A stretch of 64,000 nucleotides of DNA from Deltaproteobacteria bacterium (lineage in GTDB: Bacteria; Desulfobacterota; Desulfobacteria; Desulfobacterales; G020354645). Below, one piece after another: positions 1-64,000 of the stretch. The number at the start of each line of letters is the position of its first letter. Within the stretch, counting starts at the first letter, position 1. Position numbers and translations under genes: made by a program. Where the stretch lies: NCBI GenBank assembly GCA_020354645.1, contig CP070652.1, forward strand, positions 4,130,629-4,194,628, given 5' to 3'. A model generated the notes under the pieces. It saw only the letters and a list, made by a program, of their open reading frames with translations, was not told the DNA's origin and did not search any database.

Positions 1-836
1 CCGCTATATTTTCGGGCCATCCAATCCGTAATCTTTATATTTACTATTTTAAGGGCCATCTAGCGCCGGGCACAAATTTATCACACAATGATTTCATCGG
101 AAATTGGCAAGAAGAAGAATTTTCTTTTCTGTTCTTTTCTGCGCCATCAGAAAAGTTGGTGGAACAACTGCTGGCGGTTCAGCCACAATTATCCCTGCTT
201 GACAATTTTCATATGACATACGATGATTGGCAAGGCGGTAAACTTGTCCCGATTCGAGTTGGCCGATTTCTCATCGCACCCCCTTGGGATAAAATATGGA
301 ATCAAGCAGCAGACAAAGAAATAATTCCGCTCATAATTGACCCGGGTGTGGTATTTGGTAACGGAAGCCACGCAACCACCCATAATTGCTTAGAGGCACT
401 CGAACTGCTTTTTCAAAATTCAACACCGCAGTCAACACTTGATCTTGGCACAGGTACAGGGTTGCTTGCGCTGGCTGCTGCTCGATTGGGATGCAAACAG
501 ACGCTGGCTGTCGACACTAATTTTCTGGCAACCACAGCCGCGCAAGCTAACATCCGATCAAATCATATGCAAGACCGAATCGTGGTCGTTCAGGGTCATG
601 CTGAGGATATCATTTATTTTCAAGCAGACTTGGTAATCGCAAATATTCATTATGAAGTAATGAAAAAGCTGATTTCCTCACAAGGCTTTTTTGATAAAAA
701 ATGGTTTATTCTGTCCGGTCTATTACGCAACCAGGCCAATGATATAGCCGATTCATTGTCTCAGGGATCCGTCAGCATAATCAAAAAATGGAATTGTGAT
801 GGCGTCTGGCATACCTTTCTTGGTAAAATAAGTTGA
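1..836 (+). CDS. Ribosomal protein L11 methyltransferase-like protein (5' end outside window)
   Basis: The reading frame is open from base 3 to the stop at 836, so the gene begins upstream of the window; a TTG at 156 is internal, not the start. The C-terminal half is a class I SAM-dependent methyltransferase: the glycine-rich SAM motif is DLGTGTGLLALAAARLG, followed by an acidic AVDTN strand end and the motif-IV-like ADLVIANIHYEVM. The upstream part (tryptophan-rich, FIGNWQEEEFSFLFF) matches the N-terminal substrate-binding region of PrmA proteins. PrmA trimethylates ribosomal protein L11. The NIHYEVM segment differs from the NIL motif usual in PrmA, so the substrate could be another protein. 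Family assignment is fairly safe, exact substrate less so. Confidence 0.75.
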   Translation, partial: AIFSGHPIRNLYIYYFKGHLAPGTNLSHNDFIGNWQEEEFSFLFFSAPSEKLVEQLLAVQPQLSLLDNFHMTYDDWQGGKLVPIRVGRFLIAPPWDKIWNQAADKEIIPLIIDPGVVFGNGSHATTHNCLEALELLFQNSTPQSTLDLGTGTGLLALAAARLGCKQTLAVDTNFLATTAAQANIRSNHMQDRIVVVQGHAEDIIYFQADLVIANIHYEVMKKLISSQGFFDKKWFILSGLLRNQANDIADSLSQGSVSIIKKWNCDGVWHTFLGKIS

Positions 837-870
837 TGGTTTAATCGGATAGAGTCTGAAAGGTTAAAAA

Positions 871-1710
871 ATGTATATCAAGTGCTGGGGTTCTAGAGGG
901 TCCATTCCGGTCTCAGGAAAAGAGTACCTCAAATACGGCGGAGACACCACCTGTCTCGAGATCAGGACCAAAAGTGATGATATCATCATTGTTGACGCTG
1001 GAACCGGTATACGCAGACTCGGCAACCAGTTGATTAAAGAAAAACGAAAAAAAATTCATTTTCTTTTCACCCATGCTCATTGGGACCATGTTATGGGTTT
1101 CCCATATTTCAAACCGCTTTATTTCAAGAATTCTGAATTTTCCATGCACCGATGTCCTTTTCACAGCAAATTTGTAGAAACCATTCTTTCAAAGGTGATG
1201 GCGCCACCCAACTTTCCTGTAAAATATTCGGATATAAAGGCCAGAATGACCTATGAAGATGCCTGCCCGGCGGAATTTGAAATCGGTTCTGTAAATATTG
1301 TGCCAATACCTCTCAGCCATCCAAACTGCGGAAGCGGTTATAAATTCATTGAAGACGGCAAATCCTTTGTATTTCTGACCGATAATGAACTCGGATATAC
1401 ACACCCCGGCGGTTTGGCATATACTGACTATATGGAGTTTTGTTCGGGTGCTGGCCTTCTGATTCATGATGCCGAGTACACACCCCAAGAATATAAAATA
1501 TTCAGGGAGTGGGGCCACTCTGTCTATACCGATGTGCTTAAACTTGCTGATGAAGCGGGTGTCAAAAAACTGGGTCTTTTTCATTTAAACCAGGAGCGAA
1601 CGGACAAAGCAATGGATAGTATTGTGAAAATCTGCCGCCAGACCATTGCTGAAAAAGGTCAAAGGATTAAATGTTTCGCTGTAAAAGGTGACATGACATT
1701 TGAATTATAA
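871..1710 (+). CDS. MBL-fold metallo-hydrolase (phosphodiesterase-like)
   Basis: 279 aa. The N-terminus MYIKCWGSRGSIPV is the hallmark of the MBL subgroup related to cyclic-nucleotide phosphodiesterases and PhnP/ElaC-like hydrolases. Visible metal ligands are the THAHWDHVMGFP motif (HxHxDH), PLSHPNCGSGYKF, FLTDNELG with the bridging Asp, and a C-terminal HLNQER histidine. The substrate is probably a phosphodiester, but it cannot be read from sequence. A GAAAGG ribosome-binding site lies about 6 nt before the ATG, 34 nt after the methyltransferase stop, so co-transcription is likely. Cytoplasmic; no signal peptide. Confidence 0.8.
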   Translation: MYIKCWGSRGSIPVSGKEYLKYGGDTTCLEIRTKSDDIIIVDAGTGIRRLGNQLIKEKRKKIHFLFTHAHWDHVMGFPYFKPLYFKNSEFSMHRCPFHSKFVETILSKVMAPPNFPVKYSDIKARMTYEDACPAEFEIGSVNIVPIPLSHPNCGSGYKFIEDGKSFVFLTDNELGYTHPGGLAYTDYMEFCSGAGLLIHDAEYTPQEYKIFREWGHSVYTDVLKLADEAGVKKLGLFHLNQERTDKAMDSIVKICRQTIAEKGQRIKCFAVKGDMTFEL

Positions 1711-1859
1711 GCCCTGGTTTTGCCGATCTGACCAGTTTGATTGATTTCATTCATAATAGGAATTATCAAGATAACGCTCCGGTAAGATATTACTTTTATT
1801 TCCGATCGTATGAGCGGTGATTTTTTGCCGATAAACCGAATAAAACAGATAGTATTGCC

Positions 1860-2609
1860 ATGGACGATTTGATTCAAAGAGCTGCAAAAGATCTGGCTGC
1901 CGCCAAAAATGTGGTTGCTTTAACCGGCGCCGGAATCTCCGTTGAAAGCGGAATTCCGCCCTTCAGGGGCAAGGGCGGGGTATGGGAAAAAATTGACCCC
2001 ATGGAATATGCTCACATTGATGCATTTTTGCGCGATCCCGCTAAGGTTTGGAATGTCTTGATCAAAGAAATGAAAGGCGTTGTAGATCGGGCTGAACCCA
2101 ACGATGCCCACCGGGGTCTCGCCAGGCTTGAGGAAATGGGGATATTAAAAACAATAATTACTCAAAATGTCGACGGACTCCATCAGGCGGCCGGAAATAC
2201 GGATGTTATCGAGTTCCATGGCAATTTTGCCTGGCAAAAATGCCTGGACTGCGGTAATCGTTGCGAGACCAGCCAGATTAACACCGAACAGATTCCTCCC
2301 CGCTGCCACTGCGGCGGCATTTTCAGGCCCGAAGTCATTTTTTTTGGTGAATTGATCCCGCCCCAGCATCTCAGTCGTTCTCAACTCGTAGCATCCCAAT
2401 GTGATATTATGTTGGTCATGGGCACCTCGGCTGTCGTGCAGCCGGCAGCTCTCATGCCGGTAATATCAAAACAATCCGGTGCAAAAGTCATTGAAATCAA
2501 CCCCGAAAGAACCCCTCTGACCGGAACCATTAGTGACTACATCATTCAGGGAAAGGGAGGAGAGGTGACCAACCAAATTATTGCAAAACTGGAAAAGCTA
2601 ATTCAGTAA
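1860..2609 (+). CDS. cobB: NAD-dependent protein deacylase (sirtuin)
   Basis: 249 aa, normal length for a bacterial Sir2. Visible motifs in order: NAD-binding GAGISVESGIPPFRG, the TQNVDGLHQAAG motif, the catalytic His in IEFHGN, a zinc-binding set of four cysteines (CLDC, then RCHCGG), GTSAVVQPAA and EINPE. It removes acyl groups from lysines using NAD and gives O-acyl-ADP-ribose. The helix after the FRG motif reads VWNVLIKEM and lacks the Tyr-x-x-Arg pair that marks desuccinylases such as SIRT5 or CobB, so simple deacetylation is more likely (inference). The stop is 4 nt before the next ATG, suggesting translational coupling to the ASKHA protein. Confidence 0.88.
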   Translation: MDDLIQRAAKDLAAAKNVVALTGAGISVESGIPPFRGKGGVWEKIDPMEYAHIDAFLRDPAKVWNVLIKEMKGVVDRAEPNDAHRGLARLEEMGILKTIITQNVDGLHQAAGNTDVIEFHGNFAWQKCLDCGNRCETSQINTEQIPPRCHCGGIFRPEVIFFGELIPPQHLSRSQLVASQCDIMLVMGTSAVVQPAALMPVISKQSGAKVIEINPERTPLTGTISDYIIQGKGGEVTNQIIAKLEKLIQ

Positions 2610-2613
2610 TGCT

Positions 2614-4179
2614 ATGGAAAGGAAAGAACCGGCCTGGGTTAAAACGGTCTCTCTCTCCCCGCCAAGCCTGAAGGATAATACCGCAGATGCCGATCGGCTT
2701 ACCGATGCTTTAAAATCACAGCTAAATGCCGAAAGAATCATTCTTGACCTAGATTTGTTGAGAAGCTTGCCTGACCTTGTCAGGAAATGGAATTACCAAG
2801 TCCGTTGCGTTTTATTAAAAAACCGCAAGCACTGGGAGTTGATCCACCTGACTCACCCCCGGGATCCCGCTAAATTATTGGGTTTGGCTGTTGACCTGGG
2901 AACATCCCGCATCGTTCTTCACCTTGTGGATCTTACAACCGGAAACACCCTGGCTGAATCATCGTTTAATAATCCTCAATTATCCATCGGACCCGACATA
3001 CTGGAGAGGATCCATTATGCCGACCAGGAAAACGGGCTGACAAGACTCAATCAGCTGATTATTGAAAGTCTTAACCAAGAAATCGAAAAAATTTGCGATT
3101 CCGGTAACTGCCACGCCAGCGATATTTTATTGATTGCTGCGGCCGGAAATACAACTATGACCCATCTTTTCATGGGGCTTAAGCCTTACTGGATAATCCG
3201 AGAACCTTATATCCCGGTCGTTAACCGGCCCGATCTTTTAAAGGCGACAAAATTAGGAATTGAGGTTCACCCGCTCGCCAGGACATTTATTTTCCCGAAT
3301 GTGGGTAGTTATTTCGGCGGAGACTTGATTGCAGGAATTCTGTTTTCAGGCATGCATAAAACAACCCAAACCGCAATGCTGGTTGATGTGGGTACCAATG
3401 CTGAAGTTGTTCTGGGAAATGCTAACTGGCTGATCGCCTGTGCCGGAGCCGCCGGTCCTGCGCTGGAAGGTGGCGTTACCCAAATGGGCATGATGGCAGG
3501 CCCAGGTGTAATCGATCGGTTTGCGATTGCACCGGATACATCAAACTTTGAATTTCACACCATCAGTGGCACGAAACCAATAGGAATCTGCGGATCAGGC
3601 CTGATTGATCTGGCTGCTCAACTTTTCCTGGCCGGTATGATCGATTCCCGCGGCAAATTGGTGCCTGCCATGTGTGGCAGCCGGATAAAAGAAAAAACCG
3701 GACTGCCGTATTTTGTGGTGGTGCCGGCTAAAGACTCTGCCACAGGGACCGACCTCACAATCAGCCAGGCCGACCTCGACAGCCTTGTCCGATCCAAAGC
3801 CGCCATGTACACCATCCTCGAGACTATTACGACTTCCGTTGGAATATCAATGCACGACTTAAAAAACTTCTATGTGGCAGGTACCTTCGGTTCATTTATC
3901 CGGCCGGAGTCAGCCATTACGATTGGGATGCTGCCCGATCTGCCGGTAGCTAGCTACAAGGGGCTGGGAAACAGTTCCATTGGCGGGGCAACCATGGTGC
4001 TCACTTCGGCTGAATACTTAAAAGAAGTTGATAACATCAGAGACCAGGTCACTTATTTTGAGCTAAACGTAAATCAGGAGTTCATGAACCGTTTTTCCGC
4101 CGCCAAGTTTCTCCCGCATACCAATGCGACACTTTTTCCTTCAGTACACGTCTGGCAAAATAGAAATCGGAGGGATTAG
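2614..4179 (+). CDS. RACo-like ASKHA-domain protein (DUF4445), lacking the ferredoxin domain
   Basis: 521 aa. The C-terminal two thirds is the ASKHA ATPase domain of corrinoid-protein reductive activators: GLAVDLGTSRIVLHLVD (phosphate-1), AAAGNTTMTHL, MLVDVGTNAEVVLG, ACAGAAGPALEGG, ICGSGLIDL and YVAGTFGSFI, ending with the family-typical FMNRFSAAKFLPHT. Characterised RACo enzymes carry an N-terminal 2Fe-2S domain that delivers the electron to cob(II)alamin. Here the protein starts directly in the linker (SLSPPSLKDN) and has no CxxxxCxxC cluster. It must therefore use a separate electron donor or do something else. It follows the sirtuin by 4 nt. No corrinoid methyltransferase is in the window. 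Confidence 0.8.
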   Translation: MERKEPAWVKTVSLSPPSLKDNTADADRLTDALKSQLNAERIILDLDLLRSLPDLVRKWNYQVRCVLLKNRKHWELIHLTHPRDPAKLLGLAVDLGTSRIVLHLVDLTTGNTLAESSFNNPQLSIGPDILERIHYADQENGLTRLNQLIIESLNQEIEKICDSGNCHASDILLIAAAGNTTMTHLFMGLKPYWIIREPYIPVVNRPDLLKATKLGIEVHPLARTFIFPNVGSYFGGDLIAGILFSGMHKTTQTAMLVDVGTNAEVVLGNANWLIACAGAAGPALEGGVTQMGMMAGPGVIDRFAIAPDTSNFEFHTISGTKPIGICGSGLIDLAAQLFLAGMIDSRGKLVPAMCGSRIKEKTGLPYFVVVPAKDSATGTDLTISQADLDSLVRSKAAMYTILETITTSVGISMHDLKNFYVAGTFGSFIRPESAITIGMLPDLPVASYKGLGNSSIGGATMVLTSAEYLKEVDNIRDQVTYFELNVNQEFMNRFSAAKFLPHTNATLFPSVHVWQNRNRRD

Positions 4180-4274
4180 GAGAGATGTTTGAAACGAGGC
4201 CTCCTGTAGACGCTGTCTTTTTTGCCCGCTGCTGTTGGTAGCAAATTCAATTATGCTTCGAAATTTATGGACAA

Positions 4275-5432
4275 CTAAAGGGTGTTGGCAATAACTAATC
4301 GCATTATTTCATTGGTGCCTTCGTAGATCTGGGTGATCTTGGCATCTCGCATCATTCTTTCGACGGGAAATTCTCTGATGTAACCATAACCACCCAGCAC
4401 CTGTACGGCTTCGGTGGTAACCCACATGGCAACATCACCGCACAGACACTTTGACATGGCGCTTAGGCGGATCAGTTCCGGATTGAGACCGCTCATGTCT
4501 TTTGGCTGCTCCTGAAACAAAGCGCAAGATTTATAAAGCAATTGGCGGGCCGCTTCGATGCGCATCGCCATATCGGCCAACTTAAAGCCAATACCTTGGT
4601 GACGGATGATCGGCTTTCCAAACGCCTCCCGCTCCTTGGCATAGGCCGTAGCGTATTCCAGAGCTCCAGCTGCGATACCAAGGGCCTGAGCCGCAACTCC
4701 CAAGCGTGAAAAGTCCAGGGTTTTCATAATATTTTGAAAACCGCTACCGTTCTGCCCCAGCAAATTTTCGGCCGGGATTCGACAGTCCTCAAAGATAAGT
4801 TCCACGGTGTCCGAGGAGCGGATGCCCAACTTGTCCTCTTCTTTACCCACGTGAAATCCAGGAGTACCTTTTTCCACGACAAACACATCGGCATTTTTTC
4901 GGACCGGCCCTTCTGGATCGGTGACAGCGTATAGGGTGATAATCTCAGCCACGCCACCATTGGTGATGAAATTCTTCTTACCGTTGAGAATATATGAATC
5001 GCCGTCTTTGACGGCCCGACACCGGAGCCTGGCAACATCTGAGCCGGCATCCGGTTCTGTCAGCGCGAAAGCAGCGAGTTGTTCTCCCGTAGCCAGCGTT
5101 GGTAGCAGCCGCTGTTTTTGTTCCTCGGTTCCCCCCAACATAATGGGCAAGCACCCCAACTCATGATCAGCAATTAAAAGTCCGCAAGCTGCATCCACCT
5201 TGGAAAGTTCCTCCACAGCAATGGCCAGAGCGAGCATCCCGGCATCGGTACCCCCGTATAGTTCAGGAAAATCGATGCCGAAAAGTCCGTTTTCTCGCAA
5301 CAGGTCCACCATTTCCCAGTCAAACTTGGCTTCTTTGTCGCGCTGGATCGCACCCGGTTCAACCTTTTCCTTGGCAAGCCGCCGAACCATATCCTGCAAC
5401 ATGCGCTGCTCTTCCGTCAAATCATATTGCAT
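4275..5432 (-). CDS. Acyl-CoA dehydrogenase
   Basis: 385 aa, full length for the family. Starts MQYDLTEEQRMLQDMVRRLA and carries the two signature regions AFALTEPDAGSD (FAD/substrate contact) and QVLGGYGYIREFPVERMMRDAKITQ, followed by IYEGTNEIMR. The Glu of YEGT is the catalytic base position of short/medium-chain and butyryl-CoA dehydrogenases. It oxidises an acyl-CoA to the 2-enoyl-CoA and passes electrons to ETF; chain length cannot be told. A GAGGAGG Shine-Dalgarno lies 7 nt before the ATG. It ends convergently with the ASKHA gene. No ETF or thiolase genes are nearby, so it looks like a single-gene beta-oxidation paralogue. Confidence 0.9.
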   Translation of the reverse strand: MQYDLTEEQRMLQDMVRRLAKEKVEPGAIQRDKEAKFDWEMVDLLRENGLFGIDFPELYGGTDAGMLALAIAVEELSKVDAACGLLIADHELGCLPIMLGGTEEQKQRLLPTLATGEQLAAFALTEPDAGSDVARLRCRAVKDGDSYILNGKKNFITNGGVAEIITLYAVTDPEGPVRKNADVFVVEKGTPGFHVGKEEDKLGIRSSDTVELIFEDCRIPAENLLGQNGSGFQNIMKTLDFSRLGVAAQALGIAAGALEYATAYAKEREAFGKPIIRHQGIGFKLADMAMRIEAARQLLYKSCALFQEQPKDMSGLNPELIRLSAMSKCLCGDVAMWVTTEAVQVLGGYGYIREFPVERMMRDAKITQIYEGTNEIMRLVIANTL

Positions 5433-5545
5433 GGCAAATCCTCCTCATAGCTTTATATGTCAAATTATCATACGGCATGTTATCTGTCTACTGAATTATT
5501 CAGTCGTCACAGCAATTACAGTGATGACGAAAAATACATGTAAAT

Positions 5546-7306
5546 CTAATATGCTTTCTCAAGCAAAAAAAGATGGACAAATCTGGGATCGAGATCGTCG
5601 GTTGAAACCTCTCCATATTCGTTTTCGATCTCTCCGAACAGATTCTCGAACACAGAGCCGTACCTCTCCGAAATCTCATAAATTCCAAGAGCGGTTTTAT
5701 GGCTTAACCAATCTAAAAAAGATTCTTTCATGACTGCCGGTATTTTGTGGGGCTTCCCTTTAGGTTCCCATAATTTGTTGTAAAAGCGTTTGAACTGTTT
5801 TAAGGTAAGCGGACGGGGATCTTCTGATAGACCGCTTACATGTCTGGACCAAAGCGTTAGGACGAGGTTTTTAAAAGTCAGAAAACCATAGGATGAAGGT
5901 GATTTAAGTTCAATGTTCATTAAGGAGAGCAGATCATCGAACGCCATAATATCACTCAATATGTTCTCGGTTTCTTTTACATCATCTGATGAAAAAAATT
6001 CCCGGTATATCGTCCCGCTTTTATAATTATCAAAGAACAGCGGTTTCTTTAGTAAAATACCCCCAAGAACCCCCAACCATTCTTCACCCCAAAATGTCAG
6101 CGACAGGCCCTGCTCGGCAAACCAGGAATCCGCAAGCCATTTTTCAGCCCGCCATTTCAGTGCCAGTGCTCGTCCGTAGCCGACACGGAAAATGTTGGCC
6201 AGTGTGTAATGTTGCATAACGGCAGCACAAAGATTCTCTATGTTTTTTTGAGACCTCTCTGATCCGTCAGTCAAGCTCTGGAGTCCGATGCTGATATATC
6301 CGCAAGCCTTCTTCACTATTTTCTCCAACTCGACCCTGTCTCGAATGGATCTTTGATCTGCCGTAATTATCTGATTGCACAAACTGGCGAATTCGACCTG
6401 AAGATGCTCCAAATCCTGTATTAGGGTTACGCGGCGAAGGGCTCGGACAAAAAGAGAATCTTCCTCGAGCATGCGTGTCGAGTATTCTGGAACCGGTACA
6501 ATCATGGTGGGTTCAGATTTAATTTGGTAAGATTTCACACCTTGTATTTTGAGATCTTCCGGACTCAACGGCTGATAAATACCAACCGCTTCCTCGAAAG
6601 GAAGGAATCCCTTTTCGGCCAATCTGATGTTCCGTAATCGATAGGCTTCCTCTTCTGATTCGGCCGGAATAACGGTTGCGGACTCAAGCAATATTTTTTG
6701 GTAGGTAATATGGTCAGAGGCGGCAAGGCCGTCAATCAATTTGGTTAAGGATTCTTTGAACTGCTCCTTTTTGATGTCAGCTGCTTCACCTTCGTCATGG
6801 TTTTCCGTAAAAGGATAATCAAGGAGTCGGACATAGAAAACATTATCATGGCTAAAAAAGTCATCGCCAAATTCAGAGGGGTCTTGATCGTGTTCCCTGA
6901 GTTTGACTTCGATATTTTTAAACAGATAAAACTCCAGCAAATCAGTTTTGTGATCCACTAACCATTTAATACAGCGCTTCGCATCCGCCCGGTAGAGCAA
7001 ATCAAGCCAGACAGTGAGGGATTTAATATCTAATCTATCCCGATGCCAGGCATCCATGTCCAATATATACTCCCATTGCTTGTCCGAAGCCAAAGATAAG
7101 ATCGGCAGGCAGTCTTGGGGACCGATATCTTGAATAAGGAGATAAAGGTCTTCTTCCGGAAATGAATGGACCAGTTCTGCCGGCCGGGGAGCATCTAATA
7201 TACGCTCAAGGGCCTTTTGTGGTGGCAGGGAAAGAATTTGCCTTCTTTCCGCATTCAAACCCCGAATTCTTCTGATAATTTTTTTGTATTGTTTGCTGTT
7301 ATTCAT
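5546..7306 (-). CDS. DUF6178 family protein (unknown function)
   Basis: 586 aa, soluble, acidic and helix-rich, with no signal peptide, membrane segment or recognised catalytic motif. The N-terminus (RRIRGLNAERRQILSLPPQKALERILD, read in two parts either side of the QIL) and the stretch PEEDLYLLIQDIGPQDCLP match what I know as the DUF6178 family, which is largely confined to Desulfobacterota. Tandem helical pairs such as LPILSLASDKQWEYILDMD suggest an alpha-solenoid. The gene lies 36 nt downstream of the AmpG-like transporter on the same strand, so it probably shares that transcript. No clear Shine-Dalgarno precedes the ATG. Function is not known. Confidence 0.7.
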   Translation of the reverse strand: MNNSKQYKKIIRRIRGLNAERRQILSLPPQKALERILDAPRPAELVHSFPEEDLYLLIQDIGPQDCLPILSLASDKQWEYILDMDAWHRDRLDIKSLTVWLDLLYRADAKRCIKWLVDHKTDLLEFYLFKNIEVKLREHDQDPSEFGDDFFSHDNVFYVRLLDYPFTENHDEGEAADIKKEQFKESLTKLIDGLAASDHITYQKILLESATVIPAESEEEAYRLRNIRLAEKGFLPFEEAVGIYQPLSPEDLKIQGVKSYQIKSEPTMIVPVPEYSTRMLEEDSLFVRALRRVTLIQDLEHLQVEFASLCNQIITADQRSIRDRVELEKIVKKACGYISIGLQSLTDGSERSQKNIENLCAAVMQHYTLANIFRVGYGRALALKWRAEKWLADSWFAEQGLSLTFWGEEWLGVLGGILLKKPLFFDNYKSGTIYREFFSSDDVKETENILSDIMAFDDLLSLMNIELKSPSSYGFLTFKNLVLTLWSRHVSGLSEDPRPLTLKQFKRFYNKLWEPKGKPHKIPAVMKESFLDWLSHKTALGIYEISERYGSVFENLFGEIENEYGEVSTDDLDPRFVHLFLLEKAY

Positions 7307-7342
7307 TGATTTTGCAACAACCGTTTAGCATAGGTCAAAAAA

Positions 7343-8587
7343 TCAGATTGGTTCTTGTCTCACCTGCCACGGAGCGAATTTCAGCAACAGCAGCATTCCT
7401 GGAACAGCTATTAATGCGCAGGCAATAAAAAAAAGCTCCCAGCCGATATGTTTGGCCATAAAGCCGGTTACCGAGGAGGCTAAAGCCCTGGGAATCCCCA
7501 TTAAACTGGTCAGCAGGGCATACTGGGTAGCGGTAAATCTTTTATTGGTAATACTGGCCATAAATGCAACAAAGGCTGCAGTGCCCATGCCGCTGCTTAA
7601 ATTTTCAAAGGCGATAACACCGGATAACACGGAAATGCTATAACCAACCCGCGCCAATAAGGCAAAGCACGCTGTCGATAAGGCCTGCAGAACTCCGAAA
7701 ATCCAAAGACCTCGATTGATTCCCATTTGTAGCAACAACAACCCCCCCAAAAAGGCACCAGCCATGGTGGCACCTGTTCCAAAAAATTTTACAACCGCCC
7801 CAATTTCGGTCTTTGAAAATCCAATCTCCAAATAAAAAGGGATTGTGATGGCACTGGCCATTGTATCACCCACTTTATATAGCAGAATAAAGGCTAAGAT
7901 CCACAGTGCGCCGCTGCGACTGAAATAATCAACCAGAGGATTTACCACAGCTTCCCTCATGGTCTGAGGTGTGCCGACCTTTACTTCGGGCTCAGGGGTC
8001 AAAAGCGTAGTGAGCATCCCAGGCAAAATGCAAATTGCCATGAACAGATAGACACGGGAAAAGGACATGTAATCCGACATGATCATCCCCCCACCAGCGG
8101 CCAGCAGCATTCCTAAACGATATCCATAGATATACATGGACGAACCAAGACCTAATTCTTGATCCGGTAAGTCTTCACGTCGATAGGCATCTATGACGAT
8201 ATCCTGGGTAGCGCTGAAAAAGGCAACCAGTAAAGCGTTGAAGACCATCATCCCCGTGTTTTTTACTGGATCAGAAAAACCTAAACCGGCTATTGCAGCC
8301 ATCAAGGCCAATTGGGCGATCAGCAGCCAGCCTCTCCGGCGGCCTAAAAAGGGCAAGATGAAACGATCCAAAAATGGCGCCCATATAAATTTCCAGGTGT
8401 AGGGAATCTGAACCAGGGTGATCATTCCGATCCAGGTAATATCTACCCCTTTTTCTTTCATCCAGGCCTGCAGCACTCCCATGGTAAGAAGAAGGGGAAG
8501 ACCGGAGGAAAAACCCATCACGAAAGCCACCAACATCCGGCGGCTGAAAATAACTTGAACTATTGATTTTCGTTGTTCCAGCTGCAA
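7343..8587 (-). CDS. MFS transporter, AmpG (muropeptide permease)-like
   Basis: 414 aa with about 12 hydrophobic segments in the MFS pattern. The N-terminal part FSSGLPLLLTMGVLQAWM and the loop WAPFLDRFILPFLGRRRGW resemble AmpG and the related AT-1/SLC33 branch, including the conserved Asp-Arg after helix 2 and the Arg-rich loop 2-3. AmpG imports anhydromuropeptides (GlcNAc-anhMurNAc peptides) for murein recycling; this protein could carry another amphiphilic substrate. Inner membrane. It sits 36 nt upstream of the DUF6178 gene and 134 nt downstream of the PEP carboxykinase. No other cell-wall recycling gene is adjacent. Confidence 0.75.
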   Translation of the reverse strand: MQLEQRKSIVQVIFSRRMLVAFVMGFSSGLPLLLTMGVLQAWMKEKGVDITWIGMITLVQIPYTWKFIWAPFLDRFILPFLGRRRGWLLIAQLALMAAIAGLGFSDPVKNTGMMVFNALLVAFFSATQDIVIDAYRREDLPDQELGLGSSMYIYGYRLGMLLAAGGGMIMSDYMSFSRVYLFMAICILPGMLTTLLTPEPEVKVGTPQTMREAVVNPLVDYFSRSGALWILAFILLYKVGDTMASAITIPFYLEIGFSKTEIGAVVKFFGTGATMAGAFLGGLLLLQMGINRGLWIFGVLQALSTACFALLARVGYSISVLSGVIAFENLSSGMGTAAFVAFMASITNKRFTATQYALLTSLMGIPRALASSVTGFMAKHIGWELFFIACALIAVPGMLLLLKFAPWQVRQEPI

Positions 8588-8720
8588 GAAGTCCTCGTGC
8601 GGTCAGCGAAGGAGTAAACTCAAAGGAAAGATTAAAAAAGTAAGCGCAACCGGGTTAACACCTCAATTGAACAAAAGCTACTGTATTCTTTTTTTAAGTC
8701 CATAAACGCCAAGGTTGGCT

Positions 8721-10703
8721 TTAGGAAATTACCTTGGGCTGATCTTCTTCAAGTTGCTTCGGGGTAACAATCGGGCCATATTTTTCTTTTAATACCAAAA
8801 GGTTTTCTCGCTGATTTTTCAAAACCTCGAACAGCCTCTGGGGAATGTTTTTCTCCTGTCCGTAAGCTTCAATCTGCAAGTCTATTCTGGCGATAATGTT
8901 GTCGATGTAAAGAGAAAATTGTTTTATATACAGGTCTTTAGAATATTCTTTATCGATTTTGGATTTAAACAAATTCTTCAGGTCTTTATACTTTGGCAAA
9001 TACCCGATGGGGGTTTCAATCGCATCGACTTCTTTATGGGCCCTCCTCTCCAACCAGGCCATCCAGGCTTTAACATCCTTCTTCTCCCCGAGCAATTTCT
9101 GAGAAGATCCGCCTCTGGCACCTTGCGTTAAAAAGTAATTCAATCCGGCCATAATAGGTTGTTTGTCCGGAGCGATTTGATCGCTCCCGAAAAACTGAAA
9201 CTGAGCCTCCATGTAGTCACCAAGTGACCCAGGGATAAACGGCGCATTGGCCCATGGTTGCCGCCGGACGCCCCTGGCGCCGACTTCGGTGGCCGTGGCA
9301 GCAGACACAATGCAGGCGCCGATGACAACACCATGATCCGGATCTTTGGCCACCCACACCGGCGGCATGGTGTCACTGTCGCGGCCGCTGTAAGTAATGA
9401 TACGTGTCTCAACCCCATCGGGGTGCTCATTCATTTCCGAATAATTACCCAGAGCCCTGTTGGAAAGCGTGCAGCGCGAGTTGGGGTGAGACATGGGAAT
9501 CTCTTTGCCGTTTCCATCAACCATTCCCTGTTCCCAATGCCCTTGGAAATTTAATCCTTTCTGCGGCGGCGGGTCTTCGCCGTTGCCGGTCCACTGGGGG
9601 ATACCGTTTTCATCGATCAATACATTTGACCATATTACTTCAGTGCCGGGGTGGCGCAGACATTCCATCAGTTTCGGATCGCCTTCCCAGTTCACATCCT
9701 CAACGATTCCGAAAATTCCACACTCCGGATTGACGGATCGAATGGAGCCGTCTTCAGCAATCCACATTTGCGCAAGGTCATCTCCCACGAAATGATCACC
9801 GGCCATGGCGGTGGTGGTCTTACCGCATCCGCTGGGCGCAGCGCCGGTCATCCAGGTGATGCGATCTTCGGGACCAGAAATGCCGGTAATAAACATATGC
9901 TCGGCCAATTCTTTTCCAATATTTTCATAGACCGATCTGTCGACGGCAAAGCGGTGATTTCCTTTTTTCATCAATAAGGTATTGCCGGCATAGGTACAAT
10001 TGAAGCTGTAAGTGGTCTGATGACTGCGATCCATATACACTCTGGCATTGGGCAGATCTTGGGGACGATTGAGACCTTCGCTGTGGATATTGGTAAAGAA
10101 ATGGCCCAGACGCTCAACCTGGTCACCAAAAGCTGAAAATGCATTACGATATAGAATTTCAGCGCTGTGGGAAACATACGTCGAGCTTGTAATCTCCAGA
10201 GCCGGATTCGATGCCGGCGATCCAACCGGCCCTCGGACATAAAAGCCGACAATCATAATTTTGCCGGCCATGATATCGGACATTTTTTCCTGAATATCGA
10301 TGAGGGCATCAGCTCTTTGGATCTTTTTGGCCAGTGAATTGACCAGATCTTCCGGGTTGGCAATATAGAAAGTCCGATCAATGATTCGGCCCTGCTCTTC
10401 TTTGAGATCAAAATGGATGGTGTGACCCTCCATGGGAAGCTTCTCCTCTTCGCCCTTTTCTAATGACAGCTCTCTGATATACTGTCTATCAGCTTCCGAT
10501 CCGGTGTTGACGAAAACCTTATCCGGAGCGCACATGACGATGGCATTGACGATTTTCAGAATCACTTCCGTATTTTTTATCCGCTGAATTCGGGCAAGTT
10601 GGTTCGCATCCATTTTACTTTTAAAAACCTCCATGGCCGCTTCGTCAGTGGTAATTCCACCAATTTGGCTGACAATATCAATGCCTTCTTTTTTTCGCAT
10701 CAT
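8721..10703 (-). CDS. pckG: Phosphoenolpyruvate carboxykinase (GTP type)
   Basis: 660 aa. Converts oxaloacetate plus GTP to PEP, CO2 and GDP (gluconeogenesis or anaplerosis). GTP-PEPCK landmarks are visible: PEN-type guanine region (SHPNSRCTL), ELAEHMFITGI containing the metal-binding His, the kinase-1 loop GAAPSGCGKTTTAMAGDHFVGDD with the hyper-reactive Cys kept, NPECGIFGI, and FIPGSLGDYMEAQF. The kinase-1a loop differs from the textbook FPSACGKTNLAM (GCGKTTT here), marking a divergent subfamily. GAGGGAG is 7 nt upstream of ATGATG. The gene lies 32 nt after rdgB on the same strand, so the two are probably co-transcribed. Confidence 0.9.
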   Translation of the reverse strand: MMRKKEGIDIVSQIGGITTDEAAMEVFKSKMDANQLARIQRIKNTEVILKIVNAIVMCAPDKVFVNTGSEADRQYIRELSLEKGEEEKLPMEGHTIHFDLKEEQGRIIDRTFYIANPEDLVNSLAKKIQRADALIDIQEKMSDIMAGKIMIVGFYVRGPVGSPASNPALEITSSTYVSHSAEILYRNAFSAFGDQVERLGHFFTNIHSEGLNRPQDLPNARVYMDRSHQTTYSFNCTYAGNTLLMKKGNHRFAVDRSVYENIGKELAEHMFITGISGPEDRITWMTGAAPSGCGKTTTAMAGDHFVGDDLAQMWIAEDGSIRSVNPECGIFGIVEDVNWEGDPKLMECLRHPGTEVIWSNVLIDENGIPQWTGNGEDPPPQKGLNFQGHWEQGMVDGNGKEIPMSHPNSRCTLSNRALGNYSEMNEHPDGVETRIITYSGRDSDTMPPVWVAKDPDHGVVIGACIVSAATATEVGARGVRRQPWANAPFIPGSLGDYMEAQFQFFGSDQIAPDKQPIMAGLNYFLTQGARGGSSQKLLGEKKDVKAWMAWLERRAHKEVDAIETPIGYLPKYKDLKNLFKSKIDKEYSKDLYIKQFSLYIDNIIARIDLQIEAYGQEKNIPQRLFEVLKNQRENLLVLKEKYGPIVTPKQLEEDQPKVIS

Positions 10704-10735
10704 CTGGTTGCTCCCTCTCTTTGCAGATTAGATAT

Positions 10736-11395
10736 TCAATTACTATTTTCCGTCTTACAAATAAATTTCTCCTGCGGCGGCATATATTGTCTGATCCAAA
10801 TCAAAACCTTATCAAACTCGTTTCTGAGTTGCTGTAACGCCCTGCCTCTATGACTTATGTGGTTTTTATCTGCTCGTGACAGCTCGGCAAACGTCTTTTT
10901 TAAAGGTGGATAATAAAACACCGGATCATAGCCGAATCCATTCTTGCCGGCCGGCCTTTCGGTAATCAAACCTTCGCAACGAGCTTCATACGTTAGCGCC
11001 TCGCCGGTCGGTGCGGCTATAGATATAACACATTCAAAAACCGCTTTGCGATTGGTTTCCCCTTCCATTTCCTTGAGCAACTTGGCGCACCGCTCTTCAT
11101 CCGAGGCATCCTTGCCGCCATAGCGGGCTGAGTAGATACCCGGTGCCCCGCCGAGGGCTTCTACCACAAGTCCGGAGTCGTCGGCTAAAGCGGGTAGTGC
11201 GAGAATCCTTGCGGCAAAGCTTGCTTTTTTATAGGCATTTTCATCGAAAGTTTCTCCATCTTCATTTACTTCAGGGATTGGGCCAAAATCATCGAGATTT
11301 TTAATATCAACTGGAAATTCTTTTAACCGATCTCTTATCTCAGCAGTTTTGCCTGTGTTTCTGGTGGCAATCACAAGCGTGATTTGATCCCGCAT
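10736..11395 (-). CDS. rdgB: XTP/dITP diphosphatase (non-canonical purine NTP pyrophosphatase)
   Basis: 219 aa from the ATG at 11395; the frame is open further upstream to 11500, but GAGGTG lies about 7 nt before this ATG and the protein then begins just ahead of the family N-terminus ITLVIATRNTGK. The HAM1/RdgB motifs are present: ATRNTGK (triphosphate binding), ETFDENAYKKA, LADDSGLVVEALGGAPGIYS, YDPVF and the terminal SHRGRAL. It hydrolyses deaminated purine nucleotides (XTP, dITP, ITP) to the monophosphate, preventing their incorporation into DNA or RNA. It is the first gene of a minus-strand pair with pckG. Confidence 0.92.
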   Translation of the reverse strand: MRDQITLVIATRNTGKTAEIRDRLKEFPVDIKNLDDFGPIPEVNEDGETFDENAYKKASFAARILALPALADDSGLVVEALGGAPGIYSARYGGKDASDEERCAKLLKEMEGETNRKAVFECVISIAAPTGEALTYEARCEGLITERPAGKNGFGYDPVFYYPPLKKTFAELSRADKNHISHRGRALQQLRNEFDKVLIWIRQYMPPQEKFICKTENSN

Positions 11396-11862
11396 GCACA
11401 CACCTCGTTTCGGTGTCTTGATGAGTCCAAAAAATGCTCTTTTTACACGTGCCTGAAAGATAATCGGATCAAAGCTCACAGCGGAAAAGTTGCCACGCAC
11501 CCCCTGGATGAATTTATTTGAAGTGCGACCCCGCTCTCCCGAGACAGCGCCGGATCCTCAAGCGTTATTCCTGTATAATTATCGAATTGTTGTGCTAAAT
11601 AAGTAAAGATATAGTTCATGGTTGAATATTTGTAAAGAGTTTTCAAGTACCTATCACTATAGAGAAAACACTTTACACCCGAACCAGCGCGTTATATGAA
11701 GGAACACTATATATTCGCCGACCCTTGCTTACCAGCGGTTGCTTTTGGATGATTTAGATCCCAAGAGAATTTAGTGCACCGGGATCGCCATCCTTTTCAA
11801 ATTAGATCAGGGTCCGGGTGTATTTTTCCCGACCCCTATGTCGGATAAGGTTTTCGGTTACC
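11396..11862. other. Intergenic region between rdgB and the K+ channel gene
   Basis: About 470 bases between divergent genes. No coding sequence or RNA gene is supported. A TATAAT hexamer at about 11574-11579 has no convincing -35 partner. The only structured part is the GC-rich hairpin at 11807-11838 described separately. Confidence 0.5.
11807..11838. repeat. Probable remnant of the 170-220-bp MITE family (family 2)
   Basis: The bases TCAGGGTCCGGGTG, a short T run and CCCGACCCC resemble a left and a right terminal repeat of the family-2 elements joined with the interior deleted; the two GC blocks pair (GGGTCCGGG with CCCGACCC, one bulge). It lies directly upstream of the K+ channel start. 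It could instead be a chance hairpin or weak terminator. Confidence 0.35.
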
Positions 11863-12870
11863 GTGAATATCAAAAAAAGGCTATATCTTATCTTTCTATC
11901 GATCTTCATTGTCGTTATGGCAGGAAGTACGGGGTACTATTTACTCTTCGGCGGCAAACCCAGGTTTATGGATTGCGTTTATATGACGGTCGTCTCTCTG
12001 ACAACGGTGGGCTATGGTGAAGTAATAGAGATAACCGGCAACATTCCTGCTCAGATATTTACCATGATCCTAATCATTTTTGGCATGGGCATCATCTTAT
12101 ACGGAATCAGCACCGCGACCGCCATAATTGTCGAAGGAGAATTAACGGGAATTTTAAGGAAGAAGAGAATGCTTAAAGAGATACAAAAATTGAAAAATCA
12201 CATTATCGTTTGCGGCGGGGGTGAGACCGGCCGTCCGGTTCTAACCGAGCTTGTCAAAAACAAAGAGCCTGTAGTATTGATCGAACAAGAAGAAGAAAAT
12301 ATAGAAAGATGTAAACCGGTCGAAAATCTGCTCTATATTCTGGGAGATGCGACAGATGATGAAAACCTATTGGCTGCCGGGATTGAAAAGGCTTCAGGGA
12401 TCATCATCACCCTTCCCACCGATAAGGATAATCTTTATCTCACCATGACAGCACGAATTCTCAACAACAGGATACGAATCGTGAGCCGGATGATCGATCA
12501 AAAGCTTGAGCCAAAACTCAAGATGGCCGGAGCAGATCGTGTGGTTTCGCCCAATACAATCGGTGCGCTTCGTATGGCCTCTGAAATGATTCGACCAACC
12601 GTGGTGGACTTTTTGGACAGTATGCTCCGCAGTAGCCGTGGGAATCTGAGGATTCATCAGATAACCGTGTCCGAAAACTCAGGCCTTGCAGGAAAACAAT
12701 TGAATGAGTCCGGCATAAAGGACAAATTCGACCTGCTTGTTCTGGGTGCAAAGCATGAAAAGGAAGATATCAAGTTTAATCCTTCGCCTTTAGAGACTCT
12801 GGATGTCGGTATGACCCTGATTGTCATGGGGGAGGTTGAGAACATCGCCAGGGCAAGAAAGGCCTTTTAA
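11863..12870 (+). CDS. Potassium channel protein with TrkA-N/TrkA-C (RCK) domains
   Basis: About 336 aa from the GTG at 11863; the frame extends to another GTG at 11818, but the earlier residues would sit in the repeat remnant. Two hydrophobic helices (first about residues 7-28) flank a pore loop with the selectivity filter TTVGYGE. Then follow an RCK domain with HIIVCGGGETGRPVL nucleotide-binding loop (NAD/ADP), ILGDATDDENL, ITLPTDKDNL, and a C-terminal TrkA-C domain. Membrane K+ efflux/homeostasis channel of the Kch/MthK type. The start codon is uncertain; function is secure at family level. Confidence 0.82.
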   Translation: MNIKKRLYLIFLSIFIVVMAGSTGYYLLFGGKPRFMDCVYMTVVSLTTVGYGEVIEITGNIPAQIFTMILIIFGMGIILYGISTATAIIVEGELTGILRKKRMLKEIQKLKNHIIVCGGGETGRPVLTELVKNKEPVVLIEQEEENIERCKPVENLLYILGDATDDENLLAAGIEKASGIIITLPTDKDNLYLTMTARILNNRIRIVSRMIDQKLEPKLKMAGADRVVSPNTIGALRMASEMIRPTVVDFLDSMLRSSRGNLRIHQITVSENSGLAGKQLNESGIKDKFDLLVLGAKHEKEDIKFNPSPLETLDVGMTLIVMGEVENIARARKAF

Positions 12871-12888
12871 GCTCTTAAATATTATTGA

Positions 12889-13287
12889 GAAGATTGCTTG
12901 GCGGGACACATGTTGTTGACCTCCATACTCAATGGCGTTTATCCTTCTGGTTCCACCTTGCCGAATGCAAGAAATTTGTCAGCAGAGATCAGCGCAACCC
13001 GACCCACCCTGAGGGAAACCTTGCAGCGTCTTGCAAATGAAGGTTGGATCCGGATTCAACACGGAAAACCGACCGCGGTGAACGACTTTTGGGGAAAAGC
13101 GCGTTTTGTTTCCCGTACTTATTATCAGAAACTTTCCCGGGTCATTGAGCAGGGAGACAAAAATGTAGAAAAAATCGTTAAAAATACAATGCAGCAGAGC
13201 ATCGCTATTTGGCAAGCAGCAAAATCTAAAAAAGGAGACATACCATGCGGCGTTGGAATGGATGGGGGAATACAGATATCCAAATAA
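12889..13287 (+). pseudogene. fadR remnant: GntR/FadR regulator with internal deletion and lost start
   Basis: The frame encodes a FadR-type winged helix (LNGVYPSGSTLPNARNLS, RPTLRETLQRLANEGW, IQHGKPTAVNDFW), matching the DNA-binding domain of E. coli FadR including TLRE and the HGK wing. Directly after NDFWG comes ARFVSRTYYQKLSRVIEQGD and a SIAIWQAAK segment, which match the last helices of FadR. About 110 residues of the acyl-CoA-binding domain are therefore missing. Upstream an in-frame TGA (12886-12888) cuts off the usual N-terminal residues; only a TTG at 12898 or ATG at 12910 could start it. The DNA-binding half could still be made, but acyl-CoA sensing cannot. The end overlaps the next gene by 43 nt. 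Confidence 0.7.
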
Positions 13288-14840
13288 AACTGCCGCCGAA
13301 GGGTCTTTACTTGTTGCAAGATTTGCTCGGAGAAGGACAAATCCAGCCGGATTACCCGCTCGAAAAACTCTTGCAGCGGATACCTGATTCACGTCTGCCC
13401 CAGCATCCTCTGATTTCCTTCGATCCGAAACTGCGGCTTGATCATGCCCACGGTCAAAGCTTACCGGATTGGATCAGATTGCGCGGCGGCACTCTAGAGC
13501 GTTTTCCCGACGGTGTGGCTCAACCAGCAACAATTGAAGAAGTTCAGGAAATGCTCCAATTTGCAGCCGACAATGATATCATCGTCATTCCTTTCGGTGG
13601 CGGGACCAGTGTGGTTGGCCATCTGGAAGTGCCCCTTGTACAGCGGCCGGTTCTCAGTTTATCTCTTCAGCACGTTAACCGTTTGATCGATCTTGAACCG
13701 GAAAACTTGCTGGCAACATTTGAGGCAGGGGTTCGTGGCCCTGATCTTGAAAAACAACTCAATTCTGAAGGTTATACTTTAGGGCATTATCCACAGTCGT
13801 TTGAATTTTCGTCCCTGGGTGGCTGGGTGTTAACGAGATCTAGTGGGCAGCAATCCAAATATTACGGCAGAATCGAACAGCTTTTTGCAGGCGGAGAAAT
13901 TCTAACTCCACAAGGCGCCTTGCAGCTCCTCCCTGTCCCGGCTTCAGCTGCCGGGCCGGATTTGCGACAACTGCTGCTCGGATCGGAGGGAAGAATAGGG
14001 GTTTTAACCAAGGTCATCGTTAGGATTTCGCGCTTGCCCGAAAAAGATGATATCCATGCAGTATTCTTTCCCTCTTGGGACGAAGCCAGGGAGGGGGTAC
14101 AGGAACTCGCGGGTTCTTTTTTGCCATTGTCCATGGTCCGTCTGAGTAATCCGAAAGAAACCATGGTTAACTTGGCGTTTGCAGGTCATGAGCGGCAACT
14201 GAGATTCCTCGGCCAATATCTGCGTATGCGCGGTGTTCCGCCGACACAGGCATGTATGTGTCTGATCGGCTTCATCGGTTCACAGCGCATGGTGAGAAAT
14301 GTGCGGCGGGAAGCTCTCTCAATCCTCCGTCGCCACCACAGTGTTTCCGTTGGAAAATCCATCGGTAAGGTATGGAAAAAAAACCGATTTCGGTCTGCCT
14401 ATTTGCGAAACACTCTGTGGGACCTGGGCTATGCAGTAGATACCTTAGAAACGGCTGTCACCTGGGATAAAGTAAACTCAACCATGGCGGCCATCGAAAA
14501 ATCGATTGAAAGCTGTATGGCGCAATGGAACGAAAGTGTGCACGCATTCAGTCATCTATCACATGTATATCGGAGCGGTTCCAGCATCTACACTACTTAT
14601 GTTTTCCGCCTTGCTGAAACACCGGCGGAAACATTAAGCCGCTGGAAGATGCTCAAACAAGCAGCAAGTCAGGCCGTGGTCGGCTGCGGGGGTACCATCA
14701 GTCATCAACACGGTGTCGGCGTGGACCACAAACAATACCTAAAAGCGGAAAAAGGGCCTCTTGGAATAAGCACATTGCAACATATCTTTTCTCATCTTGA
14801 TCCAGACCAGCGCATGAACCCTAATAAGCTGCTGCCATAA
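13245..14840 (+). CDS. FAD-binding oxidase, alkylglycerone-phosphate synthase (AGPS)-like
   Basis: 531 aa. FAD_binding_4 (PCMH-type) domain at about residues 90-270, with PFGGGTSVVGHLEVP, EAGVRGPDLEKQL, GGWVLTRSSGQQSKYYG and LLLGSEGRIGVLT, then a C-terminal FAD oxidase domain. Particular AGPS features are ETAVTWDKV, SGSSIYTTYVF with the conserved Tyr, and GGTISHQHGVG, corresponding to the active-site histidine cluster (HHH in eukaryotic AGPS, HQH here). AGPS swaps the acyl chain of acyl-DHAP for a fatty alcohol, making an ether bond. AAGGAGA lies 6 nt before the ATG, inside the fadR remnant. It is followed 16 nt later by the GlpD-like gene. Ether-lipid synthesis is the best guess; a generic D-2-hydroxyacid oxidase is the alternative. 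Confidence 0.75.
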   Translation: MRRWNGWGNTDIQIKLPPKGLYLLQDLLGEGQIQPDYPLEKLLQRIPDSRLPQHPLISFDPKLRLDHAHGQSLPDWIRLRGGTLERFPDGVAQPATIEEVQEMLQFAADNDIIVIPFGGGTSVVGHLEVPLVQRPVLSLSLQHVNRLIDLEPENLLATFEAGVRGPDLEKQLNSEGYTLGHYPQSFEFSSLGGWVLTRSSGQQSKYYGRIEQLFAGGEILTPQGALQLLPVPASAAGPDLRQLLLGSEGRIGVLTKVIVRISRLPEKDDIHAVFFPSWDEAREGVQELAGSFLPLSMVRLSNPKETMVNLAFAGHERQLRFLGQYLRMRGVPPTQACMCLIGFIGSQRMVRNVRREALSILRRHHSVSVGKSIGKVWKKNRFRSAYLRNTLWDLGYAVDTLETAVTWDKVNSTMAAIEKSIESCMAQWNESVHAFSHLSHVYRSGSSIYTTYVFRLAETPAETLSRWKMLKQAASQAVVGCGGTISHQHGVGVDHKQYLKAEKGPLGISTLQHIFSHLDPDQRMNPNKLLP

Positions 14841-14856
14841 ATAAAGGAAATCATTG

Positions 14857-16512
14857 ATGAGTTTACAGGAATTGCAGCAAACCTGGGATCTGATCATTGT
14901 GGGCGGCGGAATTACCGGAGCCGGAATACTCCGGGAAGCAACCCGCATGAATTTACGGGTTTTGCTGGTTGAACAAAGGGATTTTGCCTGGGGTACCTCC
15001 AGCCGCTCTTCAAAACTGGTCCACGGCGGATTGCGCTATCTAAAACAAGGAAAATTTTTATTAACCAAAATTGCCGTAGAAGAGCGGGAGCATTTGCTTA
15101 AAGATGCACCGGGTCTTGTGGAATCATTAGAATTTTTATTACCCGTGTATGCGGATCAAAAACCGGGAAAGCGAACACTTGCAGTTGGTTTATCAATTTA
15201 TGACCTCATGGCCCGGGAGCGACAGCACCGATTTTACGATGCCACTGAATTTAATAAGCACCTACCATTTATCAATCAAAATGGGCTTACCGGTGGTTTT
15301 CTCTATTTAGATGCCCAAGTAGATGATTCCCGACTGGTTTTGCGATTGATAGATGAATCGGTTTCTTCCGGCGCACGGGCATTAAATTACACGTCCGTCA
15401 CTGAAATCCTTCGCAGTGCCGACGGTGAGGTTGTTGGGGTGCAGCTAAACGACACAGAAACGCATGAGACCAAAACGCTTCAGACCCCGGCCGTGATTAA
15501 TGCGACGGGGTGCTGGTCCGAAATATTACACCCATCACCGGAACCGCACCGTCACCTGCGTCCTTTGCGCGGCAGCCATCTGGTTTTTCCTTCTGAGGTT
15601 TTGCCGATTTCTAAAGGCATTGGTTTCAACCACCCCCAGGACAAAAGATGGGTTTTTATTGTCCCCTGGGAAGGCGCCGTGCTCGTAGGAACAACCGATC
15701 TGGATCATAAAGAGGATCTTTCCATTGAGCCGACCATTACCGATGCTGAAATTTCCTACCTGATGAAAGGGCTTCAGGCCATATTTCCATCACTGCATAT
15801 CTCCCTAGCAGACTGTCTGGCCGCATTCGCGGGAGTGCGGCCCGTTCTCAGCGAAGGCAAGCAAACACCTTCGGCAGAATCCCGCGAGCATGTTGTCTGG
15901 GTCAACAAGGGTCTGATAACCGTTACCGGCGGTAAACTGACAACATTTCGGCGTTTGGCTTTGGATGCCCTCAAGGCTGCCCAACCTTTTTTGCCATCTG
16001 CAAAATTGCCGGATCGACGAGATCCTGTTTTTTCTGAAGTTCCCGATAAACCTGAAAGAGCTTATGGCCTATCCAAACAAACATGGAGACGCCTTTATGG
16101 CCGCTACGGCGAAGGCGCCAATACCCTTGTTCAAACGGCCGATCCAAAAGATCTTAACATTATTCCCGGAACCCATACGCTGTGGGCGGAATTGCCTTTT
16201 GCGGCTAAATATGAACAGGTGAGACATCTGGACGACCTTTTGTTGCGGCGGGTACGTATCGGTTTATTGACACCCTATGGTGGAAAAGCGTATCTCAAAC
16301 GAATCCGAAATCTTTGCAAGGACAAGCTGTCCTGGGACAGGCGCCGTTGGAAAGAAGAAAAAGCACGCTATCTTGACATCTGGATCCATGCCCATGCTTT
16401 ACCTGACCAACGTGCCAAGTTTCTCGTTCAAAAGAAAAATATCTTTTTGGCGGTTATCAGAATCTTTTTTAGCTACATCTACCAAAAAATACGGTCCAGA
16501 AAATCAACCTGA
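14857..16512 (+). CDS. glpD: FAD-dependent glycerol-3-phosphate dehydrogenase/oxidase
   Basis: 551 aa from the ATG at 14857 (AAGGAA about 7 nt upstream; a TTG directly precedes it). N-terminal Rossmann FAD motif IIVGGGITGAGILREA, then RDFAWGTSSRSSKLVHGGLRYL typical of GlpD/GlpA, LVGTTDLDHK, and AGVRPVLSEGK with the VTGGKLTTFRRLA motif near the FAD isoalloxazine site. A C-terminal DAO_C helical domain follows. It oxidises sn-glycerol 3-phosphate to DHAP, feeding electrons to the quinone pool at the inner membrane. Its position between an AGPS-like enzyme (which uses DHAP esters) and an FGGY kinase points to one glycerol/ether-lipid pathway. Confidence 0.85.
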   Translation: MSLQELQQTWDLIIVGGGITGAGILREATRMNLRVLLVEQRDFAWGTSSRSSKLVHGGLRYLKQGKFLLTKIAVEEREHLLKDAPGLVESLEFLLPVYADQKPGKRTLAVGLSIYDLMARERQHRFYDATEFNKHLPFINQNGLTGGFLYLDAQVDDSRLVLRLIDESVSSGARALNYTSVTEILRSADGEVVGVQLNDTETHETKTLQTPAVINATGCWSEILHPSPEPHRHLRPLRGSHLVFPSEVLPISKGIGFNHPQDKRWVFIVPWEGAVLVGTTDLDHKEDLSIEPTITDAEISYLMKGLQAIFPSLHISLADCLAAFAGVRPVLSEGKQTPSAESREHVVWVNKGLITVTGGKLTTFRRLALDALKAAQPFLPSAKLPDRRDPVFSEVPDKPERAYGLSKQTWRRLYGRYGEGANTLVQTADPKDLNIIPGTHTLWAELPFAAKYEQVRHLDDLLLRRVRIGLLTPYGGKAYLKRIRNLCKDKLSWDRRRWKEEKARYLDIWIHAHALPDQRAKFLVQKKNIFLAVIRIFFSYIYQKIRSRKST

Positions 16513-16548
16513 GAAAACTTGACTTGGGTTATTTGGGGAGGGTCGCCC

Positions 16549-18108
16549 ATGAGCGAAAAAGACCTGTTACTGGCCATCGATAACGGCACGCAAAGCCTGA
16601 AAGCGTTGATCTTCGATCTGGAAGGTCAGCTGATTGCAAAAGAGATAGTGGCCTTTAAACCCTACTTTTCTGAACATCCCGCCTGGGCAGAACAAGCACC
16701 TGAAATTTTCTGGCAGGCACTTTGCCAAGCCTGCCAAAGGCTTTTGAGCAAGCAATACATCGCCCGCGATCGTATCGCCGGTGTGGCACTTACCACTCAA
16801 CGGGGCACCGTTATCAATGTCGATAAAAACGGTGAACCGCTTCGCCCGGCCATGCTTTGGCTCGATCAACGTAAAACCTACGGACAGGCTCCGGTCGGCG
16901 GACTTTGGGGATTAATTTTCAAAACTGCCCGTTTGACCAAAACGGTAGCTTATCTCCAACAAGAAGCCGAAGCAAACTGGATCCGTATTTACCAACCGGA
17001 TATCTGGGAAAAGACTCACAAATACCTGCTGCTTTCCGGGTATCTAACATACAAACTAACCAGCAAATTTGTTGATTCTATCGGTTGCCAGGTAGGGTAC
17101 ATTCCGTTCGATTACAAAAACTTGCGTTGGGCGGCCGGTTGGAGCTGGAAATGGCGGGTCTTGCCCATTGATCCCTCCGTACTCCCAGAGCTCGTTGCGC
17201 CGTGTCAAACACTCGGCGAAATAACGACCACAGCTGCCAAGGTGACCGGAATCCCAGCCGGATTACCTTTAATCGCTACGGCTGCAGATAAAGCTTGCGA
17301 AGTCATTGGGTCAGGAAGCTTTGATTCCTCAATAGGCTGCCTTAGCTATGGAACAACGGCTACAATCAACGTAACTCACAAAAAATATGTTGAACCCATT
17401 CCGCTGCTACCGGCCTATCCGGCTGCCGTGCCGAAATTTCATACTATCGAGGTCCAGGTATATCGCGGCTATTGGATGGTCAATTGGTTCAAGGAGCAAT
17501 TCGGCTATCCCGAAAGGCAAGCCGCAGAGACCCAGGGAGTAAAGGCTGAAGAGCTCTTTGACCGTTTAGTGGATGCTATTCCGCCAGGCTCGATGGGGCT
17601 CATGCTGCAGCCGTTTTGGTCACCGGGATTGAAAAATCCGGGACCGGAAGCAAAGGGGGCCATCATCGGTTTTGGTGACGTCCATAGCCGAGGCCACCTG
17701 TATCGATCTATTTTGGAAGGGCTGGCTTATGCTCTCAGGGAAGGGAAAGAACGTATAGAAAAGCGCACCAGAATTTCCATCACCAGCCTACGGGTATCCG
17801 GCGGCGGCAGCCAGAGTCGCAACGCCATGCAACTGACGGCCGACATTTTTGGCCTGCCGGCTGCCAGACCGATCCTTTATGAAACCTCCGGCCTGGGCGC
17901 TTCTATTGTTGCGGCCGTTGGGCTTGAACTGTATGTAGATTTCGAAACAGCAGTGAAAGCGATGACCCATGTGGGTGATGTTTTTGAACCGGACATGAGA
18001 AACCATCGCCTTTATGATGCGCTCTACCGTCACGTTTATAAAAAAATGTACAAACGCCTCAAACCACTCTACCAACGCATTCGCGAAATAACCGGTTATC
18101 CAAAGTAA
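16549..18108 (+). CDS. FGGY-family carbohydrate kinase
   Basis: 519 aa from the ATG at 16549, which has GGGGAGGG about 6 nt upstream; a TTG at 16519 in frame is less likely. FGGY ASKHA fold: [18 protein letters not shown] phosphate-1 motif, [35 protein letters not shown] and the C-terminal signature [19 protein letters not shown]. It phosphorylates a sugar or polyol with ATP. The N-terminal DNGTQS differs from DQGTTSSR of true glycerol kinases and is closer to xylulokinase-like members, so glycerol is not certain as substrate. Genomic context (GlpD and AGPS-like genes immediately upstream) suggests a glycerol-type or 1-O-alkylglycerol substrate (inference). Confidence 0.82.
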
Positions 18109-18175
18109 TTCCAAATGTTTATTCACTTCCATTAAAGCGGATACCTTTTTTTATGATGCATCGCCCCATTTTTTC

Positions 18176-18184
18176 TGGTATAAT
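18176..18184 (+). promoter_or_regulatory. Candidate extended -10 promoter
   Basis: TGGTATAAT is a perfect extended -10 element (TGnTATAAT), 47 nt upstream of the small ORF at 18231; no -35 match is evident, which is usual for extended -10 promoters. Confidence 0.45.
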
Positions 18185-18230
18185 TTTCATTACCGAACAT
18201 CCAAAAAACGCTCTGATTTAGGATAGGATA

Positions 18231-18533
18231 ATGAGTCGATTAAGACAAAAAGACATCCAAGACATATTGAAGCTGTTCGAAAATGAACTGAATACGTTGT
18301 CGCGGTTAAGCAAAATCGAAAAGATGAAAATTAGAAAAAAAATTGTCAATGCCCTATCGTCTGCAGTAGCGCTGAATATCAAGAAGCCGGGGTTGTTTGT
18401 GTCCACCCTGGAGGGCAAGCTTTACGATGTATTCGACGTATTTACTGATGGTTGGGGGTTTCGGGAAAAGCTGGCCAGAAAAGTTGGCGAAAAATTACAG
18501 AAAAAGCCTGACCACCCAACCGATGAGCAGTAA
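18231..18533 (+). CDS. Small hypothetical protein
   Basis: 100 aa, very basic and helical (MSRLRQKDIQDILKLFENEL; KIEKMKIRKKIVNAL), with no transmembrane segment, cysteine pair or motif I recognise. The central part RLSKIEKMKIRKK is rich in lysine and could bind nucleic acid. An AGGATA sequence overlaps the space before the ATG and an extended -10 promoter lies upstream, so expression is plausible. It stands alone between the FGGY kinase and recN. Function not recognised. Confidence 0.5.
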   Translation: MSRLRQKDIQDILKLFENELNTLSRLSKIEKMKIRKKIVNALSSAVALNIKKPGLFVSTLEGKLYDVFDVFTDGWGFREKLARKVGEKLQKKPDHPTDEQ

Positions 18534-18637
18534 CACCTGTCCACATTGCTATAACCCTATCTGCGAACCGACCACAGATCATCCGATTACATCCCTTATA
18601 AGGTCTGCTATATTTTTTTGTCGACAAAGTGCCGCAT

Positions 18638-18685
18638 GAAGCTCTGCGCCCTGAATAGCGGGGCTTTCCGGAAAGCGAAACGGTC
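18638..18685 (+). repeat. Dispersed palindromic repeat, family 1 (degenerate copy)
   Basis: Starts GAAGCTCTGCGCCCTG and ends GGAAAGCGAAACGGTC, matching in order the two halves of the family-1 repeat seen cleanly at 55536-55583. The central hairpin is decayed (GCGCCCTGAATAGCGGGGC). It lies in the 309-base gap between the small hypothetical gene and recN, where I see no gene. Confidence 0.55.
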
Positions 18686-18841
18686 AGACAGGATAGATTT
18701 CATAAGTGTGTTTTCTTTTCAGGGTCACTTAATCCGGCACAAGAACCTTTACAAAAACCAAATCGTGTGCCATAAAATTGTGTGCTTTATCGCTAGGTTG
18801 CAGTTCGTTTAATCCTCTGAATTTTTTAACTTTTTCCGTTT

Positions 18842-20539
18842 ATGTTAAAAGAACTGTCCATCCGTAATTTTGCCATCATTGATGATTTGACCATCAGCTT
18901 TTCTGAAGGACTTTCCATCTTAAGCGGTGAGACCGGTGCCGGCAAATCTATTATTTTAAATGCCGTTAATCTCCTGCTGGGCAGCAGAGCCTCCGCTACC
19001 CTTATCCGCACAGACGCTGAAACTGCAGAGCTTGAGGCGCTATTCTTAATTTCACCGAACAGCAGCGTTGCCAAATTTATGTCCGAGCAAGATTACGATC
19101 CAAGTGATGGACTGCTGGTCAGAAGAATTATTTCCCGTAGTGAGAGTAACCGTGTGTATATTAATGACCGCTTAGCCACGATGCAGTTATTAAGCGCAAT
19201 GACCGAAAACCTCGCCAGCATATCCGGACAACACGCACACCAAGGGCTTTTAAAAGAAGATCAGCAACTACTGATCCTTGACCAATTCGGTGGACTGATA
19301 CCCCTCCGCACAGAGGTTTCCAAATGCTTTTATGATATGCTACCACTGCTCGAGAGGCTTAAAGAGCTTAATTTATTAAAGGACCGACAAGCTGAGCATA
19401 TTGAACTGCTCAAATTTCAGAAAAAAGAAATTACCGATGCCTGCATCATACCAGGGGAAGATATCGCACTGGAAGAAGAGCGTGTGCGCCTAAAAAATAG
19501 CGAAGGTCTATATCAGACAGTCTACGGCAGTATCGAAGAACTATACAGCACCCAGGGCTCAATCGCAGAGCGGCTGGCAGAAGTAAAAAAAAATCTAAGC
19601 CAAATGGTCCGGATCGACAAGACGCTTTCCAAGTCAACTGAAGATCTTGCGCAAACGACCTATCAGATCGAAGATTTGGTTGAAGCGTTGAGAAATTATC
19701 TTAAAACGATCCAAATGGACGAAGGACGCCTGGAAGTCGTGGAGGAACGTTTGGACCTCCTGCAAAAGCTCAAGCGAAAATACGGCGGGTCGCTGGATGC
19801 TGTCATTTTGCATCTTGAATCCATCACCCGTGAACTCTCCGATGTTGAAAATATCTCAGGAAAAATTACTGAAACACAAATGAAACTGGCCGAGTTGCAC
19901 CAAAACCTTACCGATTTATCTATCCAACTCTCAGATAAAAGAAAATCGGCGGCAACATGGTTTTCCGAAAAAGTGATGGCAGAGTTGGAAGGCCTCCATA
20001 TGGCCCAAACCCGATTTGACGTCTCCCTTCGAAAAGTTTTGGCTGATGAAAGCACAGATCCATATCTGACGATCAACGGGAAAGTATTGAATGAAGCTGG
20101 GCTTGACCGGGCAACCTTTTTAATCGCTCCTAACATCGGTGAAACTCTTAAACCGCTGGCCTCCATAGCCTCCGGCGGCGAGCTTTCACGGGTGGTACTA
20201 GCTTTAAAAGCCATTCTGGCTGAGACAGATTCGGTTGAAACGCTAATTTTTGACGAGGTTGACGCCGGTATCGGAGGCGGTGTGGCGGAAATGGTCGGTC
20301 AAAAACTGTCAGAGTTGTCGCAAAATTATCAGGTCATCTGCATTACTCATCTTCCGCAGATCGCAAAATTCGGTAATCATCATTTTGGTGTAACCAAAAG
20401 TGTTGTCAAAGGTCGAACTCGGACCGCCATCAACCCGTTGACCCAAAATGAGCGCCTTGAAGAAATCGCCAGGATGCTTGGCGGGACTAAAATTACAAAG
20501 ACAACCCGAGATCATGCGCGTGAATTATTAAAGACATAA
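18842..20539 (+). CDS. recN: DNA repair protein RecN
   Basis: 565 aa SMC-like ATPase. Walker A ILSGETGAGKSIIL near residue 30, long coiled-coil arms through the middle (about 150-370), ABC signature PLASIASGGELSRVVLAL, Walker B ETLIFDEVDAGIGGGVAEMVG and the D/H-loop ICITHLPQIAKFG. RecN acts at double-strand breaks together with RecA. Its length is the family norm. It starts MLKELSIRNFAIIDDL, the standard RecN N-terminus, so the start is well supported. It stands as its own unit; the FmdB gene downstream has its own promoter. Confidence 0.95.
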   Translation: MLKELSIRNFAIIDDLTISFSEGLSILSGETGAGKSIILNAVNLLLGSRASATLIRTDAETAELEALFLISPNSSVAKFMSEQDYDPSDGLLVRRIISRSESNRVYINDRLATMQLLSAMTENLASISGQHAHQGLLKEDQQLLILDQFGGLIPLRTEVSKCFYDMLPLLERLKELNLLKDRQAEHIELLKFQKKEITDACIIPGEDIALEEERVRLKNSEGLYQTVYGSIEELYSTQGSIAERLAEVKKNLSQMVRIDKTLSKSTEDLAQTTYQIEDLVEALRNYLKTIQMDEGRLEVVEERLDLLQKLKRKYGGSLDAVILHLESITRELSDVENISGKITETQMKLAELHQNLTDLSIQLSDKRKSAATWFSEKVMAELEGLHMAQTRFDVSLRKVLADESTDPYLTINGKVLNEAGLDRATFLIAPNIGETLKPLASIASGGELSRVVLALKAILAETDSVETLIFDEVDAGIGGGVAEMVGQKLSELSQNYQVICITHLPQIAKFGNHHFGVTKSVVKGRTRTAINPLTQNERLEEIARMLGGTKITKTTRDHARELLKT

Positions 20540-20614
20540 CTCATAACAGATTGCACACCACCTACCAAATAACTGCGATTAGATCTGTACAAAATATATA
20601 CTCCTCCCATATTC

Positions 20615-20643
20615 TTGACAATATCAATAAGATAAAATATTAT
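20615..20643 (+). promoter_or_regulatory. Strong sigma-70 type promoter
   Basis: TTGACA at 20615-20620, a 17-base spacer and TATTAT at 20638-20643: a perfect -35 and a 5/6 -10. It lies 43 nt upstream of the FmdB-type gene and could also serve the Fur-FeoA gene further on. Confidence 0.65.
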
Positions 20644-20685
20644 TCGATTTTTAGGTATAAATTTTCACGGTTGAGGTAAAATGCG

Positions 20686-20931
20686 ATGCCCATATACGAA
20701 TTTAAATGCCTGAATTGCCAGGAATGCATTGAACTACTCATTCGTAATAGCGAAGAAACGATTGAATTGAAATGCCCAAAATGCAGCTCCGAGGACCTTG
20801 AGCGAATTCTGAGCTGCACTAACTATAGTGTCGGTGGCGGATCCAAGACTAACCAGGGGGCAAGCACCAAAACGAGAACCTGCCCCAGTGGTAGCTGTAC
20901 CACATATGATATACCCGGACCAACCCGCTGA
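20686..20931 (+). CDS. FmdB-type zinc-ribbon protein
   Basis: 81 aa. N-terminal MPIYEFKCLNCQECIELL followed by LKCPKCSSEDLERIL gives the two CxxC knuckles of the FmdB/CxxC_CXXC_SSSS regulatory-protein family; the C-terminal tail is Gly/Ser/Thr-rich with a further CPSGSC. Members are small putative regulators of uncertain target, common beside metabolic genes in Desulfobacterota. GAGG lies about 10 nt before the ATG, and a strong promoter precedes it. Confidence 0.78.
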   Translation: MPIYEFKCLNCQECIELLIRNSEETIELKCPKCSSEDLERILSCTNYSVGGGSKTNQGASTKTRTCPSGSCTTYDIPGPTR

Positions 20932-21094
20932 CCATCTCATTTCTAGTCTTTTTTAAATATCCCTCCCACAGACGGAGATTTTGAAAGATTCTGGTTAAAG
21001 GACGGTCCAGGAGACACCAGAGAGGCTCAGTATACACGTGCACTATTAGATCCGAAATTTACCGATTAGTTGACGGTGGCGTAATCCGGCCTTA

Positions 21095-21110
21095 AATTGA
21101 AATATCAATT
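21095..21110. promoter_or_regulatory. Candidate operator upstream of fur-feoA
   Basis: AATTGA, four bases (AATA), TCAATT: a 6-bp perfect inverted repeat 14 bases before the Fur-FeoA start. AT-rich dyads of this kind are typical Fur-family operators, so autoregulation is plausible, but it does not match the E. coli Fur box closely. Confidence 0.35.
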
Positions 21111-21124
21111 CGATCAAGGTTAAT

Positions 21125-21859
21125 ATGAAGCACATCCATAAACAAGAAAAAGATCAATTTAAAAAACTTTTCAAACAAGATCATATCGACAAGTTCGAAG
21201 AACGTTTCATAGTTTTAGAAATTTTCTTGCAGAGTGAACATCACGTAACGGCAAACGAATTGTATCTGATCCTGGAAAATAAAGGATATAGTTTTGAACC
21301 TGACTTCGTCACCGAGACATTAAGTATGATGTGCCGTTACGGATTTGCGAATAAAAACAGATTTGATAACGGACAGGTGCGCTATGAACACCGACACTTA
21401 GGCCAGCATCATGACCATATGATCTGCACCAAGTGCAAAAAAATATTTGAGTTCAAAGAAGAAAAACTCGAGGCCTTGCAGCTGAAGATAGCGGCAAGTT
21501 ATGGGTTTCATATACTCCAGCATAAAATGGAGATTTATGGCATCTGTACCGATTGTCTTAAAGAGCGGACCAAAGAAATGCCGCTCACTCTGGCCAAAGG
21601 GGGAGAAAAACTTATCATCACTGATATAATCGGTGGAACAGCCGTTCGTCTTCGATTATTGACGATGGGGTTACGGCTCGGCGATGAAATTGAGGTAATT
21701 ACCAACCAAAATAAAGGACAACTCGTAATTGCAGCCGATTACAAACGATACGTTTTAGGCCGAGGATTTGCTCAGAAAATAGTGGTGCAGCAACAACACC
21801 AGGTTGAAAAGAATGATCATGGAAATCGCCGGAAAGATGCCCCGATCATCGGAAAATAG
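21125..21859 (+). CDS. Fur-family regulator fused to a FeoA domain
   Basis: 244 aa. Residues about 1-145 are a Fur-type regulator: winged helix (HHVTANELYLILENKGYSF), then EHRHLGQHHDHMICTKCKKIFEF with the HHDH metal site and CxxC zinc site, and a second pair in YGICTDC. Residues about 152-230 form an SH3-like FeoA domain (PLTLAKGGEKLIITDIIGG, LRLLTMGLRLGDEIEV, GRGFAQKIVV). FeoA normally assists FeoB in Fe(II) uptake, and as a fused domain (also in DtxR/IdeR) it can tune metal-dependent regulators. Likely an iron-responsive repressor. No feoB is in the window. Confidence 0.85.
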   Translation: MKHIHKQEKDQFKKLFKQDHIDKFEERFIVLEIFLQSEHHVTANELYLILENKGYSFEPDFVTETLSMMCRYGFANKNRFDNGQVRYEHRHLGQHHDHMICTKCKKIFEFKEEKLEALQLKIAASYGFHILQHKMEIYGICTDCLKERTKEMPLTLAKGGEKLIITDIIGGTAVRLRLLTMGLRLGDEIEVITNQNKGQLVIAADYKRYVLGRGFAQKIVVQQQHQVEKNDHGNRRKDAPIIGK

Positions 21860-21935
21860 CCTGTCAGACCGCAGTATAAAATTACCTTATCAAAGCACCT
21901 GTTTTTAATAATTGCTCAGTGAGGTACGAGCAGCA

Positions 21936-22871
21936 ATGACATCATTTGAACCGGCGTACCGAGAAACCTTTAATAACGGACAACTCAAAGAGAAAATAAA
22001 AATAGCATATGAAATTATTAGCAGCTGCACCCTATGCCCGAGGAGGTGCAAAGTTGATCGATTGTCAGGTCAAACAGGTGTTTGTAAAACAGGCAAATAT
22101 GCATATGTTTCCAGCTATAATCCTCATTTCGGGGAAGAGGCCCCATTAGTTGGGAATAGGGGTTCTGGTACTATCTTTTTTACCCATTGCAACCTGATGT
22201 GTATCTTTTGCCAGAACTATGATATCAGCCATGAGGGTCACGGCAGTGAGTTATCAAGTGAACAGCTGGCAACAATTATGCTTGATTTGCAGGCTACTGG
22301 CTGCCACAATATTAATTTCGTAACGCCTTCTCATGTTGTCCCTCAAATTATAGCTGCCGTAGATAAAGCTGCTGAAAAGGGATTGAGGATTCCACTAATT
22401 TACAATACGGGCGGTTATGATAATGTTGACACTTTAAAACTACTTGAAGGCGTGATCGATATCTATATGCCTGATTTTAAATTCTGGAACCCGGAGATTG
22501 CCGCTGCCGCCTGCGATGCAAAAGATTACCCGAATGTCGCCCGTAAGGCACTGATTGAGATGCACCGCCAGGTTGGTGACCTGGTTTTAGATGAATCTGG
22601 GATTGCTCAGCGCGGGCTCCTCATACGGCACCTCGTCCTGCCAAAGGGTTTGGCCGGAACTCGGCAAATAATGAGATTCCTTGCAACTAGAATTTCGCCT
22701 AATAGTTATGTCAATATCATGACGCAATACCGTCCCTGCGGCCGGGCTGCCGAAATCCCTGAGCTCTCGAGGTTTCCTACCACGGCCGACTTCAAGGCGG
22801 CAATCAAAGCTGCAACCGACGAGGGCATATCGCGATTGGACCGCCCCAGACGGGTATTTGTTTTTGGCTGA
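21936..22871 (+). CDS. PflX-like radical SAM protein
   Basis: 311 aa from the ATG at 21936; a TTG at 21912 extends it by 8 residues. A cysteine cluster precedes the core (SCTLCPRRCKVDR and GVCKTG), then the radical-SAM CxxxCxxC motif THCNLMCIFCQN (Cys 85, 89, 92), FVTPSHVVPQI, NTGGYDNVDTLKLLEG and DIYMPDFKFWN. This is the COG1313/PflX group, related to pyruvate-formate-lyase activases but without a known partner. It would bind a 4Fe-4S cluster and cleave SAM. It follows Fur-FeoA by 76 nt; no glycyl-radical enzyme is nearby. Confidence 0.8.
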   Translation: MTSFEPAYRETFNNGQLKEKIKIAYEIISSCTLCPRRCKVDRLSGQTGVCKTGKYAYVSSYNPHFGEEAPLVGNRGSGTIFFTHCNLMCIFCQNYDISHEGHGSELSSEQLATIMLDLQATGCHNINFVTPSHVVPQIIAAVDKAAEKGLRIPLIYNTGGYDNVDTLKLLEGVIDIYMPDFKFWNPEIAAAACDAKDYPNVARKALIEMHRQVGDLVLDESGIAQRGLLIRHLVLPKGLAGTRQIMRFLATRISPNSYVNIMTQYRPCGRAAEIPELSRFPTTADFKAAIKAATDEGISRLDRPRRVFVFG

Positions 22872-22921
22872 GCTCGATAACGCATCGATTAAAAACTGCT
22901 GAAAGTTTGATACTTAGAATT

Positions 22922-23557
22922 ATGGAGAAAATATATGCAATCGGGGACATTCATGGCAGATACGATAAACTTATTGCCCTGATGGATAAGATCGATGCCG
23001 ATTTCGAATCAGACACCATCGTCTTTTTAGGTGATTACATTGACCGGGGACCCAATTCATTTGAGGTGGTTGATTACTTAGTCAAGCTGAAAAAGCAGTA
23101 TCCCGACATCGTCTTTCTGAAAGGCAATCACGAAGATATGCTCGAAAATTATCTCTCCGGAGTCGACAGAATGACGTATCTCATAAATGGCGGCCAGCAA
23201 ACTCTGGATAGTTATCTCAGCCGATCCCGCAACCCGCAAGAACCGCTGATACCGAACGAGCATTTGGCTTTCTACAGTTCACTGCTCCTATATTATGAAA
23301 CGGAGCACTATATATTCGTCCACGCCGGACTGAAAAAAAATGTTTCACTTGAGAATCAGAAATTAGAGGATCTGCTCTGGATACGGGGACAATTCATCCA
23401 GACAAAACATGATTTCGGCAAACTCGTTGTTTTTGGACACACGCCGTTGCCGGAACCTCTCCTGCAACCCAATAAAATCGGTATTGATACCGGAGCGGTT
23501 TACGGCAATAAACTGACGTGTGTGCGATTGCCTGAACTTGTTTTTTATACCGCCTAG
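22922..23557 (+). CDS. PPP-family serine/threonine protein phosphatase
   Basis: 211 aa from the ATG at 22922 (an upstream TTG at 22907 is in frame). The three PPP signatures are intact: GDIHGRYDKL, GDYIDRGPNS and KGNHEDM, with later VHAGL and FGHTPLPEPL supplying metal-binding histidines. This is the short bacterial type (PrpA/Stp1-like, lambda phosphatase size). It dephosphorylates phospho-Ser/Thr (or diadenosine polyphosphates in the ApaH-like branch) using two metal ions. Cytoplasmic. Its short spacing to the downstream SH3 gene (86 nt) allows co-transcription. Confidence 0.88.
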   Translation: MEKIYAIGDIHGRYDKLIALMDKIDADFESDTIVFLGDYIDRGPNSFEVVDYLVKLKKQYPDIVFLKGNHEDMLENYLSGVDRMTYLINGGQQTLDSYLSRSRNPQEPLIPNEHLAFYSSLLLYYETEHYIFVHAGLKKNVSLENQKLEDLLWIRGQFIQTKHDFGKLVVFGHTPLPEPLLQPNKIGIDTGAVYGNKLTCVRLPELVFYTA

Positions 23558-23642
23558 CATAAGAAAGTATGAAAATAATGCGGCGTATTAAAAAATAAGG
23601 CAGCACTTTTCTGGCTATTACTAATATTGCTCTGGTATCAGC

Positions 23643-24074
23643 ATGAGAGTCCATACATTGGTTTTAACTGTTTTGTTGGTTTTTTACAGCAGTACTCTCT
23701 TTGCCCAGCGGTTGACGGTAACTGCCGACATCGCCAATATACGATCCGGCCCCGGGCAAAAATATGATGTCCTGTGGCAAGTGGAAAAATACCACCCCAT
23801 ATGGGTTATCGATAAAACCGGCAGGTGGCTCCATTTTCGCGATTTTGAAGGTGATGAAGGATGGATCCATGCATCTCTGGTCAGTGAAATTCCATCCGTT
23901 ATTACAAAAAGTGAGAAATGCAATGTCCGCTCTGGGCCCGGTACCGGTTACAAAATACTGTTCGCTGTGGAAAAGGGAATACCGTTTAGAGTCTTACAGC
24001 AAAAAAACAATTGGGTTTATGTTCGTCATGCTGATGGCGACAAGGGTTGGGTTCACAACTCTTTGCTTTGGTAA
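23643..24074 (+). CDS. Exported protein with two bacterial SH3 domains
   Basis: 143 aa. Signal peptide MRVHTLVLTVLLVFYSS with a probable cleavage after LFA-Q. Two tandem SH3b repeats follow: ADIANIRSGPGQKYDVLWQV...GWIHASLV and KCNVRSGPGTGYKILFAVEK...GWVHNSLL. The RSGPG turns are the classic SH3_3 fingerprint, usually binding cell-wall peptides. Periplasmic. It has no catalytic domain, so a binding or targeting role is likely. Confidence 0.8.
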   Translation: MRVHTLVLTVLLVFYSSTLFAQRLTVTADIANIRSGPGQKYDVLWQVEKYHPIWVIDKTGRWLHFRDFEGDEGWIHASLVSEIPSVITKSEKCNVRSGPGTGYKILFAVEKGIPFRVLQQKNNWVYVRHADGDKGWVHNSLLW

Positions 24075-24116
24075 GACAAATCGGTCACCGATTATTTCGA
24101 GTTCCAATCGCTAAAG

Positions 24117-25103
24117 ATGAAATCGAATTCAAACTCAAAACTAATTGTGGGAATCGGATCAGCACTGGTTGATATTCTGGCTCACGAAGATGAAGCATTT
24201 CTAGCAAAAACCGGTGCCGTCAAGGGCGGTATGCTTTTAGTGAACAAGGAATTTATTGAAGATACCCTATCACAGACAACCGCAAAACCGACCATCGTAC
24301 CAGGGGGGTCCGCCTGCAATACGATCGTGGGGGTGGGCAAGCTTGGCGGTGATGCCAGATTTGTCGGTAAATGTGGCAAAGGTAAAATGGGGCGTTTTTT
24401 TAAATCAAGCTTGGAAAAACACAATGTTGAACCCGCCCTATTTACTTCATTTTCACCCACCGGCAGGGTCCTTTCGATAATAACTCCCGATGCGCAGCGT
24501 TCAATGTTTACTTATCTGGGTGCATCTTCAGAGACTCTCCCGACTGAATTATCAGATGGATGTTTTCGCAACGCCGCCATTGTTCACATTGAAGGGTATT
24601 TAGTTTTCAACACGGATCTGATTCTGGCGGCATTGAGGACCGCCAAGGAAGCCGGGGCCCGAGTCTCATTGGATCTTGCCAGTTTCACGATTGTCAAAGA
24701 ATCCAAAAAGCTGCTTGAAAGAATGATAAGCGAATATGTTGATATCTTGATTGCCAATGAAGATGAAGCACTGGCGTTAACAGGTTATGAGGAGGAGATG
24801 GATGCAATTGCAGCACTTTCCGCAAAAGCAGAAATTTCGATCCTTAAAATTGGAAATCGAGGCAGTATTATCGCCCATGGCGACAAAATCATAAAAATCC
24901 GTCCCATGGGAGACGGCCATGCGGTGGATACAACTGGTGCCGGAGATCTTTGGGCCTCCGGATTTCTGTTCGGACTTGTTAATGGATATTCTCTTGAACG
25001 ATGCGGTCAACTGGGTTCCGCCTGCGGCTATGAAGTATGCCAAGTTGTCGGGGCAACCATACCGGAAGACGGCTGGCAAAGAATAAAAAAATTAATAGTA
25101 TGA
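24117..25103 (+). CDS. PfkB-family (adenosine kinase-like) sugar/nucleoside kinase
   Basis: 328 aa ribokinase-fold enzyme. N-terminal LIVGIGSALVDILAHEDEAFL, first PfkB signature GGSACNTIVGVGKLGGDARFVGKCG (read over two parts), and the second signature DTTGAGDLWASGFLFGL whose Asp is the catalytic base and GAG the anion hole. The sequence resembles eukaryote-like adenosine kinases common in Proteobacteria. It would phosphorylate adenosine or a sugar with ATP; the substrate is not decided by sequence. It is 15 nt upstream of the next gene and thus likely co-transcribed. Confidence 0.85.
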   Translation: MKSNSNSKLIVGIGSALVDILAHEDEAFLAKTGAVKGGMLLVNKEFIEDTLSQTTAKPTIVPGGSACNTIVGVGKLGGDARFVGKCGKGKMGRFFKSSLEKHNVEPALFTSFSPTGRVLSIITPDAQRSMFTYLGASSETLPTELSDGCFRNAAIVHIEGYLVFNTDLILAALRTAKEAGARVSLDLASFTIVKESKKLLERMISEYVDILIANEDEALALTGYEEEMDAIAALSAKAEISILKIGNRGSIIAHGDKIIKIRPMGDGHAVDTTGAGDLWASGFLFGLVNGYSLERCGQLGSACGYEVCQVVGATIPEDGWQRIKKLIV

Positions 25104-25118
25104 GTTCTGGAAGAAGAA

Positions 25119-25814
25119 ATGGCCAATAAGAAAAAAAAGAAAGTCACCCGAAAACAACTTCTCAAAGAGCCCGACGAGTTTATTACCTTTACCTCCAAGG
25201 CAATCCGATTTGCGATTGATTATAAACATCAGATAACGGTTGGTCTGATAGGGTTTATCATTCTAATACTGGTTGCTACTGGAATCCGTTATTTTTCTAA
25301 CAAAGCTGAAAAAAAAGCCTTCGCTCTGCTGAGCCAAAGCCAAACAAAATACGAATCGATTTTGAAGGAAAAAGGACCTGAAAAGGCTCTCGCCGAGTTG
25401 ACAAAGGATTTTGAGAGAATTCTGAAAAAATATCCAACCAAAGCGGGGGGAAAGCTTGCAAGGATCATTTACGCCAACATGTGTTACAAGGCCGGCAACC
25501 TTGATAAAGCCGCTAGGCTGTATACTGAATCCTTAAAAGACTTTAAATCAAACCCCTTCTTAAAAAATCTTATACTGAACGGTCTGGGATACGTTTATGA
25601 GGATAAAAAAGATTTCGAATCGGCAACAAAATATTTTGACATGATCGCCGCCGGAACCCATCCTGTCATGAAAGGCCAAGCGCTATTTAACCTTGGAAGA
25701 CTATACGCCGCCAAAGGAGATCGGGATAAAAGCATTGCTGCATATAGACAATTGCTTACCGATCAATTCGACTCCATCTATATTGAGCTGGTAAAAGAAA
25801 AACTTGGCAGCTAA
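25119..25814 (+). CDS. YfgM-like single-pass membrane protein with TPR repeats
   Basis: 231 aa. A lysine-rich cytoplasmic N-terminus (MANKKKKKVTRKQLL), one transmembrane helix at about residues 40-60 (QITVGLIGFIILILVATG), then TPR-like helical pairs in the periplasm (YPTKAGGKLARIIYANMCYK, GNLDKAARLYTES, ILNGLGYVYEDKKDF, ALFNLGRLYAAKGDRDKSI). This is the TPR_21/YfgM arrangement, in E. coli an ancillary factor at the Sec translocon handing substrates to periplasmic chaperones. It ends the plus-strand run. Confidence 0.72.
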   Translation: MANKKKKKVTRKQLLKEPDEFITFTSKAIRFAIDYKHQITVGLIGFIILILVATGIRYFSNKAEKKAFALLSQSQTKYESILKEKGPEKALAELTKDFERILKKYPTKAGGKLARIIYANMCYKAGNLDKAARLYTESLKDFKSNPFLKNLILNGLGYVYEDKKDFESATKYFDMIAAGTHPVMKGQALFNLGRLYAAKGDRDKSIAAYRQLLTDQFDSIYIELVKEKLGS

Positions 25815-25876
25815 ACCTTTCAATTCACCAATTTGTTTCCTATTATCGACAAAATAGTTCAACGGTCGGGGCACAC

Positions 25877-25908
25877 AAAAAAAAGCCGATCGAAAATAAT
25901 CGATCGGC
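25877..25908 (-). terminator. Rho-independent terminator of the two-component operon
   Basis: On the minus strand: GCCGATCG, 8-nt loop, CGATCGGC, followed by eight T. The 8-bp perfect stem plus U tract is canonical. It lies 140 nt beyond the stop of the response-regulator gene. Confidence 0.8.
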
Positions 25909-26049
25909 CCAAACGGAGGATAACAGATGATATTTTTCAGACTGCGATAAATACAACGCAAAATTCTTGCCAAAAAAGATTGAACGAGACGGAATCCCGT
26001 TTTTTGGTAAAAAATCTAACCTACTAATATTTATCATATTAGCATACGT

Positions 26050-27432
26050 TCAATGTTTTGAACTAATATCCAAGTTAAACTTTCTTATTTTTTGATTCAA
26101 CCCACTCTTCCCAATTCCGAGCAGCTCCGCAGCATGAGATTGAACATGGTTCGAAATCCTGAGCGCTCTCTCAATCATCGCTTTTTCAACCATAGCTAAA
26201 GTTTCATACAATTTGGCATCCGGGGATAGTCCTTCCAATTGCAACGTGTTATTCAAACCGGCCCTGAAATCTGATGGAAGATCTGAAACCGTTATTTTTT
26301 CTCCAGGGCTCAAAATCATAGCCCGTTCTATAACATTCTCGAGCTCACGCACATTTCCAGGCCAGCTGTAATCGTAAAAAATACGTTCAACCTCCTGATC
26401 AACATCGGTTACCGGTGTATCTGCTTTGCGTTCTTCAGTGTACTTTTTAATAAAATGTCTCACCAGGAGGTGAATATCCTCCGTGCGTTGTTTCAAGGGT
26501 GGTAGAACAATGTGTACTACATTTAATCGGTAATATAGATCTTCTCGGAATCGTCCGATCTTCATCTCTTGTTTCAAATCTTTGTTTGTCGCTGCAATGA
26601 TTCTTATATTTACTGAGATCGGTTTAATCCCACCGACTCTTTCAAAAATTTTTTCCTGTAAAACGCGCAAAAGCTTTACCTGCAAACCTGATGAGAGGTC
26701 ACCAATTTCATCGAGAAAAAGCGTTCCGCCGTCAGCCAATTCAAAGCGGCCCTTTTTCAAGGCTATGGCACCCGTAAATGCACCCTTCTCATGACCAAAA
26801 AGTTCGCTTTCCAGAAGATTTTCAGCAAGGGCAGAGCAGTTCACCGCAACGAAAGGCTTTTCTCGTCGCGGGCTGTTAAAATGAATTGATTTTGCCACAA
26901 GTTCTTTACCCGTGCCACTTTCACCATCAATCAGCACAGTGGCAATAGTGGGGGCAACCTTACGAATCGTCTCATATACATTTTGCATAACTTTGCTTTT
27001 ACCGATAATATTCCCAAAGCTGAAATGGGATCTAACCGCATTACGAAGCTGTCTGTTCTCCTTAACCACCCGGAACATGGAAATAGCTTTGTTTACATAA
27101 ATGGTCAACCGTTCGTTATCGAATGGCTTGAGTATGTAACTGTATGCGCCTTTTTGCATGGCCTCCACCGCTTTATCAACTGTGCCATAGGCGGTCATCA
27201 TGATAACGGGAAGGTCGGGATCAATCGCTTTTATTTTTTCTAGCAGTACGATGCCATCCATCGAAGGCATTTTCATATCCGTGAGAACCAGGTCCACATC
27301 AGAGGACTCCAGTATTTCAAGCGCCTCATGACCGCTGTTGGCGGTTAGGATTTCAAATCCTTCTTCCTCTAAAACAGCGCCCAGTATAAGTGGATAATTC
27401 TTCTCATCATCGACAATCAGGATAGTCTCCAT
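26050..27432 (-). CDS. Sigma-54-dependent response regulator (NtrC family)
   Basis: 460 aa. Receiver domain about 1-120 with ILIVDDEKN and phospho-acceptor Asp52 ([13 protein letters not shown]), Lys in YILKPFD. AAA+ domain about 145-380: Walker [14 protein letters not shown], intact sigma-54 contact loop GAFTGA, Walker [26 protein letters not shown]-terminal Fis-type HTH ([20 protein letters not shown]). It activates sigma-54 promoters when phosphorylated by the histidine kinase encoded 3 nt upstream. It lies beside, and divergent from, the pilus operon, but nothing in the sequence proves that it regulates it. Confidence 0.9.
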
Positions 27433-27434
27433 GA

Positions 27435-28856
27435 CTAATCTCCCTGCTTTACAGGTAATGCTACCGTGACCTGAGCCCCACCGGCGGATCTATTTTCAAT
27501 TTTTATAGTGCCTCCATGCGACTCAATAATGTTTTTCACGATACCCAAACCCAACCCGGTTCCCTTTTCTTTGGTAGTCAAAAAAGGGTCCCATATTTTT
27601 TCCACCAAATATTCTGGAATGCCGTCACCTTCATCTTGGAACAAGATTGACACCAACGAATCATTTGAGCTGATTTCAACATTAATCGTACCGCCATCCT
27701 GCATTGACTGCTGGGCATTTATCAAAATGTTCAGGAAAGCCTGATAAAGCATAGCCGAATCCGCCATGATCTCCGGGAGGTTGCTTGGATAGTGCTTATG
27801 GATACTGTAACCTTGCTCTTTAATTTGTGACGAGAGGTAAGTTATGTTCTTTTCCAAAACTTCTTCGACCCGACACGGCATGAAGTTAGGGCTTTTGGGT
27901 TTGGCATAATTCAAAAAATCTGTAATGATATTATTTAGTCGGCTGGCTTCTTCGATAATGATATTTGGGATCTTATTTGAAGGATCAATGGTGAACACCT
28001 TTTTCTTCAGTAATTCAGCAGAGCTCCTTATAATTCCCAACGGATTGCGGATCTCATGAGAAATTCCGGCAACCATCTCGCCCAAGGTGCTCAGATGTTC
28101 TGCATGGCTTAACTGCTCCTTTAATCGAAGTCTTTCCCTGGCTCTTTTTTCAATGATGCCTTCACCTCTTTTTACCACTAGGATAAGCACCATCGATAAA
28201 ATACTCATGACGGCGGCGCTGGTGATGATAACAAAAATTTGAAAATTAAAAATCGTCTTATAGTCTTCGGAAAGGTCCTGAACAATCTCGATCACACCAA
28301 GTACCGGTCCCGAAATATGTGAGAGGGGTCTTTCGGCACGCAGGGGTGCGAAAATAGTGATTTTGATTTCTTTTGGAATTCCCAGCAGAATCTCTAAAAA
28401 ATTGCCTCTTTGGATCTGCCGAAATACCGTCTGTCCGTCTCTAGCTCTGAAATAGCCGGTCCCGCCCAGATCCTCTGCGCCAACCAACTCCTGATCGAAA
28501 CTATAGGAAACCGTGTCATCCATGCTATATATATTGACTTTTTCTACTTTGAAGCTATGCAGCGTGCTTCTCACAACCTTATCCAGGCGTTCGAACTGTT
28601 CTCTGTTCCCTGTCTGAATCTTTCCGTACTTTAACATTACCGGAAGAACAAATTGCAAAAAAATCTGATGATTAAGGTTCTCTACCAGCAACAGGGCGTA
28701 ATCCTCGCTTTGTTTGCGCTGCATGGCTCTGGCCCAGTGAATGTTGAGCATAGAAAGGACGATGGTACCTATAAAAATGACAATTAAACCGGCGATACTA
28801 AAATATTTGACCAGTCGAAACGGCTTGGCTTTTTCCGAATTGGATCTGGTATTCAT
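27435..28856 (-). CDS. Membrane sensor histidine kinase
   Basis: 473 aa. Transmembrane helix 1 at about 18-36, a periplasmic sensor of about 165 residues, transmembrane helix 2 at about 206-228, then HisKA with the phospho-acceptor His267 in GISHEIRNPLG and HATPase with N box (LNILINAQQS), DEGDGIP and GTGLGLGIVKNI. It autophosphorylates and passes the phosphate to the sigma-54 regulator encoded 3 nt downstream. It resembles ZraS/NtrB-type kinases; it lacks the six-helix membrane domain of PilS, so it is not a canonical PilS. The ligand is unknown. Confidence 0.88.
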   Translation of the reverse strand: MNTRSNSEKAKPFRLVKYFSIAGLIVIFIGTIVLSMLNIHWARAMQRKQSEDYALLLVENLNHQIFLQFVLPVMLKYGKIQTGNREQFERLDKVVRSTLHSFKVEKVNIYSMDDTVSYSFDQELVGAEDLGGTGYFRARDGQTVFRQIQRGNFLEILLGIPKEIKITIFAPLRAERPLSHISGPVLGVIEIVQDLSEDYKTIFNFQIFVIITSAAVMSILSMVLILVVKRGEGIIEKRARERLRLKEQLSHAEHLSTLGEMVAGISHEIRNPLGIIRSSAELLKKKVFTIDPSNKIPNIIIEEASRLNNIITDFLNYAKPKSPNFMPCRVEEVLEKNITYLSSQIKEQGYSIHKHYPSNLPEIMADSAMLYQAFLNILINAQQSMQDGGTINVEISSNDSLVSILFQDEGDGIPEYLVEKIWDPFLTTKEKGTGLGLGIVKNIIESHGGTIKIENRSAGGAQVTVALPVKQGD

Positions 28857-28923
28857 ATTTTGACAGTTATCATTTTATTCGTTAAAATACAATTAATCAA
28901 AAATTGCCGCGATCTCTGAGATA

Positions 28924-28973
28924 GCTCTTCCCTTGCCCCCACCCTGCTGGGCTCGCAGGGAAGCCAACCGGTC
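28924..28973 (+). repeat. Dispersed palindromic repeat, family 1 (partial copy)
   Basis: GCTTCCC-like left part (GCTCTTCCCTTGCCCCC), a CCCTGCTGGG loop region, then GCAGGGAAGCCAACCGGTC. The right half matches the family-1 3' end nearly exactly. It sits in the 505-base gap between the divergent histidine-kinase and XRE genes. Confidence 0.55.
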
Positions 28974-29217
28974 GACACCGCTAACCTGGTCCCAAAAACC
29001 AGGTTTTCCATTACGAATAAAAACCGCTCAACCCGATCAAAAGCAATGATAATCCGATTTAAGAAAACCTCTACAAAACAAGAAAAAGGAGATTGACCGC
29101 AGCAGCTATTCGGGTGCTGACCGCCCGCAAGCTTTAATTATTGACGGTCGTTCATTTTACAAGCCACAATATGTAGTAATCTTGTAAAAAAAATACCATC
29201 ATATAGTGTAACTAGCT

Positions 29218-29246
29218 ATAATTATATATAATTTATATATAATTAT
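29218..29246. promoter_or_regulatory. 11-bp AT inverted repeat upstream of the pil promoter
   Basis: ATAATTATATA, 7-base spacer TAATTTA, TATATAATTAT: a perfect 11-bp dyad ending two bases before the -35 hexamer at 29248. It could be an operator for a dimeric regulator (for example the XRE protein encoded by the first gene) or an UP element contacting the RNA polymerase alpha subunit. Confidence 0.5.
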
Positions 29247-29247
29247 C

Positions 29248-29276
29248 TTGACTTATTGATAACATTATGAGATAAA
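29248..29276 (+). promoter_or_regulatory. Sigma-70 type promoter of the XRE-pilMNOPQ operon
   Basis: TTGACT at 29248-29253, spacer of 17, GATAAA at 29271-29276; 85 nt upstream of the first gene. The region is strongly AT-rich compared with its surroundings. Confidence 0.5.
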
Positions 29277-29361
29277 TTACATAATAGTTTTGGCCCCGAT
29301 ACTCATCTATTTTTATTCTATATCTATCATTTCCAACGTCTGCTTTTAGAAGTTTGGATGT

Positions 29362-29559
29362 ATGAGTGACAACCACTTGAAGAAAACCAGAGAATCCCTC
29401 CTGATGAGCAAGGCCGAACTTGCAAGAGCGGCGAGGGTTTCACCCATTACGATTTCTCGAATCGAAAAAGGCTTGCCGTGCCGTATGGAAACAAAACGCA
29501 AAATTATTTTAGCCTTGGGACTGGAAATTTCTGAAAAACATAAAATATTTAAGGATTAA
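29362..29559 (+). CDS. Small XRE-type helix-turn-helix protein
   Basis: 65 aa, consisting of little more than one HTH_3 domain: LMSKAELARAARVSPITISRIEKG is the HTH, followed by ETKRKIILALGLEISE. Such one-domain regulators bind short dyads as dimers. It starts the pil cluster, 9 nt before pilM, which together with the dyad upstream of the promoter suggests autoregulation of the operon (inference). Confidence 0.72.
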   Translation: MSDNHLKKTRESLLMSKAELARAARVSPITISRIEKGLPCRMETKRKIILALGLEISEKHKIFKD

Positions 29560-29568
29560 GCGTGTCCC

Positions 29569-30621
29569 ATGTTATTTGGAAAAAAAGATCATCTTGTGGG
29601 CCTTGACATTGGTTCTCGGACCATTAAAGCTGCTGAAATCGTGCAAACCTCAAAAGGTCACAACCTGAAGAAATTCGGTATGACTGATATCTCTCCGGGC
29701 TTAATCGAAGATGGCACCATCAACGACCCGGAAGCAGTCGCCGAAGCCATCCGTGAGGTTTTTAAATCCTACAACATTAAAGAGCAAAACGTGGCCATAT
29801 CCATTGGGGGTTATTCGGTAATTGTGAAAAAAATCAACGTCCAAACCATGGCTGAAGACCAACTCCAGGAAACCATCCATTTTGAGGCCGAACAGTATAT
29901 TCCGTTTGACATTAGCGATGTTAACCTTGACTTTCAAATCCTTGGACCCAACGAAAACAATCCCAATCAAATGAATGTCTTTTTGGTGGCCGCAAAAAAG
30001 GAAATGGTTAACGATTATATCAATCTCGTCAATTTAGCCGGCCTTAATCCTTGCATCATTGATGTTGAAGCTTTTGCCCTCCAAAATATTTTTGAAATCA
30101 ACTATGAAACTAAAGAAGAGAATGTAGCCCTAATAGACATCGGAGCCAGCAAAACATCATTGAACATCCTGAAAGGAAATAACTCCGTTTTTATGCGGGA
30201 CGTTTCTCTAGGATGCGGGCAGATTAATCAAAAGATAATGTCCCTTATTAATTGTCCATTTGAGGAGGCCGAAGATATCAAACTCGGCGGGCGCACGGAC
30301 AAAGTATCCCAGGATGATTTAAAAGAAATCGTTTCATCAGTTGTGACAGATTGGTGCACCGAAATACGACGCGCGCTCGATTTCTTTTATTCTACTTACC
30401 CGGATGATCAAATTAAACGAATCGTCCTCAGCGGCGGGGGAGGCAACATCTCTGAGTTCCGCCAACTGCTCACGGTTGAAGCATCGGCCGATGTGGAAAC
30501 AATCAATCCTTTTGAAAACTTTTCAATCGACGATAAACTAGATGCTTCTTATATCGAACAAATTTCAACCCAGGCGGCTATCAGCATGGGCCTGGCCATA
30601 AGAAAAATAGACGATAAATGA
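29569..30621 (+). CDS. pilM: Type IV pilus assembly protein PilM
   Basis: 350 aa actin/FtsA-like ATPase. ASKHA motifs HLVGLDIGSRTIKAAEI, NVALIDIGASKTSLNIL and RIVLSGGGGNISEF are present, with NVAISIGGYSVIVKKI of the SHS2/1C region and QEAE-type QETIHFEAEQYIPFDI. PilM is the cytoplasmic platform that binds the N-terminal tail of PilN. Its stop overlaps the pilN start by 4 nt (ATGA), typical of translational coupling. Confidence 0.93.
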   Translation: MLFGKKDHLVGLDIGSRTIKAAEIVQTSKGHNLKKFGMTDISPGLIEDGTINDPEAVAEAIREVFKSYNIKEQNVAISIGGYSVIVKKINVQTMAEDQLQETIHFEAEQYIPFDISDVNLDFQILGPNENNPNQMNVFLVAAKKEMVNDYINLVNLAGLNPCIIDVEAFALQNIFEINYETKEENVALIDIGASKTSLNILKGNNSVFMRDVSLGCGQINQKIMSLINCPFEEAEDIKLGGRTDKVSQDDLKEIVSSVVTDWCTEIRRALDFFYSTYPDDQIKRIVLSGGGGNISEFRQLLTVEASADVETINPFENFSIDDKLDASYIEQISTQAAISMGLAIRKIDDK

Positions 30622-31214
30622 TACGAATAAACTTACTGCCATTTCGGGCAGCACGCAAAAAAGAAAATATTCGCCGTCAGGTCTCGATTTTTTTCTTGTC
30701 ATTTTTCTTTGTCATTGTCGTCCTGTTTTATTACAATATCAGCCTGGGCGGCAGGATCACTAAGCTCAAGGACTCGGTGGATCACACTCAAAAAGAAGTT
30801 ATAAAATACAAAAAGATTACTCAAGAGATTGAAGAAATCAAAAAAAAGCTGGCGATTCTCAAGAAAAAAACAGATGTTATTAAGATGCTGGAGAAAAACC
30901 GTTTTGAACCGGTTGACCTTCTGGATACCATGACAAAAAAAGTGATCGCCAAACGAATGTGGTTCACCAAGCTGGAAACCAAAGAGAAACAGGTCAATAT
31001 TGACGGCATTGCTTTAGATAACAAAACTGTGGCGGATTTCATGACTCGACTTGAAAGCACCGGGCTATTTGCCTCGGTCAAACTCAATAAAATACAAAAA
31101 AAGATGATTAAGGGTTCAAACCTGAAGAATTTCCAAATCGTGTGTGCCAAACCAACGCCTAAAAAAGAGACCCAAAAGAAAAACGGTAAATCTAAAAAAA
31201 AGAAAAAAAGATAA
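30618..31214 (+). CDS. pilN: Type IV pilus assembly protein PilN
   Basis: 198 aa. It starts MIRINLLPFRAARKKEN, containing the INLLP motif that inserts into PilM; one transmembrane helix at about residues 24-44, then a coiled coil (KEVIKYKKITQEIEEIKKKL) and a ferredoxin-like periplasmic domain. The tail is a run of basic residues. Forms the inner-membrane alignment complex with PilO. It overlaps pilM by 4 nt and is 6 nt from pilO. Confidence 0.92.
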   Translation: MIRINLLPFRAARKKENIRRQVSIFFLSFFFVIVVLFYYNISLGGRITKLKDSVDHTQKEVIKYKKITQEIEEIKKKLAILKKKTDVIKMLEKNRFEPVDLLDTMTKKVIAKRMWFTKLETKEKQVNIDGIALDNKTVADFMTRLESTGLFASVKLNKIQKKMIKGSNLKNFQIVCAKPTPKKETQKKNGKSKKKKKR

Positions 31215-31220
31215 TAAAAC

Positions 31221-31865
31221 ATGAAAAAACCTGACTTCTCCCTGGCATCTATTGAGCCTTTTTTTGAAAAAATCTCGCAACTTTCTCAGCTGCAAAGAGT
31301 TCTCATATCCTGCGGGATTTTCCTGATTTTTATCAGTGCTTTCGTCTATTTTTTGTACTATCCAAAATTTAAAGAAATTAACAAACTGAATGATAGTCTT
31401 GAAAAGCTGCAAAAAGAGCTCAAAATCGCCAAGAAAAATGCCAAGGACCTTAAAAAATTCAAAAGCAAAATAAAGGAGGCCGAAGATAAGTTCAAGGTTG
31501 TTATGAAGTCGCTGCCAGAAAAAGAAGAGATACCCTCTTTGCTTTCAAGTGTCTCATTGTCCGGACGCGATTCTGGTCTTGAATTCCTGTTATTTCAACC
31601 GAAAGGAGAAATAGCAAGAGACTTTTACGCCGAAATTCCGGTTGCGATGAGAGTAAATGGAAAATATCACAACGTTGCGCTTTTTTTCGACAAGGTGGCC
31701 AGATTACCACGGGTTGTTAATATCAAAAACATAGTGATGAAACCGGCAAAAGGCGACGAAACTCTCAGTACACAGTGCACTGCTGTTACATACAAATTTA
31801 TTGACAAACCAGCACAAAAGAAAAAATCAAAAAAGAAAACAAGAAAATCCAAACGGAAAAAGTAA
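31221..31865 (+). CDS. pilO: Type IV pilus assembly protein PilO
   Basis: 214 aa. One transmembrane helix at about residues 27-46 (ISCGIFLIFISAFVYFLYY), a coiled coil (LNDSLEKLQKELKIAKKNAK) and a C-terminal periplasmic domain (FYAEIPVAMRVNGKYHNVALF) of the PilO fold. The lysine-rich tail is unusual in being repeated in PilN. It pairs with PilN in the inner membrane. A repeat cassette separates it from pilP. Confidence 0.92.
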   Translation: MKKPDFSLASIEPFFEKISQLSQLQRVLISCGIFLIFISAFVYFLYYPKFKEINKLNDSLEKLQKELKIAKKNAKDLKKFKSKIKEAEDKFKVVMKSLPEKEEIPSLLSSVSLSGRDSGLEFLLFQPKGEIARDFYAEIPVAMRVNGKYHNVALFFDKVARLPRVVNIKNIVMKPAKGDETLSTQCTAVTYKFIDKPAQKKKSKKKTRKSKRKK

Positions 31866-31875
31866 CCTAAAATTT

Positions 31876-31985
31876 GAAGCTGCCCGCCCTGAAGGGGGCG
31901 CTTCCCGGAAAGGAAACTATCTATTTCAGATAGCTTCCCTTAACCCCGCCCTAAAAGGCGGGGCTTGCAGGGAAGCGAACCGGTC
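31876..31985 (+). repeat. Tandem pair of family-1 palindromic repeats between pilO and pilP
   Basis: Two units: GAAGCTGCCCGCCCTGAAGG plus GGGCGCTTCCCGG, and AGCTTCCCTTAA plus CCCCGCCCTAAAAGGCGGGG and CTTGCAGGGAAGCGAACCGGTC (given in parts). A small hairpin (CTATCT/AGATAG) joins them. The cassette fills the gap between pilO (stop 31865) and the pilP ATG at 31993, so it is transcribed in the pil mRNA. Confidence 0.75.
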
Positions 31986-31992
31986 AAAAATC

Positions 31993-32898
31993 ATGTACAA
32001 ACATCTCGTTATATTCCGCAGCCAGGTCTGCCTCATCTGTTTGATTTTCCTTTTTTTGGGATGTGAAAATAAAACTGAGCCATCCAAACCCCAAGTAGTG
32101 CGTAAAAAAATTATTGCAAAGGCACGCCCGGTCAAACGGTCGCCAAAAACCAAAGCAGTTCAATCCACCCGGCCAAAAGCGAGCTTCCGGCCGAAATCCG
32201 CCGTTTCCAAAACCCCGCGGTCTATGCTGGCTGTAAAAGGCAAAAGTTCTCCGGACGCCGTAAAGACTAAAGTTGCGCCGCCAAAGACCGCAATTGCGGA
32301 TTTTGGACCAAAATCAGATACCTCAAAAACCCCCAGCGTCCGGGAAACTCAAAAACAAATCGCTGAAAAAAGCCCGGCACCGCCAGTGCAATCCGACACA
32401 CCCTCTAAAACACAGAAAATAGCCGCACCCTCTCCAAAGCTTGTTGCAAAAACCAAAAAGAAAGCGACAGATGTTCAACCCACGGTTGCAAGCACCAAAA
32501 CCGTAAAAATTTTGGAAACCGACAAGGCACCAACACCATACAATCCTATGGGTAAAATTGACCCCTTCGAACCGTTATTTAAAGAAAAACCTGCGGTCAC
32601 GCAGGCTGCAAAAAAAATTAAGAAACGGACACCGCGAACGCCGCTTGAGAAGATAGACATCAGCCAGCTGAAACTGGTCGGAATTGTACTTGCATCCAGT
32701 GGAAACAAAGCGCTTGTTCAAGAAGCTTCCGGCAAGGGGTATATCATCAAAAAGGGCACTTATATCGGGCTTAACTCTGGAAAGGTTGTTGAAATACAAA
32801 AGGATAATGTAATCATTGAGGAAGAGGTAGAGGATGTTCTGGGTAAGGTGACTACCCGTAAGAAAGAGATACGACTTCCGAAACCACCCGGAGAATAA
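31993..32898 (+). CDS. pilP: Type IV pilus lipoprotein PilP
   Basis: 302 aa from the ATG at 31993. An in-frame extension to 31801 would translate the repeat cassette and the end of pilO and is rejected. From this ATG the protein has a lipoprotein signal MYKHLVIF...CLIFLFLGC with lipidated Cys24, then a long Lys/Pro/Ser-rich linker, and a C-terminal PilP beta domain (ISQLKLVGIVLASSGNKALVQEA, KKGTYIGLNSGKVVEI). It links PilN/PilO to the secretin PilQ. The linker is longer than in many PilP proteins. Confidence 0.88.
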   Translation: MYKHLVIFRSQVCLICLIFLFLGCENKTEPSKPQVVRKKIIAKARPVKRSPKTKAVQSTRPKASFRPKSAVSKTPRSMLAVKGKSSPDAVKTKVAPPKTAIADFGPKSDTSKTPSVRETQKQIAEKSPAPPVQSDTPSKTQKIAAPSPKLVAKTKKKATDVQPTVASTKTVKILETDKAPTPYNPMGKIDPFEPLFKEKPAVTQAAKKIKKRTPRTPLEKIDISQLKLVGIVLASSGNKALVQEASGKGYIIKKGTYIGLNSGKVVEIQKDNVIIEEEVEDVLGKVTTRKKEIRLPKPPGE

Positions 32899-32902
32899 TA
32901 TT

Positions 32903-35743
32903 ATGATAATTTTCGCTCAAAAATCAGGTAATCACATGGCAATGCTGATAAGCATGATTGCCCTGGTGACCATTCTGGCAGGATGCGCTTCCAAACAGGT
33001 TGCCCCATCGGACACGCTGGAAACCGGAGTTCCGGCCGGAACCAGGCTTATCACCGACATTACCACCGCGGATGATCCTGACGCATTTACACTCAACATT
33101 AAGGGCAATCGCCAGCTGACCTATACCTCCGTAAAACAGAATCTGCCCCTGGGTATCTTGTTTTATTTTCCGGATACGGTTCTCGATGGAACCATCGACG
33201 CAGAATATTCTCCCGTCAGCGATATCATCGGTTTGATTGAAACCTCGCAAATGATTGACGAGGAAAAGACTACCAGAATTTTTGTCTCCTTAAAAAAGGA
33301 TATGCCATACGAAGTCACACCTTATGAAACCGGGATTACAATTTCCTTTGCCAAACCATATCAACTCTCCGCATCGGCTGATGTGGTCGATGTCAAAAAG
33401 GAAGCAACCGAAATCGGGCTCAGCTCGCAACCTGAAGAAAGGAGCCAGGATGCCGCCAATCGGATTGAATCGGTTTTTGTGGTAAAATTCGAAGAAAAAA
33501 TAAAAGTTAACATCTTTGCCAACGGAACGATCACGGATTACAACACCTTTACGATTGACTCTCCGGCCCGGATTGTTTTTGATCTGTTTAATATCTCAAG
33601 CCCTTACCAAAAACAGCAAATCGTGCCGGTCAATACGCCATGGGTTAGCAGGGTGCGTCACTTCGGGTATAAGGACAAGGTGCGCCTGGTATTGGACACT
33701 AAAAAAACCTACTTTGAGTCGTTTTCTGCCTATCCGACTCCGGATGGCCTGGTAATTAGTGTAGGTAAAGACCATGATAGACCCCCTTCGACTACCACCA
33801 CCAGCCGGCCGCCGTCGACTGCTCCCCGCCAAAAACCCGCCCCTGCGGTTAAAGCGACCGAAGTTCCGACGCCGGTGGCCATGGAAACAGAAAAGGTCGA
33901 ACAGCCGCTATCCGCGAAGCCGGCTTGGGTGAATCGGATAGATTTTCGAAGTGAGGAGGCCGGAAAATCAACGATTATTATCGGTACGACAAGGCCGGTT
34001 CAGTACGATCTTACCCAAAAAAACGACCGTTTACTACAACTCAAACTGCTTGATACCAAGCTTCCCAAATACCGTCAGCGGCCCTTGATCACCACGCGGT
34101 TTGAAAGTGCGGTGGATCGCATAACGCCGATCCATAAACCGCCCATGGAAACGACGACCATCGTGGCCATTGAGCTCCGGGAAGCTGTACCTCACACTCT
34201 GGAACGGAAAGATGACCTGTTGTTGATCCATTTTGAAGCCTCTGCCATTCCGCCCAAACCGCTGGAACAGGCCGATCTGCCATCATGGAAGAAAGTCCTG
34301 GCCCAGACGGATGTCGAATCGGAAACGAAAGCGCCGGAAAAAAGCGTTGAAACAAAGCCGCCCAAAATCCTTGAACCGGTCACCCCACCAAAAGTCACGG
34401 AACTAGCCGCGCCCGAGCCTGTAGAAGCCCTACCGCCTGCAATTGAGGTTAAAAAACCGCCGGAAGTCACAATGGCAAAACCTCCCCGCACCGAAACCAT
34501 CATGGCAGGGCGCAGGGCCACGCCGGGATATAGCGGTGAAAAGATCGCGCTTGATTTTTTTGAAACCGACATCAAAAACGTGTTCCGTATCCTCAGGGAA
34601 ATAAGCGGCAAAAATTTCGCCATCGACAAAAATGTTACCGGTAATGTTACCATGACGCTGGAAAAACCGGTACCATGGGATCAGGTGCTGGACCTGGTTC
34701 TGAAGATGAACGGTCTGGGAATGACTCAGGAGGGAGACATCATCCGTATCGCCACCCTGTCGACGCTTACGTCCGAAGAGAAAGCCAGACAGGACCGGCT
34801 GGCTGCGGAACAAAAATCCCAGAAGCAGGTAGAAGCTCTGGAACCGTTGGTAACTGAATATATATCCGTCAACTACTCCGATGCCAAATCCGAGGTCCTG
34901 CCCCATATACAAAAACTGCTCACTGCCCAGCGCGGCAACATCAGCGTAGATGGCCGCAACAATCAGCTGATCGTAACGGATGTGGCCGACAAAATCGAGA
35001 TGATCAAAGAGGTGGTTGCCAGAATCGACACGGTAACCCCTCAGGTCATTATTGAAGCCAAAATAGTTGAAATCACTAATGAATTTTCCACCGAACTCGG
35101 CATTGATTGGAACCTTAATGTCTTTCCTACCCTCCCTGGTGTTACGACCTTGGATGGTACCGTGGCCATGAACTTTCCCGCCGAGGGGGCCACATCATCC
35201 ATTGGATTTCTTTTGACGGGGGCAAACGCGGTACTGGATGCACAGCTGAACGCGGTTGAAACCAATAAAGAAGGCAAAGTGATTTCGGCTCCCAAGATTG
35301 TCACCCTGGACAACAAGAAAGCCAGAATCAAGCAAGGGGTGGAGTTTCCGTTCTTGGAAAGAGACGCATCCGGTAATGCAACTGTTAAGTTTAAAGACAT
35401 CGATCTGCTGCTGGAAGTCACTCCGATCGTCACGCCGGATGACCGTATCCTGATGAAAATATTTATCACCAAAAATGATATCGCCACCATTACTGCAGGA
35501 GTACCCTCGCTGTCGACCAACGAAGCTCAGACAGAGCTTTTGGTCAACGACGGGGATACGATTGTCATCGGCGGTATTATAAAAACCACGCTCCAGGACT
35601 CAACAGCCGGCTGGCCCGGGTTACATAAAATCCCACTGCTCGGCTGGCTTTTCAAAACACAAATCGAAAGCGAAGACAGCCGCGAGCTCCTGATCTTTAT
35701 CACCCCCCGAATTGTTCAGCTGGAACAACGCAGAGTGTCCTAA
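32903..35743 (+). CDS. pilQ: Type IV pilus secretin PilQ
   Basis: 946 aa, outer-membrane secretin. The N-terminus carries a lipoprotein-like signal ending ILAGC (Cys28; start at 32903, or the internal ATG at 32936 would give a shorter signal). Beta-rich AMIN domains lie at about 50-150, 190-290 and 335-440, with Pro/Lys-rich linkers; then an STN domain (ALDFFETDIKNVFRILREI), a secretin N1 domain (VNYSDAKSEVLPHIQKLLT) and the secretin core at about 720-940 (VIIEAKIVEI, VVISAPKIVTLDNKKA-like, FITPRIVQLE). It forms the pilus exit channel. Closes the operon. Confidence 0.93.
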   Translation: MIIFAQKSGNHMAMLISMIALVTILAGCASKQVAPSDTLETGVPAGTRLITDITTADDPDAFTLNIKGNRQLTYTSVKQNLPLGILFYFPDTVLDGTIDAEYSPVSDIIGLIETSQMIDEEKTTRIFVSLKKDMPYEVTPYETGITISFAKPYQLSASADVVDVKKEATEIGLSSQPEERSQDAANRIESVFVVKFEEKIKVNIFANGTITDYNTFTIDSPARIVFDLFNISSPYQKQQIVPVNTPWVSRVRHFGYKDKVRLVLDTKKTYFESFSAYPTPDGLVISVGKDHDRPPSTTTTSRPPSTAPRQKPAPAVKATEVPTPVAMETEKVEQPLSAKPAWVNRIDFRSEEAGKSTIIIGTTRPVQYDLTQKNDRLLQLKLLDTKLPKYRQRPLITTRFESAVDRITPIHKPPMETTTIVAIELREAVPHTLERKDDLLLIHFEASAIPPKPLEQADLPSWKKVLAQTDVESETKAPEKSVETKPPKILEPVTPPKVTELAAPEPVEALPPAIEVKKPPEVTMAKPPRTETIMAGRRATPGYSGEKIALDFFETDIKNVFRILREISGKNFAIDKNVTGNVTMTLEKPVPWDQVLDLVLKMNGLGMTQEGDIIRIATLSTLTSEEKARQDRLAAEQKSQKQVEALEPLVTEYISVNYSDAKSEVLPHIQKLLTAQRGNISVDGRNNQLIVTDVADKIEMIKEVVARIDTVTPQVIIEAKIVEITNEFSTELGIDWNLNVFPTLPGVTTLDGTVAMNFPAEGATSSIGFLLTGANAVLDAQLNAVETNKEGKVISAPKIVTLDNKKARIKQGVEFPFLERDASGNATVKFKDIDLLLEVTPIVTPDDRILMKIFITKNDIATITAGVPSLSTNEAQTELLVNDGDTIVIGGIIKTTLQDSTAGWPGLHKIPLLGWLFKTQIESEDSRELLIFITPRIVQLEQRRVS

Positions 35744-35790
35744 AACAGCAGGCCCGCATTGTGTGCTCAGGCGCAAGCGGGCCTGCTGTT
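35744..35790 (+). terminator. Terminator hairpin after pilQ
   Basis: AACAGCAGGCCCGC (35744-35757) pairs perfectly over 14 bp with GCGGGCCTGCTGTT (35777-35790), loop of 19 nt, starting at the pilQ stop codon. The following CTCTGCC is not a strict T tract; a weak T run comes at about 35800. The stem alone is very strong. Confidence 0.7.
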
Positions 35791-35902
35791 CTCTGCCTCA
35801 GATTTTTCCTTCCATCCCTCTAAAGTAATCGCCAAAAAATGTTTCGATTAAATATTGCACTTATAGTGATTTTCAAAATAATATTCCGATAAGCAACGGA
35901 AT

Positions 35903-35963
35903 AGGGCGGTCCGGGTGAGGGGTATTTTTTTGTCACAAGATGCCGAATCATTGCCGATTCGGC
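35903..35963. repeat. Partial family-2 element plus short hairpin
   Basis: GGCGGTCCGGGTG and GGGGTATTTTTTTGTCAC with AAGATGCC repeat the order of the family-2 terminal repeat (GTCGGGGTG, T run, CACGGCAAGATGCC). Directly after it GCCGAATC (35942-35949) and GATTCGGC (35956-35963) form an 8-bp hairpin abutting the stop of the TPR lipoprotein gene on the other strand. Only one end of the element is seen. Confidence 0.45.
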
Positions 35964-36719
35964 TTACCTTAAATTCATTTTCCTTTTTTGGGCCTCTCTG
36001 GCAAGGGGTTCATTCGGCACCAGCTCAATCACTTTGTTATAAGCTTCAAGGGCCTTTCGGTAATCTCCTGACATCCGCCGAACTTCAGCCAGATAGAAAT
36101 AGGCTCTGGCAAACTCGGGGTATTGATCCACAGCGCTTTTTAAGGCTGCAATCGCCTCTGAATCGCGGCCAACCGCCATATAGGTCCGGCCAAGCTCCAC
36201 CAATGGCTCGACAAAACGGGATTCTGTTTCCAAGGCTTTGAGAAAATATTTCTCCGCGAGGGCATATTCTTTTTTCATAAAATACGCTTTGCCAAGGTTA
36301 TAGTAAGCAAAATGGGGAGTTGCATAAATAAGATCTTCAGACACCTTTTTGAAGCAGGCTATGGACGCATCCCATTCCCCTTTGTCATAATAGGCGGTGC
36401 CGAGGTTGTTGACGGCGGCCGCAAAATCAGGCTTTAAATCGATGGCTTTTTTGAAGTGTTTGATGGCAAGGTCAATCCTACCCTTTTTCTGGTAAACGAT
36501 CCCAAGATCATATTGCAGGATGTGATCTTTGGGATAAAGCTTTTCAGCTTTGAAAAGCTCTCTGAGGGCTGCCGTATAATTTCCCTGCCGCAGATATGCT
36601 TCGCCAACCTCCCTGGCGGCCTTGGCCTGCTGTTTTTTTAATTCTTTACTTCCGGCACAGGCTGCCAAACCCAACAGCAAAACCGCGATTGCCATCCAAA
36701 CGAGTGATTTTTTGTTCAT
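35964..36719 (-). CDS. TPR-repeat lipoprotein (PilF/PilW-like)
   Basis: 251 aa. Signal MNKKSLVWMAIAVLLLGLAAC gives lipidated Cys21. Then about six TPR units (VGEAYLRQGNYTAALREL, YDLGIVYQKKGRIDLAIKHF, NNLGTAYYDKGEWDASIACF, YNLGKAYFMKKEYALAEKYF, VELGRTYMAVGRDSEAIAAL, YFYLAEVRRMSGDYRKALEA). An outer-membrane TPR lipoprotein next to a pilQ gene is the arrangement expected of a pilotin (PilF/PilW), although it is transcribed on the other strand after serS and the threonine-synthase gene. It could also be a general scaffold. Confidence 0.8.
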   Translation of the reverse strand: MNKKSLVWMAIAVLLLGLAACAGSKELKKQQAKAAREVGEAYLRQGNYTAALRELFKAEKLYPKDHILQYDLGIVYQKKGRIDLAIKHFKKAIDLKPDFAAAVNNLGTAYYDKGEWDASIACFKKVSEDLIYATPHFAYYNLGKAYFMKKEYALAEKYFLKALETESRFVEPLVELGRTYMAVGRDSEAIAALKSAVDQYPEFARAYFYLAEVRRMSGDYRKALEAYNKVIELVPNEPLAREAQKRKMNLR

Positions 36720-36787
36720 ACCATTTCACCTCGATACTGTGCATCCTGATGCAGTATAAATTTTTTGCTATGAAACCGCTGTAGTGA

Positions 36788-38305
36788 TTACCTTCCGGTA
36801 TATTTAGATCCATTCAGTTCCAAAATTTGGGCAATCTCTGCGGATACACGCTCAACAAATTGCTTTAATTCACCTCCGACCAGCGGTTTCCCGGGGGCCG
36901 GGATCTTTTCAAGATCTCCGGGTCGCACCAGAACCGGCGCATTGATAAGGCTCGGATCGGGCCTGATTCGGTAATCTGCCGGAAACTGCCTATCGAAATA
37001 CATCTGCTGGAATCCCGAAAACTTGAGAGCATGGGCCGTGGAATCAACCACAGCACTCTCATGGTCTGCGATCAGGCCCTGTTTTTTTGCGGCGACAAGA
37101 CCGGCCAAAGATTCACCGCCATGGGTACAGGCGATGTGCCCGTTGCGGTTGGCCAAAAGCTCCCAGTCCATAATCTCCTGCTCTGACACCTCGCAAAAAA
37201 ATACCTTCTGTATGCCGGCCAAGCGGTTATAAAGATCGACCAGATGAATCACCCGGGGCATGGATACGGGATTTCCGATCATGGCGGCCTGGGCCACACT
37301 CGGTTTTACGGTCATCGGGACAAATTTTCTTTGAGCAGCATTCGGTTCCGAGTAATAGCGATACACCGGATTGGCATGGCGGGATTGTACGCCCAGGATC
37401 TTCGGTAAATTATTAATAATACCCGCATCGTAAAATTTTAAAAACCCGTTCATGATCGCGGTAATATTCCCGGCATTTCCGATGGGCACCACCACGACTT
37501 TATCGCTTAAATCAAATTCGAAATCCTGCGAAATTTCATAGGAATAGGATTCTTGCCCCAGAATGCGCCAGGCATTTTTGGAATTAAGTAAAGCAACATT
37601 GTAGTGTTCCGAAAGATGTTCGACGACCTTCATACAGTCATCAAATACACCCGGGATCTCAAAGACAGCGGCACCGTTTCCCAAGGGTTGGGAAAGCTGC
37701 TGCGGGGTAACCTTCTTGTGGGGCAGCAGCACAGCCGATTTGACATGCGGATTGAGATAGGCAGCATAGAGGGCGGCGGCGGCAGAGGTATCACCGGTTG
37801 AGGCACAAACAGCCAAAACTTCGGTAACCAGGCCCTGTTGGACCAAGAAGTTGATGTAGCTTAAAGCGCTGGCCATCCCCCGATCTTTAAAGGAAGCACT
37901 CGGGTTTTGACCCTCATTTTTAAAAAAGAATCTGATTCCGGCCGCTTCCTGCAGCCGAGAATTTGCTTCGATCATCGGCGTGTGGGCCTCACCCAGATAT
38001 ATGATAGACGCCAGCGGCATGACAGAACCGACGAATTCGTGATAGCGATAGATACCCTTGAGCGCCGATAAACTAAGCATCTTACGATAATCAAAAATAC
38101 GATGCCAGATTTTCCCGGGGATTTTCTGTAACCGGCTGAATGACCGATCGTAAATTAAAAGCACCTGTCTACAATCCGGGCAGGTGTACAACAAACTTTG
38201 GATATCGAAATCATTACCACAGCCTAAACAGCGATAAATGAGCTCACCCGATGGCTGGGGAATAATGTAAGGTTGAATATCTTTGGGAAAATCCTTTGGT
38301 TTCAT
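36788..38305 (-). CDS. thrC: Threonine synthase-like PLP enzyme
   Basis: 505 aa. N-terminal zinc ribbon ([10 protein letters not shown] ... YTCPDCRQ), then a fold-type II PLP domain with the Schiff-base lysine in [28 protein letters not shown] and the phosphate-binding [12 protein letters not shown]. Family: threonine synthase, converting O-phosphohomoserine to threonine. The first ATG overlaps the serS stop by 4 nt, so the two are translated together. metX, another branch from homoserine, lies at 56.3 kb. Longer than the average bacterial ThrC because of the zinc ribbon and the extended N-terminus. Confidence 0.88.
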
Positions 38306-39576
38306 GGCTTAATTCTTTCTAAATTACCCAAAAAGGGTCGCAGTGCATCCGGGATGATCACGGACCCATCAGCTTGTTGGTAATTTTCCAATATGGCCGC
38401 GACTGTTCGCCCCACGGCAAGACCTGATCCATTTAAGGTATGAACCAATTCGGTACCCTTTTTCCCTTTGCGTCTAAATCGAATATTGGCCCGCCTGGCC
38501 TGGAAGCTCTCAAAATTACTGCAGGAGCTTATTTCTCGATAAACACCCTGTGCCGGCATCCAAACCTCTATATCATAGGTCTTGGCAGCCGAAAATCCCA
38601 AGTCACCGGTACAAAGATCAACAACCTGATAGGGAAGTTCCAGGCGTTTTAAAATGTCTTCAGCATCACTCAACAATGTTTCGAGTTCATCGTAAGAGGT
38701 TTCCGGTAGGCTGAATTTGACCAGTTCTACCTTGTTGAATTGATGCTGGCGAATCAACCCACGGGTATCCTTGCCATAAGAGCCGGCTTCCGATCGAAAA
38801 CAGGGTGTATAAGCCGTATAAAAGATGGGCAGCGCTTCTTCTTCCAATATCTCCCCTTGATGGATGTTGGTAACCGGAACTTCAGCCGTCGGCACCAGGA
38901 AATAATCCCACGCTTCGAGTTTAAACAGGTCCTCTTCGAATTTCGGAAGCTGGCCGGTATGGGTTAGGCTTTGCCGGTTAACGATAAAAGGGGGAAGTAT
39001 TTCGACATATCCGTGATCATTTGTATGGATATCGAGCATAAAATTAATTAGCGCCCGCTCCAATTTTGAACCATTTCCAATATAAAGCGGAAACCGTGCC
39101 CCCGTAATTTTCGCCGCTCTTTCAAAATCAAGTATTCCCAGAGTCTGGCCCAACGTCCAGTGCGGCTGTGGTTCGAACTCAAATTTGGGTGGCTCGCCCA
39201 CCTGTTTTAAGATCGGATTATCGGCGCTGTCCTTTCCTAACACTACGGATGAATGGGGAATATTGGGTATCCCTAAAAGAAATTCTTTTACCTTGCCATC
39301 AAGCTCCGCCAACGATTTGTCGAGTTCTTTGATATGGCCGGCTACGTCACGCATTTCAATCACAAGCGTATCGGTATCTTCTCCCCTCTTTTTCATTTCC
39401 GCAATCTGCTCGGAAACGACATTCCTGCGATGTCTGAGATTTTCAATTTCACGCAGAATTTTCCTGCGCTGCGTATCGAATTGTTTGAAAGTACCGATGT
39501 CGGCTGCAACACCTCGCGCAGAAAGTGCTTGTTGGATTGCTGATAAATTCTCTCTCACAAACTTGATTTCCAGCAT
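38302..39576 (-). CDS. serS: Seryl-tRNA synthetase
   Basis: 424 aa class II synthetase. The N-terminal coiled-coil arm (about 30-100: [22 protein letters not shown]) binds tRNA-Ser. Motif 2 is [21 protein letters not shown], motif 3 [18 protein letters not shown]. Length and N-terminus ([18 protein letters not shown]) are standard. Attaches serine to tRNA-Ser (and tRNA-Sec). First gene of a minus-strand set with thrC and the TPR lipoprotein. Confidence 0.97.
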
Positions 39577-39770
39577 ATCAATTCCTATATTTATTGGGTT
39601 TTAGATATTTTCTCAAAGCCGTTTGAAAAGAAACACAGAAGTGGCTCCAGGCTGGCTGCGTTAGCGTCGGGCGGCAGCTGTAAAAAAATAGCATATTAAT
39701 TCCACTTATATTCTGTAAAACAGCGGGTTTTTTACCATGGGCCCGCAATTTAGTCAATGATTATTGCAAG

Positions 39771-39797
39771 TTGACATCCATCAATGAATTTTATACT
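39771..39797 (+). promoter_or_regulatory. Candidate sigma-70 promoter
   Basis: TTGACA (39771-39776), spacer of 15, TATACT (39792-39797), ending 38 nt before the cyclo-ligase start. The spacer is shorter than the ideal 17, so support is moderate. Confidence 0.4.
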
Positions 39798-39835
39798 AGC
39801 AAGGGTATTAATACTGATTGGCTGGGGGATAAGTT

Positions 39836-40423
39836 ATGGAGGAGATCCAAAAAACTAAAGAAGATATACGAAATGATATTGCCAAGATGTGGCATAATTT
39901 ATCTGATAAGGAAATCAATCAAAAAAACAAAGAAATTGAAAACCGACTTTTTGAATTTGCAAATTTTCTGGAAGCTAAAATTGCCCTACTCTATATTAGC
40001 CAGTACAGTGAAGTTCGCACGGACAACATATTGAAACGTTGCTTTGAGTATAACAAGATACTTGTTCTGCCATTGATAAATTCTCATGAGAAAGCATTTA
40101 AATTAATGAAAATTGATGACCTCGACACAGATTTGAAGCGCGGTCCGAATGGCATCATGACGCCGGATATTGATCGATGCAAGACCGTTCCAATCGAATG
40201 TATCGATATCGCAATTATTCCGGGGCTGGCGTTTGATGAAAAGGGTGGAAGAATAGGGTCCGGTGATGGATATTATGACAGGCTGATTCCAAATCTGCCG
40301 GTCACCACCAGAAAGGTATCTCTTGCATTTGACTGCCAGATCCTGCCCCAGGTGCCCACTGAAACTCATGACAAATATGTGGATATTATCATAACCGAAA
40401 AACGCATCATTTATAAGATATAA
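39836..40423 (+). CDS. 5-formyltetrahydrofolate cyclo-ligase
   Basis: 195 aa. Family signature near the C-terminus: IIPGLAFDEKGGRIGSGDGYYDRLI, read in two parts around the GGR, with the N-terminal basic helix (KEDIRNDIAKMWHNL) for ATP. It converts 5-formyl-THF and ATP to 5,10-methenyl-THF, rescuing folate for one-carbon metabolism. GGGGAT lies about 7 nt before the ATG. I saw no 6S-RNA-like structure beside it, a pairing found in some bacteria. Confidence 0.88.
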   Translation: MEEIQKTKEDIRNDIAKMWHNLSDKEINQKNKEIENRLFEFANFLEAKIALLYISQYSEVRTDNILKRCFEYNKILVLPLINSHEKAFKLMKIDDLDTDLKRGPNGIMTPDIDRCKTVPIECIDIAIIPGLAFDEKGGRIGSGDGYYDRLIPNLPVTTRKVSLAFDCQILPQVPTETHDKYVDIIITEKRIIYKI

Positions 40424-40584
40424 ACCCGGGTCCTATCACACTTAAACCTATCGCATTTGGATGCCGGTTCACATATACCATTCCATTTAAGCCGGCCCTG
40501 GCCGGAGCCGGCAAAAGCATACCAGCATATTCTTGACCTAACCCCTCTAATTTGATAGAAAAATCGACCATGGTGAAAGAGTCC

Positions 40585-41229
40585 ATGAAATATATCCGTC
40601 AGCGCGAAGAGATGGTTAAAACCCAAATCGAAGCTCGCGGGATAACAGACCAAAAAGTTCTGGCAGCCCTTAGGAAGATTCCCAGGCATCTTTTCGTCAG
40701 TGAAGCCTTAAGGGATCAAGCCTATGGTGACTTTCCCCTCCCTATTGGAGAGCAACAGACCATATCTCAACCGTATATTGTGGCTGAAATGACTCAGGCA
40801 TTGCAACTTTCTGAAGAAGACCGTGTATTAGAAATTGGCACCGGCTCAGGATACCAAGCCGCTGTAATCGCCCAAATTGCATTTCGGGTATATACCATTG
40901 AGAGGATTCATTTGCTTTTTGTAAATGCCCGCCGTCTTTTTGATGAATTACAATACCATAATATCGTTACCCGTTATTCGGACGGAACGACCGGTTGGAT
41001 TGACGAAAGTCCGTTTGATGCCATGATCGTTACAGCCGGCACCCCAGAAATACCCAGCCCGCTGGTAAATCAGCTGGCAGTTGGCGGAAGGATGGTGGTC
41101 CCTGTGGGTGATCAGCATTCTCAAGATTTGATCAAACTATACAAAGACGAATACGGTATTCACAAAACCAATTTGGGCGGATGCCGGTTTGTCAAACTGG
41201 TGGGTAAGTATGGATGGAGTGAAAAATAA
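40585..41229 (+). CDS. pcm: Protein-L-isoaspartate O-methyltransferase
   Basis: 214 aa from the ATG at 40585, preceded by AAAGAG; in-frame starts at 40552 (TTG) and 40570 (ATG) are possible. Pcm motifs: LPIGEQQTISQPYIVAEMTQ, VLEIGTGSGYQAAVIAQ (SAM motif I), FDAMIVTAGTPEIP and GGRMVVPVGD. It methylates damaged L-isoaspartyl residues so they can revert to aspartate. Its stop directly abuts the next ATG, so both genes form one unit. Confidence 0.9.
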   Translation: MKYIRQREEMVKTQIEARGITDQKVLAALRKIPRHLFVSEALRDQAYGDFPLPIGEQQTISQPYIVAEMTQALQLSEEDRVLEIGTGSGYQAAVIAQIAFRVYTIERIHLLFVNARRLFDELQYHNIVTRYSDGTTGWIDESPFDAMIVTAGTPEIPSPLVNQLAVGGRMVVPVGDQHSQDLIKLYKDEYGIHKTNLGGCRFVKLVGKYGWSEK

Positions 41230-41811
41230 ATGCTGAGACGTCTTTACGATTGGGTGCTGCACTGGGCGGCAACACCCTATGGTACCTGGGCATTGTTTCT
41301 GCTGGCCTTCAGCGAATCTTCTTTCTTTCCAATACCGCCCGATGTCCTGCTGATAGCGCTTGCCGTTGCGATCCCAAAAAAATCCTTCAAATATGCATTG
41401 CTTTGTTCAGTGGGTTCGGTGGTTGGCGGGTGCTTTGGCTATTTTATCGGCTGGCAGTTTATGGCCAGTGTGGGGGAAAAAATCATCGCTTTTTACGGTC
41501 TCGATGCAAAAGTGGAACATATTGCCAGACTGTACATGACTTACGATGCCTGGGCCATTGGAATCGCCGGATTTACACCGATACCATACAAAGTATTTAC
41601 CATTTCAGCCGGCGCATTTAAAATCAATTTCTCGGTATTTATTTTTGCTTCCCTTGTCTCCCGCTCCGCAAGATTTTTTTTGGTCGGCGGTCTTATTTAT
41701 ATTTTCGGCCCCCGGATAAAGGCATTTATAGACAGGTATTTCGATTTGCTGGCCATTGCTTTTACGGTATTACTGATTGCAGGGTTTGTAGTTTTTAAAT
41801 ACTTCTTTTAA
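41230..41811 (+). CDS. YqaA/DedA-family membrane protein
   Basis: 193 aa. Four to five hydrophobic segments (WALFLLAFSESSFFPIPPD, YALLCSVGSVVGGCFGYFIG, VFIFASLVSRSARFFLVGGL, LLAIAFTVLLIAGFVVFKYF). SESSFFPIPPDVLL and GFTPIPYKVFTISAG are the VTT-domain fingerprints of the SNARE-associated/DedA superfamily (YqaA branch). Proposed roles of the superfamily are lipid scrambling and flotillin-like membrane homeostasis. It starts immediately after the pcm stop. Confidence 0.85.
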   Translation: MLRRLYDWVLHWAATPYGTWALFLLAFSESSFFPIPPDVLLIALAVAIPKKSFKYALLCSVGSVVGGCFGYFIGWQFMASVGEKIIAFYGLDAKVEHIARLYMTYDAWAIGIAGFTPIPYKVFTISAGAFKINFSVFIFASLVSRSARFFLVGGLIYIFGPRIKAFIDRYFDLLAIAFTVLLIAGFVVFKYFF

Positions 41812-41883
41812 TCCTGTCGGCTAAAAATCACCCTTCTGTTAAGCTTATAGAAATTGGCTTTTCTTTGAGAATCACTTTAAATA

Positions 41884-42792
41884 TCAGGAAGGGTATTGAG
41901 AATCCAATTCTTTGTGCAGAAATTTAATAAACGCTTGGCCAAGAGGAGACAGGCTGCGATGCCGATGCTGGGTCAGGTAGAAACTCCGTTTAAGATCCAG
42001 CCCTTTAATGTTCAAGACTTTTAACTTCCCCGTTTGTAGTTCTTCTGATATCGCTACAGTAGAAACAATCGAAACCCCTACCTTGCTCTTGATTGCCTGG
42101 ATAACTGCCTCGGTACTTCCCATCACTGCAACAACATTAAAATCCTCGATTCTGTATCCGATTTTGTTTAAATTGGCCTGAATCGATTTTAAGGTTCCTG
42201 ATCCGTTCTCTCGAATGATAAACGGTTCGGTCAGCAGCATTTTCAAACTGAGACTTTTTTTCTTAGCCCATTTGTGAGAGGCAGGTATAACCAGCTGCAT
42301 TTCATCTTCAATGAGTTTTTCCTGGCGCACTCTTTTATCTTTTGCTGCAGCTCCTACAATACCGAGTTCACACTTCCCAGCGAGAGTGTCGTTGATTATT
42401 TTCCGGGTGTCTCCTATGTATAAATGCGCTGAGACATCCGGGTAGCGTTTCGTAAAAGCTCCTACAATCTGCGGCAAAATATATCCGCCGGGAATTGTGC
42501 TGCCGCCGACTGCCAATCTCCCTTTAATTTTGCCCTTAAATTCATTCAAGGCCATCTCGGTCTCATCCCGTAGCGCAATAAATCTGCGAGCATATTGATA
42601 CAAAAGCTCCCCTGCTTTTGTGGGAAGGGCTTCACGGGAGAGACGATCAAGTAAGCGGCATCCGAAATGGTTTTCTAAATCTTTAATATGACTGCTGATG
42701 GTTGGTTGCGAGAGTTGGACAATCTTTCCTGCCTTGGAAAAACTTTTATGTTCAACAACTTTACAAAAGATATAGAGTTGCCATAAGTCCAT
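41884..42792 (-). CDS. LysR-family transcriptional regulator (CysB/selenium-associated type)
   Basis: 302 aa. N-terminal HTH (SFSKAGKIVQLSQPTISSHIKDLENHFG) and a C-terminal type 2 periplasmic-binding-like effector domain (GRLAVGGSTIPGGYILPQIV). The stretch GGSTIPGGYILPQ and GIVGAAAKDKRV resemble the selenium-metabolism-associated LysR proteins of Desulfobacterota and the YeiE/CysB-like branch. It lies 12 nt after coaD and is probably co-transcribed with it. Target genes unknown; no sel genes are in the window. Confidence 0.82.
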   Translation of the reverse strand: MDLWQLYIFCKVVEHKSFSKAGKIVQLSQPTISSHIKDLENHFGCRLLDRLSREALPTKAGELLYQYARRFIALRDETEMALNEFKGKIKGRLAVGGSTIPGGYILPQIVGAFTKRYPDVSAHLYIGDTRKIINDTLAGKCELGIVGAAAKDKRVRQEKLIEDEMQLVIPASHKWAKKKSLSLKMLLTEPFIIRENGSGTLKSIQANLNKIGYRIEDFNVVAVMGSTEAVIQAIKSKVGVSIVSTVAISEELQTGKLKVLNIKGLDLKRSFYLTQHRHRSLSPLGQAFIKFLHKELDSQYPS

Positions 42793-42804
42793 TATTTTAA
42801 GCGT

Positions 42805-43293
42805 TTAGTCTTTTCGTCCGAATTTTTCTTTTATTTTCTGATATACGAAAGGCGATACCATACCCTCTATGTTGCCGCCAAACTGCGCGGCTTCTTTTAT
42901 TATTGATGAAGATGTAAAAATCCATCGGAGGCCGGTCATCAGAAATACGGTCTGAATTTCCCGATTTAACCGGCGATTCATCAGTGCCATCTGAAACTCA
43001 TATTCGAAATCGGATACTGCGCGCATTCCCCGCAAAATGGCCTGAGCCTTCCGCTTGGCCGCGTAATCCACCAAAAGACCGTCGAAAGTGTCAATTTCGA
43101 CGGTTTTGAATTTTTTCAGGGTCGTGGAAAGCATGTCAAACCGTTCTTCGACTGTAAATAAATATTCTTTAACAGGATTGTGCATAATAGCGACTATGAG
43201 CTTATCAAAGATATTTAGACCTCGCTCAATAATATCCAGATGTCCGTTTGTGACGGGATCAAATGATCCCGGATAGATAGCAACTTTTTGCAT
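42805..43293 (-). CDS. coaD: Pantetheine-phosphate adenylyltransferase
   Basis: 162 aa. N-terminal AIYPGSFDPVTNGHLDIIERG with the TxGH nucleotidyl-transfer motif, AILRGMRAVSDFEYE and the ISSSxxKE-like TSSSIIKEAAQFGG. Fourth step of CoA synthesis: 4'-phosphopantetheine plus ATP to dephospho-CoA. rsmD and coaD are usually adjacent and transcribed together; here a MITE lies between them. Confidence 0.95.
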   Translation of the reverse strand: MQKVAIYPGSFDPVTNGHLDIIERGLNIFDKLIVAIMHNPVKEYLFTVEERFDMLSTTLKKFKTVEIDTFDGLLVDYAAKRKAQAILRGMRAVSDFEYEFQMALMNRRLNREIQTVFLMTGLRWIFTSSSIIKEAAQFGGNIEGMVSPFVYQKIKEKFGRKD

Positions 43294-43340
43294 AGCTCCA
43301 ATCGCCCCTTTTTTCAGATCGAAATTTGATTCAATTTAGT

Positions 43341-43557
43341 TCAGGGGTCGGGGTGTTTTTTTCACGGCAAGATGCCGGGTTGTTACCTGTCAAGGTTGAC
43401 AGCGGCAACTGCCTTGCATTTTACTGCTGGCTATTTAAAACTTTCACTTCAACAAGAACCGACGGCCTGTTTTTCCTTTCTCGGCGGCAATAGCCCTCTG
43501 CCCCTTAGAAGCACCGGGGCGATCATCTTGCCGAGAAAAAAACACCCTGACTCCTCA
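43341..43557. mobile_element. Family-2 MITE between rsmD and coaD
   Basis: 217 bp. Left end TCAGGGGTCGGGGTG, seven T, CACGGCAAGATGCC; reverse complement of the right end TGAGGAGTCAGGGTG, seven T, CTCGGCAAGATGAT. About 30 of the first 34 bases match. The interior has no ORF. Structure (long terminal inverted repeats, no coding capacity, several copies in the window) fits a miniature inverted-repeat element moved by a transposase elsewhere in the genome. Confidence 0.8.
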
Positions 43558-43574
43558 TTTAGTTGCCAAATAAA

Positions 43575-44129
43575 TTATGGTTTATATTTTAAAAATGAAA
43601 CCAACGTATGCGCGTATCTTCTCTCATTCGTGATAACGAATACCGATATTTCTGTTGGGATGGGTTCAAAAAAAGAATGCTCAATGACGACACAGGCTCC
43701 TTTCACCATAGTGGCGTTCTGAGAAAGATTGATCAACGCCGGCTTAATGCAATCTTTTTTATATGGGGGATCCAAAAAAACAAGATCAAAGGCCGGATCG
43801 AATGATTTGATACAATTGAGACTCTTTAAAATGTCCCATTTAATAATTGCGGTGCTTTGCTCGAGGGCACACGATCTGATGTTTTTTTTTATGGTAGCAA
43901 TTGCTTTTTTGCTGTTATCCACAAATACGGCATACTTTGCCCCTCGGCTTAATGCTTCGATACCAAAGGCGCCCGTGCCGGCAAACAAATCGAGTACGAC
44001 CGCTCCTTGGACGTGATCGGCAAGGATGTTGAATATGGCTTCCCGAACTCGGTCGGCAGTCGGCCTTATTGTCATCCCACGGAATGTTGCCAGGAGTTTG
44101 CCTCTAAAAGTTCCGCCAATTACACGCAA
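43575..44129 (-). CDS. rsmD: 16S rRNA (guanine-966-N2) methyltransferase
   Basis: 184 aa. Starts MRVIGGTFRGKLLATF; RPTADRVREAIFNIL substrate region; SAM motif VLDLFAGTGAFGIEALSRGA; catalytic (D/N)PPY in LVFLDPPYKKD. Methylates G966 of 16S rRNA in the small subunit. It lies 13 nt after the NtrX-like gene and upstream of coaD across the MITE. Confidence 0.93.
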   Translation of the reverse strand: MRVIGGTFRGKLLATFRGMTIRPTADRVREAIFNILADHVQGAVVLDLFAGTGAFGIEALSRGAKYAVFVDNSKKAIATIKKNIRSCALEQSTAIIKWDILKSLNCIKSFDPAFDLVFLDPPYKKDCIKPALINLSQNATMVKGACVVIEHSFFEPIPTEISVFVITNERRYAHTLVSFLKYKP

Positions 44130-44142
44130 AATCCCAATCTCA

Positions 44143-45504
44143 TCAGTCCATTTTCATATTTTTCAACTTTTTGTACAAATAACTTCGCCCCACACCTATG
44201 GCTTTTGCCGTTTTCGCGATGTTCTTTTGATGCTCTGCAAGCTTTGTTTTGATATAATCTCGCTCAAAGGCCTTTCTGGCCGCCTTTAAATTGTTGATCG
44301 AAAACCACCGGAGGTTGCTGACACCCTTGCTTTCTGTTACCGTCGGGTTGTAAGGAGCGGGGATATCAGATTCATCTATGACTTCTTTTTCAACCATGAT
44401 TGCCAAACGTTCCAAGAGATTCTTCAATTCTCTGACGTTTCCCGGCCAGGTATAACGACACAGCAAATCAAGGGCACCAGGCGTAATCTTTTTTTTGGTA
44501 TGTCGATCCTGCTTAGCAAAGTCTTCCAAAAAGGTTTCAACCAATAGGGGAATATCTTCTCGACGATCCCTTAAACTGGGAACTTCGATGGGTATTACAT
44601 TCAGCCGGTAGTAAAGATCTTCTCTAAAAGTTCCCTTCTCGATCTCCTGTTTAAGGTCTTTGTTGCTTGCTGCAATCACCCTCACATCGACACTTAAAAT
44701 TCGACTTCCGCCGACTCTTTGAAACTTTTGTTCCTCAAGTACGCGCAAAATCTTCGCCTGAGTCCTTAAACTCATGTCACCGATTTCATCCAGAAATATC
44801 GTCCCGTTGTTGGCCAGTTCGAATTTGCCTCTTTTCTTGGAACCGGCGCCTGAAATTGCGCCTTTCTCGTGACCGAACAGTTCGCTTTCGATAATCTCTT
44901 CAGGAATTGCTGCGCAATTCACAGTAATAAGCGGTTGGTCCGCCCGGGGGCTGAGCTGGTGGATCGTTCTTGCCACCAGCTCCTTACCGGTGCCATTTTC
45001 TCCGATAACAAGAATCCAGGTATCTGCAGGGGCAGCGACTACAATTTGTTTTTTTAGGGCTTTAATGGGCGCACAGTTGCCGGTAATCGAGTTTTTTTCA
45101 ATAGTTTTTTTACGCAAGTATCTGTTTTCTTCTTCGAGTCGTCGGAAATTCAACGCATTGTTTATGGCCACGATAACCTTATCAATTGAAAGTGGTTTTT
45201 CGATTAAGTCATAAGCTCCCAATTTTGTCGCCCTTACCGCTGTTTCTATCGTACCGTGGCCCGTTATTATAATAACCTGAATAAAGGGATTGTCTTCTTT
45301 GATCTCTTTTAGGGTTTCGATACCGTCGATTCCCGGCATCCAGATATCAAGCAGAACCAGATCCGGGGACTCTGAATCGATTATCTTTAATGCTTCATAT
45401 CCGTTGGAAGCGGTGATGACCTCAAATCCTTCATCACTGAGAAGTCCGCCTAAAGATTGAAGTATTGAAGGCTCATCGTCAACTATCAGAATAGATGGAA
45501 ACAT
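44143..45504 (-). CDS. NtrX-like response regulator with altered GAFTGA loop
   Basis: 453 aa. Receiver with Asp53 (VLLDIWMPGIDG) and LIEKPLSID; AAA+ domain with Walker [13 protein letters not shown], Walker B GTIFLDEIGDM and [11 protein letters not shown]-terminal Fis HTH (IAKTAKAIGVGRSYLYKKLK). The sigma-54 contact loop is GAISGA instead of GAFTGA, confirmed in the DNA. In related systems this loop is needed to touch sigma-54, and NtrX orthologues of alphaproteobacteria lack it, so it may work as a repressor/activator without sigma-54. Partner: the NtrY-like kinase 39 nt upstream. Confidence 0.87.
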   Translation of the reverse strand: MFPSILIVDDEPSILQSLGGLLSDEGFEVITASNGYEALKIIDSESPDLVLLDIWMPGIDGIETLKEIKEDNPFIQVIIITGHGTIETAVRATKLGAYDLIEKPLSIDKVIVAINNALNFRRLEEENRYLRKKTIEKNSITGNCAPIKALKKQIVVAAPADTWILVIGENGTGKELVARTIHQLSPRADQPLITVNCAAIPEEIIESELFGHEKGAISGAGSKKRGKFELANNGTIFLDEIGDMSLRTQAKILRVLEEQKFQRVGGSRILSVDVRVIAASNKDLKQEIEKGTFREDLYYRLNVIPIEVPSLRDRREDIPLLVETFLEDFAKQDRHTKKKITPGALDLLCRYTWPGNVRELKNLLERLAIMVEKEVIDESDIPAPYNPTVTESKGVSNLRWFSINNLKAARKAFERDYIKTKLAEHQKNIAKTAKAIGVGRSYLYKKLKNMKMD

Positions 45505-45543
45505 AGGTTTATACTCCTGTGCCGGATAAGTCGGGACCCAAAA

Positions 45544-47781
45544 TTATTGTGCCGGCAATTCCATTACGAATTTAGCTCCTTTCGGCTGGTTATCCTGAAC
45601 GCTCACCATTCCGTTATGTTCGGATACAATCGTATTTACAATTGTTAAGCCTAAACCCATACCGGCTTTTTTGGTTGAAAAATTAGGTTCAAAAAGTCGG
45701 GTTTTGTCTTCATTGGAAATTCCGGCACCATCGTCAGCAACTTCTATCCGAGCCAATTTTAAAATCGAATCATAAGATAACGAAATGTGAATAGATCCCT
45801 CAGTTTTAATGGCTGCAATGGCATTATCTATGATATTAATCATAGCTTGTTTTATCTGTTTGCGGTCGAGGTTAAGGATTGGAAAATTGTCCGCGATGTT
45901 GGTTTCGAACCTTATATTCGGATGCCCCTCTTTATAGAGTTCTACGGTTTCTTCGATTATCGGCGGGAGTTCACAGGGTTTTGGATCGGCAGTGGGAAAC
46001 TTTGCAAAGGCGGAAAACTCATTGACCACATTGCGAATCAACTCGACATGGTCGATAATCATTCGGATACATTCCTCGAAAACCGGGTCGTTTTGTTGAT
46101 CGGAATATTTTCGCTGCAGACGTTGAGCCGAAAGGGTTATGGGGGTCAAAGGGTTTTTGACCTCATGGGCAATTCTGCGGGCGACTTCACGCCAAGCGAC
46201 CATGCGCTGGGCCTTTTCAAGCTCGGTCAAATCATCAAATACCATGACGCCCCCCATGTAATTGCCGCCGTCATCTTTGAGCGCACTCACATGGACCATA
46301 AAGCTACGCGGACGGTTTTCAATTGTTAATTTTAATGGGAACTCTACGGCATCATTTTTTGAGCTAGTCAGACTCTCCATAATTTCGCCGGCAAAGTGGA
46401 GGTGTTTTCCGTTGAGCAGATGCTTATAACTTTTATTGAGAACCACCTCTGCATGGAGATTCAACATCTTTTCAGCTGATTTATTAATTGTTGTAATAAA
46501 ACCATCGGCATCAAAGGTTATAACACCTGTGGAGACATTTTTTAAAACTATTTCCATGTATTGACGTCGTTTTTCAATTTCTACATTCTGTTGTTGCAGC
46601 ATGAGGGCGGAAAGTTCCAGCTGCTCTCTGCTTTGACGCAGATCATGCGTCATTTTGTTAAAGGACTCCACCAGGCTACCGATTTCATCATCAGCCACCA
46701 TGTCGATACTGAAGCTCAATTCCCCTTCAGCAACTCTCCGGGTTCCTTCAGCCAGCTCTTTGATAGGAATACTTATAGTTTTTGCCAGATAGAAACCAAA
46801 CCATACGGCACAAAATAATACGAGCAATGCCACAATTGAAAGTGTTATATAATAAGTTATCTGAATAGGTTCTTTAAGTAGTTTTATTTGCTGATATTCT
46901 TCAAAACCTCTTGAAATAGACTTCATATTCTGCGCAAGATCCGGCGGAATCAGCATAGCCAACGCAACAAAAGCCTTGGCATCGGAGTGCGGTACGCCAA
47001 ATGGAACCGTGCCGAATGTTCTTATAAGTTCACCACTGGGAACAAATTCTGCTACAGACCAGATGCCTTTGGGTGCGCTGTCTGACATGAGCTTGTCAGC
47101 CGATACCACACTGAAAGATTTGTCTTCCAGTTCCGGCGCCAGAGCAAAAGTGATGCGCTTTGCCTTCACATTGTAAACCTCAACGGCATCGATATTAAAT
47201 TCGCGCTGAACAATCTGAATATAGCGGGACAGCTCACCTCTATTTTCAGGATCCAGCAGTCTTTTCTTTCCAACCTGATATGCGACTCTTTCCAGGAAGA
47301 ACTTATTGTTGTCCTCAACACTTCTATATATGGTTCTGCCAACCGATAATGAGTTTTCGAGGGCGTGTTCCACCGGCGCGTTGAACCAGAATTCAAGACT
47401 GGAGGTAATAAAATTAATGGAAAAGAAAAATAGTACGATGGTAGGCAAAAGCGTCAGCGCAATAAACGCGACAACCAGCCTCGTCCGAAGCTTGGCCCCC
47501 ATAACCTTGCGCTTGCGATCATAAAGCAGTTTAACCAGATTTCTGAATACTAAAAATATCAGAAGTATAAGTAACAACAAATTGATGTTTATCAGGATGA
47601 ACATCAATATGGTGTTGGATACCGGAAAGTCGGAACCGAAATTAATGATGCGATTTTCGACAAAAGTCAAAAGCACAACAACGGCGATGATGATAATTAT
47701 GAGAGCGCCCTCCCGCTTGCGTCTCTTAATATCCTCCTCAGAAGCAAAAGATTTTGAATTGTCGGGATTTAGGGTGTTCAT
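45544..47781 (-). CDS. NtrY-like membrane sensor histidine kinase
   Basis: 745 aa. Three membrane helices near the N-terminus (about 25-42, 58-80, 102-124), a periplasmic sensor of about 185 residues, a fourth helix at about 311-333, HAMP (about 333-385), PAS (about 405-520), HisKA with His539 in RRIAHEVKNPLTPI, and HATPase (DNAIAAIK, DDGAGISN, GMGLGLTIVNTI). Domain order and length match NtrY. Signals to the NtrX-like regulator. The two genes follow the DUF4390 gene on the same strand. Confidence 0.88.
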   Translation of the reverse strand: MNTLNPDNSKSFASEEDIKRRKREGALIIIIIAVVVLLTFVENRIINFGSDFPVSNTILMFILININLLLLILLIFLVFRNLVKLLYDRKRKVMGAKLRTRLVVAFIALTLLPTIVLFFFSINFITSSLEFWFNAPVEHALENSLSVGRTIYRSVEDNNKFFLERVAYQVGKKRLLDPENRGELSRYIQIVQREFNIDAVEVYNVKAKRITFALAPELEDKSFSVVSADKLMSDSAPKGIWSVAEFVPSGELIRTFGTVPFGVPHSDAKAFVALAMLIPPDLAQNMKSISRGFEEYQQIKLLKEPIQITYYITLSIVALLVLFCAVWFGFYLAKTISIPIKELAEGTRRVAEGELSFSIDMVADDEIGSLVESFNKMTHDLRQSREQLELSALMLQQQNVEIEKRRQYMEIVLKNVSTGVITFDADGFITTINKSAEKMLNLHAEVVLNKSYKHLLNGKHLHFAGEIMESLTSSKNDAVEFPLKLTIENRPRSFMVHVSALKDDGGNYMGGVMVFDDLTELEKAQRMVAWREVARRIAHEVKNPLTPITLSAQRLQRKYSDQQNDPVFEECIRMIIDHVELIRNVVNEFSAFAKFPTADPKPCELPPIIEETVELYKEGHPNIRFETNIADNFPILNLDRKQIKQAMINIIDNAIAAIKTEGSIHISLSYDSILKLARIEVADDGAGISNEDKTRLFEPNFSTKKAGMGLGLTIVNTIVSEHNGMVSVQDNQPKGAKFVMELPAQ

Positions 47782-47826
47782 GGTAATAAAGGAAGGTAAA
47801 TTTAATTCTTATATCAGTTGGTTGTT

Positions 47827-48378
47827 TTAGAAGATAAAGTCAATTGTATACCAATCGGTTTCAAAATCCCATAAAGAAAACAGAAAATAATGCAAGTAGA
47901 AAGGTAGGGTTAGCTTGCTAACCTCGGCCTTCGCTCTGATTTGGTACTGCCTGCCCTTTTCAAGCGCCTTTAACGGATAAATTTTTAGACTGTCAATCCG
48001 CGTCATCAGCTTTTGGGCTACATCAAAGGATTGCGTAACAACAGGGTTGCTATTTTTCCAGGATCGTTTGATACTAAAATTTTTTTTCAGGTTGTCGTAT
48101 TTAATCGTGTGGGTTAACTTGATGTTGGCTACCTTTTTATCAAACCATATACTGCGGACGCGATATAGCGATATATTAAAGGAGAAAGTCGCTGGCACAC
48201 CACTGAGGATGGCACTTTTCAGCTTTTCTCTGAAGGCGCCTTCAAGTGTTAAGAAAATCAACAGATCATCACGGGTATTGGAAACATTGATATTTGACAA
48301 CCGTGCGTCTTGAGCTAAAATTGGACTCTGCAGCAAAAAAAATAAAATAAGCAATATGCAAAATGCTTTCCAGTTCAT
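47827..48378 (-). CDS. DUF4390 exported protein
   Basis: 183 aa from the ATG at 48378; a TTG at 48390 is in frame and also possible. Signal peptide MNWKAFCILLILFFLLQSP, cleavage probably near ILAQ-DA. The rest is beta-rich (LIFLTLEGAF, SFNISLYRVRSIW) and ends WDFETDWYTIDFIF, the DUF4390 pattern. Function unknown, but DUF4390 genes are repeatedly found just upstream of ntrYX-like pairs, suggesting an envelope-linked role. Periplasmic. Confidence 0.8.
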   Translation of the reverse strand: MNWKAFCILLILFFLLQSPILAQDARLSNINVSNTRDDLLIFLTLEGAFREKLKSAILSGVPATFSFNISLYRVRSIWFDKKVANIKLTHTIKYDNLKKNFSIKRSWKNSNPVVTQSFDVAQKLMTRIDSLKIYPLKALEKGRQYQIRAKAEVSKLTLPFYLHYFLFSLWDFETDWYTIDFIF

Positions 48379-48569
48379 GGTCCTCGCCAAATCTTCTAGC
48401 CACCTTGAATAGGATATTCCTCTTCCAGCAAACAGGGATCGCTGAACACTATCTGTTTAAGATACTGGAAAATTTTTTATTGAATCGATGACTAAAATCT
48501 TAGAAGAATTATAGGGTAAAATATCTAGTATTCATATCGAAAACCCTCTTAAATTGCAAGAGATTTTGA

Positions 48570-49454
48570 TCAAGCGGAGGGAAGATCGGAATAACCGGGA
48601 ACGATACGCGTCTCCCATGATCTTTTTTCAGAAAAGAATTTTTCAAGAAATGCATGGTTGAATGCATGACCGGATTTTTCCACTACCAAATGACCAAGTA
48701 TCGGCATACCGAGGAGGGAAAAATCCCCCAGACAATCAAGTATTTTATGACGCACAAACTCGTCCGAATAACGCAGACCATCTTGGTTTAGAATCCGGTT
48801 TTTATCAATTACCACAGCGTTTTCTAAAGAACCGCCGCGTGCCAACCCGTAACGTTTCATATATTCTACTTCATGTAAAAAACCGAATGTTCTGGCTCTG
48901 CATATTTCAGCCTCAAAGACATCATCTGAGATCTCCATCTCATAGGATTGCTGCCCAATCAATGGGTGATCAAACTCTATGGAGCATGTTATTTTAAAGG
49001 TGTCCGCTGGATAAACAGCAACTTTTTTGCTGTCTTCTTCAAGCACGATTGGTTCCTTGATTACAAAAAAGTGCCTGGCCGCAGGCTGCTCTTTGATACC
49101 GGCAGTTTTGATCAAGTCGATAAAAGGACCGGCGCTTCCGTCCATCACCGGCACTTCATAGGCATCCAGCTCAACCATTGCGTTGTCGATTGAAAACCCT
49201 GCAAAACTGGCCATCAAATGCTCAATGGTTGAAACGATACAACCGTTGCTCCCGATGACCGTTGCCAGGCTTGTATCCACGACCTTGTTAAAGTGTGCGT
49301 TTATGCTTGGATTGTCTTGAAGATCGGTTCTTATGAATTTTATTCCATAATTAATCGGTGCAGGCTTAATTGTGAGATTGACCGCTTTGCCTGAATGAAG
49401 GCCGATACCTGAACAAGAACCGGGTTGTTCCAGCGTTCTCTGTTGGTAATGCAT
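48570..49454 (-). CDS. lpxC: UDP-3-O-acyl-N-acetylglucosamine deacetylase
   Basis: 294 aa. N-terminal QRTLEQPGSCSGIGLHSGK, zinc ligand His79 in VSTIEHLMASFAG, and RHKILDCLGDFSLLG with the other zinc ligands, plus the catalytic His in GHAFNHAFLEKF. Commits UDP-GlcNAc to lipid A synthesis. Standard length. Confirms an LPS-bearing diderm. It is separated by 180 nt from the DUF4390 gene and is divergent from comM. Confidence 0.95.
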   Translation of the reverse strand: MHYQQRTLEQPGSCSGIGLHSGKAVNLTIKPAPINYGIKFIRTDLQDNPSINAHFNKVVDTSLATVIGSNGCIVSTIEHLMASFAGFSIDNAMVELDAYEVPVMDGSAGPFIDLIKTAGIKEQPAARHFFVIKEPIVLEEDSKKVAVYPADTFKITCSIEFDHPLIGQQSYEMEISDDVFEAEICRARTFGFLHEVEYMKRYGLARGGSLENAVVIDKNRILNQDGLRYSDEFVRHKILDCLGDFSLLGMPILGHLVVEKSGHAFNHAFLEKFFSEKRSWETRIVPGYSDLPSA

Positions 49455-49632
49455 ATTTCAGGATACCTTATCACCCGTCCGGATTAAAAAGTTTAGATTC
49501 TTTTTCCACATTTTCAGGAGAATTACAATAATAAAGTGCGTTTCAAACAACATTTTTACAAAAATTAAAAGATTGTCCGTAACAATTTGATCTGTTATAG
49601 GATATCATCTCTGGAGATCGTTTGGTTTACTT

Positions 49633-49710
49633 GACCGGTTCGCTTCCCTGCAAGCCCCGCCTTTTAAGGTGGGGTAGAGGGAAGCCCCGCCTTTTAAGGC
49701 GGGGAGCTTC
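49633..49710 (-). repeat. Dispersed palindromic repeat, family 1 (double copy, inverted)
   Basis: Read on the minus strand: GAAGCTCCCCGCCTTAAAAG plus GCGGGGCTTCCC, a second CCCCACCTTAAAAGGCGGGG, then CTTGCAGGGAAGCGAACCGG. Perfect CCCCGCCTT/AAGGCGGGG stems. It occupies the lpxC-comM divergent gap (361 bases), in which I see no gene. Confidence 0.75.
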
Positions 49711-49815
49711 ACTCCTCTGCTTGTAAAATGGCGCCCTTTAGATTGCAATGATCCGCCATTTTCTATGTTACTCTGAATAAAAAAGACACCTTATCGAGTC
49801 AGTATCGGAGGAAAC

Positions 49816-51351
49816 TTGCTGGCAAAGATACTCAGCAGCGCTGTTATAGGTGTTGATGCCTATCTGGTGGAAGTCGAGGTCGACATCACCAACGGTCTGC
49901 CCACATTTACCACCGTTGGGTTACCGGAAGCTGCGGTTAAGGAAAGCAAAGAAAGAGTTAAATCTGCAATTAGCAATTCAGGATATTCATTCCCAGATGA
50001 CAGAATCACCGTCAATCTAGCACCGGCCAACATAAAAAAGGAAGGCACCGGTTTTGACCTGCCCATTGCATTGGGTATATTGGTGGCAACCCAAATCATT
50101 CCCCAGAACATTACCACAAAATATTTGATGCTCGGTGAGTTATCGCTAGATGGCCGCATAAAACCTGTAAACGGCTCCCTTCCCATGGCTCTTGCGGCCA
50201 AAAAAGCCGGCTATACCGGAATTATTGTCCCTTTTGAAAACGGACCGGAGGCTTCGGTGGTCAATGAAATATCCGTAATTCCGGTAAAAAACTTGTCCGA
50301 ATTGGTGGCCTTCTTACGCGGGTTTGCTCGAATAAAACCAATTGAAACAGACATTTCCGCCATTTTTCGACAGGAAGGTCCTTCTGAACTCGATTTTTCT
50401 GAAGTTATGGGACAGGAGCACACCAAACGGGCTATGGAAATCGCGGCTGCCGGCGGTCATAACTTGATTATGATTGGTCCTCCAGGATCGGGTAAAACCA
50501 TGCTGGCCAAGCGCCTGCCGACCATCCTCCCGCCGATGACATTCAATGAAGCCATCGAGACGACAAAAATATTCAGTGTGGTGGGGATGCTGACAAAGGA
50601 CCAGGCCTTGGTTACTCAGAGGCCATTCCGATCCCCACATCATACCATTTCAGATGCCGGGTTAATCGGAGGCGGTCATAACCCCAGACCCGGAGAAGTA
50701 AGTTTAGCCCATAACGGCGTTCTTTTTCTGGATGAACTTCCCGAGTTCAAAAAGCATGTATTGGAGGTTCTGCGCCAGCCGCTGGAAGATTTAAAAGTGA
50801 CAATTGCAAGAGCGGCTTCAACCATCACCTATCCGGCCAGTTTTATGATGATCGCCGCTATGAATCCTTGTCCGTGCGGATATTTCTCCGATCCCAAACA
50901 TGAATGCCGGTGCAGTTTTCACCAGATCCAACGCTACCGCTCCAAGATATCCGGACCCCTGCTGGACAGGATCGATATTCATGTCGAAGTGCCTGCAGTA
51001 CCCTACAAAGATCTCATGGATGAATCGAATGCAGAGTCTTCAACACAAATCCGAAAACGGGTGGAAGCTGCCCGCCGGATTCAATCCCAAAGATTTTCTC
51101 GGACAAAAATTTACTGCAACGCCCAGATGAGTGGTCGTCACCTCAAAAAACATTGCCGAATTGACGCTGCTTCTAACCGCTTGCTTGAAGCCGCCATCGA
51201 CAAACTGGGTCTTTCCGCACGTGCCTATAACCGTATTCTGAAAATTGCACGCACCATTGCCGATCTGGATGGGAAAACCGATATTCAGGTAGACCAGATT
51301 TCAGAGGCGGTTCAGTACCGAAACCTCGACAGAGGTAAAGGGTTGGTCTAA
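49816..51351 (+). CDS. comM: YifB/ComM-family Mg-chelatase-like AAA+ ATPase
   Basis: 511 aa, starting with TTG; GGAGGA (49807-49812) at ideal spacing supports it and the protein then begins [22 protein letters not shown], as family members do. N-terminal ChlI/Lon-protease-like domain to about 190, AAA+ Walker [17 protein letters not shown], Walker [27 protein letters not shown], and [10 protein letters not shown] with CRCS. ComM is a hexameric helicase that promotes branch migration in natural transformation. A competence link is of interest next to a type IV pilus operon 14 kb away. Confidence 0.92.
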
Positions 51352-51743
51352 CGGCTATAAGGTATTTGTGCTTATAAAGATTGCGACGAATACCCCAGCG
51401 CCGCACGAGATGGTGTGAAATGCGCAGGCTCTCGCCGAAGAAGTGCCCGCATCAACTCAACTCTGGAATGAGTTTGCACCATAACGAAAAAGTGAACCCC
51501 TGAGAGGACCGTTAAAGCCATCAGGGGTTCTACTGGGCATTGAAATTCGTACTCCGCTCAACTCCGTCCCGGCACAGCATCAAAGCAACACCACTGCAGC
51601 ATCAGATGCAACCAACTCAAAAATGCCCATAACTATTTTCTGTATGAAAATATTGCACGCTACCTACCCTAATCCCAGCTCCCTTGTCAACACAAAAATG
51701 CATCTAAAATCAATTTTAAGTTTGATCGAAATGTCTTGATTTT
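51352..51743. other. Intergenic region with one hairpin
   Basis: 392 bases between convergent comM and the PilZ gene. GAACCCCTGA (51494-51503) and TCAGGGGTTC (51521-51530) form a 10-bp perfect stem, but no T run follows on either strand, so it is not a standard terminator. Nothing else recognised. Confidence 0.5.
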
Positions 51744-52166
51744 CTATTTTTTTTCTTTTTCAGCCGTTAGGCTTTTGATGGTCGAATTAAATTTTACACC
51801 GAACCCGCCATCAGGCAGTACTCTAGCTATTTTACCGGCTATCTTGACATGTTCGTTGGTATTGGGAAGTTCGAAGGCCAGAGTAATCTCCTGCCCGACG
51901 GAAAGGGATTCGCTGGTTTCAATCAGAACACCATCAGAGCTTATGTTTTGTATAAATCCCCTGAACACACGGTCTTTGGTAGCAAAATCCACATCCTTGA
52001 AATATTGCTCTCTGGTCGCTTTCCTTCTTCCCTTATGCACTTTTTCTTCGAGTTTTTCTAACAGAGCTTGGCGTTCAAGGGTAGACATTTTGAGGATCAA
52101 ATCAAAGAGGCGGGCGGTAATCACAGAAATGTTGGGATCCTTTAATCGTTTTTCGATATCATTCAT
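51744..52166 (-). CDS. PilZ-domain protein (putative c-di-GMP receptor)
   Basis: 140 aa. An N-terminal helical part (about 1-45, DLILKMSTLERQALLEKLEEK) precedes a PilZ domain with RKATR (RxxxR, residues 48-52) and NISSDG (D/NxSxxG, 74-79), the two motifs that bind cyclic di-GMP, and a VKFNSTIKSL end. Likely an adaptor controlling motility, adhesion or exopolysaccharide. Stands alone, 190 nt from the cNMP-binding gene. Confidence 0.85.
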   Translation of the reverse strand: MNDIEKRLKDPNISVITARLFDLILKMSTLERQALLEKLEEKVHKGRRKATREQYFKDVDFATKDRVFRGFIQNISSDGVLIETSESLSVGQEITLAFELPNTNEHVKIAGKIARVLPDGGFGVKFNSTIKSLTAEKEKK

Positions 52167-52355
52167 TTCACAGGTCCCCTCTTAATAGGATGTTGGAAGC
52201 CGCGAATCGATAACTATACGTCGAAATAAAAGAAGATACCGAAATATTTGTTTAACAAATATCCGTAAGTTTGTCAAATAAACGCTTGCGTTCAGCCCAT
52301 CAACATTTTTCGGATCATTTGCAGGAAAGCCTTGGAAGATTTAAAGGACTATTAT

Positions 52356-52883
52356 TTAACTTTCACTCATAAAATCCTGAACAAGTGAATCAAGGTCATC
52401 GAGATCGATTACCGATTGCTTTTCAAAAGCAAGTTCTTGATTCGCTTCCCGGAGTTTATTCAGCAAGCTGTGCACGATGAGCATCAGAATCTTATTGCCC
52501 GCCTGGGGATTATCTTTGATAAATGACATCATCTGTTTGCGGTGCATTCTTAATACTACGGTATCTTCCGAACTCGTCACATCAGCAGTTCTTTTTTCGG
52601 TCATAAATATCGCCGATTCACCAAAGACCTCTCCTTTACCAATCGTGCATATAAAAACTTCGTGACCGTCAAGTTCTCGCAGTGAAACATGAACACTTCC
52701 CTGGATGATACCATAAAAATATGGACTTACATCACCCAAGTAAATAATCTTCTCACCTTTTTTATACTTTAGAATCTCTGCTCTCGAGAATATGTTTCCA
52801 AGTTCCTCTTCTGTCAGGTAGCTGAATAAAGAAATATTCCTAATCAAGGGTCTAAAGTGTTTCATATTTTCTGTTTCAGACAT
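52356..52883 (-). CDS. Cyclic-nucleotide-binding domain protein
   Basis: 175 aa. One cNMP-binding beta roll (about 15-130): GIIQGSVHVSLRE, phosphate-binding cassette GEVFGESAIFMTEKRTADV with the Arg-Thr that holds the cyclic phosphate, then a C-terminal helix. No DNA-binding HTH is present (CRP-like N-terminal half only), so it is a sensor/adaptor rather than a CRP transcription factor. A MITE lies 45 bases upstream of its start. Confidence 0.82.
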   Translation of the reverse strand: MSETENMKHFRPLIRNISLFSYLTEEELGNIFSRAEILKYKKGEKIIYLGDVSPYFYGIIQGSVHVSLRELDGHEVFICTIGKGEVFGESAIFMTEKRTADVTSSEDTVVLRMHRKQMMSFIKDNPQAGNKILMLIVHSLLNKLREANQELAFEKQSVIDLDDLDSLVQDFMSES

Positions 52884-52928
52884 GGGCGCAAATCTCCTGC
52901 TTCACTGATAGAACTTTCCAGAAGTATA

Positions 52929-53144
52929 TCAGGGACGGGGTATTATTTTCACGGCAAGATGATCACGTCGGTGCCGCTAAATGGCTGGTGGCCACGGCCG
53001 TTTGGATAGTCAAATGACGGTAACCGTTTTTTGGGACAGTAATGTTGTAATCAGCGGGCGCCAAATTGAAAGGCAGTTGCCGTCTCGGAGCCCAGTCGGC
53101 AATGATTCGGTATCTTGTCGTCGAAAAAATTGCCCCGACCCCCA
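52929..53144. mobile_element. Family-2 MITE (second copy)
   Basis: 216 bp. Left end TCAGGGACGGGGTATTATT then TTCACGGCAAGATGAT; reverse complement of the right end TTTGGGGGTCGGGGCAATT then TTTTCGACGACAAGATACC. Same terminal layout as the 43341 element, but the ends are less alike, so it is older. Interior without an ORF. It fills most of the 363-base gap between the cNMP-binding gene and the next gene; I see no gene there. Confidence 0.7.
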
Positions 53145-53246
53145 AAGTATATAGAGCTGCTGCTTAAGTGTCAAGCTAACCGGCTGAGTGAGAAGATGTT
53201 TTTAGAAGGAAAACATAATTCGCCCGCGTATTACTCTATTAATAGA

Positions 53247-53480
53247 TTAAAGATTTCTTCTTGCCGCATAGCAACGCCGTTCAAAATAAGATGAGCTCCT
53301 TTTATCATAAACGGCTTCATTCTCATGGATAAGTTTAGGTCCACCTTCCCACGCACCGCATGCCATAACAGCTGTCTCTCCCAGGGTGAACTTTCTGCCA
53401 CAGGCGGGACATCCTTCTTCGTTTAATGAATTCAGCTTTTCAAGATCAATGATATACCTTTGCCGTTTTTGCTTTCTCAT
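53247..53480 (-). CDS. Small zinc-ribbon-like hypothetical protein
   Basis: 77 aa. Basic N-terminus MRKQKRQRYIIDLEKL, then EEGCPACGRKFTLGETAVMACGAWEGGPKLI and a final RRCYAAR. CPAC plus the later cysteines (Cys in MACG and RRC) could hold one zinc. Soluble, no membrane segment. I recognise similar short proteins in Desulfobacterota but no function is known. Confidence 0.55.
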   Translation of the reverse strand: MRKQKRQRYIIDLEKLNSLNEEGCPACGRKFTLGETAVMACGAWEGGPKLIHENEAVYDKRSSSYFERRCYAARRNL

Positions 53481-53670
53481 CAGTGCTCCAATGCCAACAG
53501 TATAAAAGCGATTAATTTTTGGCAGATGTGGATAAAATGCAGTTTATCCATAACTAGCATATGTAAAATTAATCGCATGCCGGACAGATGTCAAGCAGAT
53601 CTGATACAGCCTTTTAGGAAGAATGGCGGTGCTTTTCACTATTGACAGGAGGACAAGCATAATTAAATAA

Positions 53671-53844
53671 TTGAGGGATCGGGGTGTTTTTTTGATCCAT
53701 TGTCTTCAGTCTTTTGTTTTTCTGCAATTTGGCACGCAGCCACCGAAGGTTGAATGCGCAGGGGGCAAGTATCCCCTGCTGCCAAATTGCTTAGAAAAAC
53801 AAAGACGGGATGCACAGGGTCAAAAAAACTCCCCGACCCCTCGA
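53671..53844. mobile_element. Family-2 MITE (third copy, near-complete hairpin)
   Basis: 174 bp. Left arm starts TTGAGGGATCGGGGTG, T run, GATCC; the reverse complement of the right arm starts TCGAGGGGTCGGGGAG, T run, GACCC. The arms also pair internally (TCTTTTGTTTTTCTGC and GCAATTTGG blocks), so almost the whole element folds into one long imperfect hairpin. No ORF. It sits in the 434-base gap before the transglutaminase gene. Confidence 0.8.
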
Positions 53845-53914
53845 ATAATTTTATATTTGAAAAAATATGATTGTCTGAACGATATACGATAAAAATATTC
53901 GTGAGTAAAAAAAC

Positions 53915-55435
53915 ATGAAACATCTCTATCGCCTTGAAATCTTTATGACACTTATTATGTTCGTGTTTTTTATTAGCTGTGCAGAAAAGTATTTTCGACA
54001 ATCCCCCCGACAACCATTATCACCGGAGTACCTCATGCTTTCAGAATGGCCGCCAACCGAATATTGGACAGGTATCGTGTTTAACGGCGCCCGCATTGGT
54101 TTTTCTCATTTCAAGCTGAACCCAGCAGAAGGACACAGTGATCTGTATGACATCCACTCGGAGGCCTATTTTCATATCCGTTTTCTAATGTTTGATAAAA
54201 GGATTAAGCTCAAATCATTCGACCGGGTGGGCAATGATCTGTCTTTGATTCGTTTTTATTATGAATACGATCTTGATGGAAATAAATTAGGATTGAAGGG
54301 TCGGAAAATTGACAACCAGCTTGAGGTCGAGATTTTGACACGGGGTCAGATCCATCGCCAAATCATACCTCTAAGCGACAAAATATATCCTACAAGTGTC
54401 ATCACGCTCTACCCGGTAATGCATGGCTTGGCTGTAGACCGCCGTTACACATACCTGGTTTATGACGGTGAAACAAAATCAATAGCCACTGTTAAGCAGG
54501 ATGTTCTAGCTTATGAGGAAAGCGATTTATTTCCGGGTCAAGCTTTTAGGGTTCACACCCGCCTTCATGGCCACAGTGTTAACAGCTGGATTGATTCCCA
54601 GGGAAGGCCATTGCTTGAGATGTCTCTTGGCGGAGTGATTATCTCAACTTTGGAAAGCAAAAAAAAAGCTCAAAAATATCTTACAACCGCAGCAATAAAT
54701 AAGGATGAAGCCCTTCGGGATTTCAGCCTGATAAAGACGAATGTCGCTATTGACAATCCATCCGGGGTCACATCCATGGAAGTTGTTCTTTCAGGGCTGA
54801 GTAAAAGCGCCACCTTAGCGTTCGATCAACGCCAACAATGCCAGCGCAGAGAAGAAAATTTTTTTTGCCGAACAAATACACAAATCCAAAAGGGGGCTGC
54901 CGCCCCATCACCTGTCGATGCAGACCATATAAGTCGATACCTACAACCTTCCTTCAGCGTCCCGTCTCGTAATCCATTAATCCATCAATTGGCAAATAAC
55001 ATCGTTAAGGACACCCGCGAAACACTTCATCGCATTGAATCGCTTTTGGAGTGGATTCAAGATAACATCGAACAAAAACCCACTGATGTATTTACAGCAT
55101 TGGATGTGCTGGAGGACAGGAAGGCCGAATGCCAGGGACACAGCTTGCTTTATACGGCCTTTGCCCGTGCACTCACAATTCCCACTCGGGTAGTAAACGG
55201 TGTTGTATATTCCAAAAATCACCGGGGTTTTCTTTATCACACCTGGGCTGAAAGCTTGGTAGATGATCGCTGGATTGCCGTTGATCCAACTTTTAAACAA
55301 ATTCCTGCAGATGCCACCCACATCAAGCTGATTGAAGGAGAGCTCATGAGCGATCTATTACCCTTGGCGGATTTAATCGGTAACCTAGAGATACAGATTC
55401 TGGCAGTGCGTGACCAGCAAACACCGCCGAGGTAA
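53915..55435 (+). CDS. Transglutaminase-like lipoprotein
   Basis: 506 aa. N-terminal signal MKHLYRLEIFMTLIMFVFF ending ISC (Cys22; a slightly unusual lipobox). Residues about 35-370 are beta-rich and unrecognised. The C-terminal transglutaminase-core domain has the catalytic Cys in RKAECQGHSLLYTAFARAL, His in FLYHTWAESLVDDRW and Asp in IAVDPTFKQ. Such proteins act as cysteine proteases or amidases. Likely outer-membrane or periplasmic. No clear partner genes; the nearest is the HTH two-CW protein. Confidence 0.8.
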   Translation: MKHLYRLEIFMTLIMFVFFISCAEKYFRQSPRQPLSPEYLMLSEWPPTEYWTGIVFNGARIGFSHFKLNPAEGHSDLYDIHSEAYFHIRFLMFDKRIKLKSFDRVGNDLSLIRFYYEYDLDGNKLGLKGRKIDNQLEVEILTRGQIHRQIIPLSDKIYPTSVITLYPVMHGLAVDRRYTYLVYDGETKSIATVKQDVLAYEESDLFPGQAFRVHTRLHGHSVNSWIDSQGRPLLEMSLGGVIISTLESKKKAQKYLTTAAINKDEALRDFSLIKTNVAIDNPSGVTSMEVVLSGLSKSATLAFDQRQQCQRREENFFCRTNTQIQKGAAAPSPVDADHISRYLQPSFSVPSRNPLIHQLANNIVKDTRETLHRIESLLEWIQDNIEQKPTDVFTALDVLEDRKAECQGHSLLYTAFARALTIPTRVVNGVVYSKNHRGFLYHTWAESLVDDRWIAVDPTFKQIPADATHIKLIEGELMSDLLPLADLIGNLEIQILAVRDQQTPPR

Positions 55436-55535
55436 ATGTTGCCAAGATGCATGAATGTATCTCCTCATCGAAAAGCGGTTTTTTCGACTGATATGGCGTG
55501 ATTATATAAAAGTCCAGATAAACTGGAAATATAGT

Positions 55536-55583
55536 GAAGCTCCCCGCCCTGAAGGGCGGGGTTTGCAGGCAAGCGAAGGTGTC
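55536..55583 (+). repeat. Dispersed palindromic repeat, family 1 (clean copy)
   Basis: GAAGCTCCCCGCCCTGAAGG then GCGGGGTTTGCAGGCAAGCG and AAGGTGTC. The core CCCCGCCCT-GA-AGGGCGGGG is a 9-bp perfect stem with a two-base loop (55542-55561). GC-rich hairpins of this form with a flanking GAAGC are typical of ends of IS200/IS605-type elements. Confidence 0.75.
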
Positions 55584-55652
55584 ATTTGGTGCTGGAACGC
55601 AATCTAAAATATGCAAATAAACACCAAATGATTTCCAACGGCATGTTTTTTA

Positions 55653-55675
55653 TTGACACAAATGCCACAATGTGG
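55653..55675 (+). promoter_or_regulatory. Candidate -35 element with palindromic operator
   Basis: TTGACA at 55653-55658 followed by CCACA-A-TGTGG (55665-55675), a perfect 5-bp dyad placed in the spacer of the putative promoter, 55 nt before the HTH/two-CW gene. The -10 is poor, so an activator may be needed. Autoregulation by the HTH protein is plausible. Confidence 0.4.
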
Positions 55676-55730
55676 AATCTATCACAGGCACCGTGCGCTA
55701 AACTTTCATACAACTAATGGGGAATTTACG

Positions 55731-56105
55731 ATGAATCGCAATGAATTCAAATCTATTCGCACGAAACTAAACAAGACCCAAAAACAGATGGCCCATCTGC
55801 TGGGGGTGTCAGTAAAAGCGATACACAGCTACGAACAAGGTTGGCGCTCCGTTCCCCCCGCTGTGGAAAGGCAACTCTTTTTTCTACTTTCCAGAACACG
55901 GATAGCCACCGGCAACAAGAAAAACTGTTGGACGATAAAAAAATGTCCCAGCAACCGCAAAAAACAGTGTCCGGCTTGGGAATTTAATACCGGCAAACTC
56001 TGTTGGTTTATCAACGGTACGATTTGTGAAGGTTATAGCCAAAGGAATTGGCAAGAAAAGATGAAAATTTGTCGAACATGCGAAGTATTTGATCATCTTC
56101 TTTAA
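55731..56105 (+). CDS. HTH protein with Cys-rich two-CW domain
   Basis: 124 aa from the ATG at 55731 (GGGGAA about 8 nt upstream); a longer frame back to 55653 is not needed. N-terminal XRE/NadS-type HTH (MNRNEFKSIRTKLNKTQKQM, LLGVSVKAIHSYEQGWR). The C-terminal half is Cys-rich: NCWTIKKCPSNRKKQCPAWE, GKLCWFINGTICEG, KICRTCEVF, the so-called two-CW arrangement, which looks like a metal or Fe-S site. A redox- or metal-sensing regulator is a reasonable inference. Stands alone, followed by metX after 183 bases. Confidence 0.75.
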   Translation: MNRNEFKSIRTKLNKTQKQMAHLLGVSVKAIHSYEQGWRSVPPAVERQLFFLLSRTRIATGNKKNCWTIKKCPSNRKKQCPAWEFNTGKLCWFINGTICEGYSQRNWQEKMKICRTCEVFDHLL

Positions 56106-56288
56106 TCAACGGTCTCGACAGCTACAATGAGTATTAGAATCTAATTATTCTCCCTCACATATATCGGCTTTTTCCAAAAATTTCCAGAGCCATAGCACGA
56201 ATCAATTCACACTTACGGGAACTTCAAGGCTATTCGGTTCGGTTCGGTCTTCTGGGAGAATTTTTGTACGAAGTGACAGCAAATTAAA

Positions 56289-57461
56289 ATGAGCGAATAC
56301 ATAGAACACGATAAAAATGGGGTTTCAGTGGGACTCGTCGAAAAACAGTTTTACACTTTTGCCCATCCCCCTAACGAAATGATATTGGAAAACGGTACCA
56401 AGCTGGGACCGATCACACTGGCCTACGAGACTTACGGCACATTGAATCCACGCAGGGATAACGCAATTCTGATTCTCCATGCGCTATCCGGTGACTCCCA
56501 TGTGGCAGGCTATTATAGCAATGATGATTCCAAACCAGGTTGGTGGGATATAATGGTCGGTCCCGGTAAAGGGATAGATACCAATAAGTATTTTGTGGTG
56601 TGTTCCAATATTCTGGGCAGCTGTATGGGATCAACCGGGCCTTGTACGATCAATCCTGAAACCGTATTGCCCTATGCCCTTGATTTCCCAATGGTGACTA
56701 TCGGTGACATGGTCAGAGCCCAAATGGCCCTCATGGATTATTTGGAAATTGATAAGATTCTTGCGGTGATCGGCGGCTCTATTGGTGGTATGCAGGTTTT
56801 GGAGTGGTGCGTCAAATACCCGCAAAAGGTTGTCTCGGCCATCCCCCTGGCCTCTACCACAAGACATTCAGCCCTGGCCATCGCTTTTAACGAAGTAGCT
56901 CGACAGGCCATTATGGCGGATCCGAACTGGAACAATGGAAATTATTATTCAGGGGACAAGCCTGATCTCGGTCTGGCGGTAGCCCGCATGATCGGTCACA
57001 TCACCTATTTATCAGATGAATCTATGCGCCGTAAATTCGGCCGTCGGTTGCAGACTCGTAGTAATTTTTCCTTCAACTTCGATGCCGATTTTCAAGTAGA
57101 GAGCTATCTGCGCTACCAGGGAACAAAATTTGTTGAACGTTTTGATGCCAATTCATTTTTGTATATTACAAAAGCCGCTGATTATTACGACCTGGAATAT
57201 CAATACGGCGATGGATCAGCGGTTAAGGCCTTTTCAAAGGTCAAGGCAAAATTCTTGGTGGTCTCGTTCACGTCTGATTGGCTTTACCCGACATATCAAT
57301 CCAAGGCTATGGTACAGGCCATGAAAAAAAATGGTCTTGATGTAAGTTTTTGCGAAATAGAAGCCGCATGGGGCCATGATGCGTTTCTTTTACCGAGTGA
57401 ACGGCTATCCGCTTTAATAAAAGGATTTTTGGGGCGTGTCCATGGAGAGATCCAACCATAA
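56289..57461 (+). CDS. metX: Homoserine O-acetyltransferase
   Basis: 390 aa alpha/beta hydrolase. LAYETYGTLNPRRDNAILI, GSCMGSTGP, nucleophile Ser164 in GGSIGGMQVLEW, Asp in SDWLYP and His in WGHDAFLL form the catalytic triad. It acylates homoserine (acetyl-CoA, or succinyl-CoA in some members) as the first committed step to methionine. The metW gene overlaps its 3' end by 20 nt. No SAM riboswitch was recognisable in the 183-base gap upstream. Confidence 0.9.
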   Translation: MSEYIEHDKNGVSVGLVEKQFYTFAHPPNEMILENGTKLGPITLAYETYGTLNPRRDNAILILHALSGDSHVAGYYSNDDSKPGWWDIMVGPGKGIDTNKYFVVCSNILGSCMGSTGPCTINPETVLPYALDFPMVTIGDMVRAQMALMDYLEIDKILAVIGGSIGGMQVLEWCVKYPQKVVSAIPLASTTRHSALAIAFNEVARQAIMADPNWNNGNYYSGDKPDLGLAVARMIGHITYLSDESMRRKFGRRLQTRSNFSFNFDADFQVESYLRYQGTKFVERFDANSFLYITKAADYYDLEYQYGDGSAVKAFSKVKAKFLVVSFTSDWLYPTYQSKAMVQAMKKNGLDVSFCEIEAAWGHDAFLLPSERLSALIKGFLGRVHGEIQP

Positions 57462-58065
57462 CCAAATGCGCTTTGATCTAGAGATAATTGCTTCCTGGAT
57501 AGAACCGGGATCCAAAGTGTTGGATCTCGGTTGCGGGGAGGGGGATCTATTAAGATTCCTCAAAGATCATAAAAATGTCACTGGTACCGGAATCGAGCAT
57601 GATGAAGCCAAGGTTGCCCAATGCGTTGAAAAAGGGGTAACAATTTTACAGGGTGATATTAATGAAGAAATCCTAGATTATCCAGACGGCTGTTTTGACT
57701 ACGTTATCCTCAGTCAAACATTGCAGCAAGTCTATGCGCCCTCAGAGCTCATTCGGTCGATGTTGCGAATTGGAAAGAAAGGTGTCGTTAGTTTTCCGAA
57801 TTTCAGTCACTGGAAAGTCAGGTTGCAGCTACTTTTATCGGGTTATGCCCCCATAACCCCGCAACTGCCCTATGAGTGGTACAATACACCGAATATTCGT
57901 GTCATCACGCTAAAAGATTTCAGAAAATACTCCAAAAAAGTCGACTTTGAGATTTTGAAGGAAGTGGCCATTAATACCCAGAATGGGGCTAAATGGGGAA
58001 GCGTCATAAAAATTCTTCCTAATTTACGCGCTAATTACGGCATCTTCTTAATTGGAAGAGTATAA
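57442..58065 (+). CDS. metW: Methionine biosynthesis protein MetW
   Basis: 207 aa from the ATG at 57442 (a GTG at 57436 is also in frame), overlapping metX. SAM-methyltransferase-like motif KVLDLGCGEGDLLRFLKD, QGDINEEILDYPDGCFDYVILSQTLQQV, SFPNFSHWKVRLQLL and PYEWYNTPNIRVITLKDF, all diagnostic of MetW. MetW works with MetX in homoserine acylation; metXW is a standard operon. Confidence 0.93.
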   Translation: MERSNHNQMRFDLEIIASWIEPGSKVLDLGCGEGDLLRFLKDHKNVTGTGIEHDEAKVAQCVEKGVTILQGDINEEILDYPDGCFDYVILSQTLQQVYAPSELIRSMLRIGKKGVVSFPNFSHWKVRLQLLLSGYAPITPQLPYEWYNTPNIRVITLKDFRKYSKKVDFEILKEVAINTQNGAKWGSVIKILPNLRANYGIFLIGRV

Positions 58066-58108
58066 AAAATTTGTCTGCCATCACCTGGTTCGCAAATTGA
58101 CGCGATCG

Positions 58109-58762
58109 TCAGGTAATCATGCCGAAAGCTCTCACGGGAAAGGATCCGAGTCCTTTAACTTTCACCGGAACAGCAAAAAACTTAAAGCCCCGGTCGGGAA
58201 GCGCTTCAAGGTTACACAGATGCTCCAAGACCGGTATCCCGGCACCCAGCAAAATGGAGTGGGCAGGTCGTGTGGCGTCGGCAGTGTCGTCTATGTTCAC
58301 CGAATCAATGCCGACCAGAGCCACATCGGACGCAGTTAAAAATCGGGCTGCTTTTTCGGTCACGAACGGATGACCTTCAAAATAGATATCGGTTCTCCAA
58401 AATTTAGCCCAACCGGTGTGTATTAAAACTGCTTTTCCTCGTAGCGCCCTGTCCTCAAACAGTTCAGGATTGATCTCTCGGGATTCCGGATCTGCACGAA
58501 ACACCATTCCATCGAGATTCACCAAGGAACAAAGGTCAAGTGCTGAAAGGTCCTTGCCTTCGACATAGCGGTGGAAGGGCGCATCAATATAAGTACCGGT
58601 GTTGGCAACCATATTAATTTTACCGATATGGAAAGAGGTCCCCTCAGCATATTGTTGCCTTGATGCCTCTCGACTTAAATAGTCGGAAATCTCTGGTGGC
58701 GGCAGACCTTTGTAGGTCAGCATACCATCTTCAACAACATGGCTGACGTCTATTAACTTCAT
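58109..58762 (-). CDS. Cyclase/kynurenine formamidase-like protein with altered metal site
   Basis: 217 aa, cyclase-family fold. N-terminal LIDVSHVVEDGMLTYKGLPPP. The active-site motif HxGTHxDxPxH is NTGTYIDAPFHRYVEG here: the two zinc-binding histidines are replaced by Asn and Tyr (checked in the DNA), while the Asp and the later His remain. A later VGIDSVNIDD is intact. Ordinary members hydrolyse N-formylkynurenine or cyclise polyketides. This variant may have a different metal or no catalysis. Minus-strand gene ending 44 bases from metW. Confidence 0.75.
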   Translation of the reverse strand: MKLIDVSHVVEDGMLTYKGLPPPEISDYLSREASRQQYAEGTSFHIGKINMVANTGTYIDAPFHRYVEGKDLSALDLCSLVNLDGMVFRADPESREINPELFEDRALRGKAVLIHTGWAKFWRTDIYFEGHPFVTEKAARFLTASDVALVGIDSVNIDDTADATRPAHSILLGAGIPVLEHLCNLEALPDRGFKFFAVPVKVKGLGSFPVRAFGMIT

Positions 58763-58844
58763 CGCTGTTTAATCCTTTTTCAGTTAAATGCCTGTCCGGT
58801 GAAGAATACAAGAAGGTTACATTCATTTGATGGAGTCATTATCT

Positions 58845-59363
58845 TTAACGGTCAAAAAATATATTTTTACCGGAAACGGAAAGCGGAATTCCCATCACGA
58901 AATCCCAGTCCACTAAATTCATTTTGCGGGCCACCACCCCTGCGCGATACATAATGCGGTTATCAACGTTTAGCGTGCTGGCGGTTTTTACCGCAGATCC
59001 CAATGCGATCCCCATATCAAGCAGCCGGTATGCGCAAAAGGGACCGGTAAAATCGCCTTCCTGTCTGTTTTGCTTGCCCAAAGTCTTACAATCCGGAAAC
59101 CCGCAGGCTGCGCAATCAAGCCCGAGTACAGTGGCATTTTTAATTCCCACAAGAACCACAGCCACAGATTGAGCAATATTTTTGGCATCGCGATCAAAAT
59201 CCTTTTTTTGGTTATTTACCCCAAACTCTACCATGGCATCGGCCAGCTCTTTCAGAACCGCTCCTTCAAGTATCTTGGTCTTTACAAAGTTTTCTCCCTT
59301 ACTCTTCGGCGCAGTAGTAGCAGATATTTCCATCAATTTGGCCACGAGATTAATTCCATCCAT
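58845..59363 (-). CDS. DUF2148 ferredoxin-like domain protein
   Basis: 172 aa. Basic/helical N-terminus, then a cysteine motif LDCAACGFPDCKTLGKQ and a distal FCAYRLLDMGIALGSAVKTA, the DUF2148 pattern of small putative Fe-S proteins common in anaerobes. Reads like a four-cysteine cluster site. Electron carrier or cluster-binding regulator. Lies 72 bases upstream of, and on the same strand as, the cyclase; 71 bases after the MBL gene stop, so the three may form an operon. Confidence 0.85.
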   Translation of the reverse strand: MDGINLVAKLMEISATTAPKSKGENFVKTKILEGAVLKELADAMVEFGVNNQKKDFDRDAKNIAQSVAVVLVGIKNATVLGLDCAACGFPDCKTLGKQNRQEGDFTGPFCAYRLLDMGIALGSAVKTASTLNVDNRIMYRAGVVARKMNLVDWDFVMGIPLSVSGKNIFFDR

Positions 59364-59434
59364 CGTTCGACTCCTTGTTTAATTGTTTTGAAACTGCTGC
59401 TAGTGAAAATAAATAGTCATTTTGAGATTCAGCC

Positions 59435-60076
59435 CTATATTATTTGTCGGGTAAATGCGTTTGTTCTTTTTTCTTTCTCGATGGTTGAATAAGGGGCCGG
59501 GCCGTAATCATGTCCCGGCCACACACGGGTTTCCCCGGGCAATGTGTATAGTTTTTCCTGAATAGAATGGAGCAGTTGTTTGGTGGAGCCGCCGGTCAGG
59601 TCTGTTCGTCCCACCGCACCGACAAAGAGTGTATCGCCGGTGAAAACATGACCGGCCGTATAAAGGCTTATCCCTCCGGGGGTGTGGCCGGGCGTGTGAA
59701 TTACTCTCAGAGTAACCTTTCCAATTTTGATCTCATCGTCATCTTTCAGTAAGATATCTGCTTGGGGTGATGCCTTACCACCCAATACTTTAGCAAAAGT
59801 CCTATTCACCAAGGATGTGAGTTGTCCTGCATCCAGCCTGTGAATTAACAGCTTCGCACCGGTTGCCCCGATAATAGCCGCATTGCCTGCCGTATGATCA
59901 GAATGGCAGTGGGTATTGATAACCTGTATGACCTGGTAACCCGTTTTTTTGATATCTTGCAAAATCCTGCGGCTGTCAAACGCCGGATCGATCAGAGCGC
60001 AGGTCATAGAAGGTTCATCACCCACCAGGTAGCAGAAAGTAGCCATCTTGCTTAGTTTTATCTGACGGATATCCAT
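59435..60076 (-). CDS. MBL-fold hydrolase (glyoxalase II / persulfide dioxygenase-like)
   Basis: 214 aa from the ATG at 60076; the frame continues to a TTG at 60139, and neither start has a clear Shine-Dalgarno. Motifs: YLVGDE, INTHCHSDHTAGN (HxHxDH), HTPGHTPGGISLY, FTGDTLFVGAVGRTDLTGGS, and WPGHDYGP. The FVGAVGRTDL form and short length fit the rhodanese/ETHE1-like persulfide dioxygenase or short glyoxalase II branch. It hydrolyses a thioester or oxidises a persulfide; the sequence alone does not decide. Heads a set with the DUF2148 and cyclase genes. Confidence 0.83.
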   Translation of the reverse strand: MDIRQIKLSKMATFCYLVGDEPSMTCALIDPAFDSRRILQDIKKTGYQVIQVINTHCHSDHTAGNAAIIGATGAKLLIHRLDAGQLTSLVNRTFAKVLGGKASPQADILLKDDDEIKIGKVTLRVIHTPGHTPGGISLYTAGHVFTGDTLFVGAVGRTDLTGGSTKQLLHSIQEKLYTLPGETRVWPGHDYGPAPYSTIEKEKRTNAFTRQII

Positions 60077-60358
60077 GTTGTAACCGAGCTTTTTTAACAG
60101 GTCTGACAAACCCCTTTCGTCGATTGAAAGCGGCCTCAAAAAATATTCAGCAACGCCAATTATGCGCTGCCCTAAAATTTAAGCTGCTGGAGATTAGACA
60201 GTTTCCATAACGAGCATTAATACTTTTGTCAACGCCTGTAACGGGCAAATCTCACCTGTTGATTTAGGTTTCACATACAGCTTTAGATTGACAACTGGAA
60301 AATCAGGCTTAAAATACTACACAACCAACCAATATGCTGGGCAGGTGCGCCCCCTGGA

Positions 60359-60620
60359 ACTGGTTTCAAAACCTCTTTTGAACCAATTTTGAGAACTTTT
60401 GTCCAAAAGCGCTTAGTCCCGCCCAGGCGGGATAAAATCTTGAACTGTTTTAGGGTGTTAGCCCCAGTTTTCAAAATTTAGTGCAGCGGACTTAGTGCTT
60501 TTCAATCCGCCAAAGATCTATGGCGGATAAAAAGGCCCAAACGCCTCGGCTGCCTTCGACCCGAACTCAGGCCGAGGGTAGCTCGTCGCAGGCCGGTGAA
60601 AATAAGGTTTTGAAACTGCT
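60359..60620. repeat. Hairpin-rich block with inverted ends in the 60.1-60.8 kb gap
   Basis: The 705-base gap between the MBL and zinc-ribbon/HEAT genes holds GGTTTCAAAACCT (60362-60374) and its inverse AGGTTTTGAAAC (60605-60616). Between these are stems TCCCGCC/GGCGGGA, ATCCGCCA/TGGCGGAT (60505-60528) and CCTCGGC/GCCGAGG (60544-60577). This may be a decayed mobile element or a structured RNA. A 63-codon frame inside it is not convincing. Confidence 0.4.
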
Positions 60621-60781
60621 TCTAAACCTTGTGCTTTTGATATCAAATTAAGAGAAATTTACACTATACACCTTTCAGGACACCAAAGATGCTTTGCCGG
60701 AGATGAGCCGATTCAAATATAATCGATACCCTCAGCTTACGACAAAAATGCCTGGACTGGATATCATATGGAGGAAAACAA

Positions 60782-61459
60782 ATGGCTTTTGAAACCAGAG
60801 AACAGGTTTTGGAAAAAATACTTTCCCAAGAGAAACCGAAATGTCCCCACTGTAAAGAGGAAATGAAGATATGGGAAACGCCCCCCATTAACTTTGCTGA
60901 CGGTCTGGGCTGGGGTACGCCTTTTCTGTATATTTGTTTTAACGATGATTGCCCGCTTTATCGCCAGGGCTGGGACCATATGAAAGAAACATATGCCCAG
61001 ACTGCTTCCTACCGCTGTATGTGTTATCCTGACAGCAAGCAGTTTCAATTAATACCCGTGTTCAGCCCGATGGGTGCAAAAGGACAAATCATCGACGATC
61101 AGATCTTGCTGGAGCAGGAAATGCTTAAAGAGGCCATCAAAAAGGGATTTTCGATTCTCGCAGATTGTTATGTATCAAAAGATGGCGTGGCCGTGTTGAA
61201 TCTGCTCCTGGACGCATCGCAACCGATGCGGGTAAGGGTCAAAGCCGCTGAGATGATCGGTGACATTGGAGAAATAGAAGCAATTGAGCCATTGAAAAAT
61301 ATCAGATCAGGCAATGATAAACTCGATAACGAAATCGAAAAATCGGTTTCAAAAATCCATAAAAGATTTTTTACCCGTGAATGTCCCTTTTGTGCTGAGA
61401 TCATAAAAAGGCGGGCCAAGATCTGCAAACATTGCGGTGCAGAAGTGGCTGGAAATTAA
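60782..61459 (+). CDS. Zinc-ribbon protein with a central HEAT repeat
   Basis: 225 aa. Opening ribbon KCPHCKEEMKIW with YICFNDDCPLY, then a linker, one or two HEAT-like helical repeats (VLNLLLDASQPMRVRVKAAEMIGDIGEIEAIEPLKNI, in parts), and a closing ribbon ECPFCAEIIKRRAKICKHCGAE. Two zinc sites flanking a HEAT scaffold point to protein-protein interaction. GGAGGA sits about 6 nt before the ATG. Partner unknown; it converges with the HsdR-N gene. Confidence 0.75.
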   Translation: MAFETREQVLEKILSQEKPKCPHCKEEMKIWETPPINFADGLGWGTPFLYICFNDDCPLYRQGWDHMKETYAQTASYRCMCYPDSKQFQLIPVFSPMGAKGQIIDDQILLEQEMLKEAIKKGFSILADCYVSKDGVAVLNLLLDASQPMRVRVKAAEMIGDIGEIEAIEPLKNIRSGNDKLDNEIEKSVSKIHKRFFTRECPFCAEIIKRRAKICKHCGAEVAGN

Positions 61460-61487
61460 TTATTCTATGTGAAATGAGTGAATCTTT

Positions 61488-62036
61488 TCAGGAAATATTT
61501 CGTTTTACATTCACTCTCATGCTGTCATAGCTGCGGAAGATGAGCTTCTCTTGCTCAATGCGTTCTTCTGGCAAAGGGCGCAGGGTTGTCACACGTAATA
61601 TTTCTAAAGCTTCTTTTTTTGAAGGGATAGCGTTCAAACCTTCACCGACTTTCCTTCCTGTAACCGTATCCAGTACAATAGCGGTTATACCATCGGAAAT
61701 CACGGTAAGCGGAATTTGGTATTTTTCTAAAAGCCGAGCGGCCGCCAACGTTTCCCTTTCCCACGAACCCAGGGAACCGGCAGGACATTTTAAAACCATC
61801 AAGTAAGTCTTGCCCCCATCCGGGCTAACTACAAGATCCAGCTGAGATTGATAGTATTCACCGGCAATATTAAAAAATATGTCCACATCCAACGCAATAT
61901 CTTCTTTGGCATAACCTTTCTCATTCACCAAATAGCGCGCTACAGCCTGACGGTTTGCTTCAGCACCGATATCAGGAATCTCTTTCCCGGTGATAAAATC
62001 GGTAATGGTGGTATACGGTTTTGACGTTTGTGACAC
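61488..62036 (-). CDS. Solitary HsdR N-terminal-domain protein
   Basis: 182 aa, equal only to the type I restriction enzyme R-subunit N-terminal nuclease domain. YLVNEKGYAKEDIALDVDIFFNIAGEYYQSQLDLVV carries the acidic Asp; the later strand reads YLMVLKCPAGSLGSWERE. The PD-(D/E)xK nucleases have E-x-K here (VVECKAP), but this protein has V-L-K, so the Glu is lost. No ATPase, M or S subunit is nearby. Probably not a restriction nuclease; role unknown. Confidence 0.72.
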   Translation of the reverse strand: MSQTSKPYTTITDFITGKEIPDIGAEANRQAVARYLVNEKGYAKEDIALDVDIFFNIAGEYYQSQLDLVVSPDGGKTYLMVLKCPAGSLGSWERETLAAARLLEKYQIPLTVISDGITAIVLDTVTGRKVGEGLNAIPSKKEALEILRVTTLRPLPEERIEQEKLIFRSYDSMRVNVKRNIS

Positions 62037-62116
62037 GCGTTTTTCTCACCAAGGGACCAATGGATAAAAATGACAGGATTTCACCATACGTCTGCTCGAC
62101 CGATAATTTTTAAACA

Positions 62117-63682
62117 TTATCTGTTCATTATATCATTATCAGCAAGTAGCGACACGCCGGTCATCTGTTTCGGTTGCTCAATCCCCATAATTTCAAGAAT
62201 CGTGGGGGCAATATCACCCAAACAACCGGCTGCTCTTAGTTCAGCATCACGTCTTTTTTCATCGACCAGAATAAATGGAACGGGATTGAGAGTGTGCGCC
62301 GTATAGATCTTTCCGTTTTCATCGATCATTCTCTCTGAGTTGCCGTGATCTGCTGTAATCAAAGCCACTCCGCCTTGCAAACGTACCTGAGAAACTATCC
62401 GATTAAGACAGCTGTCGACAGTCTCACACGCCCGGATGGCAGCTTGAAGCACACCGGTATGTCCCACCATATCCATGTTGGCAAAATTGAGCACAATAAA
62501 ATCATACTTTTTTGACTGCAATCGGGATAAGATTTCTTCCGTTACCAAATAGGCACTCATCTCCGGTTTCAGATCATAGGTGGGAATTTCACGCGGTGAT
62601 GGGATTAAGCATCGCTCCTCCAAAGGGAAGGGTTTTTCTTGGCCACCATTGAAAAAGTAGGTTACATGGGCATATTTTTCGGTCTCTGCGATTCGGAGTT
62701 GAGACAATCCCTTTCGACTGATAACCTCACCCAAAATCGCTTCCAGACGGATTGGTGGAAATGCAATCGGCAGCTTAAATTCCTGATCATAAAGCGTCAT
62801 ACATACGAATTCACAAAGCTTCGGATAAGGATTCCGTTTGAAAAATTCAAATACCGGTTGGGTAAATACACGGGTAATCTCCCGCACACGGTCAGCACGG
62901 AAGTTGAAACAGATAAGGCCGTCACCATTCTGAATGAGGCCCAGCGGGTTTCCCGCCGCCCCTGTTATAACAATCGGTTGAATGAATTCATCGGTTTCAT
63001 TCCGCAAGTAAGCCTTTTCTACCGCTGTTACCGGGTCCCTTGCCTTGATCCCGTCACCGCGGGTAAAGAGGTTAAAGGCTTTTTCTATTCGTTCCCAGCG
63101 ATTATCCCGATCCATGGCATAAAACCGTCCGCAAACCGTTGCAATGGTACCGGAATTCGTTGATTGGAGGTATTCATTCAAGCGTCTCAAAAATCCCACC
63201 CCACTGTCTGGAGCAGTATCGCGGCCATCCAGGATAGCATGAACGCATACATTGCCCAGATCCTTTTTTTTGGCCATATCCAGCAACGCCAGCAGATGAT
63301 TGAGTTGGCTGTGAACCCCTCCGTCGGATAACAGCCCCATCATATGAAGCGTTGTGCCGTTTGCTTTAATCCTGGCCATTGCAGAATTCAATACCTTGTT
63401 TCCAAAAAACGAGCCGTCCCGAATAGCCATGTCGATCCGCAATAGATCCTGGTATACCACCCTGCCGGCGCCGATATTGAGATGTCCGACTTCAGAGTTT
63501 CCCATAATGCCTTCTGGAAGCCCGACGGCCTCACCGGAACATAATAGCTGGGTGCTGGGGAAAGCACTATTGAGTTCATCCAGGGTGGGTGTCTCAGCAA
63601 GGTGTATAGCATTTCCCTCGTGGTTGGAACCTATCCCCCAACCGTCCAGAATAACCAGCATACAGGGTTGTGGCTGCGGCAT
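62117..63682 (-). CDS. gpmI: 2,3-bisphosphoglycerate-independent phosphoglycerate mutase
   Basis: 521 aa. Alkaline-phosphatase-fold enzyme. N-terminal LVILDGWGIGSNHEGNA with metal-binding Asp, catalytic Ser63 in GNSEVGHLNIGAGR, HAILDGRDTAPDSG, FNFRADRVREI, and C-terminal ITADHGN with YTAHTLNPVPFIL. Interconverts 3- and 2-phosphoglycerate using two Mn ions. Standard length. It could also start at an internal ATG, seven codons in. With pckG in the same window, central carbon metabolism is well represented. Confidence 0.95.
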   Translation of the reverse strand: MPQPQPCMLVILDGWGIGSNHEGNAIHLAETPTLDELNSAFPSTQLLCSGEAVGLPEGIMGNSEVGHLNIGAGRVVYQDLLRIDMAIRDGSFFGNKVLNSAMARIKANGTTLHMMGLLSDGGVHSQLNHLLALLDMAKKKDLGNVCVHAILDGRDTAPDSGVGFLRRLNEYLQSTNSGTIATVCGRFYAMDRDNRWERIEKAFNLFTRGDGIKARDPVTAVEKAYLRNETDEFIQPIVITGAAGNPLGLIQNGDGLICFNFRADRVREITRVFTQPVFEFFKRNPYPKLCEFVCMTLYDQEFKLPIAFPPIRLEAILGEVISRKGLSQLRIAETEKYAHVTYFFNGGQEKPFPLEERCLIPSPREIPTYDLKPEMSAYLVTEEILSRLQSKKYDFIVLNFANMDMVGHTGVLQAAIRACETVDSCLNRIVSQVRLQGGVALITADHGNSERMIDENGKIYTAHTLNPVPFILVDEKRRDAELRAAGCLGDIAPTILEIMGIEQPKQMTGVSLLADNDIMNR

Positions 63683-63790
63683 TGTCAGGCTAACGACTCC
63701 TATTTTTGTTTATTAGCGGTCTGTTGCCCAAATCATTTTGAGCGGTCATTAAAACATGTTTGTCCTTCAATCTTAGCGAAGTGGAATATC

Positions 63791-63846
63791 GGCGCTTTGA
63801 ACCTGTTTGAGTCCCGCGCTCGAGCGGGACGAATTTTCAAAGCGCC
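63791..63846. repeat. Nested hairpin upstream of gpmI
   Basis: GGCGCTTTGAA (63791-63801) with TTCAAAGCGCC (63836-63846), an 11-bp perfect outer stem, and inside it GTCCCGC (63811-63817) with GCGGGAC (63824-63830). No T run. It lies in the intergenic stretch after the gpmI start; could be an element end or a structured leader. Confidence 0.45.
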
Positions 63847-63913
63847 TGGAACGAGCTTTAGATTGATCAAAAAGGTTTTAGACAAAGCCAAAAGGGTTTT
63901 GGGCAACAGACCG

Positions 63914-64000
63914 TTAACTTTTGAATGCTATTGGTTGTAATACGGATATTTCATGAAATATTCGGCGTAATTCTTCTGGCATCAACCCAAAGGCCTTCGA
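63914..64000 (-). CDS. Possible 3' end of a gene running off the window
   Basis: On the minus strand a 28-codon open frame ends in TAA at 63914-63916 and is cut by the window end; it reads ...PEELRRIFHEISVLQPIAF.... Too short to recognise and possibly chance; reported only so that the edge is not taken for empty. Confidence 0.2.
   Translation of the reverse strand, partial: SKAFGLMPEELRRIFHEISVLQPIAFKS

Follow-up and report, generated by a model that had tools for sequence, protein, structure and literature searches.

A candidate oxygen-independent cassette for glycerol-ether-lipid breakdown built on an AGPS-family flavoenzyme

In the window (the whole stretch of 64,000 nucleotides analysed here), an AGPS-family flavoenzyme, a GlpD-like dehydrogenase and an FGGY kinase are encoded by three same-strand open reading frames at positions 13245–18108. 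We consider the chances about even that this cluster is a cassette for the oxygen-independent breakdown of glycerol ether lipids, for which we infer the substrates, the order of the steps, the direction of the AGPS reaction and the ligand of a FadR-type regulator. A more specific proposal, which we hold to be somewhat less likely, is that the AGPS-family enzyme of strict anaerobes acts as an alkyl-DHAP lyase/hydrolase and, together with the kinase and the GlpD-like protein, makes up the first defined O2-independent pathway of glyceryl ether cleavage, under a dedicated acyl-CoA-sensing FadR.

The locus and its flavoenzyme

Each of the three genes is preceded by a Shine-Dalgarno-like sequence, the gaps between them are short, the Pfam domains of all three products score above the gathering cut-off, and the gene set is kept in many genomes. 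The genes are one unit, and the tight spacing pointed out in an earlier, sequence-only reading of this DNA is confirmed. Upstream lies a gene for a K+ channel (TrkA-N by Pfam; 11818..12870, + strand), with a TrkA/ion-channel gene at the equivalent place in L199. Downstream lies a gene (18842..20539, + strand) that we take, from reading its sequence, to be RecN-like; its family, of 565–568 aa, adjoins the FGGY gene in L199, L200, L203, L207, L212 and L213. These two conserved neighbours mark the ancestral locus and stand outside the pathway.

The first cluster gene (13245..14840, + strand) encodes a protein of 531 aa with the Pfam domains FAD_binding_4 and FAD-oxidase_C. It matches Dictyostelium AGPS (PDB 2uuu) at 4e-78 but D-lactate dehydrogenase only at 2e-25, and its profile aligns with positions 7–534 of 2uuu (1e-154), that is, over the full length including the N-terminal WNGWG segment, in which W7 and G8 are invariant. 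The top Foldseek matches are AGPS throughout, and the protein models onto mammalian AGPS. In the tree, a branch with 100/100 support divides all AGPS, the eukaryotic ones included, from the GlcD/lactate oxidases, and the clade holding the window protein is itself supported at 100/100. Both motifs picked out earlier, ETAVTWDKV and SHQHGVG, are present and typical of its subclade (eukaryotic AGPS has SHHHGVG). By family match, tree and fold comparison, the protein is a true AGPS-family flavoenzyme by descent, and the phylogenetic and structural checks that the sequence-only reading had proposed both came out on the AGPS side. A glycolate/D-lactate oxidase (GlcD) is ruled out by the tree, Foldseek and the profile scores (117 bits against an equivalog cut-off of 568).

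The catalytic residues R419, R515, Y578, H615 and H617 are kept in the window protein and in nearly all homologues. Residue 616 is Gln in the window protein (its Q488) and in 18/20 members of its subclade, and His in 75 of the 76 other homologues; judged by this alignment pattern, Gln at 616 is a clade signature. The intact HHH triplet (615–617) of EC 2.5.1.26 is broken in the window protein by the missing His616, and we therefore file it as an AGPS-family homologue rather than a proven EC 2.5.1.26 enzyme. It shares with AGPS of known structure (2uuu, 4bby) the full-length fold, the WNGWG N-terminus, the FAD domain and the five residues named above, but differs in its identity of only ~25% in the structural alignment, in Gln616, and in a cluster that includes no acyltransferase or FAR partners.

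Dehydrogenase, kinase and lost regulator

The second gene begins at the ATG of 14857..16512 on the + strand (its ORF runs from a TTG at 14854, 552 aa) and encodes a FAD dehydrogenase with DAO and DAO_C domains. The equivalents of the GlpD active-site residues R54, R317 and K354 are kept, and the protein reaches 296 bits against a GlpD equivalog cut-off of 360. Members of its subgroup score at least 383 bits (fragments aside) and canonical GlpD at most 264 bits. It shares a superfamily with the GlpD of glycerol catabolism and, by these scores, is part of a dedicated subgroup cleanly apart from it. The subgroup occurs in 33/38 AGPS genomes against 2/57 others, counts that ignore shared descent, and the association also holds within the GlpK-positive and GlpK-negative strata; AGPS correlates with canonical GlpK too. 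AGPS is the tightest-linked partner of the subgroup, and the pairing is near-obligate.

The third gene (better start at the ATG of 16549..18108, 519 aa; ORF from a TTG at 16519, 529 aa; + strand) encodes a kinase with FGGY_N and FGGY_C domains. Its score with the GlpK model TIGR01311 is 141 bits against a cut-off of 590, and its subgroup (at least 534 bits) is separated from other FGGY proteins (at most 233 bits). On these scores, it too is of a dedicated subgroup, cleanly apart from the canonical GlpK of glycerol catabolism with which it shares a superfamily. Within the GlpK signature R83, E84, Y135, D245 and F270 (PMC3245297), R83 and D245 are retained, and the glycerol-contacting residues E84 and F270 are lost: E84 is replaced by G/A/S/N/D, and F270 by T in 62/62. 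These losses agree with the earlier view that the kinase differs from canonical glycerol kinase. The AlphaFold model (pLDDT 89.7) has the FGGY fold, with LsrK, glycerol kinase and xylulokinase as best structural matches at similar scores. Canonical GlpK is also found in 23 of the 28 genomes holding all three cluster genes, and the cluster kinase is therefore not simply a glycerol kinase; no protein of the window genome passes the NCBIfam cut-off for GlpK. In 13/95 relatives, the kinase subgroup is present although AGPS and the GlpD subgroup are both missing, and some of these have it next to RecN, at the equivalent chromosomal place. The kinase therefore has some use on its own, and a strict dependence between FGGY and AGPS is ruled out.

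Directly upstream of the AGPS gene lies the remnant of a FadR-type regulator (12898..13287, + strand), which overlaps the AGPS gene start and had escaped the earlier reading. It matches the GntR HTH (2e-14) and fadR_gamma at positions 11–76, and consists of a winged-helix domain fused in frame to the final ~46 residues; the acyl-CoA-binding core, some ~107 residues in the interior, is missing, as are ~15 residues at the N-terminus. A Pfam search of the remnant gave no FadR_C match, and the acyl-CoA-binding domain is incomplete. With the intact FadR of relatives as tblastn query, only residues 17–87 and 187–232 were matched. Both pieces are in a single frame with ~107 codons absent, and a frameshift is thereby ruled out as the cause. 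Relatives carry an intact FadR at this place, with a complete FadR_C acyl-CoA domain, and one of these regulators reaches the NCBIfam FadR cut-off.

The relatives with intact FadR share a conserved operator, CTGGTATGACCTCTTACCAG, at the cluster. It occurs at 24 sites in 20/96 genomes, 22 of them at cluster genes; the reversed pattern, searched as a control, gave 0 sites in the 96 genomes. The two other sites, in two relatives, precede FadR plus fadE/fadB/thiolase (a beta-oxidation operon) and glpAB. One-mismatch hits outside the order have unrelated neighbours and are about as numerous with the reversed pattern; they look like chance, and the sole hit outside the order that looks real is a perfect match near an FGGY gene in G262. 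Whole-genome searches of the window genome found neither an intact FadR nor the operator, even at up to 3 mismatches; as far as the DNA itself can tell, the window has lost FadR control. The cluster regulator shares a superfamily with FadR of E. coli, but its reach is largely confined to a single operon, and the window copy is broken.

Direction of the pathway and rival explanations

In the proposed route, lipases would release 1-O-alkylglycerol from ether phospholipids, and the FGGY kinase, as a putative kinase of alkylglycerol (or another glycerolipid), would convert it to 1-alkyl-sn-glycerol-3-phosphate. The GlpD-like flavoprotein, as a putative 1-alkyl-glycerol-3-phosphate dehydrogenase, would oxidise the C2 hydroxyl to give 1-alkyl-DHAP, with electrons passing to quinone. 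The AGPS-like enzyme, working in reverse, would then expel the fatty alcohol from alkyl-DHAP via a flavin-DHAP adduct, which could be resolved by water to DHAP or by a fatty acid to acyl-DHAP. The fatty alcohol would enter beta-oxidation and DHAP central metabolism; in relatives, the FadR-type repressor would open the operon on long-chain acyl-CoA. To our knowledge, the AGPS activity known so far is synthesis only, and the literature searched gave no demonstration that a relative of AGPS carries out net hydrolysis of alkyl-DHAP.

Across phyla, the recurring operon partners of AGPS are GlpD and a kinase, either FGGY or a YegS-type lipid kinase. The YegS/DAGK kinase adjoins AGPS in other phyla at 20/69 loci, usually with GlpD, and genome G021 lacks FGGY altogether and has a YegS gene adjoining the cluster. 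In these neighbourhoods, the AGPS set is not recurrently accompanied by a DHAP acyltransferase, a fatty-alcohol-forming (fatty-acyl) reductase or an alkyl-DHAP reductase. Because the partners are GlpD and a kinase, and not synthesis enzymes, we read the set as one for breakdown. Mutual exclusivity of FGGY and YegS holds in the 69 loci but is broken by Pseudomonas, which has both (PMC8151288), and fails as a general rule.

Breakdown fits better than synthesis, and it is in this sense that we infer the direction. The AGPS identity with its kept catalytic residues, the GlpD-AGPS co-occurrence, the lost glycerol contacts of a kinase with canonical GlpK mostly alongside, the lipid kinase beside AGPS elsewhere, the acyl-CoA domain of FadR and its operator shared with fadE/fadB/thiolase and glpAB all seem to point this way, as may, by analogy, the co-induction of the Pseudomonas counterpart genes with phospholipase C PlcA (PMC8151288). 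On the other hand, FadR can serve lipid synthesis too, the kinase subgroup can stand alone, canonical GlpK is likewise correlated with AGPS, a larger sugar alcohol would also fit the altered kinase pocket, the cluster has no linked lipase or alcohol dehydrogenase, and in the window genome, without canonical GlpK, the kinase might serve glycerol. The sequence-only reading had allowed for either making or breaking ether lipids; the recurring kinases and the acyl-CoA-sensor-type repressor favour the breaking, and its suggestion that GlpD supplies DHAP, if meant for synthesis, finds no support, given that none of the three synthesis enzymes recurs.

In the synthetic direction, the kinase and GlpD would turn glycerol into DHAP, an unlinked acyltransferase would yield acyl-DHAP, and the AGPS-like enzyme would swap acyl for alkyl. 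AGPS itself is known as an enzyme of synthesis, the formation of alkenyl ethers in Myxococcus is attributed to an agps gene (as cited in PMC11868695), and the window genome encodes an 888-aa GPAT_C protein, PlsB-like, that could acylate DHAP. We nevertheless consider synthesis unlikely: no other synthetic enzyme recurs with the set, DHAP needs neither a dedicated GlpD nor a second kinase where canonical GlpK exists, FadR-type control is common to beta-oxidation and glpAB genes, and the sulfate reducer Desulfatibacillum forms ether bonds via Ger (PMC11150832). Proteins with DUF2229, the family sought as Ger/PlsA-like, are present in 85/96 genomes and, at that frequency, uninformative as a sign of ether-lipid synthesis; the two DUF2229 frames of the window genome have 958 and 898 aa against the usual ~1450.

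The near-obligate AGPS-GlpD pairing and the catabolic operator sites would be left unexplained by lipid salvage, in which the kinase would use alkylglycerol or monoacylglycerol to make a lyso-phosphatidate-like lipid for re-acylation into the membrane, with GlpD and AGPS remodelling or removing the surplus; we hold it to be quite improbable, even though the kinase persists without them in the 13 genomes, some beside RecN, and YegS-type kinases take its place elsewhere. FGGY kinases act mostly on sugars, the structural matches of this one do not single out glycerol kinase, and H616Q may mark an altered substrate, so that another glycerol-linked polyol or glycoside might be degraded, and the group that the AGPS-like enzyme splits off DHAP might be another one. 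The five retained AGPS residues, the substitution by a lipid kinase and the FadR-type control make such a non-ether substrate decidedly improbable as well. Plain glycerol use, with the AGPS-like gene incidental, would suit a window genome that has, besides its missing GlpK, only one other, distant GlpD relative. We give it very little credence in view of the canonical GlpK in most full-set relatives, the tight linkage of AGPS to the GlpD subgroup, and the matching Pseudomonas operon, which can be deleted with growth on glycerol kept (PMC8151288), where other GlpK/GlpD copies may compensate.

Related systems and significance

The nearest known case is the GliR regulon of Pseudomonas aeruginosa, PA3026-PA3025-PA3024-PA3023, in which a FAD-binding oxidoreductase, a GlpD homologue and an FGGY kinase are likewise under one regulator (PMC8151288); the three enzyme genes of the window are also adjacent on one strand. 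However, GliR is an AraC-type activator, whereas the window has the FadR-type remnant and no adjoining AraC-type regulator, and Pseudomonas, an aerobe, has its YegS lipid kinase alongside FGGY (PMC8151288). The regulon spans PA3023-PA3027 and its function is unproven; its authors read it as synthesis, from glycerol to alkylglycerone phosphate, tentatively assign the acyl- to alkyl-glycerone-phosphate step to the FAD-binding oxidoreductase, and report no growth phenotype (PMC8151288).

AGMO has the same biological job as that proposed for the cluster, glyceryl ether cleavage, but is not of the AGPS fold and has been studied in animals. It is a tetrahydrobiopterin-dependent monooxygenase requiring O2 and, as an oxygenase, is therefore of no use to an anaerobe. 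AGMO alone is described as capable of 1-O-alkyl ether cleavage (PMC9192799). Ger/PlsA and ElbD are bacterial ether-bond enzymes, Ger having been shown in Desulfatibacillum (PMC11150832), but belong to unrelated synthetic routes unlinked to the cluster. Searches of the open-access literature turned up no account of an AGPS pathway that cleaves ethers anaerobically. We know of no anaerobic enzyme pathway for ether-lipid breakdown.

The ether lipids of bacteria and archaea serve as long-lived biomarkers, and little is known of how microbes break the ether bond. Archaeal lipid turnover was called poorly studied in a 2025 PNAS paper (PMC12718374). The three proteins of the cluster and its one DNA site are directly testable. 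AGPS genes in environmental genomes are currently taken to indicate ether-lipid synthesis (PMC11868695); should a large share of them stand for breakdown instead, such surveys point the wrong way.

Family membership of the three proteins

As the sequence-only reading had described, three ORFs stand in tandem on the + strand, separated by short gaps and with these Pfam domains: a FAD_binding_4/FAD-oxidase_C protein resembling alkylglycerone-phosphate synthase (AGPS-like, 13245-14840), a DAO/DAO_C protein (GlpD-like, 14857-16512) and an FGGY kinase (16549-18108). That reading did not include a GntR-type ORF of 129 aa (12898-13287), which lies directly upstream and overlaps the start of the AGPS-like gene. 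The genome holding the window is one contig of 5.57 Mb, and Desulfobacterales and Candidatus Desulfatibia contain close relatives of its AGPS gene.

The first gene of the cluster belongs to the AGPS family. Against Dictyostelium and guinea-pig AGPS its product scores 4e-78 and 1e-63, respectively, whereas the nearest non-AGPS flavoprotein reaches 2e-25, and a profile of the product's relatives spans AGPS end to end, including the WNGWG segment (1e-154). The sequence-only reading had named structure prediction against AGPS as one check, and as another a phylogeny to choose between AGPS and the D-lactate/glycolate oxidases; both agree with the match scores and the profile. AGPS chains make up all of the best 37 Foldseek matches of the AlphaFold model (pLDDT 89.5), with almost every TM value at 0.8-0.9, and D-lactate dehydrogenase follows at about 0.7. 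In a 64-row tree, a 100/100 branch splits all AGPS, two eukaryotic members included, from the GlcD-like proteins of the window's own genome, and the window AGPS falls in a 100/100 subclade together with Chloroflexota, Bacillota and Myxococcota members. The equivalents of guinea-pig R419, R515, Y578, H615 and H617 are retained; the structures of mutants R419H and Y578F have been solved. The position of H616 holds Gln in 18 of the 20 scored members of the window subclade, as against His in 75 of 76 others.

It should be mentioned that the window's genome has two almost identical GlcD-like genes (G000:C1:2121355 and 5441871; L006 and L005), and that a second pair with weaker matches, identical scores and similar spacing lies at G000:C1:2116210 and 5436726; either a segment of several kb is duplicated in the genome, or the duplication arose in the assembly. 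A further GlcD-like gene (L008, G000:C1:1801716-1802435) is open over 477 aa except for a single in-frame TGA, reflecting a pseudogene, selenocysteine or a sequencing error.

The GlpD-like protein and the FGGY kinase each belong to a dedicated subgroup. Among 96 relatives, the GlpD subgroup scores at least 383 bits (fragmented copies aside) and canonical GlpD at most 264, and the FGGY subgroup scores at least 534 and the rest at most 233, without overlap in either case. The GlpD-like protein retains the equivalents of R54, R317 and K354. In GlpK, R83, E84, Y135 and D245 form hydrogen bonds to the hydroxyls of glycerol, with F270 packing against its carbons (PMC3245297); the cluster kinase retains R83, W103 and D245, and has lost E84 (G/A/S/N/D) and F270 (T in 62/62), which, judged from the residues, should widen its pocket. 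A fold comparison did not tell glycerol kinase, xylulokinase and LsrK apart. Despite several other FGGY kinases, the whole genome holds no GlpK above the NCBIfam cut-off.

Linkage and control across the relatives

AGPS occurs in 38 of 95 relatives. The GlpD subgroup is present in 33 of these 38 and in 2 of the 57 others (Fisher p 7e-18), the FGGY subgroup in 32/38 versus 14/57 (p 8e-9), all these p-values being nominal and ignoring descent. A further correlation, of AGPS with canonical GlpK (p 2e-8), means that a common lifestyle accounts for part of the signal, but the AGPS-GlpD link persists when GlpK-positive genomes (p 2e-7) and GlpK-negative ones (p 2e-6) are taken separately. Two AGPS types, the window type of about 530 aa and another of about 570 aa (about 31% identity), occur in the same kind of gene set. 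In other words, the set of partners varies less than the AGPS lineage does, which would be expected if it is the reaction that counts.

The common frame of the locus is K+ channel, FadR, AGPS-GlpD, FGGY and RecN. Some relatives (loci L199 and L200) lack AGPS-GlpD, or FadR also, at the same place, which indicates gain or loss of the cassette's middle part, with the kinase kept. L200 (genome G087) has FadR, the operator and the FGGY kinase between K+ channel and RecN, with AGPS and GlpD absent, that is, a lone kinase under the same control.

The gene in front of the cluster in relatives is an intact FadR with an acyl-CoA-binding domain (FadR_C, 2e-33), preceded by a nearly invariant sequence, aCTGGTATGACCTCTTACCAGt, which resembles FadR-subfamily operators. 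A search of 96 genomes with one mismatch located it at 24 sites, distributed over 20 genomes; the reversed pattern gave none. Twenty-two sites lie at FadR, AGPS, GlpD or FGGY genes. The other two are informative: one, in G050, separates FadR from an operon for a FadE-type acyl-CoA dehydrogenase, a FadB-type protein and thiolase, and the other, in G009, precedes glpA, glpB and an aldehyde-dehydrogenase-family gene (L242, 352-4841), divergent from an adjoining GlpR-type gene, where fatty-acid and glycerol signals might both exert control. The same putative operator thus marks fatty-acid and glycerol-3-phosphate catabolism. In G081 (L246, 5819-6051), four copies occupy 233 bases between divergent FGGY-AGPS and FadR-GlpD. 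About 107 internal residues are missing from the window FadR, the operator was not found anywhere in its genome at up to three mismatches, and no other intact FadR was found there; the window has therefore lost this control.

Direction of the proposed pathway

A set of 69 AGPS loci from many phyla has GlpD nearby in 35 cases, a YegS/DAGK lipid kinase in 20 and the FGGY kinase in 3. Among 64 operon-like neighbours scanned with Pfam, YegS/DAGK matched 17 and every other listed family at most one, including a single acyltransferase and a single short-chain dehydrogenase. One relative, G021, has no FGGY protein at all and carries a YegS-type gene two genes upstream of AGPS. The kinase of the set can therefore be swapped, and a lipid kinase at the same position points to a lipid substrate.

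Metagenomic AGPS homologues have otherwise been taken as evidence of alkenyl-ether synthesis (PMC11868695), and in the sulfate reducer Desulfatibacillum ether bonds are made by Ger (PMC11150832). A PlsB-like protein (L269, G000:C1:2504189-2505214; GPAT_C, 888 aa frame) is encoded in the window's genome; among 14 control genomes, GPAT_C was found in E. coli only. A kinase fits naturally into breakdown or salvage, whereas the known route of synthesis from DHAP has no place for one.

On the best reading, breakdown, the kinase would convert alkylglycerol and ATP to 1-alkyl-G3P, the GlpD-like protein would oxidise this with quinone to 1-alkyl-DHAP, and the AGPS-like protein would yield a flavin adduct and fatty alcohol, then DHAP or acyl-DHAP, in reverse of the covalent, two-step AGPS mechanism. 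GlpK-type kinases phosphorylate sn-3, GlpD oxidises C2 and AGPS takes 1-substituted DHAP, so the stereochemistry fits this order.

A gene set of the same kind, PA3026-PA3023 of Pseudomonas aeruginosa, is controlled by the AraC activator GliR and co-induced with the phospholipase C PlcA (PMC8151288). Deletion of PA3026-PA3024 left growth unaffected, whether in rich medium, on citrate or glycerol, or in the BIOLOG plates that were tried; the authors proposed a route from glycerol to alkylglycerone phosphate, the word 'ether' being absent from the main text, and only a few of the genomes they looked at had the full arrangement (PMC8151288). Here, the arrangement recurs throughout an order with sulfate reducers among its sampled members, and has a different regulator.

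The sequence-only reading had proposed a pathway making or breaking ether lipids; its enzyme family and lipid theme stand, and synthesis is the weaker direction for the proposed function. Archaeal lipids, with their sn-1 phosphate, would be a misfit to GlpD, which makes bacterial 1-O-alkyl lipids the more likely substrate. Judging from its relatives, the organism appears to live anaerobically, and the cluster would there serve the breakdown of such lipids.
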